A stretch of DNA of 64,000 bases, taken from NCBI RefSeq assembly GCF_900103665.1, contig NZ_FNGY01000007.1:434001-498000 (forward strand), given 5' to 3'. Position numbers and translations under genes: made by a program. The stretch comes from Pedobacter steynii (GTDB taxonomy: Bacteria > Bacteroidota > Bacteroidia > Sphingobacteriales > Sphingobacteriaceae). This document shows positions 1-64,000 of this stretch, one piece after another; positions within the stretch are counted from its first letter, which is position 1; each line of letters begins with the position of its first letter. Under the pieces are notes generated by a model. It saw only the letters and a program-made list of their open reading frames with translations. It was not told the DNA's origin and ran no database searches.

Positions 1-1552
1 CTTCAATCCCGACAGTAAGCGGCATACAGATCCAGGAACGAAGCACCTCATTGCCTTTATAATACCTGTAGGTATTGAATCCTTCCACATTGGCAGAAAA
101 ATACCGACTTATCGCAAGCCTCAGTGCTGCCGCCTGTTTCCGGTAAGTCTGTTCCATTTTTGCACCTTTATTGAGCAAAGGAGCAAGTTCCGCAGCCGAG
201 ATTAAAGCATCATAATATAAACAGCTGGTTGATAGGTTGGCGTCTCCGGCAGGAAATCTTCCTTCCAGCTCATCGCTTTTAGATGCCACTACCCCATCTT
301 TATTCAGCTTTCGTCTGGAATATTCCAGGCACCATTCAATTAAAGGCCACAATACACGTGCGGAGTCGATGTTTCCGTTCGCAAGGGCATATCTGGAAGC
401 TCCGTATGCAATCATTGCCTGATCACCACGATCGCCTGCCCCGTTCCAAAAACCATCTCCTTCTGCGATGATGGAGCTTGGAATGGGCTTGTATTCAGGG
501 TTCATATAGGCGGCAAACATGCGGTACGAATTCATAGCCGATTTATTCCCCAGGTCATCACCTAAAAATGCAAAAAAGGGATTTACATACTCTGCCTGGT
601 CATTTGCCCAGATAGCGGCGTAATAAGAAAGACCGCCGGGACCGTGCATCAGGCCCCCTTTAGTGTTAAAGATACTCTCTGTCGCCCTGAGCTTAGCAAA
701 GGCAAAAGCAGTATTTAAAATGGGTTCCGGAGTGATCAGCTGTAATTTTTGGGAGATTTCTCCGATGCGGGTCTTTCTGTTTGATTCTTCCGCAAGCATA
801 TCAACATCAACTGCTGCTACTGCATTGGCAGCGGCCTGATAAGTGATGGAAAAGCTGATGGAATCGCCAGGTTTAACCAGTTGTTTTCCACTTGTAGCGG
901 AGCGGAGGATAAGGTGGTGTGGCTTCAGGTAACTTCTGGAAGTATCGATCAGAATGTCCCGAAACTGATGGTCCATTGAAATCCGGACCGGCTTAACACC
1001 TTGATTTACAAAGACGAGCTGTTCTACGGCCATCGCTTCTGCGATCGAAGGAAATAATGTTCTTTTCAAGGTAACAAGCCCTTTTTCGCCCACTTTACTG
1101 TAAACCTCCATCCTTCCATCGAGACGGATTCCCGTCAGGACATTTGGAAAAACTTTAAGTTGATGGCCGTTAAAGAGTTCCTCTTTCATCGGTTTTCCAT
1201 CTACAAAAATCTGTGGAAGTTCCTCGTCCCTGATCGTCTGCATCAGACTGGAATGGGTATCGTTGGGCTTCATTCTAAAGGTTGGAAATACCACAGTACG
1301 CTTCAAATGAAGCCTTTTTTCTGTATCTACTTCGTATTGCAGCCATAAAGAAACTTTCTGTCCGCTCATTTCAATATGATCAGTATGGGGCAAACGGTCT
1401 ATAATCTTCCAAAAGATGCTGCCATCCTTCCCGATCTTCCAGCGGTCTGCCTGAACAGGCAGGTTCAATTGTTGGGCAAAAACCAGGTTTCGGATGGTCA
1501 TCAGGACCAATAGGACTAGACAGATCCTCAACAGCTTCAATTTAATTTTCAT
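1..1552 (-). CDS. Secreted glycosidase-like protein, 3' end outside window
   Basis: The reading frame opens at ATG 1552 and continues without a stop to the left edge, giving at least 517 codons; the C-terminus is missing. A hydrophobic stretch ending in Val-Phe-Ala-Gln marks a signal peptide. A beta-rich N-terminal part is followed from about residue 250 by a helical part with motifs such as IWANDQAEY and GDGFWNGAGDRGDQ and repeated Tyr/Trp-rich helices. This looks like an (alpha/alpha)6 six-hairpin glycosidase barrel. Catalytic residues cannot be fixed from this part alone. It is the last visible gene of the alpha-galactoside PUL, downstream of the GH27 enzyme, so a second glycan-trimming activity is likely. 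The family call is tentative; the gene and its start are well supported. Confidence 0.6.
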   Translation of the reverse strand, partial: MKIKLKLLRICLVLLVLMTIRNLVFAQQLNLPVQADRWKIGKDGSIFWKIIDRLPHTDHIEMSGQKVSLWLQYEVDTEKRLHLKRTVVFPTFRMKPNDTHSSLMQTIRDEELPQIFVDGKPMKEELFNGHQLKVFPNVLTGIRLDGRMEVYSKVGEKGLVTLKRTLFPSIAEAMAVEQLVFVNQGVKPVRISMDHQFRDILIDTSRSYLKPHHLILRSATSGKQLVKPGDSISFSITYQAAANAVAAVDVDMLAEESNRKTRIGEISQKLQLITPEPILNTAFAFAKLRATESIFNTKGGLMHGPGGLSYYAAIWANDQAEYVNPFFAFLGDDLGNKSAMNSYRMFAAYMNPEYKPIPSSIIAEGDGFWNGAGDRGDQAMIAYGASRYALANGNIDSARVLWPLIEWCLEYSRRKLNKDGVVASKSDELEGRFPAGDANLSTSCLYYDALISAAELAPLLNKGAKMEQTYRKQAAALRLAISRYFSANVEGFNTYRYYKGNEVLRSWICMPLTVGIE

Positions 1553-1579
1553 TGGAGTATAATTTGATTTTTATCGGTT

Positions 1580-1720
1580 ATGAAGCGATCATAAGCATAT
1601 TCATTGCTTTTTGTAAGCGGTATGCTTATGACGGTTTCATCAGCATATGTCTTTTAAAGGTTATGAAGCGATCATCAGCATTCCTGTTTGATATGCAGTA
1701 CGCTGATGATCGTTTCCTCA
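1580..1720. repeat. Tandem pair of intergenic hairpin repeats
   Basis: Two imperfect hairpins lie side by side between the GH27 gene and the next gene. Hairpin 1 has arms at 1580-1599 and 1621-1640 with TTTGTAAGCGG in its loop. Hairpin 2 has arms at 1663-1679 and 1702-1720. Both left arms start ATGAAGCGATCAT. Related copies occur near 2934, 19255-19470, 37319 and 42951, so this is a dispersed family. Inside an operon such hairpins could mark mRNA processing or attenuation (inference). Confidence 0.7.
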
Positions 1721-1736
1721 TTTCAATGTGTTAAAA

Positions 1737-2915
1737 TCAAGACTGCTTCTTTATCAGTCTGAACATCAGCGCGTCATGTGCAGCGATTTTACCCTTGATA
1801 TTTTCCTGTGTACTGCCTATATTTTTGTGTTTCCAAAGATCCCTGACCTGATAGGATCCGTCAATTTTAAACTTTCTGATCGTTGCTTTGAGGTCCTGAT
1901 TGAGCTGAATTTCTTTATCTCCACGGTTGATAAAACAAAAGGCATAATCGCCTTCTGCCAATGGTTTAAACCAGATTTCAAGGTCTCCATACTTCATCCA
2001 TCTGATGGCGGAGATCCCGAGTTTATCCTGATCAACGGCGATAACTTCTTTATTGGTCAACATTTTCAGGGTTTCGTCCGACATCGTTCTAATGTCGTTC
2101 CCGGCGATCAATGGGGCAGAAAACATGGCCCACATGCTAAAATGAAGCCTTTCCTCGTTTTGTGTAAGCACACCATTCCCTACTTCCAGCATATCCGGAT
2201 CATTCCAATGACCGGGTCCGGAAAAATCGCTGATATCTGTATGAAGGTCAATGATTTGTAATACTCCCAAGCCTCCCCAGTTATTTTTACAGTCGAAACA
2301 ATTGATGATATCTTCGGTTGTTCTCCAAAGGTGCCCAATATTTTTAGCCCATTCCCAGGGCTTATTTGTCCCCCATTCACAAATGCTTAAGACCATTGGC
2401 CGCCCGGCTTTATAAATGGCGTCTCTCATTAAGGTATAAGAGGCCTCTGCGCTCTGTTTGCCATGGTTACACCAATCATATTTCAGGAAATCTGCACCCC
2501 ATTTCGCATAGGTTCTTGCGTCCTGAAATTCATAACCTCTGCTTCCGGGTCTCCCCTGACAGGTAGCGGTTCCGGCATCTGAATAAATACCGAATTTCAG
2601 TCCTTTAGAGTGGATATAATCGCCAAGACTCTTCATTCCTGAAGGAAAACGTTCGGGATCTGCGAGGATATTGCCAGCACTATCCCGGCCGATTTGCCAG
2701 CAGTCGTCCACCACAATATACTCGTAACCTGCGGCTTTCATCCCATTACTGGCCATTGCATCGGCCACTTCTCTTATGATCTGTTCGTTGATTTTACATT
2801 CGAACTTATTCCAGCTGTTCCAACCCATTGGTGGTGTGTTTGCCAGGTTCTCAAATTTCTGAGCATGCAGGACTAAACCTGTAAAGCTCAGTATCAAAAA
2901 TAATATTTTTTTCAT
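1737..2915 (-). CDS. Exported alpha-galactosidase, glycoside hydrolase family 27
   Basis: Clan D glycosidase that releases terminal alpha-linked galactose with retention of configuration. A signal peptide (residues 1-18, ending HAQ) is followed directly by the catalytic barrel. The family start motif PPMGWNSWN is at about residue 28, then VVDDCW and GIYSDAGT. FLKYDWCNHG contains the expected nucleophile Asp147, and WRTTEDI contains Asp202, which aligns with the acid/base. The conserved GPGHWNDPDML follows at about 233. A short beta-sandwich of about 90 residues ends the protein. The length of 392 residues is normal for a two-domain bacterial GH27. It lies downstream of SusC, SusD and the GntR-type regulator on the same strand, so it probably degrades the imported galactoside in the periplasm or at the cell surface. 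Confidence 0.93.
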   Translation of the reverse strand: MKKILFLILSFTGLVLHAQKFENLANTPPMGWNSWNKFECKINEQIIREVADAMASNGMKAAGYEYIVVDDCWQIGRDSAGNILADPERFPSGMKSLGDYIHSKGLKFGIYSDAGTATCQGRPGSRGYEFQDARTYAKWGADFLKYDWCNHGKQSAEASYTLMRDAIYKAGRPMVLSICEWGTNKPWEWAKNIGHLWRTTEDIINCFDCKNNWGGLGVLQIIDLHTDISDFSGPGHWNDPDMLEVGNGVLTQNEERLHFSMWAMFSAPLIAGNDIRTMSDETLKMLTNKEVIAVDQDKLGISAIRWMKYGDLEIWFKPLAEGDYAFCFINRGDKEIQLNQDLKATIRKFKIDGSYQVRDLWKHKNIGSTQENIKGKIAAHDALMFRLIKKQS

Positions 2916-2933
2916 CAGAATATATATATTTAG

Positions 2934-3044
2934 CGGTTATAAAGGAACCATAATCTTGATATTCATCTCGTTGCGCGATCTGTAAGCTCATGATGGTTTC
3001 ATTGGTATGTAGTTTCGTTTAATGGTTAGGAAGCGATCATAAAC
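2934..3044. repeat. Diverged copy of the intergenic hairpin repeat
   Basis: Between the GH27 start and the regulator stop there is a diverged hairpin. The left part, near 2938-2960, reads TTATAAAGGAACCATAATC. The right part, 2981-3002, reads TGTAAGCTCATGATGGTTTC. A further left-type half, GGTTAGGAAGCGATCAT, follows at about 3024-3040. The right arm shares ATGATGGTTTCAT with the copy at 42951. The rest of this 200-base gap shows no gene. Confidence 0.55.
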
Positions 3045-3117
3045 CCATTTTTTACGCATAACATTGCCTGTGCAATAGCCTGCGCCATTACTGGTCGTTA
3101 ACTGAAAAATGAAATTG

Positions 3118-4134
3118 TTAAAGAGATTTCCGCCTCTTGAGTACAGTAGGAATTACCTCTTGGATCCTTTCCTGACCAATGACAAATTGTGCAGCTTTCT
3201 GCGCCATCAGGTTAAAATCCGTGGAGTAAGTCGTAATGCCACCACAAATGATTTCCTTAATGGGATCATCATCCTGAGATAAAATACCGACTTCCTTACC
3301 TAGGGTAATGCCTTGATTTTCACAATCTTTAAGCATCATCCACAACTGCCTGTCGTTACAAATAAAATAGACTTTCCCCTGCTCAACTGAACCTGGCAGA
3401 TATTCCTTTTTCACCTGATATTTGATGTCATAATCCTTCACAAACCTTTTAAAGGCCTTCATGATTTCAATCGGCAGGTCTGAATTGGGCCTGGAAAAGA
3501 AGACCATTTCATCAAATTTTCTGATCGTATCCAGCAATTCGACAAACACCTGGTAACTGGATTCCTCAAATTCCTGACTGAGGTAGGAAAAATCCCCCTG
3601 CATGGACTCAAAACGGTCAATCATCAGCATTTTTTGAAGTGGAAGCAGCTTTAAGATCTTTGCTGTTTTGGGATGAGGCATCGGCGTTACGACATAGATT
3701 CCATATTTTCCGCTGATGTTATTGATGATGCTTTCAAAAGTATCAATATTCTGGTGATGAAAAAAGACGTCGATATGAACGTTTGGCACGAGAAGGTCTC
3801 TAAAGGCATTGTAAAAAGTCTCCTGAATGGAATCAAAGGCGTATAAGACCAAAGCAACCTTTAAAGGCTGACCGGTATCTACATTAGAGATATAATAGCC
3901 CATTCCTCTTTTAGATTCTATAATTCCACGCTCAATCAGCTCCTTATAGCCTTTCACAATGGTTTCCCGGGCAAATCCGGTTTCCCTGATCATGACATTT
4001 ACAGAAGGAAGCTGATCTCCTTTCACGAGGATCTTGCTGTCAATTGAGTTAATAAAGCCCTGAACCAATTGCTCGTGTTTAGAATAACCCGGAATTACTT
4101 CCAATTCTTGTATTTTCTCAAAAACATTCCTCAT
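3118..4134 (-). CDS. GntR-type transcriptional regulator with a sugar-binding-protein-like domain
   Basis: A DNA-binding regulator whose C-terminal two-thirds resembles periplasmic sugar-binding proteins, a LacI-like sensor. The N-terminal winged helix (about residues 15-85) has the GntR pattern: GDQLPSVNVMIRETGFARETIVKGYKEL and the wing IIESKRGMGYYIS. From about residue 95 the protein follows an alternating alpha/beta pattern (VALVLYAFDSIQETFYNAF, IYVVTPMPH, VGILSQDDDPIKEII) typical of a two-lobed effector domain. No signal peptide is present, so it is cytoplasmic. It lies between susD and the GH27 gene in the same direction, so it probably senses a product of the PUL and controls the susC promoter and possibly itself. 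The effector is unknown. Confidence 0.85.
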   Translation of the reverse strand: MRNVFEKIQELEVIPGYSKHEQLVQGFINSIDSKILVKGDQLPSVNVMIRETGFARETIVKGYKELIERGIIESKRGMGYYISNVDTGQPLKVALVLYAFDSIQETFYNAFRDLLVPNVHIDVFFHHQNIDTFESIINNISGKYGIYVVTPMPHPKTAKILKLLPLQKMLMIDRFESMQGDFSYLSQEFEESSYQVFVELLDTIRKFDEMVFFSRPNSDLPIEIMKAFKRFVKDYDIKYQVKKEYLPGSVEQGKVYFICNDRQLWMMLKDCENQGITLGKEVGILSQDDDPIKEIICGGITTYSTDFNLMAQKAAQFVIGQERIQEVIPTVLKRRKSL

Positions 4135-4196
4135 ATATCTTTTCTAATTGCCGGCCTGATGTAGGTCTGGAAAACAAATTTAACATTCCAATTATT

Positions 4197-4232
4197 AAAA
4201 ACCGTACAGCATTTGTACACTGTACGGTTTTT
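4197..4232. terminator. Strong hairpin after susD, possibly also an operator
   Basis: The 13-base arms at 4197-4209 and 4220-4232 are perfectly complementary (AAAAACCGTACAG / CTGTACGGTTTTT) with a 10-base loop. On the minus strand the right arm ends in five T residues, so it can work as an intrinsic terminator or attenuator after susD. It lies 63 bases upstream of the regulator start and contains GTACAG/CTGTAC, which also appears in the palindrome in front of susC. A double role as autoregulatory operator is inference. Confidence 0.7.
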
Positions 4233-4268
4233 CTTCAGTATATCTATTTTTTTAGGTGATGAACCTTC

Positions 4269-5900
4269 CTATTGATAGCCAGGATTCTGGGTTAGCAATT
4301 TATTTTTTTGTGTTTCATATTTAGGAATAGGAAACAAATAATGGGCTTCCAGGAATTTACGTGGCTGCAAATCAAAGTAAGCGTAACTAAAGGAACCATT
4401 CTGGTTTTTAGTAATGTTCACTCCCCTAATTGCCTTATTCTCTGTAATTGCTGCAATTTTCCACCTGCGTACATCATAAAAACGGTGTCCTTCAAAGCAC
4501 AATTCAATTTCCCGTTCGTGTCTGATGGCATCCCGAAGCGCGGTAGATCCGGCAGTAACAGGAGGCATATTTACGGAAGGTCTGCTGCGAACAAGGTTCA
4601 GATAGTTCCTTGCTTCCGGTTCATTTCCAAGTTCGTACTGTGCTTCTGCATAGTTCAAATAGACTTCTGCCAAGCGAAAGATGACCCAATTTTGTGTGCT
4701 GCCCGTTGCATCCATATCATGTGATTCATCGGCATATTTACGCCAGTTGTATCCCGTCAGACTGGCATTCCAATCTTCTACAGGACTTTGCGGACTGTCC
4801 AGTCCACCTTTAAAGTATTCGGCATTCCGTCCTCTGAAAGGCGTTCCATTGTAAAGAATCGTCGCATTGAAACGTGGATCTCTGTTTAAATAAGGATTAG
4901 CAGGATCATATCCTGATGCCGGATCACTGATCATCTTTCCGTTTTTCATTTCAAAATCATCCACGAGGTTCTGGGAAGGTGCATATACAGACCATCCATG
5001 GTATCCATTTGGCGCAATCATGACATCAAGCGAAGACTCCCAATCCGTGCCATTCATGCCGTAAGACATGATGATTTCGCGGTTAAACTTCTCTAAAAAC
5101 AGTTGTTTATAGTCTGATCCGGTGTATAGGCCAAAGCCGGGTGCATCCAGCATGGCTTTGGTGGCATCAGCTGCTGCCTGCCATTTCGCCCGGTCGTTAG
5201 ATGGGTTGTTCAAGGCACTTGCGGCGTACAATAAAGCTCTGGATTTCAAGGCTAAAACTGCTCCTTTTGTTGCACGGCCAAGGTCTTTGCCACTGTAACT
5301 GTCTGGCAACATGGGAATCGCTTCATCGAGTTCCTTTACGACAAAAGCCAAACATTCGGCGTAAGTATTTCTTGCCGCCAGGAAATCCGTATCGGAAAGG
5401 TTATAGACTTTAGTGATCAGTGGCACACCACCATAGCGGGAAATGAGGTTAAAGTAACACCAGGCCCTGATAAACTTCATTTCGCCGGTCATCCTTTTTT
5501 TGATTCCCTCATCCCCTTTCACTGCTCCTATCTTTTCGAAAAAGGAGTTACAATCCCGGATAAATCCATAATCCGGAGTCCAGCTGTCCATAGAAAGGTT
5601 ATCCGGACTTATTTCGCCTTTATTCCATAAAAAGACACTTTCATAGTTAAATTTAGAATATCCTTCATCGGATGCGGCGGATAACCCCGGGCCGTTTGCG
5701 GCAGCTCCCCAGTTGTAAAAATGGGGTAAAGCGCGGTATTTGGAGTTGATAAAGGTCTGTACCAGGTTCAGATCTGTCCAGACATCCAGCTCGGAATAGG
5801 AATCCAGGGGCTTTCTATCCAGAAAATCCTTTTTACAGGAATTCAGGTTCGTTAAAAGCAATAAGCCCAAAAAGCATATAGATATAGTTTTCATCTTCAT
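4269..5900 (-). CDS. SusD/RagB-family glycan-binding lipoprotein
   Basis: Surface lipoprotein that caps a SusC channel and binds glycan. Residues 1-22 form a lipoprotein signal with the lipobox Asn-Leu-Asn-Ser-Cys and then KKDFLDRKPL, a typical SusD start. TPR-like helices follow, with the family signatures MTGEMKFIRAWCYFNLISRYGGVPLI at about 140-165 and LRDAIRHEREIELCFEGHRFYDVRRW at about 455-480. It ends in LTQNPGYQ, the usual SusD terminus. The 543-residue length is normal. It starts 17 bases after the SusC stop and is surely co-transcribed. The ligand is probably the galactoside handled by the adjacent GH27, inferred only from context. Confidence 0.95.
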   Translation of the reverse strand: MKMKTISICFLGLLLLTNLNSCKKDFLDRKPLDSYSELDVWTDLNLVQTFINSKYRALPHFYNWGAAANGPGLSAASDEGYSKFNYESVFLWNKGEISPDNLSMDSWTPDYGFIRDCNSFFEKIGAVKGDEGIKKRMTGEMKFIRAWCYFNLISRYGGVPLITKVYNLSDTDFLAARNTYAECLAFVVKELDEAIPMLPDSYSGKDLGRATKGAVLALKSRALLYAASALNNPSNDRAKWQAAADATKAMLDAPGFGLYTGSDYKQLFLEKFNREIIMSYGMNGTDWESSLDVMIAPNGYHGWSVYAPSQNLVDDFEMKNGKMISDPASGYDPANPYLNRDPRFNATILYNGTPFRGRNAEYFKGGLDSPQSPVEDWNASLTGYNWRKYADESHDMDATGSTQNWVIFRLAEVYLNYAEAQYELGNEPEARNYLNLVRSRPSVNMPPVTAGSTALRDAIRHEREIELCFEGHRFYDVRRWKIAAITENKAIRGVNITKNQNGSFSYAYFDLQPRKFLEAHYLFPIPKYETQKNKLLTQNPGYQ

Positions 5901-5917
5901 TATTGTTTCATTTAGGA

Positions 5918-8900
5918 TTAAAGAGAGATATTGATTCCGGCGCTCACAATTCTGGTTTGCGGGTAATAACTGCCGGTTACTGCATTGAGTTCAGGGTCAT
6001 AGTCCTTAATTTTACTCAATACGAACAGGTTACTGCCATTCAGAAAAACGCGCAGGTGCTGCAGACTTAATCTGGAAGTCAGCGCTTTAGGAAAAGTATA
6101 AGAGACCTCTACATTTTTAAGTCTTAGAAATGCCGCATTGCGTAACCAGAAGTCAGAATAACGATTATTTATCGCGTCATTACGGTCAAATGAGGCTGGG
6201 TATTTTCCTCCGGGATTATTGACACTCCAACGGTCTTCAAACAACCAAACCGGAGGTGTGATGGCATTGCCTTGTTGCGGTAAAATCAACTGACGGGCTT
6301 TCCCCTGACCCTGGAAAAGGACATCCAATCCAATTCCTTTGTATTGAAATCCGGCTGTAAAGGCGAATACGCTGCTGGGCGTTGGACTTTCAAAGATGCG
6401 AATCCTGTCGTCGGAAGTGATCTTTTGATCTCCGTTGGTATCCTTATAGCGAATATCTCCGGGCTTTGTGTTTGCCAAATGCACAGAATTGTCGATCTCT
6501 GCCTGTGTTTTGTAGATTCCATCCGCCTGATATACCAGCCAGGAATCCATGGAATGTCCCTGGATTTTTTGCCATTCGGGTACATTGGCGGCCTCATCCA
6601 TAAACACGACTTTGTTTTTCGTAAAGGTATAATTTCCGCCAAGCTGATAAGATAAGTCCTTATTGATGGCATGTCTGTACATCAGTTCCAGCTCAAATCC
6701 CCTGTTGTCTACTTTTCCAATATTTTCTACCGGCAATTTACCTGTCAGCCCTGTACTTGAAGGAACGGAGGCATTCCGCGCAATGAGGATGCGGTTACGT
6801 TTAGAAATAAAATAGTCTGCATTGAAGTTCAAATCGCCATTAAAGAAAGAAGATTCTATCCCAACATTCGTATTATTGGCCACCTCCCAGGTCACTCCCG
6901 GATTGGGTGCCACTCCTGCTGATAAGCCTTGCTGTTTCTCCGCATCCGGCCCAAAGTAAAAGCCTCCATCCAGGTTATACTGTTGTAAATTCTGATAAGG
7001 AGCGATTTTATCGTTCCCAAGTTTACCCCATGAAGCCTTCAGTTTCAGCTGGTTTACAAAGCTGACATTCTGTTTAAAGAAATCTTCTTCAGAGATCCTC
7101 CATCCCAGGGAAAGTCCCGGAAAAGTACCCCATTGTTTGCCTTTAGGGAAGTTAAAGGAGCCATCATGACGTAAAATAACCTCTGCCATATAGCGCTCCT
7201 TATAGCTGTAGGTGAAACGGCCAAAGAAATTCCTGCGGGCAGATTGCGAAGCTACACTGCCATTATTTTTGTCTTTATCTCCACCTATAAATATCTGGTC
7301 AATCTTGCTGCTTAGGTAACCTGTACGGTAGGCACTGATTCCTTCATCATAGTTTTCGCTTTGTTCATAGGCAACGAAAGCCGTTACCTGATGTCTGCCA
7401 AAGCTCCTATCATACCCCAGCTTCAGGTTATAAGTCGACAGTTGATAATTTCTAAAATCTTCATTCAGGTTGATCGGCCCTTCCGTATCCCTCAGGTTCA
7501 CATATTCCTGCGTGTTTTTATTATAACGGAAGGCATCCCAGTTGTCGTACAACCGTTTACCCTGGCGAAAGCGGAAATCAAAAGCCGCGAGTCCTGAAAG
7601 GTATAAACCCTGAGTAATATATGGCAATTTCAGGTTAAAAGAGGCATCGGAAAGCAGGGAATAATCCTTTGTTTTGTTATAACCAGTCGCTCCGGAAGCC
7701 ATCAAAACCGGGTTACGTCCACCGGCAAGCCCGGGTCCGGGAAGGCCATTTGGATAATAGGCCGGTAAAGTCGGATACGCAGAAAGTACCTCTGCAAAAA
7801 TTGTCCCGCTGCTATAATTAGAATAACGCCTGTCCTCGATTCTTCCTGAAACATTCAGCGACACTTTCAAATCATCACTAATCTGAGAGCTGATATTGGA
7901 ACGCAGGTTGTATTGTTTGTATTTCGTAGCAGATTTATGAAAGATCCCATCCTGATTTAAGTACTCTCCGGAAATAAAATGGTCAATCTTTTCGCTTCCA
8001 CCACTCAAACTGATGGCATGGCGCGACTGTGGAGAAAAATCCTTCAGCACCGCATCGTACCAATCTGTATTGGGAAAATTCAATGGGTCAGTTCCATCTT
8101 TATACTTCTGTACATCTGCATCGGAATACTGATGCGGTTGCTTGAGGCGGTCATTCACCTCATTGATATAAGTCGCATACTGTCCGGCATCCACCAGTTT
8201 CGGCAATTGTGTAGGTTGGGTAAAGCCATAACTCCCGGTATAAGCAATCGTTGGCTTCCCGATTTTCCCTCTTTTGGTCGTGATCAGGATCACACCATTG
8301 GCTGCCTGGGCACCATAAATCGCCGCAGAAGCATCCTTCAGAACAGTAATGCTTTCTACATCTTCAGGATTGATCCTTTCAAATGCCCCTCTGTTGGCTA
8401 CTCCATCAATCACGATCAGCGGACTATTGTCGTTCAACGTCCCCTTACCCCGAATCAGCAAAGTAGAAAAATCATTCCCCGGTTCTCCCGAACGGTTAGA
8501 GGCGATCACCCCTGGAATACGTCCTGCAATGGCATTGCTTAAATTCGCCGCCGGATTTTGTCTCAAAACATCCCCCTTCAAGGTAGCCACAGAACCGGTT
8601 ACCGTTACCTTTTTCTGTACACCATAGCCCACTACAACGATCTCCTCCAATACTTTTTGATCCACCTGGAGCTGGACATTGACTTTTGAACCTCCATTTA
8701 CAACAACCTCCCTGGTCGTATACCCCGTAAATGAAAATACCAGCACCCCTTTCCCGGAAACATTGATGCTGTAATTTCCTGATCCATCAGAAGAAACAGC
8801 AGTCCCTGTTCCTTTAACTGTAACTGAAACTCCTGGCAGGCCCCCACCTGTTTCGTCCGTTACTTTCCCTGTTACCCGCTCTGTTGTCTTCAGCACAGAC

Positions 8901-8992
8901 TGGGCATGAACGAAATTGCTCATCCCCACCTGTCCTCCAGATACAGCGCATAGCATTAATACTTTAAGGGTCATTTTTAATTTCATACGCAT
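5918..8992 (-). CDS. SusC/RagA TonB-linked outer-membrane glycan importer
   Basis: TonB-dependent outer-membrane transporter of 1024 residues. A signal peptide is followed by a carboxypeptidase-D-regulatory-like beta-sandwich (VTGKVTDETGGGLPGVSVTV at about 40-60). Next come the TonB-box region EEIVVVGYGVQKK (about 115) and a plug domain ending with DASAAIYGAQAANGVILITTKRG. A 22-strand-type barrel ends in the aromatic AGINISL. There is no N-terminal STN domain, unlike the SusC at 43-46.5 kb, so this one is not expected to signal through a FecR/ECF pair. That fits with the GntR-type regulator encoded in this locus. It is the first gene of its operon; a promoter and a palindrome lie just upstream. 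Confidence 0.96.
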   Translation of the reverse strand: MRMKLKMTLKVLMLCAVSGGQVGMSNFVHAQSVLKTTERVTGKVTDETGGGLPGVSVTVKGTGTAVSSDGSGNYSINVSGKGVLVFSFTGYTTREVVVNGGSKVNVQLQVDQKVLEEIVVVGYGVQKKVTVTGSVATLKGDVLRQNPAANLSNAIAGRIPGVIASNRSGEPGNDFSTLLIRGKGTLNDNSPLIVIDGVANRGAFERINPEDVESITVLKDASAAIYGAQAANGVILITTKRGKIGKPTIAYTGSYGFTQPTQLPKLVDAGQYATYINEVNDRLKQPHQYSDADVQKYKDGTDPLNFPNTDWYDAVLKDFSPQSRHAISLSGGSEKIDHFISGEYLNQDGIFHKSATKYKQYNLRSNISSQISDDLKVSLNVSGRIEDRRYSNYSSGTIFAEVLSAYPTLPAYYPNGLPGPGLAGGRNPVLMASGATGYNKTKDYSLLSDASFNLKLPYITQGLYLSGLAAFDFRFRQGKRLYDNWDAFRYNKNTQEYVNLRDTEGPINLNEDFRNYQLSTYNLKLGYDRSFGRHQVTAFVAYEQSENYDEGISAYRTGYLSSKIDQIFIGGDKDKNNGSVASQSARRNFFGRFTYSYKERYMAEVILRHDGSFNFPKGKQWGTFPGLSLGWRISEEDFFKQNVSFVNQLKLKASWGKLGNDKIAPYQNLQQYNLDGGFYFGPDAEKQQGLSAGVAPNPGVTWEVANNTNVGIESSFFNGDLNFNADYFISKRNRILIARNASVPSSTGLTGKLPVENIGKVDNRGFELELMYRHAINKDLSYQLGGNYTFTKNKVVFMDEAANVPEWQKIQGHSMDSWLVYQADGIYKTQAEIDNSVHLANTKPGDIRYKDTNGDQKITSDDRIRIFESPTPSSVFAFTAGFQYKGIGLDVLFQGQGKARQLILPQQGNAITPPVWLFEDRWSVNNPGGKYPASFDRNDAINNRYSDFWLRNAAFLRLKNVEVSYTFPKALTSRLSLQHLRVFLNGSNLFVLSKIKDYDPELNAVTGSYYPQTRIVSAGINISL

Positions 8993-9034
8993 TTTGATTA
9001 GTTGGTTTGGTTTATATTCTGGTTGATATTGTGG

Positions 9035-9077
9035 TTAAACTTACAGTACAGTACTATTCTATACTGTTCTAGTTTAA
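9035..9077. promoter_or_regulatory. Nested palindrome in the susC leader, candidate GntR operator
   Basis: A 43-base nested inverted repeat is centred near 9056. Outer arms are TTAAACT (9035-9041) and AGTTTAA (9071-9077). Inner arms lie within ACAGTACAGTA and TACTGT. It sits immediately downstream of the predicted susC -7 element, where a bound repressor would block transcription. The core resembles the GTACAG/CTGTAC arms near the regulator gene. Operator function is inferred. Confidence 0.5.
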
Positions 9078-9079
9078 CA

Positions 9080-9110
9080 CAAACATATAAACATTTTTAC
9101 ACTTCCCAAA
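9080..9110 (-). promoter_or_regulatory. Predicted susC promoter
   Basis: On the minus strand TATGTTTG (9087 to 9080) matches the Bacteroidota -7 consensus TAnnTTTG, and TTTG (9110 to 9107) matches the -33 element. The spacer is 19 bases. The element lies about 90 bases upstream of the susC ATG. Confidence 0.6.
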
Positions 9111-9157
9111 TTTTATTTCAGGAAGCCCCAATAACCTTGTAATCAGCGCATAAAAAA

Positions 9158-9180
9158 AGCCGTATCTAAATGATACAGCT
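9158..9180 (-). terminator. Intrinsic terminator after superoxide dismutase
   Basis: On the minus strand the arms AGCTGTATC and GATACGGCT (9180-9172 and 9166-9158) enclose a short loop and are followed by seven T residues. It separates the dismutase gene from the PUL. The remaining 180 bases to the dismutase stop contain only a small TGCCCT/AGGGCA hairpin near 9320 and no gene. Confidence 0.7.
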
Positions 9181-9361
9181 CTAAATATTTTCGCTTAAAA
9201 TGTTAAAAATTTATACACGTGCTCCATACACACCCTGCCCTATACGTTCTCCCATATACGCCCTCCAGGTTTGGCGCAAGAAAAAGTATGCGTTCTGTGA
9301 GCAGGCCTGGAAATACCTGCCCTTTTTCAGGGCATGGATTTCAGTCTGCGAACAGATATGC

Positions 9362-10030
9362 TTACTTTTTCACTTCATTAAACCTTCTCTCCACTTCAGC
9401 CCAGTTCACGACAGTCCACCATGCACTAATATAATCCGGGCGTTTATTCTGATATTTCAAATAATAAGCATGTTCCCAAACATCCAGTGCAAGAATTGGC
9501 TTCCCTTTCTCCGCCACTACATCCATCAAAGGATTGTCCTGATTCCCTGTAGTTGTAATTTTCAATTTTCCATTCTGAACAATCAGCCATGCCCATCCTG
9601 AGCCAAATCTTTTTGCTGCAGAATCTGCGAAAGCGGCTTTAAACTTATCCATAGTACCAAAAGCACCATTAATTTCTTTCAAAAACGTCGGAGAAACAGC
9701 TTTCGGCTTAGGCGTCATGACCAGCCAAAACAGGCTATGATTAAAATGTCCACCTGCATTGTTTCTAATTACAGCAGGATACTTAGAAACCTGCGCAAGC
9801 AGGTCTGCAAGCGATTTTCCTTCAGCGGAAGCTCCTTTCAAAGCCGCATTCAGGTTATTGACATAAGCAGCATGGTGTTTACCATGATGAATTTCCATCG
9901 TTTGTTTATCGATAGCAGGTTCCAATGCATTGGTAGCATATGGAAGTGTCGGCAATTTAAATTGCGCGCTCAGCACCTGTGTGCTCAGCAACAATACAGT
10001 AATGGGCAAAAAGCTTTTTAATAGTTTCAT
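9362..10030 (-). CDS. Exported Fe/Mn superoxide dismutase
   Basis: Converts superoxide to hydrogen peroxide and oxygen. The four metal ligands are visible: His in [15 protein letters not shown], His in [10 protein letters not shown], and Asp and His in [19 protein letters not shown]. Unlike the usual cytoplasmic enzyme it starts with a hydrophobic segment ending LSAQ (residues 1-22), a signal peptide. The enzyme is therefore predicted to act in the periplasm. The mature part, about 200 residues, is normal for the family. Whether iron or manganese is used cannot be told from the sequence. It is a single-gene unit with its own terminator at 9158-9180. Confidence 0.93.
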
Positions 10031-10102
10031 TTGATGATATAATTTGTAATAATAGAACGTTTGCGGACTTACTTTGTTTCCCTCCCCTTCACAAAAGGCA
10101 GG

Positions 10103-12715
10103 TTAAAAGTTAAAACCTACTGAGAAATAAGGCATTGTTGCTTCTTTAGAGACCCCTATTGTTCCCTGAATCAGGATCTGATCTCCCGGCATGATGTATA
10201 GGCCACCACCATAGCCATGGTGCCATCTGCCACTGGATTCTCCGGGTTGCCAAACTCGGCCTACATCGTTAAAACCGATCATTCCTACGGTTCCGGGAAC
10301 CAGGTAAGAAGTGAAATTGAATAGTTTTAGTCTCAGGTCCAGGTTATGATATGCGCCTGTACGTCCGGTAAACCTCCTGCTATTGAATCCACGAAGGCTG
10401 TTTACGCCTCCCAGCTGAATGTGTTGAAAGAATGCAGGATCGCCTACTGTTGTTCCCGCACCAATCCTGTTCGCAATCACCAATCCGGATTTCCCGGGAT
10501 TCAGGTAAAAGCGAAACTCCGAGGTCACGATGCCATAGCGTTGGTCCTCACCTGTTACCCGTTGCTGGGCGGAAAGTGTCGTTTTCCAGAAAACTCCTTT
10601 TTTAGGAATCGCGATATTATCGCGGGTATCGTAGGACCATCCTGCCGTTAATCCGGCATAGAAGCGATTAGAAAAGACATCCTGTCCTGGGTTGGCCAGG
10701 TCATAATCAAAGAGAAAACGCTCATCATTCTCCTTACGATTACTTGCATAATAAGACAGCAGCAATCCTCCTTCTACGCTCCAGAATTTATCGAGGTCTC
10801 TTTTAAGTTTAATATTGGCATTTAAATAATTATAACGGTTCCTATAATAAGAAATCCCATCTTCTTTATCGTTCTCCTCCTCATGATGATCCTCCTCATC
10901 TTTCACATAGTCCGTATTATTCCCTAAACCAAAGAAGTTACTTAAATTATTAGGGCCCAGCATATTGACCGTTACTTTAAGGTCATTGTTACCGATTGCT
11001 TTCTTAAAATCACCTGCATAATCCAGGATAAAAGACTTCCTACCCGTAGAATAATGGGCCCAAATCTCTTGTTTCGAGGCATAAGGTTCTTTTCTAAACC
11101 CTTGTTTCTCCATGATGTATCCTAATCCGATCTGTACCCCCTGATCAATATTATAATTCAGGTCAAACAAGATCCCGGATCTGTCGTACAGAAATCCGGT
11201 TTTATTAAACTGGTTTACAGCGGTATCTTTTGCCAGTCTGAGCTTCGCAAATCCCTGTTCCGGAAGCTGGTTTATTTCATCTTTACGGTCATAAATAAAA
11301 AGGCCTGATTTATTGCTTACATTCTCTGCTACCTTAAACTGATCTTCCTCATCTCCACCGATCATTCTTACTTTTATCGGGGAATTGGTCTTACCATGCA
11401 CATCAAAAACATCCTTTCCACCTAGTCCGAACAACCTGATTTCCTTAGTCACCATTGGATCGAAGGTACGGTCAAAGAACAGACGGCCTTTAGTGCCATC
11501 CTTTTTAATGTTGTAAACATGCAGCCTGACCATGCCGTCTTCCTGATGTTTCACATCAAAATATTCGGTCTTGTCTGATCCCGGAACATCTACGTTGATG
11601 GATAAGAAGCGGTAATATTTCAGCGCCAGGGTTTCCAACTGGTCTCTCCTGGAAGTAAAATTGCCAATCAGCTCGGCTCCACATTGTTTAAATATCGGCT
11701 CCGGCATTTCCCTGAAAGATTTAGCGATCAGCTCATCCGTCATTTTAGACTGCACCAGCTTCACTTGCGCTATCCAATCCTGTTCCGTCAGTTCATTTAA
11801 AAAGAAGCGGTCAAAATACCGTTCGTTAAAGTTCCAATGCTCCACGTCCCTGATCGTTGGGGAGTAAGGTTGTAAATGTGATTTCAGCCATTGATGGGTC
11901 AATACCCATGGGAACACCCCTGAAGTTTTATAAAATACTTTATCGCGGTCTCTTGGCACGGGACTATAGGTTGTTCCATCGACGGTTTTGTCTACGGACC
12001 AGCGCCAGTTGTCTTCGTGCCTGTCCCAGTCGCCCAATAAGAAATCCAGTAAACGGGCCCTAAGGGTCATTTTCTGATCGGCATGGGTATCATTATCTTT
12101 TAAAATCTTCTTTTGTGCTTTTTCTGTATTGTCGGTTTTCTCTTCAAAAGGAGATCTTTCTTCAAACACATATGCCGCATTGGCGAAATCTTTCCGGTAT
12201 TCGCCCAGTCCGGGATCATCCCCTACATATACGATTTCCGGCTTTGCATGGGCCAGGTCGAGTGCTCCGGCCAGTGTTGGCACGATCAGGGAGGCAAAAG
12301 GATGGTTGGTAGAGACCTGATCCTGAGTAATGTCTTTTGCAATGGTCGCCCTTAGGTTTTCCGGCAGACTTCTATCGGCATATTTCTGAACGGTTCTCAA
12401 GACCCATTCTTTCCCGGAAGCATCCTTTAGACGCAGGGACCTGGTTTGCATCCCACCACCAAGCTTGGTAATCGTGAGCCCTCCTTTTTCTTTCTGAAGG
12501 TCCATGATGCGGAGCTTTACCGGTGTTGCCCATATTTTACGGTAGCTTTCTCCCAGCCAGAAGCGGTGAAAGCCACTTACTTTATCATATTCAGGTGCGA
12601 TAGCCACTGTAATTGAGTCCGCTTTACCTGCATTTTGTGCAATGCCAGGCGAAGCAATGGCTACAAGAGCCAGGTTTACTAATAATGCCGCTTGCAGCTC
12701 TTTTTTAAAACGCAT
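10103..12715 (-). CDS. Outer-membrane Omp85-like barrel with a kinase-like periplasmic domain
   Basis: An 870-residue exported protein (signal peptide to about residue 26, SPGIAQ). The C-terminal third is an Omp85/TamA-like barrel: the lid-loop motif LGGVNSLRGFNSRRF is present and the protein ends in YFSVGFNF. The N-terminal 270 residues do not resemble POTRA domains. They contain LLDFLLGDWDRHEDNWRW (residues 222-239) followed by YSPVPRDRDKVFY (250-262). This order, D-R-H-x-x-N then D-x-D, matches the catalytic loop and metal-binding Asp of HipA/Fam20C/CotH-type kinases. GKEWVLRTVQ at about 101 is a possible nucleotide-binding strand. An acidic/His-rich stretch (DEEDHHEEENDKED) lies at about 610. 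It is the last gene of the ppk1 operon, 8 bases after the GAF gene. Kinase activity is inference. Confidence 0.75.
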   Translation of the reverse strand: MRFKKELQAALLVNLALVAIASPGIAQNAGKADSITVAIAPEYDKVSGFHRFWLGESYRKIWATPVKLRIMDLQKEKGGLTITKLGGGMQTRSLRLKDASGKEWVLRTVQKYADRSLPENLRATIAKDITQDQVSTNHPFASLIVPTLAGALDLAHAKPEIVYVGDDPGLGEYRKDFANAAYVFEERSPFEEKTDNTEKAQKKILKDNDTHADQKMTLRARLLDFLLGDWDRHEDNWRWSVDKTVDGTTYSPVPRDRDKVFYKTSGVFPWVLTHQWLKSHLQPYSPTIRDVEHWNFNERYFDRFFLNELTEQDWIAQVKLVQSKMTDELIAKSFREMPEPIFKQCGAELIGNFTSRRDQLETLALKYYRFLSINVDVPGSDKTEYFDVKHQEDGMVRLHVYNIKKDGTKGRLFFDRTFDPMVTKEIRLFGLGGKDVFDVHGKTNSPIKVRMIGGDEEDQFKVAENVSNKSGLFIYDRKDEINQLPEQGFAKLRLAKDTAVNQFNKTGFLYDRSGILFDLNYNIDQGVQIGLGYIMEKQGFRKEPYASKQEIWAHYSTGRKSFILDYAGDFKKAIGNNDLKVTVNMLGPNNLSNFFGLGNNTDYVKDEEDHHEEENDKEDGISYYRNRYNYLNANIKLKRDLDKFWSVEGGLLLSYYASNRKENDERFLFDYDLANPGQDVFSNRFYAGLTAGWSYDTRDNIAIPKKGVFWKTTLSAQQRVTGEDQRYGIVTSEFRFYLNPGKSGLVIANRIGAGTTVGDPAFFQHIQLGGVNSLRGFNSRRFTGRTGAYHNLDLRLKLFNFTSYLVPGTVGMIGFNDVGRVWQPGESSGRWHHGYGGGLYIMPGDQILIQGTIGVSKEATMPYFSVGFNF

Positions 12716-12723
12716 GGTCGATG

Positions 12724-15084
12724 TTAATGTTTAAGCGTTACCCCTATTCTAAGGGCCTTTAATCCTTCTACTCCTTGTAATTCTTCAATATCAAGATACT
12801 CAAGATCGTCATTTAAAAGACCAATATCCTGAAGAGTTTTAATATATCCTACATATTCATGCGCTTCCCAACTGTTAAAATACACAATTGCAATCTTTCC
12901 GGGCTGGGTAATCCGCTCCATCGTATCTTTAATATGTGCTTTATCGATCCGTTTCTTGACCATCTGGTAGCGGATATTATAACTTCCTTCCACATCAAAA
13001 CGCTGTTCATCGATCCTGAAGCTGATGTCTATCAATTTTTCATAGACAAAAATCAGCTGTGTCGTTTCCAGTGGCAGAGAGAAATAAGGCGCCAGACTAA
13101 AGGTCGTCTGTGCCACTTCTGCCAGGACTTTCAATTGTTTCAGGCGGAATTCATGGAGGATATCCTCCGAAAACTCTTTATCCGGCGCAATTGAAGGACC
13201 CAGGTAAATGTCAAACTCTACCCCATCCGTTCTGAATTTCTCAAAATAGCAAGGGTAAATGCGTTGAACTTCCCTGTTAAACTCATCCAGATGCCTGGTT
13301 ACTGCCAGGTTGATCATCTGAAGGCTTTTTTCATACCTATCTCTGTGTTCGTAGCTCTTTCCATCAATCGCGGTAAGCTTAAAATACTCGTCCACGGTTT
13401 CTGTCAGCTCCGGATAGGTTTCCATTAAATGAGTCAGTGCATATGGAATCTGGCGTTGCAGGTAGTCTTCTGTCTTCAGGATCTCGCGGTCAGAAAGGTC
13501 TTCAAACTGCTCTTTATTCCAGATTTGGTATTGCTGAGGAATGTCTTCATCCGGCAGCTGACAAACCTTTTCTCTCACTGTATCCAATGTTTTTTCTAAT
13601 ATCTCGAAATGGACATACAGGTCTTTTCTAATCGCCATATTACGGAGCACACTGGAATTCCTGATGTCTACCGCTCCATAAAAGGGATGTACACCTTTAA
13701 AGAAAACAGGTTCAACAGGCAGGTTTCTAGCTTTCCCTCCGGATTGAAGGTAATGGTATGCTGCCTGATGGAAACGCCATTCTACGGAAGGTTGCAAGGC
13801 CGTAAATTTATCCGTTACAATTTCGGAGATCTCCTGATTGAAATCGGTGATGATGTCCTGATACAATTGTGCCAATAATGGAAAGGCAAGGTCAATTTTC
13901 GTCAGGGTACTTCCGTTAAACTTGGTCGGATCTTCGGTATACAATTCCAGGCATCCCACCAGCTTTGCATTGTAATACAAAGGAAAGAGCCCGTAGGATT
14001 TGATTCCTTTTGCCCAAAGGAGGCGGAGCATCGGATATTTCTCCTGATCTTCTTCGGTAATTTCCGGAAAGATCATCGTCCTTGGATTGCTCAGGTACTC
14101 TTCGATCAGGTTCAGTTCATCTTCATGTTTCCAACCATCTTCTTCAGCCAGTTTAATCAGCGTGCTGTAAAAACCTGATTTTTCATTTACCAGGAGCTTA
14201 TTGTTCAGCTTAGTATAAGGCAGCATTCCAAACTCCAGCTTTTCCGTACCCACGAGGGTCTTTAAGGCAGTAGCAATTTCTTTGCTGTGGTTTACATCCT
14301 TAGACTCATGGTGTTCAATGATGATGTTCTTGATCGATTCCAGGACATATTCACCGGTCACATCCACCATGGTTACAATGGAAATCCCTTCTATCGTAAA
14401 TATTTCCGGTGGAATTAACTTGGTTAAGATGTCTATGGTATTTGTTTCATCCTGAATATAATCTTTCACAATATTCAGGTCATATACCGGCATTTCCACA
14501 TTCGCGGTAATCTCCAGAAATCTGGTATCTATAATTAAACGGTAATACTTAGGCAGTTTTGTTTCCGGATCGATGATTGATTTAACGGTAAACTCGTTTG
14601 CCGTGAGCGAGAAATTATAAAAGCGGCGGAGCACCAGGTTATAAAATGCAGACAAGAGACTTTTTTCCATTTCCAGCTTTGAAGGCAGACTTAAATCTGC
14701 TTTCAACGTACAGGTAGATGGCTCCATCAATATGTTATAAAAGGCATTCGTTCCGTAATGAAAACAGGGCATCAGTGGGGTACTGATGGCCCATAAATGC
14801 TCTTTTTCTTCATTTATAATCGGCGATAATGCGGTATAGATCAATTCAAAAAGCACGTTATACCGATGGACATTTTCCTTTGGTATTGGTTCAAGCAATT
14901 CAGGGAATTGCTTGAACTGCTCCAGAATGTATTTATAAAAGTTGATTTTTGCAGTTTTATCCGTGTTTGCCATGTTCTCCACATAGGCAATAAATGGCCT
15001 CAGCGACAGCTTTATATCTGCGCCAACCGGTCTGTCCCCCGATCCAACAATACTATTATTTAAATCCAGCGTGATCGCTTGCAT
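12724..15084 (-). CDS. Large cytoplasmic GAF-domain protein, function unknown
   Basis: A 786-residue soluble protein without signal peptide or membrane segment. The segment at about residues 295-430 has a GAF-like pattern (IKSYGLFPLYYNAKLVGCLELYTED), suggesting a small-molecule or redox-sensing fold. The flanking helical regions match nothing I recognise, and no kinase, cyclase or phosphodiesterase motif is visible. It lies in the middle of the polyphosphate operon, 25 bases after the lipoprotein gene and 8 before the barrel gene. It may be the sensor or scaffold of that unit; this is inferred from position. Confidence 0.7.
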   Translation of the reverse strand: MQAITLDLNNSIVGSGDRPVGADIKLSLRPFIAYVENMANTDKTAKINFYKYILEQFKQFPELLEPIPKENVHRYNVLFELIYTALSPIINEEKEHLWAISTPLMPCFHYGTNAFYNILMEPSTCTLKADLSLPSKLEMEKSLLSAFYNLVLRRFYNFSLTANEFTVKSIIDPETKLPKYYRLIIDTRFLEITANVEMPVYDLNIVKDYIQDETNTIDILTKLIPPEIFTIEGISIVTMVDVTGEYVLESIKNIIIEHHESKDVNHSKEIATALKTLVGTEKLEFGMLPYTKLNNKLLVNEKSGFYSTLIKLAEEDGWKHEDELNLIEEYLSNPRTMIFPEITEEDQEKYPMLRLLWAKGIKSYGLFPLYYNAKLVGCLELYTEDPTKFNGSTLTKIDLAFPLLAQLYQDIITDFNQEISEIVTDKFTALQPSVEWRFHQAAYHYLQSGGKARNLPVEPVFFKGVHPFYGAVDIRNSSVLRNMAIRKDLYVHFEILEKTLDTVREKVCQLPDEDIPQQYQIWNKEQFEDLSDREILKTEDYLQRQIPYALTHLMETYPELTETVDEYFKLTAIDGKSYEHRDRYEKSLQMINLAVTRHLDEFNREVQRIYPCYFEKFRTDGVEFDIYLGPSIAPDKEFSEDILHEFRLKQLKVLAEVAQTTFSLAPYFSLPLETTQLIFVYEKLIDISFRIDEQRFDVEGSYNIRYQMVKKRIDKAHIKDTMERITQPGKIAIVYFNSWEAHEYVGYIKTLQDIGLLNDDLEYLDIEELQGVEGLKALRIGVTLKH

Positions 15085-15109
15085 CTGTTGTATTATTTAT
15101 TTTTCCGTA

Positions 15110-15988
15110 CTATTTACCCGGGGCAGTATACTTAAACTTAAGGATGTTGCCATTGGTCAGCTCATCTCCCTCATTTGAAATATACAGGTTCAGGTCTTTG
15201 TCGAAGGCGATACCCTCCGGCTGGTTGTAGAGCGAAGAGCTCAGGCGGTGTACTGCTTTCACTTTCCAGTTTTCATCTGCAATCAACAACAATTTATTGG
15301 CGGATGCGAGAATGTACCATTCTTTGGTTTTCGGGTTTTTGGTCAGTGCAGAAGGGCTTAAACTTGCTTTAAGCTTAGAATTCATCGTTTTAATCTGCTC
15401 CAGGTCAATACTGAAAGTGCTTTCCGGAATCAGGCTATCGATTTCTGCTTTATAATTAAGTACGTAACCCGTTGCGGTTTTCTTCTTTTTGTCTACCGGG
15501 CATGATTTACACAATATATATACCTTACTGCTTTCTTCATCCGCATACAAGCTTTCATACTCTCCTTTTGGGATCAATCCTTTGCTGTGTTTCACCTGTT
15601 CCGCTTCTTCTTTAACGGCTTCTGCAAAGGGAAAAGAGAAAATATGTCCGTTACTTTTTAGCACGAAGATCTTTTCTTTGATGATCGCAATGTCTTCATA
15701 ATCGCCTTTTGCTGCAAAACGCACATTCTTTTGGTCTTTGATGTCCCATTTCTGACGGAACACTTTTCCATCTTCATCCTGAATGGAATAAACCGTATCC
15801 GGTTGTCCTTTATAAAAAGTGATGCCGGAGATTTCGAGCAGGCTTTCGGGCATGTTGAACTTATCAGGCTTCTCCAGGTCATAGCCTGCAGGGCTGCTGA
15901 ATTTAGAGGCTATAGGTTTACAGGCATAAAAAATCAGTAAGGCCAGCACCGGAAGAATATAGAATAGTTTAGTATAGACTTTTTTCAT
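15110..15988 (-). CDS. SdiA-regulated-like beta-propeller lipoprotein
   Basis: A 292-residue protein with a lipoprotein-type N-terminus (LLIFYACKPIAS, Cys at about 23). It consists of repeated beta-strand units, including SLLEISGITFYKGQPDTVYSIQDEDG, LIPKGEYESLYADE and LYNQPEGIAFDKDLNLYISNEGDELTNG. Such repeats are typical of the SdiA-regulated/YjiK propeller family. The fold suggests ligand or calcium binding at the periplasmic or outer surface, without recognisable catalytic residues. It lies 12 bases downstream of ppk1 and 25 upstream of the GAF gene. The family is common in Bacteroidota and its role is unknown. Confidence 0.7.
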   Translation of the reverse strand: MKKVYTKLFYILPVLALLIFYACKPIASKFSSPAGYDLEKPDKFNMPESLLEISGITFYKGQPDTVYSIQDEDGKVFRQKWDIKDQKNVRFAAKGDYEDIAIIKEKIFVLKSNGHIFSFPFAEAVKEEAEQVKHSKGLIPKGEYESLYADEESSKVYILCKSCPVDKKKKTATGYVLNYKAEIDSLIPESTFSIDLEQIKTMNSKLKASLSPSALTKNPKTKEWYILASANKLLLIADENWKVKAVHRLSSSLYNQPEGIAFDKDLNLYISNEGDELTNGNILKFKYTAPGK

Positions 15989-16000
15989 AAAATACGTTCG

Positions 16001-18001
16001 TTAATTCACATTGAACTTTTGTAACAACTGATAAATGGCTTCCTGAGAACGCAATGGTTTTGGGCCATTAAGTGCCTCATTCTGCATGGTAACACTGATG
16101 TTTACCGCCTGCACATTATCTTGAAGCTGCAAGGTAATAATTTCCGTAATCAGACGTTTCAAATCAGCGTCATATAACGGAAAACACACCTCAATCCGGC
16201 TATAAATATTTCTATTCATCCAGTCGGCGGAGCCCATATAGACGTTGTTTTCTCCTTTATTGTGGAAGATAAAGATCCTTCCATGTTCCAGATAACGGTC
16301 AACAATCCTTCTTACGGTAATGTTTTCACTCAGTCCGGCTTGTCCGGGGATGAGGCAACAGATGCCGCGGATGATGAGCTGAATCTTTACCCCTGCCTGC
16401 GATGCTTCATAGAGTTTAGTGATGAGCACCTGCTCTTCCAGGTTATTCATTTTGATGATCATGCTGGCAGGCAATCCTTGTTGTGCATGGTCAATTTCTC
16501 TTTGAATCAGGTCCAGAAAGGTTTTCTGCAGGTTAAATTGTGCCACCAGCAGGTGTTCAAATGAGATCTGGTCTTCATCAGCAGGGGTTTTCTTCTTCTT
16601 GCTTAAAAAACCAAATAAAGATTCCAGTTCCAGCAGCATCGGCTGATGTGCGGTCAGTAAAATATGATCGGTATAGAATTTCGCAGTACTTTCGTTTAAA
16701 TTACCCGTTGCCAGTAATCCAAGGTATTGGGTTTCCCCTTCAATATTGCGTTTTACCAGGCCTACTTTGGCATGTACTTTCAGGTCCAGGTTGCTATAAA
16801 CAATCCTTACCCCCGCCGCTTTCATCTGTTTGGCCCATTTGATGTTGTTGGCTTCATCAAAACGCGCTTTCAGCTCTACCAGTACCACGACTTTCTTTCC
16901 GTTTTTTGCGGCAGTCATCAGTGCGTTGACGATTCTTGAATTGCTGGCCACCCGGTAAAGGGTCACATAGATCTCCTCCACGGACACGTCATTTGAAGCT
17001 TCATTGAAAAAGCGGAGTACTGCATCGTAATTCTGGTAAGGCACATTAATTAAAATGTCTTTCCGGAGGATATGGTTAAAAAGCGTGTCTTTTTCAGCGA
17101 TCCGCTCTGCCACCGCAGCAGGCCATTTCGGGTATCCGAACTGTTTGCCATCCAATGGAAAGTTATTCAGGTCTTTTAAATTATGGTAGGTTCCGCCTTC
17201 CACCACTGCTGCTTTATGCAGTTTCAGGGCATGGATAACGCGGTATATGTTTCTCAATGGAATTCCAGGTTCATAAAGAAAGCGGGTAGCAAAACCAAAA
17301 TCACGGGTCTCGAGTTGTTTTTCCAGTGCAATGGTAATGTCTTCGGCATACTCCTGCCCTATTTTTAACGCGGCATTCCTGGTGATCTTCAGGTTAAAGG
17401 CGCCATGAATCACATCATTAGGAAACAAATACGTCAGGTGATGCTTGATGATGTCTTCCAGAAATACCACATACTGTTCTTCTCCGGCAGGAATGGCATA
17501 CAGGCGTTGCAGTACTTCTGAAGGAATACTGATCAGCTCCATGCGTTCGTTATGACCTTCCTGATCTCTTAAAATGATGACCTGGTACAGTTTATTGTTT
17601 TCGGCAAAGAAATCCTTCAGGTCCCGGTCAATACAAACCGAGTGGATATAGGCGAGAACTTCATTAAAGAAGATATCTGAAACCTGGGCAGAAATCTCCG
17701 CAGGAATAGGTTTATTATATAACCAATGAATATTCTGCGCTTCCAGTTCGGGCAGAATCTGTTTAACCATGATCTCGCCGAACTTTTGCTGCTGCTGGTT
17801 GATCTTCTGTTTCGCCAGCTCAAAGTCCCACATCAGGACCGGCATTCTCACTCTGTAAAACTCATCCAGATTGGAAGAATAGATAGAAAGGAATTTAATG
17901 CGTTCCAGAATGGGGACTGTCGCTTTGGAGGCTTCCATCAGTACACGCTCATTAAAACTTAGCCAGCTTAAATCCCGGTTAAAAAATGCAGCAGACTCCA
18001 T
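16001..18001 (-). CDS. ppk1: Polyphosphate kinase 1
   Basis: Reversibly polymerises the gamma-phosphate of ATP into polyphosphate. The N-terminus FFNRDLSWLSFNERVL is the PPK signature, followed by NLDEFYRVRMPVLM. The His that becomes phosphorylated is in LDLKVHAKVGLVKRN. The second catalytic His is in GRIFIFHNKGENNVYMGSADWMNRN near the C-terminus. VYVTLYRVA-type and LLATGNLNESTAKFYTDH phospholipase-D-like motifs are also present. The length of 666 residues is normal. Its start lies one base past the stop of the HD-PycTM gene, so the two are translationally close. No exopolyphosphatase is seen nearby. Confidence 0.95.
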   Translation of the reverse strand: MESAAFFNRDLSWLSFNERVLMEASKATVPILERIKFLSIYSSNLDEFYRVRMPVLMWDFELAKQKINQQQQKFGEIMVKQILPELEAQNIHWLYNKPIPAEISAQVSDIFFNEVLAYIHSVCIDRDLKDFFAENNKLYQVIILRDQEGHNERMELISIPSEVLQRLYAIPAGEEQYVVFLEDIIKHHLTYLFPNDVIHGAFNLKITRNAALKIGQEYAEDITIALEKQLETRDFGFATRFLYEPGIPLRNIYRVIHALKLHKAAVVEGGTYHNLKDLNNFPLDGKQFGYPKWPAAVAERIAEKDTLFNHILRKDILINVPYQNYDAVLRFFNEASNDVSVEEIYVTLYRVASNSRIVNALMTAAKNGKKVVVLVELKARFDEANNIKWAKQMKAAGVRIVYSNLDLKVHAKVGLVKRNIEGETQYLGLLATGNLNESTAKFYTDHILLTAHQPMLLELESLFGFLSKKKKTPADEDQISFEHLLVAQFNLQKTFLDLIQREIDHAQQGLPASMIIKMNNLEEQVLITKLYEASQAGVKIQLIIRGICCLIPGQAGLSENITVRRIVDRYLEHGRIFIFHNKGENNVYMGSADWMNRNIYSRIEVCFPLYDADLKRLITEIITLQLQDNVQAVNISVTMQNEALNGPKPLRSQEAIYQLLQKFNVN

Positions 18002-18002
18002 A

Positions 18003-19214
18003 TTATAAGGTAACCAGGAAGGAAGCCAGGATAAAGGCCACTACAGAGATGACAATTCCAAACATAAATACGTTGTAGGCGATCCTTAAAAGACGGTATT
18101 TACGGCCAAGGACTACCCCCTGGGAGTAAAGATCTTTGATCAGACTTCCGTAAAGGAAATCACGGTCTTCCATCATTTTTATCATTCCTCCTTCATAGTC
18201 GGGAAGGCTCATGCGGTAAAAGTTACCGAAGAACAAAAGATTTACCTTTTTATTATTGATGTCTTCAGGCGTAAAAACACCTTCAGGGATGGAAGGACGT
18301 GTTGCCAGGATGGAAAACACCATGGTCACCACGCAAATCACGAGTAATATCAGGGTAGGAATGATCAGGTGCGGGTTATCTTCCAGTTTTCTTAACAGAA
18401 TACTCAGGATGACCGATAAAATAATGGAGTTGGTAGAAATCATGATGTGCGCCTTATTATCAGCCATATCACTCAGACGCTGGTGGTTGGTAGAAGTGAT
18501 CCTGAACATGGTTTCAATTCCCCTTTCCGGCCGGTCGCTCTTTTTCTTTTTATCCTTTTTCAAATCTACAGATTCCGCGGGTTCAGCGGCCACAGCAACA
18601 AGTGCTGTTTCCTGCTGTGCGACAACTGCTTTATGCTCCAATTCGGCCAGGTTCTCTGCTTTTTTCGCATTCAGCAGGTTCTGACAATAGGCGGTATGGT
18701 AATGGTGTGACTTAAAAAGAGCGATGGTTTTCAATCTCCATTCGTCTTTATCGAGTGCCCTGTCGCAGAAAGCTTCCGCTTCCTTGCGCATCAGTTTGTT
18801 TCTTTCTTTAAAGCTGTTGCTGCCTAAATGATAGAGGTCTGCATCGCAAACGATCTGCTCCAACAGTCCTTCAGGGCTCTGGGGCATTTTGGTAGCCAGG
18901 ATACAGTTGTTCACCTTATCGATCACTTCCGGGCTGACGTCTTTCTCTTTTAGGAATTCTGTAGCGAGGCCTGCCCCACTTGCTTCGTGCTGCTGACAAT
19001 CGAAGAAATAGCCGAGGTCATGAAACCAGCTGGCAGCGGTAACGATGAAAAAATCTTCATCTGAAAGTTGGTAATGATTGGCGATTTTCACCGCATTCTC
19101 TACCACTTGTTCGGTATGGCTTAGGTTATGATATATAAGTCTGACATCGTTTTTGGCATGGAATACGTTGGCAACGTGCGATCTCAACTGGTCTAATATT
19201 TCCCTATAATTCAT
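18003..19214 (-). CDS. HD-domain phosphohydrolase fused to a Pycsar-effector-type membrane domain
   Basis: The N-terminal 190 residues are an HD domain: YHNLSHTEQVV, ASWFHDLGYFFDCQQHE and CDADLYHLG supply the His, His-Asp, His and Asp metal ligands. A charged linker (about residues 205-235, KKDKKKKSDRPERG) follows. The C-terminal domain contains ETMFRITSTNHQRLSDMADNKAHIMISTNSII, the conserved start of the DUF5706/PycTM family. Two hydrophobic segments come next, and a last membrane segment ends the protein. In Pycsar antiphage systems this membrane domain is the effector activated by cyclic nucleotides; here no cyclase gene is adjacent. The HD half could hydrolyse a nucleotide signal. It is the first gene of the ppk1 operon. 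HD and PycTM assignments are good; function is unknown. Confidence 0.82.
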   Translation of the reverse strand: MNYREILDQLRSHVANVFHAKNDVRLIYHNLSHTEQVVENAVKIANHYQLSDEDFFIVTAASWFHDLGYFFDCQQHEASGAGLATEFLKEKDVSPEVIDKVNNCILATKMPQSPEGLLEQIVCDADLYHLGSNSFKERNKLMRKEAEAFCDRALDKDEWRLKTIALFKSHHYHTAYCQNLLNAKKAENLAELEHKAVVAQQETALVAVAAEPAESVDLKKDKKKKSDRPERGIETMFRITSTNHQRLSDMADNKAHIMISTNSIILSVILSILLRKLEDNPHLIIPTLILLVICVVTMVFSILATRPSIPEGVFTPEDINNKKVNLLFFGNFYRMSLPDYEGGMIKMMEDRDFLYGSLIKDLYSQGVVLGRKYRLLRIAYNVFMFGIVISVVAFILASFLVTL

Positions 19215-19254
19215 CTGGTATGCTATTGTTTTTCTTAGTAAATATTGCTTTTCA

Positions 19255-19470
19255 TGATTTAAGAAACCATTATAAGCCTTTTTTATCCTCTTTTGTATTT
19301 GCGGGCAGATACTGTTTCTTAGTAAATCACGCGCGCTTACGTGTTGGTTGATGATATAAATATGGGGGTTTTAATTTTCATATTTAAAATTACTTTAAAA
19401 GATGTCATAACTTCTATTTTTCATCAGGAGTCATTATTGTTTGTAAGCGGTATGCGTACGATGGTTTCAA
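19255..19470. repeat. Separated halves of the dispersed hairpin repeat in a divergent intergenic region
   Basis: The 350-base gap between the HD-PycTM gene and ccoI has no gene. A left-type half with AAGAAACCATTATAAGC lies at about 19261-19277. A right-type half, TTTGTAAGCGGTATGCGTAC followed by GATGGTTTCAA, lies at 19440-19470. The second closely matches the right half at 1610-1640. The sequence between the halves is AT-rich and unremarkable. Confidence 0.5.
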
Positions 19471-19500
19471 TATGGTCTCTGACCGGTATCAACTGAAAAA

Positions 19501-19544
19501 GTGATACTCGTCATATTTATCTGAACCCGGAAGCCGGAACTTTG
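19501..19544 (+). promoter_or_regulatory. Fnr/FixK-type box and promoter of ccoI
   Basis: TGAT-ACTC-GTCA at 19502-19513 is preceded by GAAAAAG. A -7-like GAACTTTG lies at 19537-19544, 22 bases after the 14-base box, and no -33 element is visible. This places the box centre near -41, the class II activator position. It shares GAAAAAGTGAT with the box in front of the hemN operon. Confidence 0.6.
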
Positions 19545-19562
19545 GAGATATCGAATTTCCTT

Positions 19563-21962
19563 ATGTTAGCACAGAAAACCATAGCCCAGGAAACCCAATG
19601 TTACCATTGTGGTGACGACCTCCCAAAAAGCCCTTACACATTGGACGACAAGCCTTTTTGTTGTCTGGGATGCCAGGGCGTTTATCAGCTTTTATCAAGT
19701 CATGACCTTGGGAATTATTACGCTTACAACGATGTCCCCGGACAAACACAGAAGAATGGAGCACAACATTTTGAGTACCTGGATGAAGCAGACATTGCGG
19801 CCAATCTGCTGGATTATAGTGATGAAAAAATCAGTGTCATTACCTTATATATCCCTGCCATCCATTGCAGCTCCTGTATCTGGCTATTGGAACACCTCCA
19901 TAAAATAAAGCCGACTATTCTTCAATCCAGAATTGATTTCCTGAAAAAGCAGGTAGTAGTCACCTATAAGAATAAGGAATTGTCCTTGCGACAACTCGTA
20001 GAAACCTTATCCGCCATTGGCTATGAGCCCCTGATCAGCTTACAGGATGTGGTAAAAAAGCAGAAATCTGACCATTCTGAAAGGAACCTGATCACTAAAA
20101 TTGCGGTTGCGGGTTTCTGCTTTGGCAATGTCATGCTGCTCAGCTTCCCCGATTATTTCGGAATTACAAACCTGGATCAGGAGTTCAAATCCTTCTTCGG
20201 ATGGATGAACCTCGCTTTTTCCATTCCTGTGGTATTTTATAGTGGAAGAGATTACTTTATTTCGGCCTGGAACAATTTAAAAAACGGCATTTTAAACCTT
20301 GATTTCCCACTTGCTTTAGGGATTACGGTCATGTTTATCCGCTCTATTGTAGAAATCATCGGTAACACTGGAGCCGGTTTTGTAGATACGCTCTGCGGAC
20401 TGGTATTCTTCCTGCTCGTTGGGAAATGGATGCAGCAACATACTTACCACCACCTTTCCTTTGAAAGGGATTACCGTTCTTATTTCCCGGTTGCTGTAAC
20501 GCTGATAGAAAAAGGCGGAGAAAGACCCATTCCATTGAATGAGCTAAAGGTTGCCGACCGCATTCTGATCCGCAGCAATGAGATCATTCCGGCAGATGCC
20601 ATCTTATTAAAAGGAGATGCGGAAATGGATTTCAGCTTTGTAACCGGCGAATCCCTGCCGGTAAAAAAGGTTTTGGGAGAAGTGGTTTATGCTGGCGGCC
20701 GACAACTTTCCGGCGCCCTGGAACTGGAAGTCGTAAAGCCTGTTTCTCAAAGTTACCTCACCCAACTGTGGAACAATGAAGCCTTTTTTGGAGAGAAAAA
20801 CCGCATCAGAACCTTTAGCGACCGGGCGAGTAAATATTTCAGCATCGTATTGTTGAGTATTGCCCTCGGCGCTGCTGCCTTCTGGATGTTTAAAGGAGAT
20901 ACCGGAAAAGCAGTGGCTTCCTTTACTGCGGTTCTGATCATTGCCTGCCCCTGTGCATTGGCTTTAAGCTCTCCATTTACGCTTGCTGCTGTGCTGAGCA
21001 TTTTTGACAAGAATAAATTCTACCTGAAAAATACGGCTGTAATCGAAGAACTGGCTCGTATCAATACCTATGTATTTGATAAAACAGGAACCATCACCAA
21101 TCCCGATGTGAGTGGATTTACCTTTGAAGGCAGTATTACTGAAGAGGAGAAACAGCTGATCAATGATCTGGCCAGAAACTCCGGACATCCCCTGAGCAGG
21201 GAGCTGGTAAAATGGCTGAACAGGCCTGCAAAATATACCGTTGGAAAGTATATGGAAAAAGTCGGCCGCGGGATTACGGGAACAGTCAACGGCAATACCT
21301 TAAAACTGGGAAGCGCTTCTTTTCTGGGTTTGGAGGTCAAACAACCGGCGAAAGGTGCAGTCGTACATATTATTATTAATGAGCAATACCGGGGTTTCTT
21401 TTGCTCCGAACAGCAGTGGAGGTCAGGATTTAAAGAGCTGATCTTTAAGCTTGGTAAAGCCGCAGACCTTCACCTCCTTTCGGGTGATCAGGACCAGGAC
21501 AAACAGACCCTGATTCCCTTTTTCCCCCGCGCACAACAGATGCATTTTAAACAAAGTCCGCAAAATAAACTGGATTATATCGTTCAGCTTCAATCCTCCG
21601 GCAGGAAAGTGTTAATGTTTGGGGACGGCCTGAATGATGCCGGGGCTTTAAAGCAAAGCGATCTTGGTGTTGCGGTAACCGACAACATCAATAACTTCTC
21701 TCCGGGTTGTGATGCCATTCTGGACGGAGCGAGCTTCTATAAGATCCCGCAATTTATTCAACAGGCAAAAGATGCGGTAAAAGTGATTCACATGAGCTTT
21801 GCCATTTCCCTGACCTATAATGCCCTGGGGCTCTACTTTGCCGTTCAGGGGATGCTTTCTCCACTTATTGCAGCGGTGTTAATGCCGGTTAGTACCGTTA
21901 CCATCATTCTATTCACCAGCATTGCAGCCAGGCTGTACGCGAAGAAAAATCAATTGCTATGA
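19563..21962 (+). CDS. ccoI: Copper-translocating P1B-type ATPase of cbb3 oxidase assembly
   Basis: Membrane ATPase that moves copper for cbb3 oxidase maturation. The N-terminus has a Cys cluster (CYHCGDDL and FCCLGCQGVY) and an HMA-like domain with IHCSSCIWL. The membrane part has the CPC metal site (IIACPCALALSSPFTL). The cytoplasmic part has DKTGTITNPD (phosphorylated Asp), TGESLPVKK and GDGLNDAGAL. ATG 19563 is preferred over an in-frame TTG at 19542, because the TTG lies inside the predicted -7 element; this gives 799 residues. The gene overlaps ccoS by four bases. It is first in the cluster here, whereas many genomes place it after ccoP. Confidence 0.93.
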   Translation: MLAQKTIAQETQCYHCGDDLPKSPYTLDDKPFCCLGCQGVYQLLSSHDLGNYYAYNDVPGQTQKNGAQHFEYLDEADIAANLLDYSDEKISVITLYIPAIHCSSCIWLLEHLHKIKPTILQSRIDFLKKQVVVTYKNKELSLRQLVETLSAIGYEPLISLQDVVKKQKSDHSERNLITKIAVAGFCFGNVMLLSFPDYFGITNLDQEFKSFFGWMNLAFSIPVVFYSGRDYFISAWNNLKNGILNLDFPLALGITVMFIRSIVEIIGNTGAGFVDTLCGLVFFLLVGKWMQQHTYHHLSFERDYRSYFPVAVTLIEKGGERPIPLNELKVADRILIRSNEIIPADAILLKGDAEMDFSFVTGESLPVKKVLGEVVYAGGRQLSGALELEVVKPVSQSYLTQLWNNEAFFGEKNRIRTFSDRASKYFSIVLLSIALGAAAFWMFKGDTGKAVASFTAVLIIACPCALALSSPFTLAAVLSIFDKNKFYLKNTAVIEELARINTYVFDKTGTITNPDVSGFTFEGSITEEEKQLINDLARNSGHPLSRELVKWLNRPAKYTVGKYMEKVGRGITGTVNGNTLKLGSASFLGLEVKQPAKGAVVHIIINEQYRGFFCSEQQWRSGFKELIFKLGKAADLHLLSGDQDQDKQTLIPFFPRAQQMHFKQSPQNKLDYIVQLQSSGRKVLMFGDGLNDAGALKQSDLGVAVTDNINNFSPGCDAILDGASFYKIPQFIQQAKDAVKVIHMSFAISLTYNALGLYFAVQGMLSPLIAAVLMPVSTVTIILFTSIAARLYAKKNQLL

Positions 21963-22144
21963 ACATCATTTACTTTCTGATTGGCTGCAGCATCCTGCTT
22001 GCACTGATCTTTCTGCTGGCCTTTTTCTGGGCAAGCCGAACGGGGCAGAACGATGATACCTATACCCCTTCGGTTCGAATTCTGTTCGATGATGAGGTCC
22101 AGCCTGTAAAGGAGGAACTAAAAAGTGACGAAGATCACACTTAG
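21959..22144 (+). CDS. ccoS: cbb3 oxidase maturation protein CcoS
   Basis: A 61-residue protein with a single N-terminal membrane helix (about residues 4-27) and a short acidic tail. Size, topology and position directly after ccoI (ATGA overlap) fit CcoS, which helps cofactor insertion into the oxidase. The tail residues PSVRILFDDEVQP resemble the usual CcoS tail only loosely. Confidence 0.8.
   Translation: MNIIYFLIGCSILLALIFLLAFFWASRTGQNDDTYTPSVRILFDDEVQPVKEELKSDEDHT
22125..22138 (+). promoter_or_regulatory. Fnr/FixK-type box upstream of ccoN
   Basis: GTGAC-GAAG-ATCAC is a near-perfect dyad (TGAC-N4-ATCA) preceded by an A-tract, lying within the last codons of ccoS. The best downstream -7 candidate, TAATTTTA at 22193-22200, is weak. 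The box is 83 bases before the ccoN ATG. It is the most symmetrical of the four boxes. Confidence 0.6.
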
Positions 22145-22221
22145 TGGAAATCCCTGTCATTCTATAGTCACACACACCGCCCTAATTTTACAAACAATAA
22201 ACAACCACTCATTATTTTAAC

Positions 22222-24333
22222 ATGACTGATAAATTTTACTACGACAACAAGATCGTCAGGAACTTCGCAGTTGCCACCATCGTCTGGGGCATCATCGGAA
22301 TGACGGTCGGATTGCTCATCGCTATGCAGCTCTTCAAGCCTGCATTAAACATGGGCTCCCAGTACACGACTTTCGGCCGGATCAGGCCATTACACACCAA
22401 TGCGGTGATCTTTGCTTTTGTGGGTAACGCCATATTTATGGGTGTTTATTACTCCCTGCAGCGACTGCTTAAAGCGAGGATGTTCAGTGATGTACTCAGT
22501 AAAATACACTTCTGGGGATGGCAGCTGATCATTGTCTCGGCGGTGATTACCCTTCCTTTAGGATTCAGTTCCTCCCATGAATACGCAGAATTGGAATGGC
22601 CGATAGATATCGCCATTACTTTGATTTGGGTTGTCTTTGGGGTCAATATGTTTGGTACGATTATCAAAAGAAGAGAGAAACATATGTATGTGGCCATCTG
22701 GTTCTATATTGCCACATTTGTAACCGTTGCGGTATTGCATATCGTGAACTCTTTCCAGCTTCCGGTATCTGCTTTTAAAAGCTATTATTTATTTGCAGGG
22801 GTTCAGGATGCACTGGTACAATGGTGGTATGGTCACAATGCAGTGGCGTTCTTCCTGACCACACCTTACCTGGGAATGATGTATTATTTCCTTCCAAAAA
22901 TGGCACAGCGTCCGGTATACTCTTATAAACTGAGTATCCTTCACTTCTGGTCATTAATCTTTATCTATATCTGGGCTGGCCCACACCATTTATTATATAC
23001 GTCTTTACCAAGCTGGGCCCAATCGCTGGGTGTTGCTTTCTCGATCATGCTGATTGCACCAAGCTGGGGCGGTATGATCAACGGACTATTGACCCTTCGC
23101 GGTGCATGGGACAAGGTAAGAGAAGATTCGAGACTTAAATTTATGGTAGTCGGCATTACCGCTTATGGTATGGCTACGTTTGAAGGCCCAATGCTTGCCT
23201 TAAAACAGATCAATGCGATTGCTCACTATACCGACTGGATAGTAGCACACGTACACGTAGGTGCTTTAGGCTGGAATGGTTTCTTAACCTTCGGAATTTT
23301 ATACTGGTTGATTCCCCGCATTTACAGAACAGAATTATACTCTAAAAAACTGGTGTCCTTCCACTTCTGGATCGGAACACTGGGAATTATATTTTATGCA
23401 GTGCCTTTGTATTTCGCAGGTTTCACACAGGGATTGATGTGGAAAGAGTTCAATGCGGATGGAATGCTTAAGTATCCAAACTTCCTGGAAACAGTGATAC
23501 AAATCCTTCCAATGTATGTCTTGAGAGCGATCGGTGGTGCTTTATACCTTGCCGGAGTAATCGTGATGACTTACAACCTGATCAGAACAGTTCGTTTGGG
23601 GAAACTGGTGGCCAATGAGCCTGCTGAAGCGATGCCACTGGCGAAAGATTATGTTCCTCAGGGATCTGAGAAAAAATTACACCGCGTACTGGAACGTAAA
23701 CCAATGGTATTCATGGTGCTTTCCTTAGTGGTGATCCTGATTGGTGGAATGATCGAAATGATGCCCACTTTCACGATCAAATCCAATATCCCTACGATTG
23801 CCAGCGTGCAGCCTTATTCTCCTTTGGAGCTACAGGGACGTGATTTATACATCCGTGAAGGTTGTGTGAGCTGTCACTCTCAAATGATCCGTCCTTTCCG
23901 TTCAGAAACAGAAAGATATGGAGAATACAGTAAAGCGGGAGAGTTTGTATACGACCATCCACATTTATGGGGTTCTAAAAGAACCGGACCTGATTTACAG
24001 CGTGAGGGTGGTAAATATGGCAATGTATGGCATTACAACCACATGCTTGACCCACAGACAATGTCGCCTGGAAGTATCATGCCTCCTTACGAATGGCTGA
24101 TTACCCAGAAACTCGACACGACAACTACCATCAGCAAGATCAATGCGATGCGCAGTTTAGGTGTTCCTTATGAGGAAGGTTATGAGCATAAGGCCAACAG
24201 AGACCTGGACAAACAGGCAAAAGCCATTGCTGCAGACCTTCAGAAGAACAACATCAAAGTGAAAAGTGATAAAGAAATCGTTGCACTGATTGCCTATCTG
24301 CAACGTTTGGGAACAGATATTAAAGCGAAGTAA
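22222..24333 (+). CDS. ccoN: cbb3-type cytochrome c oxidase, fused CcoN-CcoO subunit
   Basis: Catalytic subunit of the high-affinity terminal oxidase, fused to its mono-haem cytochrome c subunit. Residues 1 to about 470 form the CcoN part, with twelve or so membrane helices. Haem and CuB His ligands are visible in RPLHTNAVIF, WYGHNAVAFF, AGPHHLLYT and VAHVHVGALGWNG. After a linker at about 470-500 and one membrane helix, the CcoO part begins. It has the haem c site REGCVSCHSQMIRPFRSE and a Met ligand candidate in PGSIMPPYEWL. The fusion of the two subunits into 703 residues occurs in other Bacteroidota. It starts a second unit after ccoS with its own upstream box. Confidence 0.95.
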   Translation: MTDKFYYDNKIVRNFAVATIVWGIIGMTVGLLIAMQLFKPALNMGSQYTTFGRIRPLHTNAVIFAFVGNAIFMGVYYSLQRLLKARMFSDVLSKIHFWGWQLIIVSAVITLPLGFSSSHEYAELEWPIDIAITLIWVVFGVNMFGTIIKRREKHMYVAIWFYIATFVTVAVLHIVNSFQLPVSAFKSYYLFAGVQDALVQWWYGHNAVAFFLTTPYLGMMYYFLPKMAQRPVYSYKLSILHFWSLIFIYIWAGPHHLLYTSLPSWAQSLGVAFSIMLIAPSWGGMINGLLTLRGAWDKVREDSRLKFMVVGITAYGMATFEGPMLALKQINAIAHYTDWIVAHVHVGALGWNGFLTFGILYWLIPRIYRTELYSKKLVSFHFWIGTLGIIFYAVPLYFAGFTQGLMWKEFNADGMLKYPNFLETVIQILPMYVLRAIGGALYLAGVIVMTYNLIRTVRLGKLVANEPAEAMPLAKDYVPQGSEKKLHRVLERKPMVFMVLSLVVILIGGMIEMMPTFTIKSNIPTIASVQPYSPLELQGRDLYIREGCVSCHSQMIRPFRSETERYGEYSKAGEFVYDHPHLWGSKRTGPDLQREGGKYGNVWHYNHMLDPQTMSPGSIMPPYEWLITQKLDTTTTISKINAMRSLGVPYEEGYEHKANRDLDKQAKAIAADLQKNNIKVKSDKEIVALIAYLQRLGTDIKAK

Positions 24334-24351
24334 AATCTAAACTACAACACC

Positions 24352-24516
24352 ATGTTTAAGCAATTTTTAAATCAAGTAGATGGAAGCCAGGTGTATTTAC
24401 TTACCTCTCTGGGGATTTTCATGCTCTTTTTCTTACTGGTCGGCATTCTCCTGCTGACCATGAAAAAAGACGAAATAAAATATATGAGTGAATTACCCTT
24501 AAAAGACGAGGAATAA
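24352..24516 (+). CDS. ccoQ: Small CcoQ-like membrane subunit
   Basis: A 54-residue protein translated from ATG 24352 to TAA 24516: MFKQFLNQVDGSQVYLLTSL, then one hydrophobic helix rich in Phe and Leu, and an acidic tail ending LKDEE. Size, single helix and position between ccoN and ccoP match CcoQ. Its stop overlaps the ccoP start (TAATG). CcoQ sequences are poorly conserved, so the name rests on position and topology. Confidence 0.8.
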   Translation: MFKQFLNQVDGSQVYLLTSLGIFMLFFLLVGILLLTMKKDEIKYMSELPLKDEE

Positions 24517-25310
24517 TGACAGCGCTACTTATCTGGGCCCTGCTATTTGTGGCAGTGCTCATCCTTATCGTTTCCTTACAGGTATTGAAAGTCATCAAAA
24601 TCTTTGTTAAGGAAAGTATCAGCCCTTCCCCATTTGCCACTGAAGAAGAGAAAGAACAATTCCGGTTACTGGCCGCACAGCGCGAAGCTGAGGAGCAGGC
24701 AAAACCATCGATCTGGACCAAACTCATGGGCTTAAAACCTATGGCGGAGGAGAAAGACCTGATGATGGACCATGAATTTGATGGCATCGCAGAATTGGAT
24801 AACCCTACCCCGGCCTGGTTTAGCGTATTGTTTTACGGAACCATCATTTTTGCCATCGGATATATGTTCAATTACCATGTGTTCAACTGGGGGAAATCAC
24901 AGGAAGAAGAATATGCGATAGAATTGCAGCAGGCCGCAGACGATCGCCTGGCTTTTCTTCAGAAACCAGGCTCCGCAGGCCCTCAGATCAATGAAAGCAA
25001 TGTAGCGCAAAGCAATGATAAAGAGGTGATCCAAAAAGGAGCGGCGCTATTTAAGACCGTTTGTACGCCTTGTCATGGGGCAAATGGAGAAGGTGGCGTT
25101 GGCCCTAACCTGACCGATGAATTCTGGCTACATGGGGGAGGCGTAAAAGATGTGTTCAAAACGATCAAATATGGTGTTCCTGAGAAAGGAATGGTGGCCT
25201 GGGAGAAATCCATGAATGCCAAACAAATCTCAGACATCACCAATTATGTGTTGTCATTAAAAGGAAGTAATCCTGCCGGCGCGAAAGCACCACAGGGCAA
25301 AAAAGATTAA
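24516..25310 (+). CDS. ccoP: cbb3 oxidase CcoP subunit with a single haem c site
   Basis: Electron-entry subunit. Two membrane helices are seen (about residues 3-25 and 100-120), the second preceded by IAELDNPTPAWFSVLFYGTI, the hallmark of the CcoP N-terminal domain. One cytochrome c domain follows with AALFKTVCTPCHGANGEGGVGPNLTD and a Met ligand in GVPEKGMVAW. Proteobacterial CcoP usually carries two CxxCH sites; only one is present here in 264 residues. The first helix and linker up to residue 100 may replace CcoQ-like contacts. It starts within the ccoQ stop codon and ends two bases before ccoG. Confidence 0.92.
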   Translation: MTALLIWALLFVAVLILIVSLQVLKVIKIFVKESISPSPFATEEEKEQFRLLAAQREAEEQAKPSIWTKLMGLKPMAEEKDLMMDHEFDGIAELDNPTPAWFSVLFYGTIIFAIGYMFNYHVFNWGKSQEEEYAIELQQAADDRLAFLQKPGSAGPQINESNVAQSNDKEVIQKGAALFKTVCTPCHGANGEGGVGPNLTDEFWLHGGGVKDVFKTIKYGVPEKGMVAWEKSMNAKQISDITNYVLSLKGSNPAGAKAPQGKKD

Positions 25311-25311
25311 T

Positions 25312-26712
25312 ATGTCGTCGCAAAGTCCCGGACAATTCAGAGATCAGATCTCCACCCTTACCGATGATGGTAAAAGCCGTAAATGGCTTTATCCTCATGT
25401 GATCAAGGGGAAATTATATCAATACCGCTCCATAGTCAGCTATTTTTTCCTGACTTTACTATTTGCTGCCCCGTTTCTAAAGTTAAATGGGGAGCAACTG
25501 GTCCTTTTAAATGTGCTGGAACGGAAATTTGTATTCTTTGGTGTCATCTTCTGGCCTCAGGATTTCTACCTCTTTGTATTGGCTTTGCTGATTTTCATAG
25601 TATTCATTGTGCTGTTTACCGTTGTCTTTGGACGGGTATTTTGCGGATGGGCATGCCCGCAGACGATCTTTCTGGAAATGATTTTCCGGAAGATAGAGAT
25701 CTGGATTGAGGGCGACCATAACAAACGTAAAAAGCTGGACGATGGTCCTTTGACCGGACAAAAGGTCTTTAAAAAAGGGTTGAAACATGGAATTTACCTG
25801 GCGATTTCTTTTCTGATTGCCAACATCTTCCTCTCCTACCTGATTGGTTCTTCCGTATTGATCAGCATCATGACAGAACCCGTCTCCATGCATTTAAGCG
25901 GTTTTATCGCCATCTGCGTATTTACCATCGTATTTTACCTCGTATTTTCCAGAATGCGGGAGCTGGTGTGTACGGTCGTTTGTCCTTACGGACGTCTGCA
26001 AGGCGTGTTACTGGACAACCAGAGCATCATCGTTGCCTATGATTACGAACGCGGGGAACCTCGCGGGAAGCGCGTTAAAGAAACAGAAAACCAAATCGGC
26101 GACTGTATCGATTGCAAGCTTTGCGTACAGGTTTGCCCTACCGGAATTGACATCAGGAATGGTACTCAGATGGAATGTGTGAACTGTACCGCCTGTATTG
26201 ATGCCTGCGATATGGTGATGGAGAAAATCAACCGTCCAACACGCCTGATCGGGTTTAAATCTGACGATGAGATCAAGTTCAAACAGGGTTTCCACCTCAA
26301 CAAAAGGGTGTATGCCTATACGGGTGTATTGTTTGCTTTAATGGCGGTACTGAGCTACCTTTTAATCGTCAGAAGTGATGTCAAAACTACGATTTTACGT
26401 GCAGGGGGCACACTTTACCAGATGCGGGAGCAAGAAAAGGAAGTCAGCAATTTATACAATGCAGAGCTGATCAATAAAACGAATAAATCATTGAAGTTTG
26501 AGATCATTCCGGATGATCCATCCACGAAAATCCAGTATATACAGAAACAGGATTCTATCGCCTATGGCGGTGTGGCAAAGCTGACTTTCTTTGTGATCAT
26601 GCCTCAGTCGGCTTTAAAGAAATACAAGTCAGACATCGGTTTCAAACTGGTATCGGATGGAAAGGTCTTAGACAGATTTGAAACTACATTTATAGCACCA
26701 ATAAACGATTAA
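25312..26712 (+). CDS. ccoG: Cytochrome oxidase accessory protein, polyferredoxin CcoG (FixG/RdxA)
   Basis: Membrane-bound iron-sulfur protein thought to reduce copper during cbb3 assembly. It has NapH-like elements FCGWACPQTIFLEMIFRKIE and LVCTVVCPYGRLQGVLLD. Two 4Fe-4S motifs follow, CIDCKLCVQVCPTGIDIRNG and MECVNCTACIDACD. The C-terminus (about residues 355-466) is an IG-like domain, as in FixG. The 466-residue length is normal. It is two bases after ccoP and five before ccoH. Confidence 0.95.
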   Translation: MSSQSPGQFRDQISTLTDDGKSRKWLYPHVIKGKLYQYRSIVSYFFLTLLFAAPFLKLNGEQLVLLNVLERKFVFFGVIFWPQDFYLFVLALLIFIVFIVLFTVVFGRVFCGWACPQTIFLEMIFRKIEIWIEGDHNKRKKLDDGPLTGQKVFKKGLKHGIYLAISFLIANIFLSYLIGSSVLISIMTEPVSMHLSGFIAICVFTIVFYLVFSRMRELVCTVVCPYGRLQGVLLDNQSIIVAYDYERGEPRGKRVKETENQIGDCIDCKLCVQVCPTGIDIRNGTQMECVNCTACIDACDMVMEKINRPTRLIGFKSDDEIKFKQGFHLNKRVYAYTGVLFALMAVLSYLLIVRSDVKTTILRAGGTLYQMREQEKEVSNLYNAELINKTNKSLKFEIIPDDPSTKIQYIQKQDSIAYGGVAKLTFFVIMPQSALKKYKSDIGFKLVSDGKVLDRFETTFIAPIND

Positions 26713-26716
26713 GCAT

Positions 26717-27148
26717 ATGGAATGGAACTGGGGAACAAAATTAGTGATTGGTATGGGCTCATTTATGACCTTCATTGTGGTACTGGCAGTGATGATGTTT
26801 AACAGCAAGCCTGATGCCCTTGTAGATAATGATTATTATGAGAAAGGGCTCAATTACAATGCAGATTACAACCTGAAGGAACAGGTCAAGGCAGACCATG
26901 CTGCACCGGAGATCCTTGTTTTACCCGGAGAAATTCTGCTTACGTTTAAAGCTGCTGCAGAGGGAAAAGTAAAAATCGTCCGTCCATCAGATAAACGCAT
27001 GGACAAGGTGGTTAATTTCAAAACAGATGTGGAATATAGATCAGTCATCCCTTCAAAAGAAATTGCTAAAGGAAGATGGAAACTGATCATTACATGGAAT
27101 AGTGCAGGTAAATCCTATTTGGATGAGCAGGAGGTCATGGTAAAATGA
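26717..27148 (+). CDS. ccoH: cbb3 assembly protein FixH/CcoH
   Basis: A 143-residue protein with one N-terminal membrane helix (about residues 8-28) and then DALVDNDYYEKGLNYNADYN, the conserved FixH signature. The rest is a beta-sandwich exposed to the periplasm. It acts in stable assembly of the oxidase together with CcoG and CcoI. It overlaps the next gene by four bases (ATGA). Confidence 0.9.
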   Translation: MEWNWGTKLVIGMGSFMTFIVVLAVMMFNSKPDALVDNDYYEKGLNYNADYNLKEQVKADHAAPEILVLPGEILLTFKAAAEGKVKIVRPSDKRMDKVVNFKTDVEYRSVIPSKEIAKGRWKLIITWNSAGKSYLDEQEVMVK

Positions 27149-27831
27149 GTACGGAAAGACTTGCTTTCATGATCGGACTGCTGGGGAGCGTACATTGCAT
27201 AGGTATGTGCGGTCCCCTTGCCTTCGCTGTGCCCTCCCTGAAACAGGGCTGGGCATTCCTGGTGTTGGACAAGCTGCTCTATCAATTGGGAAGGATTATT
27301 TCTTACTGTTTTCTGGGCCTGATGATTGGCCTGATCGGACAACAAATCTGGATGGCCGGTTTTCAACAAGGAGTTAGTATTTTCAGTGGCATATTGATTA
27401 TGATGGCTGCCTGTTCCAGGTTATTCAAATTCCAGGTCTTCAAAAACACGCCTTCCTTCTTTTTAAAGCCTTTTAACAAGGCCTTTAATTATGCCTTGAA
27501 GCATAAGGCCAACCACCTGATCATCGGGGTAATCAACGGATTTCTACCTTGTGGTTTTGTTTACCTGGCCATGGCAGGAGCGTTAAACACCGGAAATGTC
27601 AGCAGCTCCATGACCTATATGTTCTGGTTCGGCATGGGCACCCTGCCCCTGATGTTTATCGCAACACTAAGTATGGGATTTACAGGGGCACTGTTGCGCA
27701 GAAGGATCAACAAGGTGATTCCCTACTTTATGCTTTGCCTCGGAATCTGGTTTATTTTTAGGGGGCTGGAGTTAAACATCCCCTATCTGAGTCCGGCAGG
27801 AACGGAACAAGGGGTTGCAGAATGCCGGTAA
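27145..27831 (+). CDS. TauE/SafE-like (COG2836) membrane protein of the cbb3 cluster
   Basis: A 228-residue integral membrane protein with about six helices. The conserved first-helix motif GSVHCIGMCGPLAFAVP is typical of the COG2836 sulfite exporter TauE/SafE-like or UreH/DsbD-transmembrane-like family. The mid motif GVINGFLPCGFVYLAMAGAL repeats the Pro-Cys-Gly element. The Cys and His in these helices make metal or thiol handling plausible. The ccoH overlap shows it is part of the oxidase maturation operon. A direct role in copper supply is inference. Confidence 0.82.
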   Translation: MSTERLAFMIGLLGSVHCIGMCGPLAFAVPSLKQGWAFLVLDKLLYQLGRIISYCFLGLMIGLIGQQIWMAGFQQGVSIFSGILIMMAACSRLFKFQVFKNTPSFFLKPFNKAFNYALKHKANHLIIGVINGFLPCGFVYLAMAGALNTGNVSSSMTYMFWFGMGTLPLMFIATLSMGFTGALLRRRINKVIPYFMLCLGIWFIFRGLELNIPYLSPAGTEQGVAECR

Positions 27832-27863
27832 ACTTTTTTTAACCCATTAAACGTAAATTTGCA

Positions 27864-28247
27864 ATGAATATGAGAGATATAAAAGACAGTAATGACATCC
27901 GCTTATTGGTAGATGCTTTCTATAGCAATGCACTTATTGATCCGGTAATCGGCCCGGTATTTAAAGCGGCAGATTTCTCTTTGGAAAGACATATTCCGGT
28001 GATGGTTACCTTCTGGGAAACAATCTTATTAGATGTAGTGACCTATAAAGGAAATCCAATGTTAAAGCACATCGCCTTAAATAAGGAAGTGCCGCTGCAT
28101 CCGGAACACTTTGATCAATGGATGAAAATATGGACAGCTACCATCAGTGCTAATTTTGAAGGGCCTGTAGCAGAAAATGCCATCTCCAGAGCCTCTTCTA
28201 TCGGGCAACTGATGCAATATAAGATTAAACAAAGCAGCTCGCTTTAA
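27864..28247 (+). CDS. Truncated haemoglobin, group III
   Basis: A 127-residue globin. IRLLVDAFYSNALIDPVIGPVF and a TFWETILL motif resemble group III truncated haemoglobins. The proximal His candidate is in PLHPEHFDQWMKIWTATI. It may bind oxygen or detoxify nitric oxide close to the oxidase. It starts 32 bases after the TauE/SafE-like gene; ATG 27864 and in-frame ATG 27870 are both possible. A strong terminator overlaps its stop codon and ends the cluster. Confidence 0.88.
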   Translation: MNMRDIKDSNDIRLLVDAFYSNALIDPVIGPVFKAADFSLERHIPVMVTFWETILLDVVTYKGNPMLKHIALNKEVPLHPEHFDQWMKIWTATISANFEGPVAENAISRASSIGQLMQYKIKQSSSL

Positions 28248-28301
28248 ACGTTTCCAATCCCTTTTTGCAAGGTAATTGCTGCGTTCAAAGCGAGCTGTTT
28301 T
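28235..28301 (+). terminator. Terminator of the cbb3 cluster
   Basis: Long arms CAGCTCGCTTTAAACG (28235-28250) and CGTTCAAAGCGAGCTG (28282-28297) with one mismatch are followed by TTTT and, a little later, a run of seven T residues. The left arm includes the haemoglobin stop codon. Confidence 0.8.
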
Positions 28302-28393
28302 CTGATGTTTTTTTGATATTCAGTTAATGCCTTTACTACTTATTATTCAGGTACGCATATTGTTCAAATACGTTCTTATCACCTGAACCCAGA

Positions 28394-29752
28394 CTAACCT
28401 GTAAGACTAAACAACTGTGTTGTAGGCTGATTTGCCCATAACCTCGCATCTAATGCCATACAGATATTCCTTAAAAACCTTTTACCTAATGGAGTTACCC
28501 TAAGGTTCTCCTCCGACAATAAGACAAGACCGTCCAATGCCAGCCAGCGCATGCGCTTTAATCCTTCGCTCAGTGCTGCAGATTGTTCTTCAGCCCTGCT
28601 CCAGGAAGTATATCCCCTGCACATGATGTTTAATATATGTTTGCGGATGACCAGGTCTTCTTCCGTCAGTAAATGCCCTTTAAATACAGGCAGTTCTCCT
28701 TCGTTTACGATCCTGATGTAATCCTCTACTTTTTTCACGTTTTGAGCAAAGGCAGACCACGTATCACTGATCGACGACACCCCTAATCCGACCATCAGGC
28801 GACTGTATTGATGGGTGTAACCCATAAAGTTCCGGTGCAGATTCCCTTTGATCTCCGCGCCATATAAACTGTCTGTGGCCAGTGTAAAATGGTCCATACC
28901 GACATCGATATAACCTCCATCTTTTAGCTTTTTACGCCCCAGTTCATAGAGTTCCTGCTTCATTTTTGGAGAAGGCAGATCGGCTTCTGTATAACGTCTT
29001 TGTCCGGGTTTTACCCAGGGCACATGCGCATAACTGTAAAAAGCGATGCGGTCTGGTCTTAATTTTACAACGGCATCAAGGGTATCAGACAGACCTGCCG
29101 GATTTTGCTTTGGCAAGCCATAAATAAGGTCGTAATTGATCGAGGTATAGCCCGACTCCCTGGCTTTAAGGGTCACCTCTTCTACCTGTTCATAGCTTTG
29201 GATCCTGTTGATGATCAGCTGTACTGTAGGATCAAAATCCTGAATTCCAAGACTCAACCTTCTGAATCCAAGTTTATTTAAAGTGCTCAGGTGTTCGGGA
29301 TTGGTATTTCCGGGATGGGCTTCAAAACTAAATTCTGCATCCTCATGAAGGTCTGCATATTGTAGAATCCCTTCAATCAGGATCTGTAGATTTTCGGCGC
29401 TGAAGAATGTTGGCGTGCCACCACCAAGGTGTAATTCCTTGATTTTTGGCCTGCTGACAAACAAGTTCAGGTATAATTGCCACTCTTTTAGCACAGCGGC
29501 GATATAAGGTTCTTCCACCTGATGGTTCTTTGTGATCCTGGTATTGCAACCGCAATAGGTACAGAGGCTCTCACAAAAAGGAAGGTGGATGTATACGCTG
29601 ATCCCGTCTGAATCATTGCTTTCTTTAAAGGATTGTGCTACGGCCTTAGCCCAGTTTTCCGCATTAAAATCAGTCAGGTTCCAATAAGGAACCGTAGGAT
29701 AACTGGTATAACGTGGCGCAGCAACATGGTATTTTGAAACGATGCTCTCCAT
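28394..29752 (-). CDS. hemN: Oxygen-independent coproporphyrinogen III dehydrogenase
   Basis: Radical SAM enzyme that decarboxylates coproporphyrinogen III without oxygen in haem synthesis. IHLPFCESLCTYCGCNTRIT holds the CxxxCxxC cluster motif plus the fourth Cys typical of HemN. LHLGGGTPTFFSAENL and YDLIYGLPKQ are further family motifs. The start is taken at ATG 29752 (MESIVSKYHVAAPRYTSYPT), which matches the HemN N-terminus. Longer in-frame extensions would run into the upstream gene. The enzyme has 452 residues. It follows the Cys-tailed half-LDH gene by one base and is predicted to be induced with it at low oxygen, when the oxygen-dependent enzyme fails. Confidence 0.95.
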   Translation of the reverse strand: MESIVSKYHVAAPRYTSYPTVPYWNLTDFNAENWAKAVAQSFKESNDSDGISVYIHLPFCESLCTYCGCNTRITKNHQVEEPYIAAVLKEWQLYLNLFVSRPKIKELHLGGGTPTFFSAENLQILIEGILQYADLHEDAEFSFEAHPGNTNPEHLSTLNKLGFRRLSLGIQDFDPTVQLIINRIQSYEQVEEVTLKARESGYTSINYDLIYGLPKQNPAGLSDTLDAVVKLRPDRIAFYSYAHVPWVKPGQRRYTEADLPSPKMKQELYELGRKKLKDGGYIDVGMDHFTLATDSLYGAEIKGNLHRNFMGYTHQYSRLMVGLGVSSISDTWSAFAQNVKKVEDYIRIVNEGELPVFKGHLLTEEDLVIRKHILNIMCRGYTSWSRAEEQSAALSEGLKRMRWLALDGLVLLSEENLRVTPLGKRFLRNICMALDARLWANQPTTQLFSLTG

Positions 29753-29753
29753 A

Positions 29754-30227
29754 TTAATGCTGATGAGGTTGTCCTTTGATGTGTACTTTGCTTCCCGCCT
29801 GATCACATGCCTTTGAACAGACACAGGCATCGCCGAGGCAACGGTTTTGCTGCCAGTTATCCAGGTTGATGATCGTTTCCGCGGCCAGAGCCATTGGCAA
29901 TTCCTTCTCGGTAAGGCCGGATAAGGAAGCCAATGGAACATTGGCGATCTTAAGGCTTCTCAAACCTGCAGCTTCGGTGTCGATATGTGTCGTATCGGTA
30001 GAGCGTGTAGCAATGAATTTCACGCCAAGATCTGCCAGCTTATTGATCACCAAGGCAGAAACGTTGTCCTCTTCATTGAAAACGATCACCGCTTCTTTAC
30101 CTTCGGCATAAGCTGCTGTTTCCAGGCTCAGCGAATTGGAGATCAGCGTGATCTCATGTTTTTTATTGTTGGCAATGGCCAGCGGTTCTTTTTCAAAAGA
30201 TTTTATACTATATGCGACAACTCTCAT
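29754..30227 (-). CDS. D-lactate-dehydrogenase-like N-terminal half with Cys-rich tail
   Basis: A 157-residue protein. Residues 1-105 resemble the start of D-lactate dehydrogenases: MRVVAYSIKSFEKEPL, LSLETAAYAEGKEAVIVF and LADLGVKFIATRSTDTTHID. The Rossmann NAD-binding domain is absent, so dehydrogenase activity is not expected. The tail from about 125 contains RCLGDACVCSKACDQ, a C-x4-C-x-C-x3-C cluster, and it ends in a His-containing segment (GQPHQH). The stop lies one base from the hemN start. An Fnr-type box precedes it. It could carry a metal or iron-sulfur centre for haem synthesis or sensing; the function is unknown. Confidence 0.8.
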   Translation of the reverse strand: MRVVAYSIKSFEKEPLAIANNKKHEITLISNSLSLETAAYAEGKEAVIVFNEEDNVSALVINKLADLGVKFIATRSTDTTHIDTEAAGLRSLKIANVPLASLSGLTEKELPMALAAETIINLDNWQQNRCLGDACVCSKACDQAGSKVHIKGQPHQH

Positions 30228-30248
30228 GCGGTTCGATTATTTAATAAC

Positions 30249-30314
30249 CAAAGTTAGCATGAAGGCATGGCGGGGAGAATGAGTTCGGTCAGCCGAAAAA
30301 GTGATCTTCGTCAG
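30249..30314 (-). promoter_or_regulatory. Fnr/FixK-type box and promoter of the hemN operon
   Basis: On the plus strand TGAT-CTTC-GTCA occupies 30302-30313 with GAAAAAG beside it. The -7 element TAACTTTG reads on the minus strand at 30256-30249, leaving 44 bases between box and -7. No -33 element is visible, which fits activator dependence at a class I position near -62. The box overlaps the stop codon of the regulator gene. Confidence 0.65.
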
Positions 30315-31369
30315 TTTTTCATTTGCTGCAGCCGAACCTGATCCAGGATAACGATCTGACTTCCTTTTCTTTCAATAATTCCTTCATCTTTGAAGTCGCT
30401 CAGGATCCGGCTTACCGTTTCTGTGGCCATTCCTGCCATCGCAGCAAGGTTATCCCTGGAAATGCGCAGGGTCAGCTCCGTTCCCTCCTGTTCCTGTTTG
30501 CAAAGCCTGGCCAATACTTCCGCCATGCGTTTTCTAACTGAATGATAGGCCAATTGCAGCAATTGTTCTTCTTTTTCCTGAAGGTTATTGGAGAGGATTT
30601 CTATAAACTGTCTCGCTACATCCGGGTAACGGTGGAGTAAATCTTCCATCAGATCCTTTGGCAGCATGCAAACCGTACTGTCTTCCATCGCCTCTGCTGT
30701 TTCCGTGTAAGGGGCATTGAGCAATAAAGATGTGATTCCAAAGTATTCTTCATGGCCATACATACCGGTTAGCAATTCTCTTCCATCTTCGCTCAGCTTA
30801 AAGGTTTTCACCTTCCCCTGCATCACGAGATAAACGCCGGAAACATTGTCGCCCTCGTAATAAACGATTTGTTTTTTCTTAATCGCCCTGACTTTCCGTG
30901 CGGCAATTATTTTCTCCAGCTCCTGCAAACCTGAAGTATTGCTAAACAAAGCGCTTAGTTTTTCCAGCGACTGGCTATAGAAATGTTGTTGTTTCTCTTT
31001 TTTACTGAGCCTGCTTTCTATCGCATTCATCAGTTCTACATCATCGAAAGGTTTCGTGAGGTAGTCATCTGCTCCCATTTCCATGCCTTTACGCATGTCC
31101 AGACGTTCAGCCTTGGCCGTCAGAAAGATAAACGGAGTAGCGGCAGTCTTTTCATTTTTATTGAGCAAATACAATACACCATAGCCATCCAGCTCCGGCA
31201 TCATGATGTCACATAAGATCAGGTCCGGCAGGTGCGTCCCCGCGAGCTCGACGCCTATCCGGCCATTGCTGGCCTGCAATACTTCATAATTGGCAAGCTC
31301 CAGAATTTCTGCAGTACTTTCCCTGATGTCGTCGTTATCTTCTATAATGAGTATCTGTATCTTCTTCAT
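30311..31369 (-). CDS. Response regulator with receiver and Crp/Fnr domains (FixJ-FixK-like fusion)
   Basis: A 352-residue regulator. Residues 1-120 form a receiver domain with phospho-acceptor Asp54 (LILCDIMMPELDG), Thr84 and Lys106 (LTKPFDD). Residues of about 150-265 form a cyclic-nucleotide-binding-like domain (YEGDNVSGVYLVMQGKVKTF). The C-terminus has a Crp/Fnr helix-turn-helix: ISRDNLAAMAGMATETVSRIL, with the E-T-V-S-R pattern of Fnr. It has no N-terminal Fnr-type Cys cluster, so oxygen sensing is expected from the partner kinase. The start is ATG 31369 (MKKIQILIIEDND), 13 bases after the kinase stop. It probably binds TGAY-N4-RTCA boxes. Confidence 0.9.
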   Translation of the reverse strand: MKKIQILIIEDNDDIRESTAEILELANYEVLQASNGRIGVELAGTHLPDLILCDIMMPELDGYGVLYLLNKNEKTAATPFIFLTAKAERLDMRKGMEMGADDYLTKPFDDVELMNAIESRLSKKEKQQHFYSQSLEKLSALFSNTSGLQELEKIIAARKVRAIKKKQIVYYEGDNVSGVYLVMQGKVKTFKLSEDGRELLTGMYGHEEYFGITSLLLNAPYTETAEAMEDSTVCMLPKDLMEDLLHRYPDVARQFIEILSNNLQEKEEQLLQLAYHSVRKRMAEVLARLCKQEQEGTELTLRISRDNLAAMAGMATETVSRILSDFKDEGIIERKGSQIVILDQVRLQQMKN

Positions 31370-31382
31370 TTGTATTGAATGG

Positions 31383-32567
31383 TTATTTGTGGAAGGACAG
31401 GACAAATTTAGTCCCGGTATGAATGCTGCTTTCAAAATATAAATCCCCCTTCATTAAGGAGGCATAACGGTGAACAATGTTTAAGCCCAGACCTGTTCCT
31501 GGAATGTTACCGGTATTGTGGGCACGGAAAAAGGGTTGAAACAAGTACTTATGGTCTGATTCCGGAATCCCGATCCCATTGTCTTTGATCGTCACGATAC
31601 ATTGCTGATCGTTGATTTCCGTATTAAATTCTATGAAAGTATTTTCTCCTGAATATTTGATGGCATTGGAGATCAGGTTGATCATGCAATTTTTCAAGAG
31701 GTTTGGATCAAGCAGCACCATGCTTTGCAGTCCGGTATGCTGGTAAATGATGTTCTGGTCCTGTTTGGCAATCATCTGCATTTCTTCCGTAATCTCTTCC
31801 GCAAGTTTCACGAGGTCAAAAGCGGTAAATGTCGGTTCTACCCTTCCTGCTTCCAGACGTTCCAGAGACAGGAAATCATTCAGGATAGTGGTTAGGTTTC
31901 CTACTGCGTTTTTGATCTTGCTGACATGCTTTCTGATATTGGTATTGTCGTAAGGCTCTGCATATTTATCGATCAGTGAAGCTGAAAGTTGTACCGAGCT
32001 CAGCGGTGTTCTGAATTCATGAGAAGCCATAGATACAAACCTGCTTTTCAATTGATTGAGTTCTTTCTCTTTTTCTAAAGAAAGACTTACTTCTTCTTTT
32101 GCCTCACTTAAAGCTTTTACTGTTTTTTTAAGGGATTTTGTCCGTTCTTCTACCAGTTCTTCCAGCTCTGCAGCATATTCCCGCAAGCGCTCTTCTGCTT
32201 CTTTCTCCCTGGACAGGTCATGTATAAATCCGGTATAAATGATCCGATCATCGTATTGAACCTCACTTACAGCCAGTCTGAAAGGAAAAGTAGAACCGTC
32301 TTTCCTCAATCCTTTTACCTCTCTCCCCTTGCCGATGATCCGTTTTTCTCCGGTGGTCTGGTATCTGGAAATATAGCCGTCATGTCCGCTTCTATCTGGT
32401 TCAGGCATTAAAACAGAAATGTTTTTTCCTTCCACCTCTTCCAGTGCATAACCAAATAACCTCAATGCTGCCGGATTAAGGCTCTCTATCCTGCCCCGGT
32501 TATCGATGGTAATGATCCCATCAATTGCCGTTTCAATGATCGCCTTAAGTAACCTCGCCTTTTCCAT
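31383..32567 (-). CDS. fixL: FixL-like haem-PAS oxygen-sensing histidine kinase
   Basis: A soluble 394-residue kinase. The PAS domain (about residues 5-120) closely follows FixL: LMPEPDRSGHDGYISRY with His62 at the haem ligand position, TGEKRIIGKGREVKG with Arg82 at the haem-propionate/oxygen Arg position, and RKDGSTFPFRLAV, YTGFIHDLS. A coiled coil (about 118-170) leads to HisKA with His183 in MASHEFRTPLSS. The ATPase domain has NLISNAIKY, DNGIGIP and GTGLGLNIV. No membrane segment is present. It is followed by the receiver-Crp regulator. In rhizobial FixL, oxygen bound to haem blocks the kinase, so this pair should switch on at low oxygen. That last step is inferred. Confidence 0.9.
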   Translation of the reverse strand: MEKARLLKAIIETAIDGIITIDNRGRIESLNPAALRLFGYALEEVEGKNISVLMPEPDRSGHDGYISRYQTTGEKRIIGKGREVKGLRKDGSTFPFRLAVSEVQYDDRIIYTGFIHDLSREKEAEERLREYAAELEELVEERTKSLKKTVKALSEAKEEVSLSLEKEKELNQLKSRFVSMASHEFRTPLSSVQLSASLIDKYAEPYDNTNIRKHVSKIKNAVGNLTTILNDFLSLERLEAGRVEPTFTAFDLVKLAEEITEEMQMIAKQDQNIIYQHTGLQSMVLLDPNLLKNCMINLISNAIKYSGENTFIEFNTEINDQQCIVTIKDNGIGIPESDHKYLFQPFFRAHNTGNIPGTGLGLNIVHRYASLMKGDLYFESSIHTGTKFVLSFHK

Positions 32568-32580
32568 GTTTTACTTTTTA

Positions 32581-32677
32581 CAAATATAGTCAATACGATT
32601 GCAGGAGCCAGATAACCTAAATCATGCAAAAGTGTGACTAATATCATGTTTTTAAAATTAAATAGTCTGTTCTTTTG
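32581..32677. promoter_or_regulatory. Divergent promoter region with one shared Fnr/FixK-type box
   Basis: TGAC-TAAT-ATCA lies at 32635-32646 after an A-tract. On the minus strand TATATTTG (32588-32581) is a good -7 for fixL, 45 bases from the 14-base box. On the plus strand TTCTTTTG (32670-32677) is a -7-like element for the 589-residue gene, 22 bases from the box. One activator could therefore serve both directions, class I for fixL (autoregulation) and class II for the other gene. Confidence 0.6.
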
Positions 32678-32703
32678 CGCTTCACCTTGCTATTTTATAT
32701 TAA

Positions 32704-34473
32704 ATGAACCATACTTTTCACATTCCGGTACTAGGCTTAGGCTATTCGATTGACACTCCTTTAAAAGTAGCCAGATACGGCATCTCTTCCGTTGTCTCCA
32801 TTGTGGATGATGAACTGACGGAGCGCATGAGAAAGTACCATCAGGAAAATACGACAAAAGGATATACCTTAATTGAGAAAAAAGAGGAAGACAGCAGGGC
32901 GAGGAGGATTACCGCCTACCTGAACCTTTTGGATACGCTGGTTAAGGAGCAGTTTGCTGCATTAAAAATGCAAAGCTTTGAAGAAGGAACGGAGCTGTCC
33001 CGATACTTTGAGCTTTTGCCGGATACTTCTCCAATGAAACAAAAGTATGCACAAATGAAGGCTTCAGGAACGGGAATGTCCGGAGAGGCTGTACGGAAAG
33101 AACTACTGGCGTCGATGATTCCGGGAGCCATAGATGTCAACATCATGTCTAAAGTAGACAAAGCCAATTATAAGGCCAACAATGAATATGCCGGTGATAA
33201 CTTTACTGATGCCCTGGCTGCCATGCGTGGTTTTGCCAATAGTACACTGGAATCCTCTGTGATTATTTCCGCAGGTCTAAACCCGAGATTGTATGCTTAT
33301 ATGGAAAAATGTACTGCCTTTTTCCCGGATACTGAGGGGAAACTACAAAAGAAAATCATCCTTAAAGTGAGCGATTTCCGTTCGGCGATGATACAGGCAA
33401 AGATGCTGGCTAAAAAAGGTTTATGGGTTTCCGAATTCCGCGTAGAATCGGGTTTGAACTGCGGAGGCCATGCTTTTGCTACAGAAGGTTTCTTATTGGG
33501 GCCTATCCTGGAAGAATTCAAACAGAAGCGGGCTGAGCTTTCGGAAGAACTGTATCAGATGTATGCTGCGGCGCTGAACAGTAAGGAGTTCCCGGAAATG
33601 GAAAAACCAGTACAACGCATTACTGCACAGGGAGGTATCGGCACGGCCGAAGAACATGCGTTCCTGCTCAATTATTATCAGCTGGATGCCGCCGGTTGGG
33701 GAAGTCCGTTTTTGCTGGTTCCTGAAGCGACAAATGTGGACGAAGAAACCTTAAATGACCTTGTTACTGCAAGGGCTGATGATTATTACCTGAGCAACTC
33801 TTCCCCATTGGGCGTACTTTTCAATAATTTCAAAAAAAGCACTGCAGAGCAACAAAGACTGCAACGCATAGAAAAAGGACGGCCAGGAAGTCCATGCACA
33901 AAGAAGTTTCTATGTACCAATACCGAATTTACAGAACTGCCGATCTGTACGGCATCAAGAGCATATCAAAACCTAAAGATAAAACAGCTGAAAGATCAGC
34001 AACTGCCCAAAGCAGATTACCAAAAACAGTTTGATTCCATTACGGAGAAAGTATGTCTGTGTGAAGGTTTATGTGCTTCCACCTATATTAAAGCAGGGAT
34101 ATTAAAGCCAAGAGAAAACAGGGCGGTGAGCATCTGCCCGGGTCCAAATCTGGCTTTCTTTCATGCCAAATACTCCCTTAAGGAGATGATCAATCATATT
34201 TATGGAAGAGAAAACTTACTTTCAGGGGTCCTGCGTCCCAACCTGTTCATCAATGAACTAAACTTATATGTGGACTATCTGAAGAAAGACATTGCTACTC
34301 ATTTAGAGGAGTTTAATACCAAAAAAGACAAGTACTTCAGCAAGTTTAAAGCGCAGTTATTGAACGGGATCGACTATTACAGAGCACTTATTCCCGAATT
34401 AACATTCCAGGACAGCTTATCTGTGGAAGAAATGCTCAAACAACTCAACCTCGCAGAGCAACGCTTAAGCTAA
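32704..34473 (+). CDS. Cys-rich protein of unknown function next to fixL
   Basis: I do not recognise a characterised family. The 589-residue protein is cytoplasmic, without signal peptide or membrane helix. The N-terminus VLGLGYSIDTPLKVARYGIS and later RVESGLNCGGHAFATEGFLLGP resemble flavin-binding TIM-barrel enzymes only loosely. Cysteines concentrate in the C-terminal third: GSPCTKKFLC, LPICTAS, KVCLCEGLCASTY and VSICPGPN. This suggests an iron-sulfur or zinc centre. It is divergent from fixL and shares its predicted low-oxygen box, so it is probably an anaerobic or microaerobic enzyme. A loose stem (TAAGCCAG/CTGGCTTA, 34491-34550) lies after the stop. Confidence 0.75.
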   Translation: MNHTFHIPVLGLGYSIDTPLKVARYGISSVVSIVDDELTERMRKYHQENTTKGYTLIEKKEEDSRARRITAYLNLLDTLVKEQFAALKMQSFEEGTELSRYFELLPDTSPMKQKYAQMKASGTGMSGEAVRKELLASMIPGAIDVNIMSKVDKANYKANNEYAGDNFTDALAAMRGFANSTLESSVIISAGLNPRLYAYMEKCTAFFPDTEGKLQKKIILKVSDFRSAMIQAKMLAKKGLWVSEFRVESGLNCGGHAFATEGFLLGPILEEFKQKRAELSEELYQMYAAALNSKEFPEMEKPVQRITAQGGIGTAEEHAFLLNYYQLDAAGWGSPFLLVPEATNVDEETLNDLVTARADDYYLSNSSPLGVLFNNFKKSTAEQQRLQRIEKGRPGSPCTKKFLCTNTEFTELPICTASRAYQNLKIKQLKDQQLPKADYQKQFDSITEKVCLCEGLCASTYIKAGILKPRENRAVSICPGPNLAFFHAKYSLKEMINHIYGRENLLSGVLRPNLFINELNLYVDYLKKDIATHLEEFNTKKDKYFSKFKAQLLNGIDYYRALIPELTFQDSLSVEEMLKQLNLAEQRLS

Positions 34474-34601
34474 ATTGAGTTTTAATTTATTAAGCCAGGG
34501 ATTGAACAAGAATTAGGTGCATTTCTTCCCCCCCTTCTTTCTCTGGCTTATCTCTTTCCATTTCCGGTTTCGTCATCAGCGTTTCAGTTTACAAAGTATA
34601 A

Positions 34602-34647
34602 TTGCAATGTTGTTGCATTTAATCTATGTTTGCAATACCCAATTGCA
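34602..34647 (+). promoter_or_regulatory. Promoter and paired inverted repeats of the zinc-type island
   Basis: A -33-like TTG (34602-34604) and a -7 TATGTTTG (34625-34632) are separated by 20 bases. TGCAA-TGTTG-TTGCA (34603-34617) overlaps the -33 element. A second dyad, TGCAAT-ACCCA-ATTGCA (34631-34647), covers the start region. The arrangement suits repression by a Fur/Zur-type regulator, in line with the genes downstream. Which regulator binds is inference. Confidence 0.55.
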
Positions 34648-34656
34648 TTGATAAAC

Positions 34657-35118
34657 ATGAAAAGCCGACTATCCCTTATTTTGGCCCTGTTGTTTTTTAC
34701 AACCTGCGCCCTTGCCCAAAAAAGAGCGCACAACCCTGCAGATGTCATCCGCTCCATGAACTGGGACGTGATTGGCTCCGTGAATTTTGAGATGGACAAG
34801 CAAAACAAAATCCTTCCCGTGTATGGAGAGATGATCAGACGGTTTGCAGACCGTGACTTTAGTTTAAAAGGCTATATCATTCCCATTAAAGCAGGGCTGA
34901 AACAGCAGCAATTCCTGCTTTCTCCACTGCCCATCAATCAATGTTTCTTTTGTGGACAAAACGGAGTCCCTGCGATGATTTTAGTGAACATGAGCAGTCC
35001 CATTGCCTATACCACCAAGCCGGTTCTCATCGAGGGAATTCTGAAACTGGAAGTCGTCGATGCGGCGACTGCCGCTCCAATCAGCCTCCAGAAAGCAACC
35101 GCATCCCAGGCTAAATAA
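34657..35118 (+). CDS. Exported DUF3299-like small protein
   Basis: The start is taken at ATG 34657 (MKSRLSLILALLFFTTCALA), which begins with a clean signal peptide; an upstream in-frame codon lies inside the predicted promoter. The mature protein of about 130 residues has VYGEMIRRFADRDFSLKGYIIPI, FLLSPLPINQCFFCGQNGVPAMILV and a C-terminal beta-strand region. The GY-(V/I)-P and Q-C-x2-C elements resemble DUF3299 periplasmic proteins, often found with metal transporters and zinc-responsive genes. It is followed after 39 bases by folE and then a COG0523 GTPase. It probably helps periplasmic zinc handling; this is inferred. Confidence 0.65.
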   Translation: MKSRLSLILALLFFTTCALAQKRAHNPADVIRSMNWDVIGSVNFEMDKQNKILPVYGEMIRRFADRDFSLKGYIIPIKAGLKQQQFLLSPLPINQCFFCGQNGVPAMILVNMSSPIAYTTKPVLIEGILKLEVVDAATAAPISLQKATASQAK

Positions 35119-35157
35119 AAGGGATCATTACCTGTCAAAATACCAAACCATCATAAA

Positions 35158-35838
35158 ATGGAACATTTACTGAGCAGCTACGAAGCTGAAGGGGAAACGC
35201 ATTTCTCCGCAAATACCCAGACCCCATTAAGGGCTGATGCTTTTCTGAAAACCGATGAAGAAAAGATCCTGGCGATCAGCAAACATTTTGCCGCAATTAT
35301 GGAAGAACTCGGTTTAGACCTGAGCGACGACAGCTTGCGGGGAACGCCACACCGCGTGGCAAAAATGTATGTTAAGGAATTGTTTTCAGGACTGAACCCT
35401 GCCAATAAACCGGGCATCTCTATTTTTGAAAACAAATATGGCTACCATCAGATGCTGATCGAACAGGACATTGAGTTTATCTCTGCCTGTGAACACCATT
35501 TTCTGCCCATGCCGGGAAAAGCGCACATTGCTTATATTCCGAATGGCAAAGTTATCGGTCTTTCCAAGATCAACAGAATTGTAAAATACTACGCCAAAAG
35601 GCCACAAGTACAGGAACGACTGAGTAAACAGATCTTCCAGGAGCTTCAGGAGGTCCTGAATACTTCAGACATCATCGTGGTCATCACCGCGCATCATATG
35701 TGCGTGAGTATGCGCGGCGTGGAAGACCAGAGCAGCAAAACGACCACGATCTCTTATGGCGGAAAGTTTGAAGAGAAAGAAACGAGAAAGGATTTTTTTC
35801 AGGTGTTAAACCTAGGCACTGATACTGTAATTAGATGA
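35158..35838 (+). CDS. folE: GTP cyclohydrolase I
   Basis: Converts GTP to dihydroneopterin triphosphate, the first step of tetrahydrofolate and pterin synthesis. Zinc ligands are visible: Cys and His in SACEHHFLPMPGKAHIAY and Cys in TAHHMCVSMRGVEDQSS. GLSKINRIVKYYAKRPQVQERL is the other conserved block. The 226-residue length is normal. The gene overlaps the COG0523 GTPase by four bases and follows a DUF3299-like gene. In many bacteria an extra folE paralogue sits in a zinc-starvation island, and this context fits that pattern. Whether another folE exists elsewhere is not visible. Confidence 0.95.
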   Translation: MEHLLSSYEAEGETHFSANTQTPLRADAFLKTDEEKILAISKHFAAIMEELGLDLSDDSLRGTPHRVAKMYVKELFSGLNPANKPGISIFENKYGYHQMLIEQDIEFISACEHHFLPMPGKAHIAYIPNGKVIGLSKINRIVKYYAKRPQVQERLSKQIFQELQEVLNTSDIIVVITAHHMCVSMRGVEDQSSKTTTISYGGKFEEKETRKDFFQVLNLGTDTVIR

Positions 35839-36857
35839 AAAACATCAAGGAAGTCAGCATTTTAACCGGGTTTTTAGGCTCAGGAAAAACCACCTTAGTC
35901 AACGCGATCATTTCCGGAAGAGCAAAAACCCGTTTTGCGATTATAGAAAATGAAATCGGAGAAGAAAGTATTGATGCAGAACTGCTCATTAAAGGGGACG
36001 ACAATATTGTGGAGCTCAATAATGGTTGTTTATGTTGTACCTTAAATGACAATCTGTATGACATCCTCAATCAGTTATGGCTTAGAAAATCGTCCTGGGA
36101 CCAGCTGCTGATCGAAGCCACCGGCATCGCCGATCCCGCAAATATTGCCCGGCCCTTTCTGACCAATGAATCGGTTCAGGAAAGTTTTCAATTGAAAAGG
36201 GTCATCTGTGTCGTTGATGCCGAGCTCATTGAAGACCAGCTGAAAGAAACAGAAGTAGCCATCCAGCAAATTGCATTCAGCGACGTCATCCTGCTCAATA
36301 AATCTGAAAAGGTAAGTTCCGCTTACCTTCGGGAATTGCAGGCTATTTTAAAGACCTTAAATCCTTTTGCAGAGATTTTAGTGGCCCTAGAGAACGATTT
36401 CAAGATTGATATTTTATTTAACCGGGAAAGGTTTGCCAATTTCTACAGCAATCCTAAGCCATTTCTAACGCCTAAAGGCATGTTTAACCTGATCCCTGCG
36501 GAAAGCGAAGCAATTCCGCAGTTTGGTTTGGGAAGCGCTCATCGCCAGCATCAGCATAGTGGTATTGAAACCATTTTGCTGAGGTATCCGGAAAATATGA
36601 ACATAGAAGCCATTCAGCACCGGATGATGGTTTTTCTGTTGACTCAATCCATCGGTGTTTACCGGATTAAAGGGATTCTCTTTAATGCAAACTATCCGGA
36701 GCGGGTGATTCTGCAAACGGTTGGAAAGGGAATGTCTGTCAGCAAAGGTCATCCCTGGCTGGAGGGCGATAAAAAGGAAAATAAAATTGTAATTATTGGC
36801 AAGCGCCTCTCCCTCTATGGCTTCGACAGAATGTTTCGCAGCTGCCTGGAAGCCTGA
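35835..36857 (+). CDS. COG0523 (CobW/ZNG1-like) GTPase, putative zinc metallochaperone
   Basis: SIMIBI-class GTPase of 340 residues that delivers metal to client proteins. The P-loop is LTGFLGSGKTTLVNAI at residues 10-25. Switch elements are IIENEIGEESID and the metal site GCLCC in NNGCLCCTLNDNL. LIEATGIADPANIARPF is the Walker B region, followed by LLNKSE for guanine recognition. A His-rich insert (HRQHQHSG) lies at about 234 before the C-terminal CobW_C domain. Coupling with folE by an ATGA overlap suggests FolE or other zinc enzymes as the client under zinc shortage. The client is inferred. Confidence 0.88.
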   Translation: MKNIKEVSILTGFLGSGKTTLVNAIISGRAKTRFAIIENEIGEESIDAELLIKGDDNIVELNNGCLCCTLNDNLYDILNQLWLRKSSWDQLLIEATGIADPANIARPFLTNESVQESFQLKRVICVVDAELIEDQLKETEVAIQQIAFSDVILLNKSEKVSSAYLRELQAILKTLNPFAEILVALENDFKIDILFNRERFANFYSNPKPFLTPKGMFNLIPAESEAIPQFGLGSAHRQHQHSGIETILLRYPENMNIEAIQHRMMVFLLTQSIGVYRIKGILFNANYPERVILQTVGKGMSVSKGHPWLEGDKKENKIVIIGKRLSLYGFDRMFRSCLEA

Positions 36858-36923
36858 TTGATTAAACTTTTTTTCTTATATTAGGTAGAAAGAAAAATCC
36901 GCTACAATAACCAATAAAATGCC

Positions 36924-37118
36924 ATGGAAAAAGAAGCTATGAAATCATTACTGGAAATTATTGACCAGCAAGTTAGTTCCTCAATTTTAGGAGGAATGGA
37001 AGAACAGTACGAAGAATTGGAAAGATTGGGATACATCCGGATCGACAGGTCCAGTGTGCAGCACTCCTCTTCTATTACGCCGGAAGGAATGGAATTTTTA
37101 TATCATGATGAAGAATAG
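36924..37118 (+). CDS. Small acidic protein, possible winged-helix-like
   Basis: A 64-residue protein starting MEKEAMKSLLEII. Helical N-terminal segments are followed by LERLGYIRID and SSITPEGMEFLYHDEE, a layout seen in the last helix and wing of small winged-helix proteins. No charged DNA-recognition helix is obvious. It is 66 bases after the COG0523 gene. I know no named family for it; it could also be an unstructured accessory protein. Confidence 0.5.
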   Translation: MEKEAMKSLLEIIDQQVSSSILGGMEEQYEELERLGYIRIDRSSVQHSSSITPEGMEFLYHDEE

Positions 37119-37266
37119 CGTTTCGCGCTCTAAAGCGCCGCTAAATCGATTCCAATTGTCATGAAATTGTTTTTATTTTTAAACCTGAAAACTTTTTTAC
37201 AACATTGTCCGTTATATGATCAGTTTGTTTGGTTTAGGTTGGTCTGTGGTGGATCAACCACATTAT

Positions 37267-37305
37267 AACAGGGATAGATCTCTCCGATTTATCCCTGTTT
37301 TTTTT
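37267..37305 (+). terminator. Intrinsic terminator downstream of the zinc-type island
   Basis: Perfect arms AACAGGGATA (37267-37276) and TATCCCTGTT (37290-37299) with a 13-base loop are followed by six more T residues. A smaller stem (TGTGGT/ACCACA) lies just upstream at about 37245-37263. Together they could end a short transcript or an RNA from the 150 bases after the 64-residue gene. I see no clear promoter there. Confidence 0.7.
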
Positions 37306-37318
37306 GGTCTTTTTTTAC

Positions 37319-37350
37319 TTTTTGTAAGCGGGTATGCGGATGATGATTTA
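37319..37350. repeat. Right-half copy of the dispersed intergenic repeat
   Basis: TTTTGTAAGCGGGTATGCGG followed by ATGATGATTTAAG matches the right half of the repeat at 1610-1640 and 19440-19470. It lies directly downstream of the GH20 stop, between convergent transcripts. Confidence 0.5.
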
Positions 37351-37353
37351 AGC

Positions 37354-39876
37354 TTATTTGATCAGAATTGTTCTGCCCCCTCTTCCTGCCCGATCAAAAG
37401 CACGCAGTTTTACCGCTCCTTTAAAAGGGATCGCTGTTTTATAAATCTCACTGTTTTTTCCTGGCTCTGTTCCATCCGTGGTATAGCGAATGATAAAACC
37501 CGGGAACTGTAGGTTGGCCTCCAACTGTCCATTGTCAATCCGCACCCCGGGAGTTGGAATTCTGTATTGATAACCTCCTGAATAATAACTTAAACGTGGC
37601 AGCTCTTTCTTGCCTAAAACGTTGACAAATTCCGACCATGCCTGATCATAGGCTGCTTTCTCCTTTGCCACATCTGTTATCGTTGCCCATTCCGGATCTT
37701 TGGCCCATGCTCTTTCAGCAAGACCTAAAAGTTTTGGCAACAACATGTATTCCAGTTGTGCGGGTGTTTTTATGGTTTCACTCCATAATGGTGCCTGCAG
37801 ACCAACAATATTCAGCTTTCCTTTTTCCGTCAGCCGCTCTTTATTCTTAAAAACACTGAGGTCAACAGGGTTCCCCTGTTCATCTTCCTTTACGTTTTTA
37901 TAATAGTCGTAAGGGATGAAGTAAAAAGGTTTGTCTACATCCACATAACCACCCCAATTCTGCCCTCTTTCTTCAAAGCTTGGATTTACCGCAAGGTCAA
38001 TATAGAAATTGGTTACCGGTGTTAAAACAACTTTATATCCGGCATTCGCCATTTTATAGGCCAGGTCTTCATTACCGGTCAGGTTGTTCCAAACATCCGC
38101 ATGAAAGTTTTCATTTACAAAGCGGGGTTCCGGCAGCATTTTCTTTTCGCCGTTAACCTCCATTTTACGGAGTCCGATTTCTTCCCATCCGGACAGGTAT
38201 AGTCCCCTTGCTTTTAACAGCTGATTCATTTTACTGAAATAGTAGTACCAAAGCGCATCCGTTCCTTTAACCTCAGGATCTGTTTTCGACAACCGATCTG
38301 CAGCAGCTGATTTTTCCCAGACTCCTGCCGGGACTTCATCTCCTCCGAAATGGATCGTCGTCAGCGGCGCTCCTGCTTCTTTGTGCATGGCGATCAGCTC
38401 ATCAGTTACCTTTTCCAGAAAAGCATAGGTAGAAGGCAGTGCAACATTGACCACATTGTCGTCAAAGCCCTGAACAGAACGATATTTAGACTGGTCATTC
38501 AGGTCTCTTAACAGGTAACGTTCTGCCTCGCTTTTCTGGCCGGCTTTCATCAACCTCGAATACCTGGCATCCATTGATTTGATCGCTGCCCGCGCATGTC
38601 CCGGAGTTTCAATTTCGGGAATCACCAGGATATGTCTTGCAGTGGCATATTTAAGAATTTCTACATAATCTGCTTTGGTAAAAAAACCGCTTCCGGAATT
38701 TGTTCCGGCAGTAGCTGCTGATCCATAAGAAGGAAGAATACTTTTATGCTCCCCCTCGCTATGTCCACGCTGTGCACCTACGGAAGTAAGTTCCGGTAAT
38801 CCCGGAATTTCCAGTCGCCAGCCCTCATCTTCCGTTAAATGAAAATGGAAGACATTCAGTTTATACAGAGCCATCAGGTCCAATACTTTAAACACTTCTG
38901 ATTTTGGCTGAAAATTTCTGCCTACATCCATCATAAAACCCCTGAATCCGAATCGCGGTTGATCTTTAACCGTTGCTGCCGGGAGGCTGATGGCCGTTTG
39001 CACACTTGCCCAGGCTTTTGCCGGAAACATGATTTTTAACGACTGGATCGCATAAAATGCGCCAGCCGCATCTCCGGCTTTGATCACGATTTTCTGGGAA
39101 CTGATGCTCAGTTCATAGGCTTCTTTAGCCATCGAGCTTTCCTGCTCGAAGAAAATGCCCCCTTTTTCCGAAGCTTTGACCACAACCGGTGTCTTTCCTA
39201 AAATTTTAGCAAGCTCATCTGCAAATCCCTTTACTTCTTTTGCAAAAACACCTCCTGTAACCAATTGAACAGCAGGACTCAGTTTAAAAACACCTTCCTG
39301 CTTGATATAGCTAAGTGGAGTTGGAAATACCGCTGGCAAATCGCTTTCCCGAATCTCTTTTATTCCTGTATTTCGCTGGTAAACCTTCGCTGCCAGTTCC
39401 TGTTCTTCTTTTAAGTGTTCCGGAAAGGGTTTGTAGGTCAGTTTAGAGATGGACGCTGCATGATCAGGACTTCTATCCCATACCAGGTAAAATCCCTGTG
39501 GGCGTTCTGTCACATTGTTCATCGATTCCAGTGCCAGCTGAAGTTGAAGCTCCGCTCCGGCAGGAACTGTTTTAAAGGCTTTCAATGGAGATAGGCAGAA
39601 CAGGTCTCCGTTTACATGTTTTATAGTCGCAATTGTCGAATCTTTAGCCCATGTTTTTACCACTCTGGAGTTGAAATAGATCTTCCATCCTGAAGCAGGA
39701 AGCTCAGCCTTACCATTGTTTTTGAGGCGTAAGAGCGATTGTGTCTTGCCATCATTCCTGCTAACCATCTCCAGCTGAATACTAAGGTCTGCGGCTTTTA
39801 AACTGGCTGTCTTTTGGGCAAAACCGGTTTTCACTACGGCCAGAATCAATAAAGAGCCGATCACATATTGTTTCAT
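37354..39876 (-). CDS. Exported beta-N-acetylhexosaminidase, glycoside hydrolase family 20
   Basis: Releases terminal N-acetylhexosamine by substrate-assisted catalysis. A signal peptide (to about residue 20, GFAQ) is followed by a chitobiase-type carbohydrate-binding domain and a GH20b domain. The barrel starts at about residue 310 (RFGFRGFMMDVGRNF). The catalytic Asp-Glu pair is in IHFGGDEVPAGVW, and HFHLTEDEGWRLEIPG and IPEIETPGHARA are further family motifs. A C-terminal domain ending GRGGRTILIK resembles the chitobiase Ig-like domain. The length of 840 residues fits the multidomain form. It is followed 47 bases later by the NagX-like gene and belongs to the second PUL. Confidence 0.94.
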   Translation of the reverse strand: MKQYVIGSLLILAVVKTGFAQKTASLKAADLSIQLEMVSRNDGKTQSLLRLKNNGKAELPASGWKIYFNSRVVKTWAKDSTIATIKHVNGDLFCLSPLKAFKTVPAGAELQLQLALESMNNVTERPQGFYLVWDRSPDHAASISKLTYKPFPEHLKEEQELAAKVYQRNTGIKEIRESDLPAVFPTPLSYIKQEGVFKLSPAVQLVTGGVFAKEVKGFADELAKILGKTPVVVKASEKGGIFFEQESSMAKEAYELSISSQKIVIKAGDAAGAFYAIQSLKIMFPAKAWASVQTAISLPAATVKDQPRFGFRGFMMDVGRNFQPKSEVFKVLDLMALYKLNVFHFHLTEDEGWRLEIPGLPELTSVGAQRGHSEGEHKSILPSYGSAATAGTNSGSGFFTKADYVEILKYATARHILVIPEIETPGHARAAIKSMDARYSRLMKAGQKSEAERYLLRDLNDQSKYRSVQGFDDNVVNVALPSTYAFLEKVTDELIAMHKEAGAPLTTIHFGGDEVPAGVWEKSAAADRLSKTDPEVKGTDALWYYYFSKMNQLLKARGLYLSGWEEIGLRKMEVNGEKKMLPEPRFVNENFHADVWNNLTGNEDLAYKMANAGYKVVLTPVTNFYIDLAVNPSFEERGQNWGGYVDVDKPFYFIPYDYYKNVKEDEQGNPVDLSVFKNKERLTEKGKLNIVGLQAPLWSETIKTPAQLEYMLLPKLLGLAERAWAKDPEWATITDVAKEKAAYDQAWSEFVNVLGKKELPRLSYYSGGYQYRIPTPGVRIDNGQLEANLQFPGFIIRYTTDGTEPGKNSEIYKTAIPFKGAVKLRAFDRAGRGGRTILIK

Positions 39877-39923
39877 TTAAATTGTCTTATGAGGTGATGT
39901 ATTCCATTTTATTTGTAAAACTA

Positions 39924-41045
39924 TCAGACACGGATGTATATTTTCTTCCGGTCAAGAAAGTACCCTACCAGCCAGCAGACCAGCATAAAGCTAATTGCAA
40001 AGAGTAAGGAGCCAATTGGTCCCGGGGCAATGGCCTGGAAGAACACGGTATTGATCCATCCGCTAAAATCAGATTTCGGGAATAGCGTATTGATGATGAT
40101 CAGCAAGAGATCGGCAACGATATAAATAAACAAGGGATTTTTACCGAATATGGTAAAGAAGCCAGTCCATCTGACCGATTGTTTCACTTCGATGATGTAA
40201 ATCAGCGCTGCGATAATGATCAGGTCCAGTCCGCAGGTGATCAGCACAAATGAACTTGTCCATAATTTTTTATTGATCGGGAAGGCTGAATTCCAGCACC
40301 ATGCCAGGAAAACGAGCAATACTCCGGCCATCAATAATTTCGCTATGCTTTCAAAACCTTTTCCTTTTTCCTGAATAAAGCGGCCTGCATAATAACCTAT
40401 GATCACATTTACGCAGGAAGGAATGGTACTGAGGATCCCTTCAGGATCAAAGGCAATTCCTTCACCATGGTAGAGGTGTTTATCTCCGAGAAGGAACAGG
40501 TCGAGGTATTGGCCTGCATTTCCGGTCATACTGAAGGGATCGGCTGGGTTTCCGAAGAGCAGCAAGACCAGCCAGTAACCGAGCAGGAACAAGATACTGA
40601 GGATGATGACCCACCTCGTGGACAGGTAATGGATCATGAGGGAGACGATTCCGTAACACAAGCCGATGCGTTGTAATACGCCCAGGATCCTTGTGTTTCC
40701 GATTGGAGAAAGGCTGATCCCTCCGCCATCATTATAATGAAAAAACGGGAACCAGTACATCAGGTATCCGATCAGAAAAATCAGTAAGGTTCGCTTAAAT
40801 ATTTTGGTCAGCACTTCCTGATCTTTCATCAGTCCGAATTTTTTCATAGAGAAGCTCATGGCATTTCCTACGGCAAACAGGAAAGAAGGAAAAACCAGAT
40901 CTGTGGGAGTGAATCCATGCCAGGCTGCATGTTCCAGCATGGCAAATGGCTGTGCGCCGCTTCCCGGAGTGTTGACAATGATCATGAAACAGACTGTCAT
41001 TCCCCGAAAAACATCGAGTGATAAAAAACGTTGTGGTTGGTTCAT
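39924..41045 (-). CDS. NagX-like (COG4299) membrane acyltransferase-type protein
   Basis: A 373-residue protein with about ten membrane helices. It starts MNQPQRFLSLDVFRGMTVCF, and GFTPTDLVFPSFLFAVGNAMSF and GILSTIPSCVNVIIGYYAGRF are typical of COG4299. The N-terminal LDVFRG motif is shared with heparan-alpha-glucosaminide N-acetyltransferases. Genes of this type accompany GlcNAc transport in many Bacteroidota and Proteobacteria. It may transport or modify N-acetylglucosamine released by the GH20 enzyme next to it. Its exact reaction is not established. Confidence 0.85.
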   Translation of the reverse strand: MNQPQRFLSLDVFRGMTVCFMIIVNTPGSGAQPFAMLEHAAWHGFTPTDLVFPSFLFAVGNAMSFSMKKFGLMKDQEVLTKIFKRTLLIFLIGYLMYWFPFFHYNDGGGISLSPIGNTRILGVLQRIGLCYGIVSLMIHYLSTRWVIILSILFLLGYWLVLLLFGNPADPFSMTGNAGQYLDLFLLGDKHLYHGEGIAFDPEGILSTIPSCVNVIIGYYAGRFIQEKGKGFESIAKLLMAGVLLVFLAWCWNSAFPINKKLWTSSFVLITCGLDLIIIAALIYIIEVKQSVRWTGFFTIFGKNPLFIYIVADLLLIIINTLFPKSDFSGWINTVFFQAIAPGPIGSLLFAISFMLVCWLVGYFLDRKKIYIRV

Positions 41046-41080
41046 TTGAAGAGGAAGTTACAAATAAATATGATAAATGA

Positions 41081-41100
41081 GTAGGGGCATCCGCCCCTAC
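41081..41100. repeat. Perfect GC-rich hairpin between susD and the NagX-like gene
   Basis: GTAGGGGC-ATCC-GCCCCTAC is a perfect 8-base-pair stem with a tetraloop. It has no proper T-run on the minus strand, so it looks more like an mRNA stabilising or processing element than a full terminator. Confidence 0.5.
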
Positions 41101-41140
41101 TTCATTACAATAGGGATAAGAAATGGGGGAACACTTCTCC

Positions 41141-42928
41141 CTAGTTATAACCGGAATTTTGTTTTAGAACCGCCGTACCATTGGCCTGGCTCAAATCAAT
41201 TTGTCGTTGTGGGATCGGGTAATATTCGCTTTTACCTTTAATGTATTTTCCGTTTCTTACATCAGAAGTCAGCTTGCCCTGGAAATTAAAATAAGCATTC
41301 AGCTCCTGATCAGCAATACCCCAGCGTACCAGGTCAAAGAAGCGGTGTCCTTCCATCGCTAATTCTATTTTTCTTTCAAAATAGATGGCGCTTAACGCAT
41401 AATCCTTTCCTTTTCCGGAGAAATCACCAATCGGATATTCATTTACCTTATAATTGGCGGCCGGAATATTGGAGAATCCCTCCATCGGCTTTGCCTCGTT
41501 TTTATACTTGTACACCCATCCTACCGGATTGGCCGCACGTGCCCGAACCAGGTTCACATAACCTTCCGCTTTACTCAGGCTTCCTGCCTGAGCCTCCGCC
41601 TCTGCGCCCATCAGCAAGACATCCGCAAACCTGATGACCAGGTAATTGATCGCTGAACCAGGTGCCCAGGTGGTCAGATCGGCATCTGTTGCCTGTGATT
41701 CCTGCCAGTAAATGTTCTTTTTAGGTCCATAAGGTCCGCCGTAGCGCTGATCTCTGATCCATGGTTCTCCAGGATAGATTCCCCAATCCAGATATGGAAC
41801 ACCACGTCTTCCGGCAGTCCAGTCGATCCTTGGATCCAATGTTCCTGCGTCCGGAACAAAGGCTTCCGTTCCTTTGATGCCCATATCATTCTTCACTGCA
41901 AAATCATTGTAATTGTTCAGATATGGAAGTCCGTTGGCAGAGTTGGTTCTAAAATGGTTGACCATATCAATGGAAGGCTGGAAAAATCCGCAGCAACCAA
42001 AAGGGCTGTTTCCATAAGGAAAGTTCAGCATATCACCGTTATTCCCATTAGATGGGCCATTTGGATCCACATTCGCGGCCATTTGAATGGCAAAAACCAC
42101 TTCTGAGTTGTCTTCTTTACTCGGCTTAAAATTGTCAGAGAATTCCGTATTCAACTGATATTTTTTACCGGTAGTCGTTACCCCTTGTGAGATGACGATG
42201 TCAAACAACCCTTGTGCTTCCGGAAATTTATGCTGGTATAAATAGGCTTTCGCAAGGTAAGCTCCTGCTGCCCATTTGTTTGCTCTTCCCATCTCTGTTT
42301 GAGTAGGCGGCAGATTATCGTAGGCATATTTAAGGTCCTCGTTTATTTTAACCCAGATATCTGTATTGTTTGGCTGGTTAAAGATCGTGGTTGTTTCATC
42401 GATCCAGGGTACCATATTCCATAACTTCTTCAATTCAAAATAATAATGTGCACGAAGGAACCTCGCCTGACCAGCGATATTTTTACGGTCGGCCTCAATG
42501 ATATCGGTCGCTTTCGCCATTACTTTTAACACGTTATTGGTCCGGGTTACGCCTTCATATAAGGCCTTCCATTTTCCGTTAAAATAAGCATTGGTAGCGT
42601 CAGAGTAGAAGTTCGCAATGGGATCTACGGCAGGTTGATCTGCCCCGTCACTTCCTTTGGAAGCATCACCACCGGTGATGGAGCCAAAGACCCAGTTGCT
42701 TGGTGAAGCATGCCATGCTTCACCTCCACCTAAACCCTGATTAGAACCTTGTTGTCCGTCTAATGCCGCATAGGCACCAATTAACAAACCGTTCACTCCA
42801 TTTTTATTGGCTAAAATCCCCTCTGTCAAAGAGCCCAATGGCGGTTGCTCCAATGCCTTCTTGCAGGAGAAAAATAACTGCGTTGTAAAGCACAATACAG
42901 TTAACAAAATGTATGTTGATCTTTTCAT
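41141..42928 (-). CDS. SusD/RagB-family glycan-binding lipoprotein of the GlcNAc-type PUL
   Basis: A 595-residue outer-membrane lipoprotein (lipobox LFFSCKKALEQPPLG, Cys at about 22). TPR-like helices include KNIAGQARFLRAHYYFELKKLW at about 145-167. The C-terminal signature is AIYFERKIELAMEGHRFFDLVRWG followed by YYPIPQRQIDLS and the end LKQNSGYN. It is 70 bases downstream of the SusC gene, with a short hairpin repeat between them. Its ligand is probably a GlcNAc-containing glycan such as chitin oligomers or N-glycans, judged only from GH20 and NagX nearby. Confidence 0.95.
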   Translation of the reverse strand: MKRSTYILLTVLCFTTQLFFSCKKALEQPPLGSLTEGILANKNGVNGLLIGAYAALDGQQGSNQGLGGGEAWHASPSNWVFGSITGGDASKGSDGADQPAVDPIANFYSDATNAYFNGKWKALYEGVTRTNNVLKVMAKATDIIEADRKNIAGQARFLRAHYYFELKKLWNMVPWIDETTTIFNQPNNTDIWVKINEDLKYAYDNLPPTQTEMGRANKWAAGAYLAKAYLYQHKFPEAQGLFDIVISQGVTTTGKKYQLNTEFSDNFKPSKEDNSEVVFAIQMAANVDPNGPSNGNNGDMLNFPYGNSPFGCCGFFQPSIDMVNHFRTNSANGLPYLNNYNDFAVKNDMGIKGTEAFVPDAGTLDPRIDWTAGRRGVPYLDWGIYPGEPWIRDQRYGGPYGPKKNIYWQESQATDADLTTWAPGSAINYLVIRFADVLLMGAEAEAQAGSLSKAEGYVNLVRARAANPVGWVYKYKNEAKPMEGFSNIPAANYKVNEYPIGDFSGKGKDYALSAIYFERKIELAMEGHRFFDLVRWGIADQELNAYFNFQGKLTSDVRNGKYIKGKSEYYPIPQRQIDLSQANGTAVLKQNSGYN

Positions 42929-42950
42929 CGGAATATAATTGTTAATGGTG

Positions 42951-42978
42951 ATGAAGCTATCATATATGATGGTTTCAT
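42951..42978. repeat. Minimal copy of the dispersed hairpin repeat
   Basis: ATGAAGCTATCAT (42951-42963) and ATGATGGTTTCAT (42966-42978) form a compact imperfect hairpin between susC and susD. It is the shortest and clearest form of the family, without the TTTGTAAGCGG loop segment. Confidence 0.6.
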
Positions 42979-42998
42979 CTGTTTAAAACATTAAATGG

Positions 42999-45900
42999 TT
43001 AAAAATTTAAATTTAATCCCAACAGGAAAGTACGCTGACTTGGATATGCGCCTTCGTCTACCCCATAAGCAGTCTGGCTTCCCGTTGCACTGGAAGTACC
43101 AATCTCAGGATCCAGTCCTGAATACTTGGTAATCGTAAACAGATTCGCTCCGGAAACATAAACACGAAGCTTTCCAACCCCAATTTTCTGAAGTGTTTTT
43201 GCAGGGAAGGTATAACCGATCTGTGCATTTTTTAACCGGAGGTAAGATCCGCTTTCTACGAAATAAGAATTAGGTACCCCATTGGAACTGAAAGACTGAT
43301 TTTTTTCCTGGATAGGTGCTTTTGCATTCCTATTAGATGGTGTCCAGGAATCATACAATGCAGTATGACTTTTTGCTCCTCCGAATGAAGAAGAAAAATC
43401 CGTCCACCATTTCACCTGATTCCAGATGGAATTGCCCTGGGCACCATAGAAGAACATACTCAGATCGAAATCTTTATAAGTCATTCCGAGATTCAGGCCG
43501 TAACTAAAGTCAGGATTTGCATTTCCTAAGAAAGTACGATCGGCAGCAGTAATCAGTCCGTCACCATTCACATCTTCATACTTGAAACGCCCCGGAGCTA
43601 CCGCACTTTGATACACGGAATTGACATCACCGGTGATGCCTCTTGCTTTTAAATCTGCCGCATCAATTTCTGCCTGAGAATTCCAGAAACCTGCTACTTT
43701 ATAACCAAAGAATTCACTTACAGAACGGCCTACTTTATTGCGGATAATCGCGCTGCCATCAAAGCGACGCGGATCTTCATCATAATAATCTGCATCAGAA
43801 GAAATCTTTTTAATGAGGTTATTGTAAGTGGTCAATGTAGCTGTTGCATTAAATTTCAGATCCTTGCCAATATTGGTATGTGCAGAGATGGCCAGATCCA
43901 ATCCATCATTCTTCATTTCGCCGATATTCACATAAGGCTGTCTTGAAGCACCGTTGGAAGCGATCATTTCCGGGTTATACAACAGGTCTTTGATCGTTTT
44001 ACGGTAGTAATCAGCGGAGATTTCAAACTTTCCACCAAATAAAGTTGCATCTACCCCAATGTTTGAATTGGTATTTTTCTCCCATTTTGCACCAGGGTTA
44101 CCCGTTGCATTTTTATAGAAGCCGGAAACCACATTGTTTCCACCACCTATCGCATAATACGAAGGCGCGATGGAACTGCTAAAAGTATTGAATCCATTTC
44201 CATTGGTTACGTTCAGCTGATTCCCCATTACACCATATCCTCCTCTGATTTTCAGATCGGTAAGCCATTTCACATCTTTCAGGAAAGACTCCTGAGAGAT
44301 TCTCCATCCCCCACTTACGGAAGGAAACCAACCATATACATTTTCTGTGAATTTAGACGAACCGTCCCTTCTCAGCGTTGCACCGATTAAGTACCTGTCG
44401 TTGAAGCTATAATCCAGACGTCCGATCAAAGAGAACATCGCACTGGCATCACGCTCACTTGAAGAATCTTTCGGACCGCTTCCGGTATTCAGATTGGTAA
44501 AGTTGGGATCAAAAGAGAAATAGCCTTTATTGCTCCCACTCAGCGTATTGTCGCGATTTCTAAGGTATTCTGTACCTACTACGGCCTTTACACTGTGTCT
44601 GTCAAAGACCTTCGTAAAAGCAAGTGTATTTGTCCAGGTATATTCAAAACCTGTATAAGAAGATTCAGAATAGGTATTGGTAATGTTATTCTCAGAATTT
44701 TCATACTGAGGATGAACAAATGATCTGGAATCACCCGAATAGTTGGCTCCTCCAAATGAACTGCGAAGCGTAAGTGATGCAGGCAGGTCAACTTCAACAA
44801 AGACATTTCCAAACAACCTGTTGTCTGTTGCCCTGTTATTTTTTGTTCTGTTCAGCATCGCTACCGGATTATAACCATCGCCCAATCCACCACCAAAAGA
44901 ACCACCATAATTTCCCATGATGTCATATACCGGAATGATGGGTTGCTGACGGAAAGCATGACCAATGGCATTATCGCCCGTCAACCCGCCAATTTTAGGG
45001 TTATTTTTAAGGGAATAAGCAATATTTTCGCCTATCCTGATTTTTTTACCAATGTTATACTGTGTATTGGAGCGCACCGTATATCTGGTCAGAAAAGTTT
45101 CCATCAAGGTACCTTCCTGATTAAAATAGTTGGCAGAAAAAAGGTAATTCCCCTGATCTGAGCCACCGCTCACCGTAACATTATGACTTGTAATTGGTGC
45201 CGGACTGAAAATTTCTTCATACCAGTTTGTTCCGTTTTTATTGGACCGGGTGATCCTGTTAAAACCAGCATACTCCGCAGGGGTGAAAAAAGGTTTCACA
45301 TTATACAAAGAAGGATTTGTTCCCGGATCGCCTTCTTTTGCGCCTCTCGGCAAAATGTAATCAGGAACGACATAAGTAGGTCCATTTCCATAAAGCGCAT
45401 CATTGAGGTCAGTTTCTCCGGAATTGATCAGCATCTGACGTTTTAAATTTGCCATTTCCTGAGGATTCAGGATATCCCATACATTTCCGGTTTTAGGGCG
45501 TTGCGTACCATAATAGGCATCATAGTTCACCTGGATCTTCCCTTTTCCTTTTTTAGTCGTCAGGATGATCACCCCATTTGCAGCCCTGGAACCGTAAATA
45601 GAAGCCGAGCCCGCATCTTTAAGCACCTGCGCCGATTCAATATCGTTGGGATTGATGTCGGAAGTACTTTGGGTAGGCACCCCATCTACGACGTATAGCG
45701 GACTGTTATTTCCGAAAGTATTGATCCCCCTGATTTTCACCTGAGGTTCTTCACCTGGTTGTCCGGAGCCCAATACGGTTACACCGGATGCTTGGCCCTG
45801 TAACAGGTTGTTCACCGAGGAAACCGGTTGTTTGATCATGGAAGAAACGTTGACCACTGAGACTGCACCCGTCAGGTCCTTTTTCTTTTGTGTCGAATAT

Positions 45901-46556
45901 CCCACCACCACCACCTCACCTAAGGAGGTAGCTTCTTCTTCCAGCTGGACATTGACCGTAGTTTTTCCTGCAGCGGCAACCTCTTTGGTCTTAAAACCGA
46001 TGTAAGTAAACACCAAAACCGCATCTGCTGAAGTTGTGGTAACTGCATAATTACCGTTTGCATCAGTCATTGCACCGATGGAAGTGCCTTTTATTTTTAC
46101 ACTTACGCCGGGCAGGGTTTCTCCTTTGGTGGAGCTCACCTGTCCTTTGATGACGATCTGTGTTTTTTTCGCTTCTGCTTCCGCAGCGGCAAAGCTGTCT
46201 TTATCGTATAATAAAATGTGCTGATCCACCACCCTATAAGTGATGTTAAGAGCAGCGAGCGTTTCCGACAGTAGGTCTCCCAGACGTTTATTAACTACGT
46301 TTAAAGAGACGATCCGCTCGGATCTGATCATGGAAGGGCTATAAATAAACTTTACCTTAGTCTGGTTTTGGATTTCCTTTAAGATCTGTTTTATTTTACC
46401 TTCAGTAATATTGATAGAAATTTCTTTGTTCAATATTGCCTGTGCCTCTACTTTTTTTGCAAAGGTGCTACAGGTAAATAAGATCACAAGAAATATTTGG
46501 CTTACAGATATTCTCATTGCTGTTATTATTAAAGCAACAAATCGCTTTTTATTCAT
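42999..46556 (-). CDS. SusC/RagA TonB-linked transporter with N-terminal STN signalling domain
   Basis: A 1185-residue outer-membrane transporter. After the signal peptide (ending KKVEAQA) comes a secretin/TonB N-terminal (STN) domain at about residues 45-118 (ISINITEGKIKQILKEIQ, LSETLAALNITYRV). This is the part that contacts FecR. Next are a carboxypeptidase-D-regulatory-like domain (VIKGQVSSTKGETLPGVSV), the TonB-box region GEVVVVGYSTQKKKD and a plug ending GSRAANGVIILTTKKGKG. The barrel ends in LLGLNLNF. ATG 46517 (MRISVSQ) is a possible alternative start. It follows the ECF sigma and FecR genes, so it probably senses glycan binding and induces its own operon. Confidence 0.95.
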   Translation of the reverse strand: MNKKRFVALIITAMRISVSQIFLVILFTCSTFAKKVEAQAILNKEISINITEGKIKQILKEIQNQTKVKFIYSPSMIRSERIVSLNVVNKRLGDLLSETLAALNITYRVVDQHILLYDKDSFAAAEAEAKKTQIVIKGQVSSTKGETLPGVSVKIKGTSIGAMTDANGNYAVTTTSADAVLVFTYIGFKTKEVAAAGKTTVNVQLEEEATSLGEVVVVGYSTQKKKDLTGAVSVVNVSSMIKQPVSSVNNLLQGQASGVTVLGSGQPGEEPQVKIRGINTFGNNSPLYVVDGVPTQSTSDINPNDIESAQVLKDAGSASIYGSRAANGVIILTTKKGKGKIQVNYDAYYGTQRPKTGNVWDILNPQEMANLKRQMLINSGETDLNDALYGNGPTYVVPDYILPRGAKEGDPGTNPSLYNVKPFFTPAEYAGFNRITRSNKNGTNWYEEIFSPAPITSHNVTVSGGSDQGNYLFSANYFNQEGTLMETFLTRYTVRSNTQYNIGKKIRIGENIAYSLKNNPKIGGLTGDNAIGHAFRQQPIIPVYDIMGNYGGSFGGGLGDGYNPVAMLNRTKNNRATDNRLFGNVFVEVDLPASLTLRSSFGGANYSGDSRSFVHPQYENSENNITNTYSESSYTGFEYTWTNTLAFTKVFDRHSVKAVVGTEYLRNRDNTLSGSNKGYFSFDPNFTNLNTGSGPKDSSSERDASAMFSLIGRLDYSFNDRYLIGATLRRDGSSKFTENVYGWFPSVSGGWRISQESFLKDVKWLTDLKIRGGYGVMGNQLNVTNGNGFNTFSSSIAPSYYAIGGGNNVVSGFYKNATGNPGAKWEKNTNSNIGVDATLFGGKFEISADYYRKTIKDLLYNPEMIASNGASRQPYVNIGEMKNDGLDLAISAHTNIGKDLKFNATATLTTYNNLIKKISSDADYYDEDPRRFDGSAIIRNKVGRSVSEFFGYKVAGFWNSQAEIDAADLKARGITGDVNSVYQSAVAPGRFKYEDVNGDGLITAADRTFLGNANPDFSYGLNLGMTYKDFDLSMFFYGAQGNSIWNQVKWWTDFSSSFGGAKSHTALYDSWTPSNRNAKAPIQEKNQSFSSNGVPNSYFVESGSYLRLKNAQIGYTFPAKTLQKIGVGKLRVYVSGANLFTITKYSGLDPEIGTSSATGSQTAYGVDEGAYPSQRTFLLGLNLNF

Positions 46557-46608
46557 ACCTTTAGAAGTTTTGTTCGTTAATGTGAAAAATTTCGTTCAGA
46601 ATTAATTT

Positions 46609-46645
46609 AACTGGCAATGTCCCGCAACATTGTCAGTTTTTTTTT
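46609..46645. other. Leader hairpin in front of the second susC
   Basis: Arms AACTGGCAATGT (46609-46620) and ACATTGTCAGTT (46627-46638) enclose CCCGCA and run into nine T residues on the plus strand. Transcribed from the minus strand it is a 5' leader stem preceded by an A-tract. GTCCCGCAAC recurs at about 46757-46766. The 250-base gap between fecR and susC holds no other gene. Confidence 0.5.
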
Positions 46646-46809
46646 GGAAGTTGGTCTAGTAAAAGTTTCTCTTTTTCATACGCTGTTGGTTTGGTTGGTT
46701 AGTTGATTGGTTAATTAGGTTACTCCTATTATTCAGATCAGATTCGCTCCTGCAAGGTCCCGCAACGCTGCTGGTTTAAATCTTTTGACCTGTTATTTCT
46801 TATCGTTTG

Positions 46810-47859
46810 TTATTTCTTACGCTTAATGATGATGCTTGTTCCCGAGATTTCATAGGTCGCTTTTATAGACTCACATAGAAAATCCAGTTTATTATATAAG
46901 CTCTGTTCAGAAAGGTCTCCCGTAAACGTATTGTTATATAAAGCCCCGTCTTCTACAATAAAATCGATCTCATAGGTCTTTTTAAGCTGTGCAATCACTT
47001 CTGTCAATGGCGCATCATTGAAAGCAAAGGCTTCCTTAACTTCGGCACTGCGCAGTTCTGCCGTTACCGGTTCCGGATTGCTGACCAGCGTTTTTTCAAA
47101 CACTTTCTGATCACTGATGAATACTGCTTTTTGATTAGGAGTCAGGAAAATGGCTTTATCTGTACCCAGAATTCCTTTCACGATCGCCAGTCTGCCGGAA
47201 ACCGGAGAAACCTGAACTTTCCCGGTATGAACAGAAACTTCGGTTGATTTACCTGATGCGCTTGTTCTGATCATGAAACTCGTTCCAAGAACTTTGGTGA
47301 TCACATCTTTACTATAAACCATAAAAGGCCTTGAAGCATCTTTACTAATTTCGAAAAAACCCGCCCCTTCCAGGGTCACTTCCCGGACATCGCTGTTAAA
47401 ATGAGCCGGATATTTAACTACCGCATTTTTTTCAAGGACAACAGAGCTGCCATCTTCAAAGGTAATCTTCTCGGGTTTTCCCGAGGTATTGGTACATTCC
47501 TTAACGTCTTGTACAGATTGAACTGCCAGGAACGTTGGAATGTGGGTTTCTTCTTTAAAAAACAGGTAACCGGTGATCAACAGAAAACCAGCAACCGCAG
47601 CAGCAATACCCCTCCACATTCCTGCGGAGCGCCTGCTGTGTTTTAAGAAAACAGGGTTTGTTGTTTCCGGAGCGGAGATGTCCACATGAATCCTGTCCCA
47701 AAGCTTTTGCTCCATGGTATTGATTTCCCTGGGGTTAATCTCATCGAGGTCTTCTTTATCAAGCATTCCGTAAAGTTCTTCAACGATTCGTTTTTCCTCG
47801 TCTGTACATGTTCCCTGGAGGTATCTGTCCAATAAAAGATGAAATGCTTCTCTACTCAT
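46810..47859 (-). CDS. FecR-family anti-sigma factor
   Basis: A 349-residue inner-membrane protein. The cytoplasmic N-terminus (LLLDRYLQGTCTDEEKRIVEELY) is the sigma-binding part. One membrane helix follows at about residues 85-103 (GIAAAVAGFLLITGYLFF). The periplasmic FecR domain has SVVLEKNAVVKYPAHF, VTLEGAGFFEIS and VLGTSFMIRTS, and a C-terminal DUF4974/STN-like region (APLTEVIAQLKKTYEIDF, TFTGDLSEQSLYNKL). It passes the signal from the SusC STN domain to the ECF sigma factor encoded 73 bases upstream. Confidence 0.93.
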   Translation of the reverse strand: MSREAFHLLLDRYLQGTCTDEEKRIVEELYGMLDKEDLDEINPREINTMEQKLWDRIHVDISAPETTNPVFLKHSRRSAGMWRGIAAAVAGFLLITGYLFFKEETHIPTFLAVQSVQDVKECTNTSGKPEKITFEDGSSVVLEKNAVVKYPAHFNSDVREVTLEGAGFFEISKDASRPFMVYSKDVITKVLGTSFMIRTSASGKSTEVSVHTGKVQVSPVSGRLAIVKGILGTDKAIFLTPNQKAVFISDQKVFEKTLVSNPEPVTAELRSAEVKEAFAFNDAPLTEVIAQLKKTYEIDFIVEDGALYNNTFTGDLSEQSLYNKLDFLCESIKATYEISGTSIIIKRKK

Positions 47860-47932
47860 TATTATAGCTTTTAAACTATATGTAAGCTAAAGGCGGGCGA
47901 TCCCTAAAGAAAATAAAAATATTTTTCTGTTT

Positions 47933-48511
47933 TTATAAAAACAGGCTGAGGAGGATGGGTAAAAAGAGGTAATCTTTCAAATGAAAACGCATCGATTTGA
48001 GGGATTGGGTGATGTGGTACTCCACTGCCTTTTCGGAGATGTTCAACTCCCGGGAGATGTCTTTTACAGAATAATGTTCCAGTCTGCTCAGCTTAAACAC
48101 CTCTCCCGTTTTCTTGGGCAACCTGGCAATCCCATCGGTCAAAGCACCAGACAATTCATTGAGCATCAATAGATAATCGGTATTTTCTACCGTATCATTC
48201 TTTAGGACCTTCAGGTGATCCTGATAGTTCTCTCTTACCAGCTGAGATTTATAATGGTTAATAATGCTGTATTTCAAGCCTCCAAAAAGATAATTACTGA
48301 TGGAACCGATAACTACCGTCTCCCGTCTGCGCCAAAGGTCTACGAAAAGATTTTGGGTGAGCTCTTCTGCAAGCTCCTTATAATGTGTCTTTTTATAAGC
48401 TACCTGGAAGACACCTTTCCAATAACGGGTGTAAATCTCCCTGAACGCACGTTCGCTGCCGTCTTTAAAAAGAACGACCAGTTCATCATCTGTCAGGACT
48501 GAAAGGTTCAT
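47933..48511 (-). CDS. ECF-type RNA polymerase sigma factor
   Basis: A sigma-70 factor with regions 2 and 4 only. Region 2 has ERAFREIYTRYWKGVFQVAY and ELAEELTQNLFVDLWRRRE; region 4 has LPKKTGEVFKLSRLEHYSVKDISRELNI with the helix-turn-helix EKAVEYHITQSLKSMRFHL. The start is set at ATG 48511 (MNLSVLTDDELVVLF), where homologues usually begin; upstream in-frame codons add a hydrophobic extension that is probably untranslated. It yields 192 residues. It is the first gene of the sigma/FecR/SusC/SusD unit and should activate that locus. Confidence 0.93.
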   Translation of the reverse strand: MNLSVLTDDELVVLFKDGSERAFREIYTRYWKGVFQVAYKKTHYKELAEELTQNLFVDLWRRRETVVIGSISNYLFGGLKYSIINHYKSQLVRENYQDHLKVLKNDTVENTDYLLMLNELSGALTDGIARLPKKTGEVFKLSRLEHYSVKDISRELNISEKAVEYHITQSLKSMRFHLKDYLFLPILLSLFL

Positions 48512-48657
48512 AAGGCAGTTAGGATAGTTAGTTAGTCTGGGTCTAACAAATTTAACAATAAAAGTCAAAAGGCGATAAAAAATTATCTGCACCTAACTAA
48601 CCAATCACTCAGCAGGATTGACAGCCCCTGCTGAGTGACGTTCCTCTAAAAGTTCGC

Positions 48658-49587
48658 CTAAAAGGGTAAAGACATATGTACCATTACCCGGTTTCCTGCT
48701 TTTGCCCTGCCTCCTGCGAGGTCCTGAGCGCGTACATTCTGGTAATTGGTACCAAAAGAAAGGCCTTTCATTGCCACTTCTATACCCGCAACAGCGGATA
48801 AGGAATAACCTCCGGAGACTTCCACATTATACTTATTGTTTTCTACATCTTTATCGGCGGTCTCATATAAAACACCTGCATTGGGGGCTACAGTAACCAC
48901 ATTTGCCAGTCTGAACTTATAATAGGCCAGCATATTTGCCGTCAGCTTATTTCCATAACGATAATTGTATTTGTTTTCCGTATTGATCTTATAGTTCACA
49001 TTTGTGTTCAACCCCAGGTCATTGTAACGGATGTCGTAGGCCGCATTTAGGGTGAAATCAGTGCTTGCCGTTCCCAGCTGGAAGTTATTGGGAGATTCCT
49101 GAATGACCAGTCTTTCGGAAGGTTCATATTTTCCTGTAGGCACTTTTATCCCTCCTCCAATCCAGACCGATTGTACCAGCAGGCGTTCCCCAAGAGTGCC
49201 GCTTTTGTCCAGCAGTTTATAATAACCCATCAGCGCAATGTCTCCAAGCCCATTTTTGGTTCCATTACCAGTCTGACTTTCTCTTTTATTGAAATTATAA
49301 GGCACGAAAGCCAGAATCCGAAAGCGACTTCCGATGTTCCAGCCTCCCCAGAGCTCTGCACTCTGATAAGTTTCATCGGCAGTAATCGGCGTTCTTTGCC
49401 CCAATGGGCCAAGGTGTGTCTGTAAACTCTTATGCTGATACCTCAACCCTATAAATCTTTTGTTAAACTCGGGGAGGATGCCCAGGTAATAACTTCCTAC
49501 TCCGCAGCCACAAATGTCGCAGGCAAAACTGGCAAATGCAGTGGAGCACAACAGGATCAGGCTAATTATTATTTTCTTCTTCATCAT
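48658..49587 (-). CDS. Outer-membrane beta-barrel protein with N-terminal Cys motif, copper-type cluster
   Basis: A 309-residue exported protein. The signal peptide ends at about residue 22, and the mature N-terminus has ACDICGCGVGSYYLG, three Cys in a short CxxCxC arrangement that could bind metal. The rest is a barrel of alternating strands with phenol-transporter-like loops (AELWGGWNIGSRFRILAFVPYNFN, GLGDIALMGYY, WIGGGIKVPTGKYEPS) and a terminal VMVHMSLPF. It is the last gene of the MbnP/MbnH unit, 33 bases after the second MauG-family gene. A role in metal passage or surface metal binding is inferred. Confidence 0.75.
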   Translation of the reverse strand: MMKKKIIISLILLCSTAFASFACDICGCGVGSYYLGILPEFNKRFIGLRYQHKSLQTHLGPLGQRTPITADETYQSAELWGGWNIGSRFRILAFVPYNFNKRESQTGNGTKNGLGDIALMGYYKLLDKSGTLGERLLVQSVWIGGGIKVPTGKYEPSERLVIQESPNNFQLGTASTDFTLNAAYDIRYNDLGLNTNVNYKINTENKYNYRYGNKLTANMLAYYKFRLANVVTVAPNAGVLYETADKDVENNKYNVEVSGGYSLSAVAGIEVAMKGLSFGTNYQNVRAQDLAGGRAKAGNRVMVHMSLPF

Positions 49588-49620
49588 TATTCTCGTTGTT
49601 TTGATCGTTATAAGACCTTG

Positions 49621-50682
49621 TTATTGTTCAGACAAAAGTTTGTTATTGATAAACTCTTCGTCATTTAAAGTGGATAAGAATGCGGTCAGCTTTGCCTTAT
49701 CATTTTCTGTTAAAGCGATCCCCCGCCGGTCTCCCTGCAGGAGTAAAGGATCCAGGTTCGCAGTGGCCTGAACTTCCGAATTGTAATGTTCCAGCACCCC
49801 CCCAAGACTCAAAAACCGGCCATCATGCATATATGGAGCCGTATAACGCAGGTTCCTCAAAGAAGGCACCTTAAACTTATACTTATCCGTACTGATGAGG
49901 GTAGCCAGGTATAAACCCTGATCATTGATCGGGCTGGGTCCTAAGCCATTGTTCCGGAAAGCGCCATCGGTAAACAGGGGTTCACTATGACAGGAAGCGC
50001 ATTTTTGCTTAAACAAAGTATATCCCTCCTGTTCTTCTGCAGTAAAAGCGGCATTTCCTTCTTTTCTCATCACCTGATCATATTTGGAATTGCTGCTGAC
50101 ACACATGAGCATGAACTGTGACAATGCTTTCATAAACCTCGCAGTGCTGATCTCCTCCGTTCCAAAAGCACGTTTAAACATTTCCGTATACCTGGGAAGC
50201 TGCCGGAGTTTATTAAATACATTCTCCAGTTTTTCGTCCATTTCCTCATGCGTCGTAATAGGTGCAATGGGCTGTAAATCCAGGTCATAAATCCCACCTC
50301 CCCACATGAACGATTTGTTCCAGGCAAGGTTCATAATCGGCGGGGAATTGCGCGTTCCCAGGCGGTCGTCGATCCCATGGCTCACATCATGTCCATGCTG
50401 CGTGAAAGCAGAGGATTGAATGTGACAGGAACCACAGGTAATGGTATTGTTTCGGGATAGCCGGGGTTCATAAAACAAAGCCCTTCCCAATTCAAAGCCT
50501 TCTTTAGTGATTTTATTGTTGGCGAAATTATAGACAGGCTCCGGGAAGTTTGCCGGTTTCTGAAAGCCCAGAAAATCCGCAATCTTATCGATCACAGGGT
50601 TGCCTTTCAGGGCCACATCCTTCTTACAAGCCAGAATAAAGACGCCCATCAGGAACAGCGTCATCCAGTGTTTTTTATTCAT
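49621..50682 (-). CDS. Di-haem MauG/MbnH-family peroxidase, copy 1
   Basis: A 353-residue periplasmic di-haem enzyme of the cytochrome c peroxidase/MauG family. It has a lipoprotein-like start (FILACKKDVALKG) and two haem c sites, ITCGSCHIQSSAF and KCASCHSEPLFTDG. SLRNLRYTAPYMHDGRFLSLGGVLEHYN is the family C-terminal block. Its gene lies five bases downstream of an MbnP-like gene. In methanobactin loci the MbnH enzyme oxidises a Trp of MbnP to kynurenine, and such pairing is the reason for this call. Ordinary hydrogen peroxide detoxification remains possible. Confidence 0.85.
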   Translation of the reverse strand: MNKKHWMTLFLMGVFILACKKDVALKGNPVIDKIADFLGFQKPANFPEPVYNFANNKITKEGFELGRALFYEPRLSRNNTITCGSCHIQSSAFTQHGHDVSHGIDDRLGTRNSPPIMNLAWNKSFMWGGGIYDLDLQPIAPITTHEEMDEKLENVFNKLRQLPRYTEMFKRAFGTEEISTARFMKALSQFMLMCVSSNSKYDQVMRKEGNAAFTAEEQEGYTLFKQKCASCHSEPLFTDGAFRNNGLGPSPINDQGLYLATLISTDKYKFKVPSLRNLRYTAPYMHDGRFLSLGGVLEHYNSEVQATANLDPLLLQGDRRGIALTENDKAKLTAFLSTLNDEEFINNKLLSEQ

Positions 50683-50687
50683 GGCGA

Positions 50688-51539
50688 CTAATTTTCGGTA
50701 TGGTCATGTCTGAACATTTCGCTCAGGTTATTGGCAATGTTCGCGCTAAAATCACCAAACATGACGTTCGGATGTGCCGCGATACTAAACGCATTTTTTC
50801 CGTTAAAGACTTTCATCAGGTCTACAAAGAGATGGACATTGCTCTGACGGTCCTTTCTCACCTTGGCAATTCCGGCCGCTTTCAGGTCTACAGTCACCGT
50901 CCTGATATTATTTAATGTTGGCGCATTATAACCGCCAAAACCACCAATATGGTATTTGAACTGCTTTTTACCGGAAGGGTCGCCATTTTGATCATCAGAG
51001 ATTACCGCAGAATTTCCTTCAAATTTGAAAAAGATATAGCCGTTTTGCCAGCCCCAATACATGCCCCCTGAATCATGGCCACCGCCATAGGCAGGGTCCA
51101 GGATTCCGGTCCGCTTTTCCACAGGCATAGTACTTCTTAAACTGTCTACCCCTACGGTAAAGGTTAAGCGGGTATAATCTCCCTCCGGGACATTTACCTT
51201 GGCAAAACGGGTCGTTTTATCGCCACCATTGATCAGGAAATAACTGTCGTCCTGCTTAACGGTGTATTCCTGACCGGAAGCAGTCGCAACCTTAATGTTG
51301 CTGATGAAATATTGCAGAAAAGAAATAGAGAATTTCTCCCCCGCAGCATTGGTATATGGGCTTCCGGTATTGTTAATCGAAAAAGTCCGTTCTCCGACAA
51401 TATTGTCGAACTCTACGGAAAAAGGGGCCAGATTTGTGGCTACAAATTCCGGAGCTGCATCTTCTTTTTTAGAACAGGCAGATAAGATCAGAAAGATACC
51501 GCCCAGCAGTACCCATTTAAAGTTTTTTATGTTGTTCAT
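50688..51539 (-). CDS. MbnP-like copper-binding lipoprotein, copy 1
   Basis: A 283-residue lipoprotein (LILSACSKKEDAAPE, Cys at about 22). It shows the MbnP pattern: VEFDNIVGERTFSINNTGSPYTNAAGEKFSISFLQYFISNI, DYTRLTFTVGVDSLR and SGGMYWGWQNGYIFFKFEG. The last block holds the Trp-x-Trp region at which the MbnH partner acts in characterised pairs. A His/Asp-rich tail (SEMFRHDHTEN) could add metal ligands. It is co-transcribed with the MauG-family gene after it and lies 54 bases after copy 2 of that enzyme. Confidence 0.82.
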   Translation of the reverse strand: MNNIKNFKWVLLGGIFLILSACSKKEDAAPEFVATNLAPFSVEFDNIVGERTFSINNTGSPYTNAAGEKFSISFLQYFISNIKVATASGQEYTVKQDDSYFLINGGDKTTRFAKVNVPEGDYTRLTFTVGVDSLRSTMPVEKRTGILDPAYGGGHDSGGMYWGWQNGYIFFKFEGNSAVISDDQNGDPSGKKQFKYHIGGFGGYNAPTLNNIRTVTVDLKAAGIAKVRKDRQSNVHLFVDLMKVFNGKNAFSIAAHPNVMFGDFSANIANNLSEMFRHDHTEN

Positions 51540-51593
51540 CTTTTGTTTTTTATCATTAGAAAACCGCTTTTGAGGCCGTTGATGACAAGCGCA

Positions 51594-52670
51594 TCAAAAT
51601 GGATTTCCATGTTTTTTATTCGTAATAAATGATTCGTCAGTAAGTGTTCCTAGAAAAGCAATCAATTCCTTTTTCTCCGTTTCAGTGAGGGGAATGCCTA
51701 TAGCGCCATGGTCCTGATAAAGGATGGAGTCCACAGTCGGAGCAGCTTTTATCCCTGAATTGTAATGCTCCAGTACTTCTGCTATCGTATTGAACCTTCC
51801 ATCATGCATGTATGGTGCACTGAGCAAGACGTTTCTCAGGGAAGGGGTTTTGAATTTTCCCAGATCGGCAGGGTTAAAACTCACCCTGAAATGCCCCTGA
51901 TAGATCCCTTCCTTTTCATCGCCAAAACTGGCGTCAAGGCCATTGTTATGGAAAGCCTGATCGGTAAATAATGCCCCCTTATGACAAGCACTGCATTTTC
52001 CGAGGTACAGATTCATGCCATTCAACTCTTCTATGGAAAGCATTGCCTCTTTCCGCAGGTATTGATCATAGCGTGAATTGGCAGAGATCAGCGTCCGTTG
52101 AAATTGCGACAAGGCTTTTACCACATCTGTTGACCGGATTTCTTGTTTAAAGACGAGTTTAAACTGATTCACATAATCCGGTATGGCCTTCAGCTCTGCT
52201 TCCAGTTCATAAAGATCCTGATGCATTTCGTCTTCGGCCGTGAGTGGCCCAAAAGCCTGCGATTCCAGGTTTTTAGCTCCTCCATCCCAGAAAAGCCCCT
52301 GATTTGCCCATGCCAGGTTAAACAATACCGGAGCATGGCGCAATAGTGGCCGTCCGGAAAAGCCTTTATTACTCAGGGCTAAACCATCGGAAAAGGCCAG
52401 TTCCTGCCTATGACAGGAAGCACAGGCGATCCTGTTGTTTCCGGACAACCTGATGTCGTAAAAAAGCCTTCTCCCCAGCTCAATTCCTTCTTCCGTTAAA
52501 GGGTTGTCGGGATCGATCTGAATTTGAGGGAATTCCTTTGGCAGGTGGAGCTGAGCTTCATGCAGCAACACAGGCTGTTCTTCCTGCGGTGCCTCCTTTT
52601 TACAGGAAATCAGCACCGCACAGAAGAAAAGTCCGGCAGCAATACGTAGAAAAGCAGAATTGCTGGTCAT
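51594..52670 (-). CDS. Di-haem MauG/MbnH-family peroxidase, copy 2
   Basis: A 358-residue paralogue of the enzyme at 49621-50682. The lipobox is CAVLISCKKEAPQ. Haem c sites are IACASCHRQELAF and GKCSACHKGALFTDQ, and SLRNVLLSAPYMHDGRFNTIAEVLEHYN is the C-terminal block. It starts five bases after the stop of the MbnP-like gene at 52676. The presence of two complete enzyme/substrate pairs in tandem suggests duplication followed by divergence; the two enzymes differ clearly in sequence. Confidence 0.85.
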   Translation of the reverse strand: MTSNSAFLRIAAGLFFCAVLISCKKEAPQEEQPVLLHEAQLHLPKEFPQIQIDPDNPLTEEGIELGRRLFYDIRLSGNNRIACASCHRQELAFSDGLALSNKGFSGRPLLRHAPVLFNLAWANQGLFWDGGAKNLESQAFGPLTAEDEMHQDLYELEAELKAIPDYVNQFKLVFKQEIRSTDVVKALSQFQRTLISANSRYDQYLRKEAMLSIEELNGMNLYLGKCSACHKGALFTDQAFHNNGLDASFGDEKEGIYQGHFRVSFNPADLGKFKTPSLRNVLLSAPYMHDGRFNTIAEVLEHYNSGIKAAPTVDSILYQDHGAIGIPLTETEKKELIAFLGTLTDESFITNKKHGNPF

Positions 52671-52675
52671 GTGTT

Positions 52676-53476
52676 TTAGTTCAGCGATTTAATACTGAAT
52701 ACTTTTGTCGCATAGTTCCCTGCCACAGCAGTCATTGCAGTTGCTTGCGCCGCCCCCACAACAGGAGTCGTCATGACATCCAGTCCGTCGAGTGCTTTGG
52801 CCACATCTACATTAAGGACCAGGTGGCTTGATGTCGTAGCATTGATACTTAATGCCTTAGGCAGATCCAGCGCAACGGTTTTGTAATTGGCATTGAGCCC
52901 CGTTTCTATTTTCAATGTTTTCGAGGTTGGCCCTTCTGTTACTTTACCTGTTACAGAAGTAAAAATATAGCTCGTCAGCCACATCCAGGAAACATTCGTC
53001 ATCCCGTTTAAAGGAGACAATTCTCCGGAAAGCAGGCTCAGGTTATCATTGTATTTCGGATCTACACCTACCGAGAATTTAATGGATTTATAATCTCCTG
53101 CCGGAATGTCTTTCAACACGACATCTTCTCTTTTCGTAGCGGGATAAACAGTGGTAGGCAGGTCATTATTAACCCCTTTCAGGTTTATTGCCCCTGTTTC
53201 TTCGAGTAAATAATAAGATCCCGGAACTTTAAATTCTGTGCCATTGCTGCCGACAAGAACCACATTACTGATCCAATACCTGAATTTATTGAAATTATAG
53301 GTTTTTCCGGAAGCAGTAAAGTCGGTATTGAGGGCAAAGTCCTGATTCCCAAAGACTGCATCAAAGCTCAGGGTTGTTTTTCCATTTGCATCGATTGCAT
53401 TAATCGGGTCTTTATCTTTTGAACAGGCGGTAAATAAGAGTACTGATAAGCTAAGAATGGTTGATATTTTCTTCAT
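52676..53476 (-). CDS. MbnP-like copper-binding lipoprotein, copy 2
   Basis: A 266-residue lipoprotein (VLLFTACSKDKDPIN). It follows the MbnP layout: TLSFDAVFGNQDFALNTDFTASGKTYNFNKFRYWISNVVLV, DYKSIKFSVGVDPKYND and MTNVSWMWLTSYIFTSVTG. SWMWLTSY supplies the Trp pair expected for modification, though it lacks the Gly-Met-Tyr-Trp start of copy 1. It is the first gene of the four-gene MbnP/MbnH unit; the 198 bases upstream contain only low-complexity A-rich sequence and a loose dyad near 53630-53650. Confidence 0.82.
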   Translation of the reverse strand: MKKISTILSLSVLLFTACSKDKDPINAIDANGKTTLSFDAVFGNQDFALNTDFTASGKTYNFNKFRYWISNVVLVGSNGTEFKVPGSYYLLEETGAINLKGVNNDLPTTVYPATKREDVVLKDIPAGDYKSIKFSVGVDPKYNDNLSLLSGELSPLNGMTNVSWMWLTSYIFTSVTGKVTEGPTSKTLKIETGLNANYKTVALDLPKALSINATTSSHLVLNVDVAKALDGLDVMTTPVVGAAQATAMTAVAGNYATKVFSIKSLN

Positions 53477-53674
53477 TTGATTTGAAATTATTGGTCATAC
53501 CTCTCCCATTCCATCGGAATGAGCTTGCGGGTAAGATTTTAAAAAAAATTGATAATTTTGGTTACAGCCAGCCCGTCCGGCGTTACCAAACATCAGGACA
53601 TTTTCATACACAGGATATCCTCCGAAATGACGGTGATCCCCTGAGGTGACGAAAAAAGAAAACTAAGCTGTTAA

Positions 53675-54067
53675 CTAAGCGGGAATGAAGAAAACCGCGG
53701 GTGGAGGGTGAAGGATTTCCGTGGTACTTTCCGGCAGGTGGAAAGGTCTTTCTTTTGAAAAATCTGTTCTGATAAACCAGGCAGGAAAAACAAGCAATAC
53801 ATTTGACTTCATGAAGAAGGAATCTCCTGCATTTTTCTTTTGTGCTTCTCTTTCCTGTCGTTTCTCTTTTTCTTCTGCCTGTCTGAGTTTATTGGTCAGG
53901 TAACATTTACCATTGCAATGCATTTCCGGTTTGTCCCTGTTTTCGCAAAGTGTATTGGCAATGTATTGCTGGTTGAGTTCAAAACCCGCATAGATGAAGA
54001 CCCTGCTGAACTGAGTCAGCAGTATCATGGTCAACAAAAACATAGCGGTAAAACTCCTGAACATCAT
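53675..54067 (-). CDS. Small exported Cys-motif protein, copy A
   Basis: A 130-residue protein with a hydrophobic N-terminus (residues 5-27). The core is NTLCENRDKPEMHCNGKCYLTNKL, followed by a charged helix (RQAEEKEKRQEREAQKK) and a Pro-rich end. The same C-x5-8-H-C-N-G-K-C-Y-L core occurs in the protein at 55574-55948. Such proteins are frequent next to copper or iron genes in Bacteroidota, but I know no defined role. Cys-Cys-Cys-His spacing suits metal binding. Its start touches the stop of the YHS gene. Confidence 0.72.
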   Translation of the reverse strand: MMFRSFTAMFLLTMILLTQFSRVFIYAGFELNQQYIANTLCENRDKPEMHCNGKCYLTNKLRQAEEKEKRQEREAQKKNAGDSFFMKSNVLLVFPAWFIRTDFSKERPFHLPESTTEILHPPPAVFFIPA

Positions 54068-54328
54068 TTATTTCTTAAGGTATTTGTCCGGATTGCTTAC
54101 AAAATTCTTTTTACAGCTTGCGCTGCAAAAGCCATAAACGGTCTTATTATGCGTTTGCGTAAGGGTGATTCCCTTTTTCACTTTCATTCCGCAAACCGGA
54201 TCTCTGGCATCAGTTTTCAAGGTGTCTGTCTGGGCTTGCGGAGCAGAAAACAGCTCCGGGTTTCCGGAGGATTTAAAGGCAGCGCTACTGAGTAAAAGCA
54301 GCACCATACAGGTTATCAGTTTTTTCAT
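54068..54328 (-). CDS. YHS-domain metal-binding protein
   Basis: An 86-residue exported protein. A signal peptide (MKKLITCMVLLLLSSAAFKS) is followed by a YHS domain at about residues 43-84: ARDPVCGMKVKKGITLTQTH, YGFCSASCKKNF. The three Cys plus Met and His can bind copper or iron. It overlaps SCO1 by four bases. Periplasmic YHS proteins typically carry heavy metals between partners. Confidence 0.88.
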   Translation of the reverse strand: MKKLITCMVLLLLSSAAFKSSGNPELFSAPQAQTDTLKTDARDPVCGMKVKKGITLTQTHNKTVYGFCSASCKKNFVSNPDKYLKK

Positions 54329-54963
54329 TTCTTATACTCGTTTAATAAAATATCCATGTCTTCCATGAGTTTTTTGACTTCTTTATCCAGGGTTCCGTCA
54401 TAGGCACCCCTCATGCGTTTTTCTTTATCTATCAGGATGAGGTATCCCTGGTGCATAAAACCACCGGGTGCTTTATTGTCTTCCTTTGCTGCAACGAGAT
54501 AATTGCGTTCAGCAAGGGCATAAATCTCTTCCTTGGTTCCCCAAAGGTATTCCCACTGGGTTCCTTTGACACCTAATTTATCCGCATAGGCTTTCATTCT
54601 CGAAGGAACGTCATACTTCACATCAATGGTATGAGAAGCCAGTTTCACTTCCGGATTGCCTTCATACTTCTTATACACCTTTAATAAGTTGCGGTGCATG
54701 GTCGGACAAATGGTTGGACAGGAGGTGAAAAAGAAATCCGCCACATAGATCGCTCCATTGAAGTCTTTATCCGTTACAGCCACACTATCCTGATTTAAGA
54801 GTTTAAATGTGGGAATCGTTCTAAAAACAGTATCTATCACTGTTTTACCATCAACCACCTTCTCCTGTTGTTCCATTTGCAGAAATGGCAGGCGTTTTGG
54901 CTTTTCTTTACAGCTAAAAAGAAACAAAAGAAAAAAGGAAAGACAGGTTATGTTTAATCTCAT
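54325..54963 (-). CDS. SCO1/SenC-type copper chaperone or thiol reductase
   Basis: A 212-residue lipoprotein (LFLFSCKEKPKRL) with a thioredoxin fold. The copper site Cys-x3-Cys is in FFFTSCPTICPTMHRNL, and the distal His is in GGFMHQGYLILIDKE. SCO1 proteins load CuA or cbb3-type copper centres or keep thiols reduced. This one is tightly linked with YHS and the 144-residue lipoprotein (TAATG junction at 54963). Together they form the upstream half of the copper-type cluster. Confidence 0.92.
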   Translation of the reverse strand: MRLNITCLSFFLLFLFSCKEKPKRLPFLQMEQQEKVVDGKTVIDTVFRTIPTFKLLNQDSVAVTDKDFNGAIYVADFFFTSCPTICPTMHRNLLKVYKKYEGNPEVKLASHTIDVKYDVPSRMKAYADKLGVKGTQWEYLWGTKEEIYALAERNYLVAAKEDNKAPGGFMHQGYLILIDKEKRMRGAYDGTLDKEVKKLMEDMDILLNEYKK

Positions 54964-55397
54964 TATTTTTTGAATTTACTGAGGTAAGCTTCTGATGATT
55001 TGATTTCTTTTTTGTAGAGGCTGTCTACGCGCTGAATTTTCGCTTTTTCTGCCTTGAAATATTTGACAGATTCTTCGTTTGATTTACCTGTTACATCAGG
55101 TTCAAACTTGTGCATCCAATCGTTCATGCTGTCTTCGGCCGTAGTCAGGTCCTGCAGCAAAGCTTTCATCGATTCTTTTTCTTTTAGGGTATCCAGATCA
55201 GGATATTTCGCTTTCAGCCCCTTCAGGTCTTTCAATAAGGTATCCAGCTTCATCTGGTAGTTAACGATGGCCGTTTGATCACCCATTACCAGGTCATGAA
55301 ACTTCATCACTTCATCGCGTTCTTTTTTGTAATCTGCGGTTTGCGTACATGCTGCGGCTCCAAGAGCCAGCAGGACTATTCCAACTAATTTCTTCAT
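54963..55397 (-). CDS. Helical lipoprotein upstream of SCO1, function unknown
   Basis: The start is taken at ATG 55397 (MKKLVGIVLLALGAAACTQTAD), which gives a clean lipoprotein signal with Cys18; an upstream in-frame start adds an unlikely leader. The mature part is almost entirely helical and charged (YKKERDEVMKFHDLVMGDQTAIVNYQMKLDTLLKDLKGLK) with a WMHKF element at about 110. The Met and His residues (MKFHDLVMGD) could bind copper. It resembles short viral A-type-inclusion-like or coiled-coil lipoproteins common in SCO operons. It shares its stop with the SCO1 start. Confidence 0.7.
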   Translation of the reverse strand: MKKLVGIVLLALGAAACTQTADYKKERDEVMKFHDLVMGDQTAIVNYQMKLDTLLKDLKGLKAKYPDLDTLKEKESMKALLQDLTTAEDSMNDWMHKFEPDVTGKSNEESVKYFKAEKAKIQRVDSLYKKEIKSSEAYLSKFKK

Positions 55398-55573
55398 CTT
55401 AATTTTTAAAAATATTCGGGTATGGTTAGCGATCAGCGTTCCAACAGGCTGCATAAGGGCAATTCAAAGGATATAAATAACCTTCTCCCTGCTGCGCCTG
55501 AAAAATAACTGATTTCTAATGTAAGGTTAAGTATTCGCCTGAAATCTGACCATGAGGGCCAGCAATTCCGGGA

Positions 55574-55948
55574 CTATATACTCAATTGCGGAGGGTGGAA
55601 AATCGAATTCAAAATAGATTGCGGCATTCCTGTAGACAGCGGAATATGAAAATGAATTTCCGCGAAGGCATATTGTTTAAATTCCAGGGTGTTGACTACG
55701 ATGGCATCCTGAATGGGTGTTTTCTGCGCTTGTCTTTCCTGTTTCTGTTCTTTGTCCTGCGCCTGCTTTAACTTGTTCATTAAATAGCACTTTCCATTAC
55801 AGTGAAGCTGGGGTTTATCTTTATTCACACAAAGCTCGGCAGCGATGTATTTTTTGTTCATTTCAAAACCAGCGAACACAAAGGCATTGGAGAAGTTTAC
55901 CGTAAGTAAACTCAACAAAAGCAATATGGCTGTTGGTTTGATTAACAT
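55574..55948 (-). CDS. Small exported Cys-motif protein, copy B
   Basis: The start is set at ATG 55948 (MLIKPTAILLLLSLLTVNF), directly at the hydrophobic segment; 124 residues result. The core AELCVNKDKPQLHCNGKCYLMNKLKQAQ, followed by KEQKQERQAQ, is clearly homologous to the protein at 53675-54067. It stands at the head of the SCO1/YHS unit, separated from the lipoprotein gene by 176 bases without other genes. Copper or haem-linked function is suspected from neighbours only. Confidence 0.72.
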   Translation of the reverse strand: MLIKPTAILLLLSLLTVNFSNAFVFAGFEMNKKYIAAELCVNKDKPQLHCNGKCYLMNKLKQAQDKEQKQERQAQKTPIQDAIVVNTLEFKQYAFAEIHFHIPLSTGMPQSILNSIFHPPQLSI

Positions 55949-55994
55949 TGGCGCAAAGATAGGGAACAATTACCGGGATTTACCAGATAAAGCA

Positions 55995-56022
55995 TAAAAA
56001 AAGCAGGCCGGAGCCTGCTTTT
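55995..56022 (-). terminator. Terminator after the thioesterase gene
   Basis: On the minus strand AAGCAGGC-TCCG-GCCTGCTT (56020-56001) is a perfect stem followed by a run of T residues. It separates the thioesterase gene from the copper-type cluster. Confidence 0.8.
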
Positions 56023-56029
56023 CAATTGA

Positions 56030-56416
56030 TTATTTCAATATTTTTATTGGTTTCTTGTGTTCGTCAATCGCCACAAAAGAAAACTCTCCTGTAACGGCCT
56101 TTTCCCGGTCTTCAGAATACATTTGTTCAATGTAAATCTCTACCCGTACCTTCAGACTGGTATTTCCGATATGACTTACCGTGCCGATCAGCTCTACAAT
56201 TGTTCCTGCAGGGATCGGTTTCTTGAAATCAATCCGGTCACTACTTACGGTTACCATGATTTGTCTGCTGAAACGGGTGGCCGTAATAAAGGCTACTTCA
56301 TCCATCATGTGCATGGCTGTCCCGCCAAATAAGGTATCGTAATGATTGGTGGTATTGGGAAACACGGCTTTAAAAATGCGTGTTTCCGACGCTTTAATTT
56401 TATCTTCTACTGTCAT
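56030..56416 (-). CDS. Hotdog-fold acyl-CoA thioesterase
   Basis: A 128-residue single hotdog domain of the YciA/acyl-CoA hydrolase type. FPNTTNHYDTLFGGTAMHMMDEVAFITATRF contains the conserved Asn-His and Gly-Gly-Asp/Glu-type active-site helix. TVSSDRIDFKKPIPAGTIVEL follows. It is cytoplasmic and hydrolyses acyl-CoA esters; the chain length is unknown. It follows fabH on the same strand after a 34-base gap. Confidence 0.88.
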   Translation of the reverse strand: MTVEDKIKASETRIFKAVFPNTTNHYDTLFGGTAMHMMDEVAFITATRFSRQIMVTVSSDRIDFKKPIPAGTIVELIGTVSHIGNTSLKVRVEIYIEQMYSEDREKAVTGEFSFVAIDEHKKPIKILK

Positions 56417-56450
56417 TTATTTTTCTTTAACACTCATTCTAAGGGAAAAT

Positions 56451-57455
56451 CTATTTCCCTCTTAGTTTGCCCCATTTTAAATAGGTAGCACCCCATGAGA
56501 ATCCTGCTCCAAAAGCGGTTAATAATAGTTTATCACCATATTTGAAGTCATCTTTAAAATCCCATAAGCACAATGGAATCGTTGCTGCAGTGGTATTTCC
56601 GTACCTGCTGATGTTGACCTTCACCTGTGATTCGGTAAGGTTCAATTGCTCCCCTACCGCCTGAATGATCCTTAAATTTGCCTGGTGAGGAATCAGATAG
56701 TTGATTTGTTTAATGTCTAAGTCATTTGCCCTCAGGATCTCTCTGCAAGTATCCGTCATGCCTTGAATCGCTGCTTTAAATACAACGCGGCCATCCTGAC
56801 GGACATAATGTAAGTTCTGATCCAGCGTATCCTGCGATGCGGGATATTTGGAACCTCCGGCAGTAACGATCAGGTTTTCCTTCCCACTGCCATCTGTTCT
56901 GAAATAACTATCGATTAATCCTACTTCTTCTTCTGTTTGTTCCAATAAAACCGCTCCGGCACCATCACCAAAAAGAATGCAGGTATTGCGGTCTTTATAG
57001 TTGACGATCGAACTGTTTTTATCCGCACCAATCACCACTACACGTTTACAACGTCCGCTTTCGATCATGCTTGCCCCAAGGGTCAAAGCATAAAGGAAAC
57101 CGCTGCAGGCAGCATTGGTATCTATTCCCCAGGCATTCTTTAATCCTGCTTTTTCACACACCATACTTCCTGTAGAGACCATCACATAGTCCGGAGTAGA
57201 GGTGGATACAATCACACAGTCAATTTCGTCAGGGTGTACATTTCCATCTTCAAGCAATTTTTTCAAGGCATTCGTCGCCAGGTCCGAAGTTGCCACATTG
57301 GCATCGTTCACGATTCTTCTCTCCCTGATCCCGGTTCTGGAAACGATCCATTCATCATTCGTTTCCACCATTTTTTCCAGGTCCTTGTTGCTCAAAACAG
57401 TTTCCGGAACATAACCCCCAACTCCGGTTATCACCGCATTTTTACGTATTCTCAT
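56451..57455 (-). CDS. fabH: 3-oxoacyl-ACP synthase III
   Basis: Condenses acyl-CoA with malonyl-ACP to start fatty acid synthesis. The catalytic triad is visible: Cys in DTNAACSGFLYALTLGAS, His in YLIPHQANLRIIQAV and Asn in SRYGNTTAATIPLCLW. The start is ATG 57455 (MRIRKNAVITGVGGYVPETV), the usual FabH N-terminus; the upstream in-frame codons overlap the metE terminator. The protein has 334 residues, normal for FabH. It precedes the thioesterase. Confidence 0.95.
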   Translation of the reverse strand: MRIRKNAVITGVGGYVPETVLSNKDLEKMVETNDEWIVSRTGIRERRIVNDANVATSDLATNALKKLLEDGNVHPDEIDCVIVSTSTPDYVMVSTGSMVCEKAGLKNAWGIDTNAACSGFLYALTLGASMIESGRCKRVVVIGADKNSSIVNYKDRNTCILFGDGAGAVLLEQTEEEVGLIDSYFRTDGSGKENLIVTAGGSKYPASQDTLDQNLHYVRQDGRVVFKAAIQGMTDTCREILRANDLDIKQINYLIPHQANLRIIQAVGEQLNLTESQVKVNISRYGNTTAATIPLCLWDFKDDFKYGDKLLLTAFGAGFSWGATYLKWGKLRGK

Positions 57456-57475
57456 TCTGTGTGCTGTATCTATTA

Positions 57476-57504
57476 AAACAGGCAAGCGTACCACTTGCCT
57501 GTTT
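57476..57504. terminator. Terminator between metE and fabH
   Basis: AAACAGGCAAG (57476-57486) and CTTGCCTGTTT (57494-57504) form a perfect 11-base-pair stem with a 7-base loop. On the minus strand, the direction of metE, four T residues followed by AATA come after it. A longer T-run lies on the plus-strand side. Confidence 0.75.
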
Positions 57505-57512
57505 GATTTTTT

Positions 57513-59831
57513 TTACAAAGTTACGGCTTCTTCAACATATTCCCGCAGTACTTTTGCAGCAGCGACCATTTCTGTCAATGCTTTTTTTGTTTCGTCCCAG
57601 TGTCTGGTCTTCAAACCGCAATCCGGATTCACCCAAAGTTGTGCCGAAGGAATCACAGCACGTGCCTTTTCCAACAGAAAAACCATCTCTTCTTTGGCCG
57701 GAACGCGGGGCGAATGAATATCGTAAACCCCTGGTCCTATTTCATTTGGATATTTAAAGTCGGCAAAAGCATCCAGTAACTCCATTTGAGAACGGGAACA
57801 TTCAATTGTGATGACATCCGCATCCATGTCTGCGATATTTTGAATAATGTCATTAAATTCAGAATAGCACATATGGGTATGAATTTGTGTTTCATCCTGT
57901 ACTCCACTGGCAGAAATGCGGAAAGCACGTACTGCCCAATGCAAATAATTCTGCCAATCGGCCTTTCTCAAAGGCAAACCTTCGCGAATTGCAGGCTCAT
58001 CAATCTGAATAATTTTTATTCCTGCGCTTTCCAGATCCACCACCTCATCTCTGATCGCCAATGCAATCTGGGTACAGGTTTCGGAGCGTGGCTGATCATT
58101 ACGTACAAAAGACCATTGCAAAATCGTAACCGGACCGGTTAACATTCCTTTTACCCATTTATCCGTCAGCGATTGCGCAAAGGACGACCACCTGATCGTC
58201 ATCGGTGCCGGACGGTGAACATCTCCATAAATGATGGGTGGTTTCACACACCTGCTGCCATAACTTTGGACCCATCCATTTTTCGTGAAGGTAAATCCAG
58301 CCAGCTGCTCCCCAAAATATTCCACCATGTCATTGCGCTCAAATTCACCGTGAACGAGTACATCAATCCCTGTTTCTTCCTGAAAGATGATCGTTTCTTT
58401 CGTTTCCTTTTCAATCAGTGCATCATATGCTTCCTGACTCAGTTCTCCTTTTTTGAACCTGGCCCTCCAGCTTCTCACTTCTGCCGTTTGCGGAAATGAA
58501 CCGATGGTGGTGGTCGGGAAGGAAGGTAATTTCAAGGCTTCTCTTTGAACAACACTTCTTGAGGCATAAGGATGCAAACGCTGCTCATCTTTTACAGTAA
58601 TTCCTGACACCCTTTGTTTTACGCCAGGGTTATGGATTAAAGTTGAAGTTTTCCTGTTGTTATTCGCCTGGTCATTACTTTCCAGCTTCGCTTGTACCTG
58701 GGCATCGCCTTCCGCCAATTGCTTTAAGGTCACGATCTCTTCTACTTTCTGCTTCGCAAAAGATAGCCATTGTTTAATTTCAGGTGTTAGTGTAGCCTCA
58801 TTGGTTTCCAGATCAAGGTCACATGGAGAATGGATCAGGGAACAGGAAGGGCTAATGATCAGACGGCTCGCACCAATCTTTTCTTTTGCGGTTTCAACTA
58901 ACTGAAGCGAAGCGCGGAAATCATTTTTCCAGATGTTGCGGCCATCCACCACACCGATAGAAAGGACAAGATTGGCGGGAATTGCAGCCAGCACCGTCGA
59001 TAATTGTTCCGGATTCCTCACAAGATCAATATGTAAAGCATGTACAGGAAGTCCAACGGTCAGTTCTGTATTGTCTTTTAAGGCCTCGAAATAGGTAGCC
59101 AGTAAAGTTTTAAGTTTAGGGAACTGTTTTTTGATCTCTGCATACACATATTTAAATGCCGCTTTATCTTTCTCTGTCAGGTCTAAAGAAAGGAATGGTT
59201 CATCAAACTGTACCCATTCTACCTGTTGTGCTTCCAGTTTTTTAAGGATCTCGATGTAGACTGGTAATAGGTTTTTGATCAGGTCAATCCGATCAAAACC
59301 GGACTCTTTCTCTTTACCCAACAATAAGTAAGATACCGGGCCAATCAGGACTGGCTTGGTTTGAATGCCCAGTCTTTTGCTCTCATTGTATTCATCCAGC
59401 AATTTAGTGGAGAACAGTTTGAACTGTTGATCTTTGGTGAATTCCGGTACGATATAATGATAATTGGTATCAAACCATTTGGTCATTTCCATTGCCGTGA
59501 TGTCCAATCCTTCTTTTTGATAACCTCTGGCCATCGCAAAGTAAAGGTCCAACTCTGTATTTGACTTGTTCAGGATCACCTCATGGTAACGCTTAGGAAT
59601 GGCACCTACGGTAAGGGACAAATCCAATACCTGATCATAAAATGAGAAGTCGTTGGAAGGAATCAGGTCGATCCCTTTCTCTTTTTGCAGTTCCCAGTTC
59701 TGCCGGCGGATGTTTTTTCCTACCTGTACCAGATTTTGAAGGGTACTTTTCCCTGCCCAAAATTGCTCACAGGCTTTTTTGAGTTCTCTGTTACTACCTA
59801 TACGCGGGTAGCCTAGATTGTTTGTTAGCAT
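57513..59831 (-). CDS. metE: Cobalamin-independent methionine synthase
   Basis: Transfers the methyl group of methyl-tetrahydrofolate polyglutamate to homocysteine. The N-terminal half starts NNLGYPRIGSNRELKKA, the family signature. The C-terminal barrel has zinc ligands in HTHMCYSEFNDI, TIECSRS and WVNPDCGLKTR. FPTTTIGSFPQTAEVR and IIQIDEPAIREGLPL are further motifs. The 772-residue length is normal. A cobalamin riboswitch lies in the leader, so expression should fall when B12 is available. That implies a B12-dependent MetH elsewhere in the genome. Confidence 0.96.
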   Translation of the reverse strand: MLTNNLGYPRIGSNRELKKACEQFWAGKSTLQNLVQVGKNIRRQNWELQKEKGIDLIPSNDFSFYDQVLDLSLTVGAIPKRYHEVILNKSNTELDLYFAMARGYQKEGLDITAMEMTKWFDTNYHYIVPEFTKDQQFKLFSTKLLDEYNESKRLGIQTKPVLIGPVSYLLLGKEKESGFDRIDLIKNLLPVYIEILKKLEAQQVEWVQFDEPFLSLDLTEKDKAAFKYVYAEIKKQFPKLKTLLATYFEALKDNTELTVGLPVHALHIDLVRNPEQLSTVLAAIPANLVLSIGVVDGRNIWKNDFRASLQLVETAKEKIGASRLIISPSCSLIHSPCDLDLETNEATLTPEIKQWLSFAKQKVEEIVTLKQLAEGDAQVQAKLESNDQANNNRKTSTLIHNPGVKQRVSGITVKDEQRLHPYASRSVVQREALKLPSFPTTTIGSFPQTAEVRSWRARFKKGELSQEAYDALIEKETKETIIFQEETGIDVLVHGEFERNDMVEYFGEQLAGFTFTKNGWVQSYGSRCVKPPIIYGDVHRPAPMTIRWSSFAQSLTDKWVKGMLTGPVTILQWSFVRNDQPRSETCTQIALAIRDEVVDLESAGIKIIQIDEPAIREGLPLRKADWQNYLHWAVRAFRISASGVQDETQIHTHMCYSEFNDIIQNIADMDADVITIECSRSQMELLDAFADFKYPNEIGPGVYDIHSPRVPAKEEMVFLLEKARAVIPSAQLWVNPDCGLKTRHWDETKKALTEMVAAAKVLREYVEEAVTL

Positions 59832-60012
59832 TGTCTTGCTTTTTAATTGATGAAAAGATCAGTTAAAAGTTCTTTGCTGAAATCGCAATGCGGTCGGGAA
59901 GAGAAAAAAAGGAAAAATAAATGTACAGACATACGCATTCCGAAGAAGGTATGTATTGAATATACACCTACCTGACCCATGCTTCAGATCGCGAAAGCAT
60001 TGTCAATTCGGT

Positions 60013-60190
60013 AAAGGCAGGTCTCCTGACTTGTAACATTTTTACCATCCTTCCCATTCCAGGACTGGAACAGTGGATATTCTTGGGTAAAAACCTTTTT
60101 GTGTTACTTACAGTTGCGCGACAGCTCGTGATTTACACACGATTCCCTATTAATCTACAGCTAAGTAAAACCTCTTCCGGTTGATGAAGA
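60013..60190 (-). promoter_or_regulatory. Cobalamin riboswitch in the metE leader
   Basis: On the minus strand AAGTCAGGAGACCTGCC (60032-60016) matches the B12 box. Upstream, AATAGGGAATCG, GTGTAAATCACGAGC and CGCGCAACTGTAAG match the conserved core of the cobalamin riboswitch in the right order. P1 can form between AGGT near 60170 and ACCT in the B12 box. Between the riboswitch and metE, a stem at 59948-59972 (GGTATGTAT with ATACACCTACC) may be the expression platform. The other bases of this 420-base gap show nothing further. Confidence 0.9.
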
Positions 60191-60251
60191 AATAAAGTAA
60201 AGAACTTATCAGCTATAAAGGTAAGGAAAAATCTAACTCCCCTGGTATACC

Positions 60252-62006
60252 TTAAGGGGCAATAGGCAAGGAAAAACAGAATCTACTGCCTTCACCCAAT
60301 GCGCTTTCTACCCAGATCTTTCCACTTTCTGCTTCGATAAAATCTTTAGAGATGGCCAGTCCCAATCCCGATCCGGACTTGTTATTGCCATCTGTAGGCA
60401 CCTGGAAATACTTATCAAATAGTCTCTTCTGATAGATTTCCTCAATTCCTTTTCCAAAATCACGTACAGAAAACTCGATGTCTTCTGCATTTTCGATCAC
60501 CTGAATCACCACTTTCGATTTCTCAGAACTGTAACGGAGTGCATTAGAGAGGAAGTTTACCAGTACCCAGGCTGTTTTTTCTACATCCACATTCACCTTG
60601 GGCAGGTTGTTCCTGCTGATCAGTTCCAGTTCAATGTTTTTCTGCTCTGCCTGAAAGCGTACAGAATCCATGGCATAGATCGCAATCTTGCGAGGGTCAG
60701 ATTTCACGAAATTCAGCTGCAGGTTTCCGGTTTCTACCTGCGCCAGGTCCAGCAATTCACTCGTGATCTTTAGCAGGCGGCCGCAATCTTCGCGGATGTG
60801 TTGCACCAGTTCTTTCTGTTCTACATTCATCATCCCTACCCGCTCGTCGTCCATCAGCTTTAAGCTCATTTTAATGGAAGAAATCGGGGTTTTCAATTCA
60901 TGAGATACCGTAGCGATAAAATTGGTCTTCGCTTCATCCAGCTCTTTAAACTGCGTGATATTTTTTAAGATGTATACCTCTCCTGCGGCTCTTGCCGTCT
61001 GGTTCATGGCCACATCCGTTTGCCCTTCGTAAACCGGCACCGTGATTTCCCTCTTTTCCAGCTGGAAATAAGATTCTTTATTGTCCGCGTAGATCTTCAT
61101 GGCTTTCTCCGTCTGTTTGCCCTGAAGAATGCGGTTCAGCAAATCGTTCCTTTTCATTAACACTTCTGCATTCTGACCGACCACCGTTTCCCCGTCCAGG
61201 TTCAGCAGTTCTCCGGCAACCTTATTAAAAAAGAGAATTTCTTTCCGCTCATTCAAACCGATAATCGCATCCTGCATTTGCTCGATGATTGCTTCAATCC
61301 TTAATTTCTCCGATTGAATTTTAGAAAGGTTACTATTTTCCCATTTATTGAGTTCATGGGCCATGGCATTGAAAGATACAGCAAGTTCAGCAAATTCATC
61401 AGAACCATTAAATTCCAGGCGTTGTTTATAGTTTTTACGGCTGATTTCTCGGATCGCTTCTGAGAACTCCCTTAATGGATTGGCCACGAAACCCGGGAAA
61501 TTAACGATAAAAGAAAACAGGATCAGAAAACAAATTGAAGCGGCAAAGATCACATACATGGCCGCTTTTTCTATCGCCTTTTGCGCATTGTCATTTTTGC
61601 GGACGATGGCATCCATATTCAGTTTATCGATATGTCTCAATTCTGACCTCAGTATAGTCACTGCCCCCTGCATATCAGACAAGCTGGAAGCAGCGTTGCT
61701 GATCTCTCCATAAGCTTTGCGCAAGGTTGCAACCGCTTCCCCCTCCCCTTTTTCTGTCACGTTCTTTCCTTCCAGTTCCAGGTAGTTTTCAAAATCTTTC
61801 TTTGCTGCTGCAGAAAAGGGCAGTTGATGTTCATCCAATACCGCACGCATATTGCTCGTATAGTTCAAGGTTTCATAATTATCCTTCAGGATCACTTTGG
61901 AACTCAGCGAGATTTTATTCATGTAAAACAAAGAAATTGCTCCAAAGAAGATAACCACCACGAATAGGAATCCGAATCCGAGGCGGAGTTTGGTTTTGAT
62001 TTTCAT
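60252..62006 (-). CDS. Membrane sensor histidine kinase of the kdp-type locus
   Basis: A 584-residue kinase with two membrane helices (about residues 8-28 and 148-168), and a four-helix periplasmic sensor between them. HAMP (NPLREFSEAIREISRKNYKQ, about 175-225), a PAS domain (about 235-350, IEQMQDAIIGLNERKEILFF) and HisKA with FIATVSHELKTPISSIKMSL follow. The ATPase domain has LVNFLSNALRYS, VRDFGKGIEE and GSGLGLAISKDF. It is 75 bases downstream of the KdpD sensor protein. In Bacteroidota the KdpD kinase half is often a separate protein of this type. The cognate response regulator is not in the window. Confidence 0.9.
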   Translation of the reverse strand: MKIKTKLRLGFGFLFVVVIFFGAISLFYMNKISLSSKVILKDNYETLNYTSNMRAVLDEHQLPFSAAAKKDFENYLELEGKNVTEKGEGEAVATLRKAYGEISNAASSLSDMQGAVTILRSELRHIDKLNMDAIVRKNDNAQKAIEKAAMYVIFAASICFLILFSFIVNFPGFVANPLREFSEAIREISRKNYKQRLEFNGSDEFAELAVSFNAMAHELNKWENSNLSKIQSEKLRIEAIIEQMQDAIIGLNERKEILFFNKVAGELLNLDGETVVGQNAEVLMKRNDLLNRILQGKQTEKAMKIYADNKESYFQLEKREITVPVYEGQTDVAMNQTARAAGEVYILKNITQFKELDEAKTNFIATVSHELKTPISSIKMSLKLMDDERVGMMNVEQKELVQHIREDCGRLLKITSELLDLAQVETGNLQLNFVKSDPRKIAIYAMDSVRFQAEQKNIELELISRNNLPKVNVDVEKTAWVLVNFLSNALRYSSEKSKVVIQVIENAEDIEFSVRDFGKGIEEIYQKRLFDKYFQVPTDGNNKSGSGLGLAISKDFIEAESGKIWVESALGEGSRFCFSLPIAP

Positions 62007-62081
62007 GACTCTATTTATTAATACTTGTTTTTATATTTTAAAAGGGATACCCCTTGTATTTTCCTTATGTTATATGACCGG

Positions 62082-63209
62082 TTATGATAAAATCACCAGG
62101 TCCGTTTCTGTAGTAGAAATATGCTTCAGCAACTGGTTAAAGATTGCCGTTCGCATGATCACCTGAAAGAGGTTTAAATGCGGTTTTCCAATGCATATCG
62201 TTGTAATTTCTTTTTCATCTGCCATCTTTGTGATCGTGCCGGTAACATCATCACTCTTCACCTTAATCACCTCTGCACCCAGTTCGGTTGCCAGTTTGAA
62301 ATTATTGATCAAATGGCGCTGCAAATCTAATTTAATTCTGTCACCACTTTCCTTACTATTCTGCACATATAACACAATCCATGGAGAACGGTAATAGGAA
62401 GCCAGCCTCGCTGTTTTACGGATCACAATCTTAGCGGTTTTATTGTTGGTGGAGATACAGGCCATAAAGCGTTCCTGACGCAGTTTAATTTGCTTGGGGA
62501 TTTCGATACTGATCTTTCTTTCCACATGATGAGCCACTTCTTTTAGCGCCATTTCCCGCAATTGCAGGATCTTTTCCGATTGAAAAAAGTTGTCTAAGGC
62601 CCTGGAAATTTTGCTCTCATCATAGATCTTTCCGGCTTTCAGCCGATCGATCAGTTCATCGGCAGTTAAATCGATGTTTACAATTTCATCTGCCAGTTCT
62701 AATATCTTATCCGGAATCCTTTCTGTAATTGGAATTCCGGTGATCTTTTCGATCTCTTCATTCATGCTTTCCAGGTGCTGGATATTTACCGCCGAGATCA
62801 CGCTGATCCCTGCTTCTAAAATATCGACTACATCCTGCCAGCGTTTGGTATTTTTACTACCTTCTATATTCGTATGGGCCAGTTCATCCACAATCACCAC
62901 TTCCGGATGGATGTTGATGATGCCCTGCACATCCATTTCTTCCAGTTCTTTGCCCTTATAAAAGATCTTTCTTCTGGGAATCACCGGAACCCCAGCCAGA
63001 AGCGCATGCGTTTCCAGTCTGTTGTGGGTTTCGATATAGCCAATCTGCAGGTCTATTCCATTTTTTAAGAGTGCATGGGATTCCTGCAGCATTCTGTAGG
63101 TTTTGCCCACTCCTGCACTCATACCGATATACACCTTAAATTTCCCTCTCCTTGACCTTTTCACCAGATCAAGAAAATCTTTTACAGAACCTGACTTATT
63201 TTCTTCCAT
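62082..63209 (-). CDS. kdpD: Stand-alone KdpD sensor protein (N-terminal KdpD and USP domains)
   Basis: A 375-residue cytoplasmic protein equal to the N-terminal part of KdpD without membrane helices or kinase. GKFKVYIGMSAGVGKTYRML carries the Walker A motif. VVIVDELAHTNIEGSKNTKRWQDV carries the Walker B region, then ISAVNIQHLESMNEEI. A universal-stress-protein-like domain lies at about 245-375 (FMACISTNNKTAKIVIRKTAR, ICIGKPHLNLFQ). Potassium-responsive control is known for KdpD. Here signalling probably passes to the separate histidine kinase next door. Confidence 0.92.
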   Translation of the reverse strand: MEENKSGSVKDFLDLVKRSRRGKFKVYIGMSAGVGKTYRMLQESHALLKNGIDLQIGYIETHNRLETHALLAGVPVIPRRKIFYKGKELEEMDVQGIINIHPEVVIVDELAHTNIEGSKNTKRWQDVVDILEAGISVISAVNIQHLESMNEEIEKITGIPITERIPDKILELADEIVNIDLTADELIDRLKAGKIYDESKISRALDNFFQSEKILQLREMALKEVAHHVERKISIEIPKQIKLRQERFMACISTNNKTAKIVIRKTARLASYYRSPWIVLYVQNSKESGDRIKLDLQRHLINNFKLATELGAEVIKVKSDDVTGTITKMADEKEITTICIGKPHLNLFQVIMRTAIFNQLLKHISTTETDLVILS

Positions 63210-63215
63210 TGCTGT

Positions 63216-63338
63216 TTACCATTTAAGAATCACATAGTCCTTACTTACCAAATACCACAGCGCCGCAAGCAGCACTAAACCAACACTTAACAGGGGGATA
63301 AGTTTAATTGAACGTGTATTATAGTTTCTCTTTTCCAT
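63216..63338 (-). CDS. Small single-helix membrane protein between kdpD and porin
   Basis: Translated from ATG 63338 to TAA, 40 residues: MEKRNYNTRSIKLIPLLSVG, then a helix (LVLLAALWYLVS) and a short tail DYVILKW. An in-frame ATG 12 bases upstream (63350) would add MILL. It is in the position of kdp accessory proteins but does not match KdpF. The reading frame is short, but it lies 6 bases upstream of the kdpD start and has a plausible helix. Hypothetical. Confidence 0.55.
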   Translation of the reverse strand: MEKRNYNTRSIKLIPLLSVGLVLLAALWYLVSKDYVILKW

Positions 63339-63367
63339 GAGGAGGATCATTATATTTTTTTATAGAT

Positions 63368-63458
63368 ACCTGTCATTCCGGGCTGCGCCTGATTGCGTTG
63401 TGATGGAATGATGTCCTGATCGCTTTCAGGTTCAGCACACCGGTCCGGAATGACAGGT
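63368..63458. repeat. Inverted repeat of TGTCATTCCGG type
   Basis: ACCTGTCATTCCGG (63368-63381) and CCGGAATGACAGGT (63445-63458) are perfect 14-base arms separated by 63 bases. It lies between the porin stop and the small membrane protein. Similar TGTCATTCCGG repeats are familiar as dispersed elements in bacterial genomes, but only this copy is seen here. Confidence 0.7.
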
Positions 63459-63474
63459 AAATCTTTATCTGTTT

Positions 63475-64000
63475 TTAGAACGATACCGCAATACTTGCCG
63501 TCATTGCCGCATTATAATTTACTGCACTTTGTTCGCGAACAAAGATTTTATCTTTACTATCATAAACTTTTCCTTCCAGTCTGACTACCGCATTTGGGAA
63601 TGGTGCATAATCCACATTCAGCGAATAACCAGTAGTTTTAAACCCGTTAGTTGTTCCTGTTGCTATAAAAACACCATTTTTATCCTGGTAATGTTCTACC
63701 CTGCCTGCCAGTGCCCAATTGCTGTTAAACCGATACTGAGCAATAGCTACAGGTGAAAACACTTCATTCTTCGCGGAACTTCCTTTGGCTTTCTGCTGCG
63801 TTCCGTAATCAATTCCAAGTGTTACACCAAAATGATCTGTGACCTGAAAAATTCCATATACATTATGGTAAAAACGACGGACACGAACAGAATCTGCACC
63901 TTCAGTTCCTAAGAAATTACTGTAGTTTACCGTAATTTTATCGGTAGGTTTCCAGGTTAACTGAACACCTCCCGCAGGCTGACTGTTTGCATTCTGACGG
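63475..64000 (-). CDS. Outer-membrane porin-like beta-barrel, N-terminus outside window
   Basis: The reading frame stays open from 64000 to the stop at 63475 and gives the last 174 residues. Alternating strands include AGGVQLTWKPTDKITVNYSN, VRRFYHNVYGIFQVTDHFGV, FSPVAIAQYRFNSNWALAGR and YSLNVDYAPFPNAVVRLEG, and the protein ends AMTASIAVSF with the terminal Phe of a barrel. This is the C-terminal half of a porin-2/OprO-like protein. Position upstream of kdpD fits Bacteroidota kdp operons that include a porin. The start lies beyond the right edge. Confidence 0.75.
   Translation of the reverse strand, partial: RQNANSQPAGGVQLTWKPTDKITVNYSNFLGTEGADSVRVRRFYHNVYGIFQVTDHFGVTLGIDYGTQQKAKGSSAKNEVFSPVAIAQYRFNSNWALAGRVEHYQDKNGVFIATGTTNGFKTTGYSLNVDYAPFPNAVVRLEGKVYDSKDKIFVREQSAVNYNAAMTASIAVSF

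Follow-up and report, generated by a model that had tools for sequence, protein, structure and literature searches.

A candidate haem-kinase and receiver-Crp oxygen relay at Fnr-type operators of the cbb3 oxidase genes in Bacteroidia

A 64,000-nucleotide stretch of the Pedobacter steynii genome (contig NZ_FNGY01000007.1, positions 434,001 to 498,000; hereafter the window) carries, within a cbb3 oxidase/hemN cluster, the adjoining genes of a FixL-like sensor histidine kinase and of a regulator that fuses a receiver to a Crp/Fnr module. We consider it likely that the two proteins form an oxygen relay for the cbb3 regulon, which has taken over Fnr operators after the regulator acquired a receiver and shed its cluster. 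This reading draws on the protein architecture, the haem-pocket residues, the pairing of the genes, a conserved candidate operator and a complementary pattern of linkage to ccoNO, all of them features of sequence. At the level of the class, we hold with somewhat less confidence that the cbb3 operator of Bacteroidia was kept while its reader was swapped several times, between a one-component iron-sulfur Fnr and a haem-kinase-driven receiver-Fnr, and that one ancestral receiver capture enabled these swaps.

Gene neighbourhood

The kinase and regulator genes lie on the minus strand, separated by 13 bp. The neighbouring genes, in window coordinates, are as follows.

19542..21962, plus strand: P-type metal ATPase (E1-E2 ATPase, HMA; domain search), predicted target; longest ORF, taken as fixI/ccoI from context
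22222..24333, plus strand: fused ccoN-ccoO of the cbb3 oxidase (homology), predicted target
24516..25310, plus strand: ccoP (domain search)
25312..26712, plus strand: ccoG (homology)
26717..27148, plus strand: fixH (domain search)
27145..27831, plus strand: DsbD_2-type cytochrome biogenesis protein (domain search)
28394..29941, minus strand: hemN (homology); longest ORF, the true start probably lying further in
29754..30227, minus strand: short protein resembling the N-terminal part of 2-hydroxyacid dehydrogenases, predicted target (domain search and upstream box)
32704..34473, plus strand: orf589, matching no family and oriented divergently to the kinase gene (domain search)

The FixL-like kinase

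31383..32567, minus strand: FixL-like sensor histidine kinase, 394 aa (ORF, domain search and structure-matched homology)
32217..32549, minus strand: haem-type PAS domain, residues 7-117, with His62, Arg68 and Arg82 (domain search and alignment)
31392..32048, minus strand: HisKA and HATPase_c core, with His183 in the H box (domain search and alignment)

Domain search revealed the order PAS (residues 7-117), HisKA (174-241) and HATPase (287-392), and the H-box His183 is the same residue in all 22 aligned kinases. The solved structures nearest to the PAS domain are those of FixL (8js5 and 1dp6; E ~6e-33), followed by DosP (2e-16). The first-pass annotation had proposed that this domain keeps the FixL haem ligand His62 and the pocket residue Arg82, and the alignment bears this out: His62, Arg68 and Arg82 correspond to BjFixL residues that we take to be H200, R206 and R220, and equivalents of the BjFixL pocket positions Ile215, Leu236 and Ile/Val238 are present as well. 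Identity amounts to 56/112 with BjFixL and 61/112 with SmFixL (50-54%), against 66/112 between the two FixL proteins. The haem column holds no His in any further PF00989 stretch of the genome (26 of 27, many of them partly aligned and two without a match). At the level of residues, the kinase thus possesses the proximal His and pocket Arg of a FixL-type haem PAS domain, from which we infer that it binds haem and O2.

The kinase half, for its part, matches HK853/WalK/YycG-type kinases. NCBIfam places HK_scytonemin first and FixL second, both far under their cut-offs, the full-length FixL equivalog (NF041777) scoring 175 bits against a cut-off of 850. The structure model (pLDDT 78, pTM 0.46) matches sensor kinases in Foldseek; kinase-core matches alone were used because of this pTM and the large rmsd of full-length matches.

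The receiver-Crp/Fnr regulator

30311..31369, minus strand: receiver-Crp/Fnr fusion regulator, 352 aa (ORF, domain search and structure model)
31016..31354, minus strand: receiver domain with Asp54 (domain search and alignment)
30626..30889, minus strand: cNMP-binding-fold domain (domain search)
30320..30529, minus strand: Crp-type HTH with recognition helix E317-T-V-S-R321 (domain search and alignment)

The regulator likely starts at the ATG at 31369, giving 352 aa; the longest-ORF start, at 31435, is a TTG. Domain search identified Response_reg (6-118), cNMP_binding (161-248) and HTH_Crp_2 (281-350), in agreement with the earlier description of a receiver with Asp54 joined to a Crp/Fnr DNA-binding module. 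A phospho-acceptor Asp followed by the order receiver, cNMP fold and Crp HTH is the architecture of receiver-Crp response regulators, a type with this same domain order that reportedly appears in the Galperin domain surveys of 2006 and 2010. Asp11, Asp54, Pro107, Glu317 and Arg321 are conserved in all 61 aligned receiver-Crp proteins. The Fnr-type recognition helix E-T-V-S-R, also pointed out in the first-pass annotation, is present in the window protein, and its Glu and Arg are invariant, but its Ser does not hold as a family signature (Ser in 17/61, Ile in 41). The reported lack of the Fnr iron-sulfur cysteines stands: the only cysteines are residues 53, 234 and 290, which do not make up the four-cysteine cluster set of Fnr, and Cys234 is kept in 10 of the 61 proteins.

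Comparison with named families sets the regulator apart from each of them. FixJ combines a FixJ-like receiver with a LuxR-type HTH; here the output domain is a Crp-type HTH, the best matches of the receiver half are of PhoB/VanR/PleD types, and FixJ is absent among the matches listed. The Caulobacter FixK model is the second NCBIfam match, at 92.5 bits against a cut-off of 300; the cluster cysteines are missing, as they are in FixK, but this equivalog score is too low and a receiver is attached. The NCBIfam models of Fnr and CRP score 101.3 bits against 228 and 79.9 against 266, respectively. Foldseek recovers the CRP fold, the structure model (pLDDT 83, pTM 0.53) matching Crp/Fnr structures over ~200 residues (TM ~0.8 by target), and the cAMP-ligand residues appear, by eye alone, to be missing. 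The nearest named relatives are proteins of Pedobacter sp. KBW06 (99%) and P. caeni (97%).

Conservation of the gene pair

We examined 110 selected loci, comprising 80 retained out of 259 confirmed relatives and 30 loci from a phylum sample. An adjoining kinase is present in 108 of them; locus L107 has none, and the contig of L035 begins at the regulator. These 108 kinases, mostly close relatives of that in the window, retain the haem-ligand His in 107 cases, the Arg220 equivalent in 103 and the Arg206 equivalent in 65.

The phylum sample covers 395 Bacteroidota genomes, 60 of which match the regulator at E<=1e-40; removal of four receiver-only matches left 56 genomes, all belonging to the same class as the window or nearer to it. 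They contain 61 distinct receiver-Crp genes (62 loci, one gene appearing twice), and the same gene pair recurs among them: a same-strand adjoining kinase accompanies 54/61 genes, and 49/54 of these kinases have the PAS His in at least one PAS stretch. The five kinases that lack it (those of G335, G107 and G182, one of two copies in G198 and one of two in G371) are all unlinked to ccoNO. The seven receiver-Crp genes without an adjoining kinase include copies divergent from fixI-ccoNO (G391, G253 and G300). Among the 21 genomes with a ccoNO-linked receiver-Crp gene, 16 have an adjoining kinase, always with the His, and five have none; in 5/56 receiver-Crp genomes no match to ccoNO reaches E<=1e-100. 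Because the FixL-type PAS His also occurs in a broader PAS family, haem is less sure in the divergent kinases.

A candidate operator upstream of the oxidase genes

The first-pass annotation expected output at Fnr-like boxes; the sequence offers a candidate box of one form and speaks against another. The classical Fnr box TTGA-N6-TCAA was rejected, with one occurrence in the window against 2.56 expected and one in 90 ccoNO promoters; an Fnr-like palindrome, TGAY-N4-RTCA, does precede the oxidase genes. Pattern search located it at the following unstranded positions of the window.

19480..19491: before the P-type ATPase gene, leading box of a tandem with 22-bp spacing
19502..19513: before the P-type ATPase gene, trailing box of the same tandem
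22126..22137: upstream of ccoNO, at -96
30302..30313: upstream of the short 2-hydroxyacid-dehydrogenase-like gene, overlapping the regulator stop codon
32635..32646: TGAC-TAAT-ATCA, in the interval that separates the kinase gene from the divergently oriented orf589

When every 4+4 and 5+5 palindrome with a spacer of 0-10 was counted in 100 regions upstream of the kinase gene, TGAT-N4-ATCA (27 against 0.6 in base-shuffled copies) and TGAC-N4-GTCA (18 against 0.0) came out on top. Lower in the ranking stood TGAA-N8-TTCA (18 against 0.8) and GTGA-N6-TCAC (15 against 0.4). Across 80 loci, TGAY-N4-RTCA reaches 2.65/kb in non-ORF DNA versus 0.10/kb in coding DNA. At these loci it lies upstream of 64/67 short 2-hydroxyacid-dehydrogenase-like genes, 39/43 orf589 genes and 52/79 kinase genes, of 9/79 regulator genes and of 109/377 other genes; upstream of ccoP, ccoG, fixH, the DsbD_2 gene and hemN it is rare (0 to 2 of 36-53). 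Neighbouring boxes are spaced by 22 bp in 28 of 73 close pairs.

Throughout the 8.06-Mb host genome, tandem boxes occur at four places, preceding the P-type ATPase gene, a UspA gene, an acetyl-CoA hydrolase/DUF1801 pair and an unknown gene, and at none in the reversed-pattern control. Single boxes with AT-rich flanks match 25 times in forward and 15 times in reverse orientation, where the reversed control gives 5 and 3; since 16 of the 25 places inspected fall inside ORFs, a single box alone is a poor predictor of targets.

Promoters of ccoNO were compared in 90 genomes, namely 30 best matches and 60 chosen by hand to contrast regulators within families. In this partly hand-chosen set, a box lies within 500 bp of ccoNO in 37/39 genomes with receiver-Crp and in 23/51 without. 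By class, it is present in 59/63 genomes of the window's class versus 1/27 outside it, the latter drawn from six families; in the same-class genomes, other spacers of 1-9 reach at most 7/63 and the reversed control 2/63. A further motif, ACAA-N5-TTGT, precedes ccoNO in 25/63 same-class genomes versus 4/27 outside the class.

The base before TGA also varies: it is G in 0/66 half-sites of Fnr-1-bearing genomes (Fnr-1 being the stand-alone protein introduced below) versus 18/74 of receiver-Crp-only genomes. Covariation of residue 320 with this base is suggestive, phylogeny and G+C being confounders.

A possible exchange of regulators beside ccoNO

Specificity of the box for receiver-Crp can be ruled out. 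In 24 same-class genomes without receiver-Crp, the nearest Crp homologue is a stand-alone protein of ~230 aa, here named Fnr-1, and genomes with this protein carry the same box, which led us to the hypothesis of an exchange of readers. In the 13 aligned Fnr-1 proteins from receiver-Crp-lacking genomes, C7, C10, C56 and C109 are invariant; in 17 from receiver-Crp genomes, a strict motif search recovered CxxC in 16 proteins, and the third and fourth Cys in 14 and 13, respectively. This set of cysteines appears to be of the cluster type.

The phylum sample contains ccoNO in 259 of its 395 genomes. Fnr-1 was called by a gap in alignment score (269 versus 227 bits and lower), and it is present in 43 of 84 same-class ccoNO genomes, that is, in 26/33 that lack receiver-Crp and 17/51 that have it (Fisher 5e-5, ignoring phylogeny). 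Two genomes scored as Fnr-1-lacking, G166 and G072, each have a CxxC-bearing relative elsewhere. Linkage, defined as a distance of at most 15 kb from ccoNO, could be assessed in the 71 of these 84 genomes with known ccoNO positions. Receiver-Crp is linked in 21/33 genomes without Fnr-1 and in 0/13 with it (Fisher 5e-5, ignoring phylogeny), the pair lying beyond 15 kb or on another contig in the remaining 12/33, and Fnr-1 is linked in 33/38 genomes (12/13 with receiver-Crp, 21/25 without). Both states, linked receiver-Crp and linked Fnr-1, are found within each of three families (f2, f4 and f8), and a single genus (g9) has the linked pair in two species and linked Fnr-1 in one.

All three regulator states retain the box (27/29, 10/10 and 22/24). 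As the last figure refers to genomes with Fnr-1 and without receiver-Crp, presence of the box is not enough to tell which protein reads it. The seven exceptions with neither regulator, all of family f3, have a more distant Crp relative, scoring 218-227 bits against the Fnr-1 alignment, at a distance of ~3 kb from one ccoNO copy; its sole member inspected, L263 from genome G210, is without CxxC. In this family together with G210, the box is found at the Crp-linked ccoNO copy in 7/8 genomes versus 2/7 at the other copy.

Origin of the fusion

A tree was built from 120 Crp domains, with an arbitrary root, several long-branch rows, and no rhizobial FixK or FixJ among its rows. A branch with support of 100/100 sets the 61 receiver-Crp rows apart from the others. 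Their sisters (99/94) are two stand-alone CxxC proteins, from f9 genomes that also have receiver-Crp, and the Fnr-1 rows are divided by a deep, weakly supported fork (62/45). In this tree without rhizobial proteins, the Crp half of receiver-Crp falls among Bacteroidota Fnr-like proteins. Given these CxxC sisters and a receiver of PhoB/VanR/PleD likeness, the route looks like an Fnr gaining a receiver and losing its cluster. The simplest reading would be one receiver capture by an Fnr-like protein, with loss of the cluster cysteines, and transfer from rhizobia is disfavoured as the source.

Comparison with known systems

In rhizobia, FixL acts via FixJ on fixK and FixK binds TTGAT-N4-ATCAA, according to PMC7888657; the induction of fixK by FixJ and the binding of the box by its product are also described in PMC4999443. 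The Pedobacter pair resembles FixL-FixJ-FixK of Bradyrhizobium and Sinorhizobium in its haem-PAS kinase and in its predicted output at Fnr-like boxes before cbb3 genes; unlike that system, its receiver sits on the Fnr-type reader itself, with one step fewer. The hFixL-FxkR-FixK variant of Rhizobium likewise ends at an anaerobox, although its receiver protein FxkR still works through fixK transcription (PMC7888657). With the one-component iron-sulfur regulators Fnr and FnrN, receiver-Crp shares the Crp fold, the E-x-x-x-R helix and, as predicted, a palindromic box with an N4 spacer and cbb3 targets; it differs in lacking the cluster cysteines, and sensing would sit in the kinase. A further parallel is that proposed for Caulobacterales, where FnrN was lost and a haem two-component relay, FixLJ-FixK, took over its sites; there a fixLJK cluster was transferred, whereas here, in another phylum, the receiver is joined to the Fnr-like reader (PMC4999443). 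The Pedobacter system looks like a functional parallel to FixL-FixJ-FixK: the pair would work like that cascade, yet it falls outside FixJ, FixK and Fnr by family membership. Titles and abstract openings in the open literature yielded no account of a Bacteroidota receiver-Crp regulator paired with a FixL-type kinase.

Proposed mechanism and alternatives

In the proposed relay, the deoxy-haem PAS kinase would autophosphorylate at low oxygen and then phosphorylate its receiver-Crp partner at Asp54. The phosphorylated protein would dimerise on TGAY-N4-RTCA boxes and activate ccoNO and the P-type ATPase gene, together with its own operon and a few redox genes. Phosphotransfer, the sign of this control and the identity of the box-binding protein are predictions of the scheme. 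The regulator would go back to a single event within the window's class, in which an Fnr-like protein acquired a receiver and its iron-sulfur cysteines disappeared. In several families this regulator would now serve the same operators instead of the stand-alone four-cysteine Fnr beside ccoNO.

We think it unlikely that a different Crp/Fnr protein of the genome acts at the boxes, with the pair a mere neighbour of the cluster or itself a target. The window genome does encode other Crp/Fnr proteins, two of which, L210 with Fe-S-like cysteines and L211, whose own promoter has a box, could compete with receiver-Crp for the box, and the occurrence of the box in Fnr-1 genomes without receiver-Crp fits the same idea. 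However, receiver-Crp is the only Crp/Fnr match at E<=1e-20 in 14 genomes, and 9 of the 10 with a ccoNO promoter tested keep the box (more distant Crp proteins being possible there); in the 71 genomes with known positions, moreover, linkage of receiver-Crp to ccoNO is confined to those without Fnr-1. A different ligand for the PAS domain (NO, CO, redox haem, or no haem at all), so that the pair senses something besides O2, strikes us as quite improbable. Haem PAS domains can sense gases other than O2, and the kinases vary at the Arg206 position (65/108 Arg), though few do at Arg220 (103/108 Arg); against this, the window PAS agrees with FixL at the His, at the two Arg and at the Ile/Leu/Val pocket positions, and the neighbours of the pair are cbb3 and hemN genes.

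The first-pass annotation had seen in the pair a collapse of FixJ and FixK into one protein. A FixL-type kinase does stand beside a one-protein receiver-Crp regulator, but a true collapse of the rhizobial cascade, in which fixL, fixJ and fixK were transferred and the latter two fused, is in our estimate highly improbable. The window PAS is nearly as near to FixL as two FixL proteins are to each other, and Caulobacter FixK ranks second for the regulator; yet the FixL and FixK equivalog scores are far under their cut-offs, FixJ does not figure among the matches listed, and the Crp half is sister to CxxC-bearing Bacteroidota proteins (in the tree without rhizobial FixK, FixJ and FixL).

If the two-protein relay at former Fnr operators is correct, it would provide these Bacteroidota with an oxygen-sensing circuit that has both an operator and a predicted regulon, and direct iron-sulfur sensing and remote haem sensing would look interchangeable at the same promoters. 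One could then ask directly in what way the oxygen threshold depends on sensor chemistry, and by what means phosphorylation takes the place of cluster-driven dimerisation in an Fnr-type protein.

Conserved genes and predicted operators around the receiver-Crp gene

Within the window, the gene for the receiver-Crp/Fnr fusion regulator lies in a neighbourhood that includes the following genes:

27864-28247, + strand: gene with a 127-aa product, flanked by hemN and the oxidase genes
29754-30227, - strand: short stand-alone protein gene, product resembling a 2-hydroxyacid dehydrogenase N-terminus
32704-34473, + strand: orf589, family unassigned by Pfam and NCBIfam

The short dehydrogenase-like protein carries a Cys-rich tail, and its gene recurs in 70 of the 80 named loci of relatives, preceded by the predicted operator TGAY-N4-RTCA in 64 of the 67 upstream regions read. 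Conservation of orf589 extends to 43 of the 80 loci, with the same box 5′ of the gene in 39 of these 43. Searches of Pfam and NCBIfam returned no match for either orf589 or the 127-aa protein, the latter of which resembles a truncated globin.

Variation among Crp/Fnr regulators and possible additional inputs

At three loci (L328, L330 and L331), the receiver-Crp gene is divergent from fixI-ccoNO and has no adjacent kinase. Eight family-f3 genomes (G012, G095, G265, G277, G281, G308, G331 and G210) encode, close to one ccoNO copy, a Crp protein related to Fnr-1, our name for the stand-alone ccoNO-linked Fnr with four cluster-type cysteines; L263, from G210 and the sole member read, lacks both CxxC and a receiver.

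Elsewhere in the P. steynii genome, a box lies between a cytochrome c gene and a divergently oriented gene for a 424-aa protein without a Pfam match (L351). Another box (L359) precedes L211, a further Crp/Fnr gene, and its placement suggests cross-regulation. Alignment of the receiver-Crp proteins revealed Cys at residue 53, directly before the phospho-acceptor Asp54, in all 61 sequences, a residue that could possibly provide a redox input.
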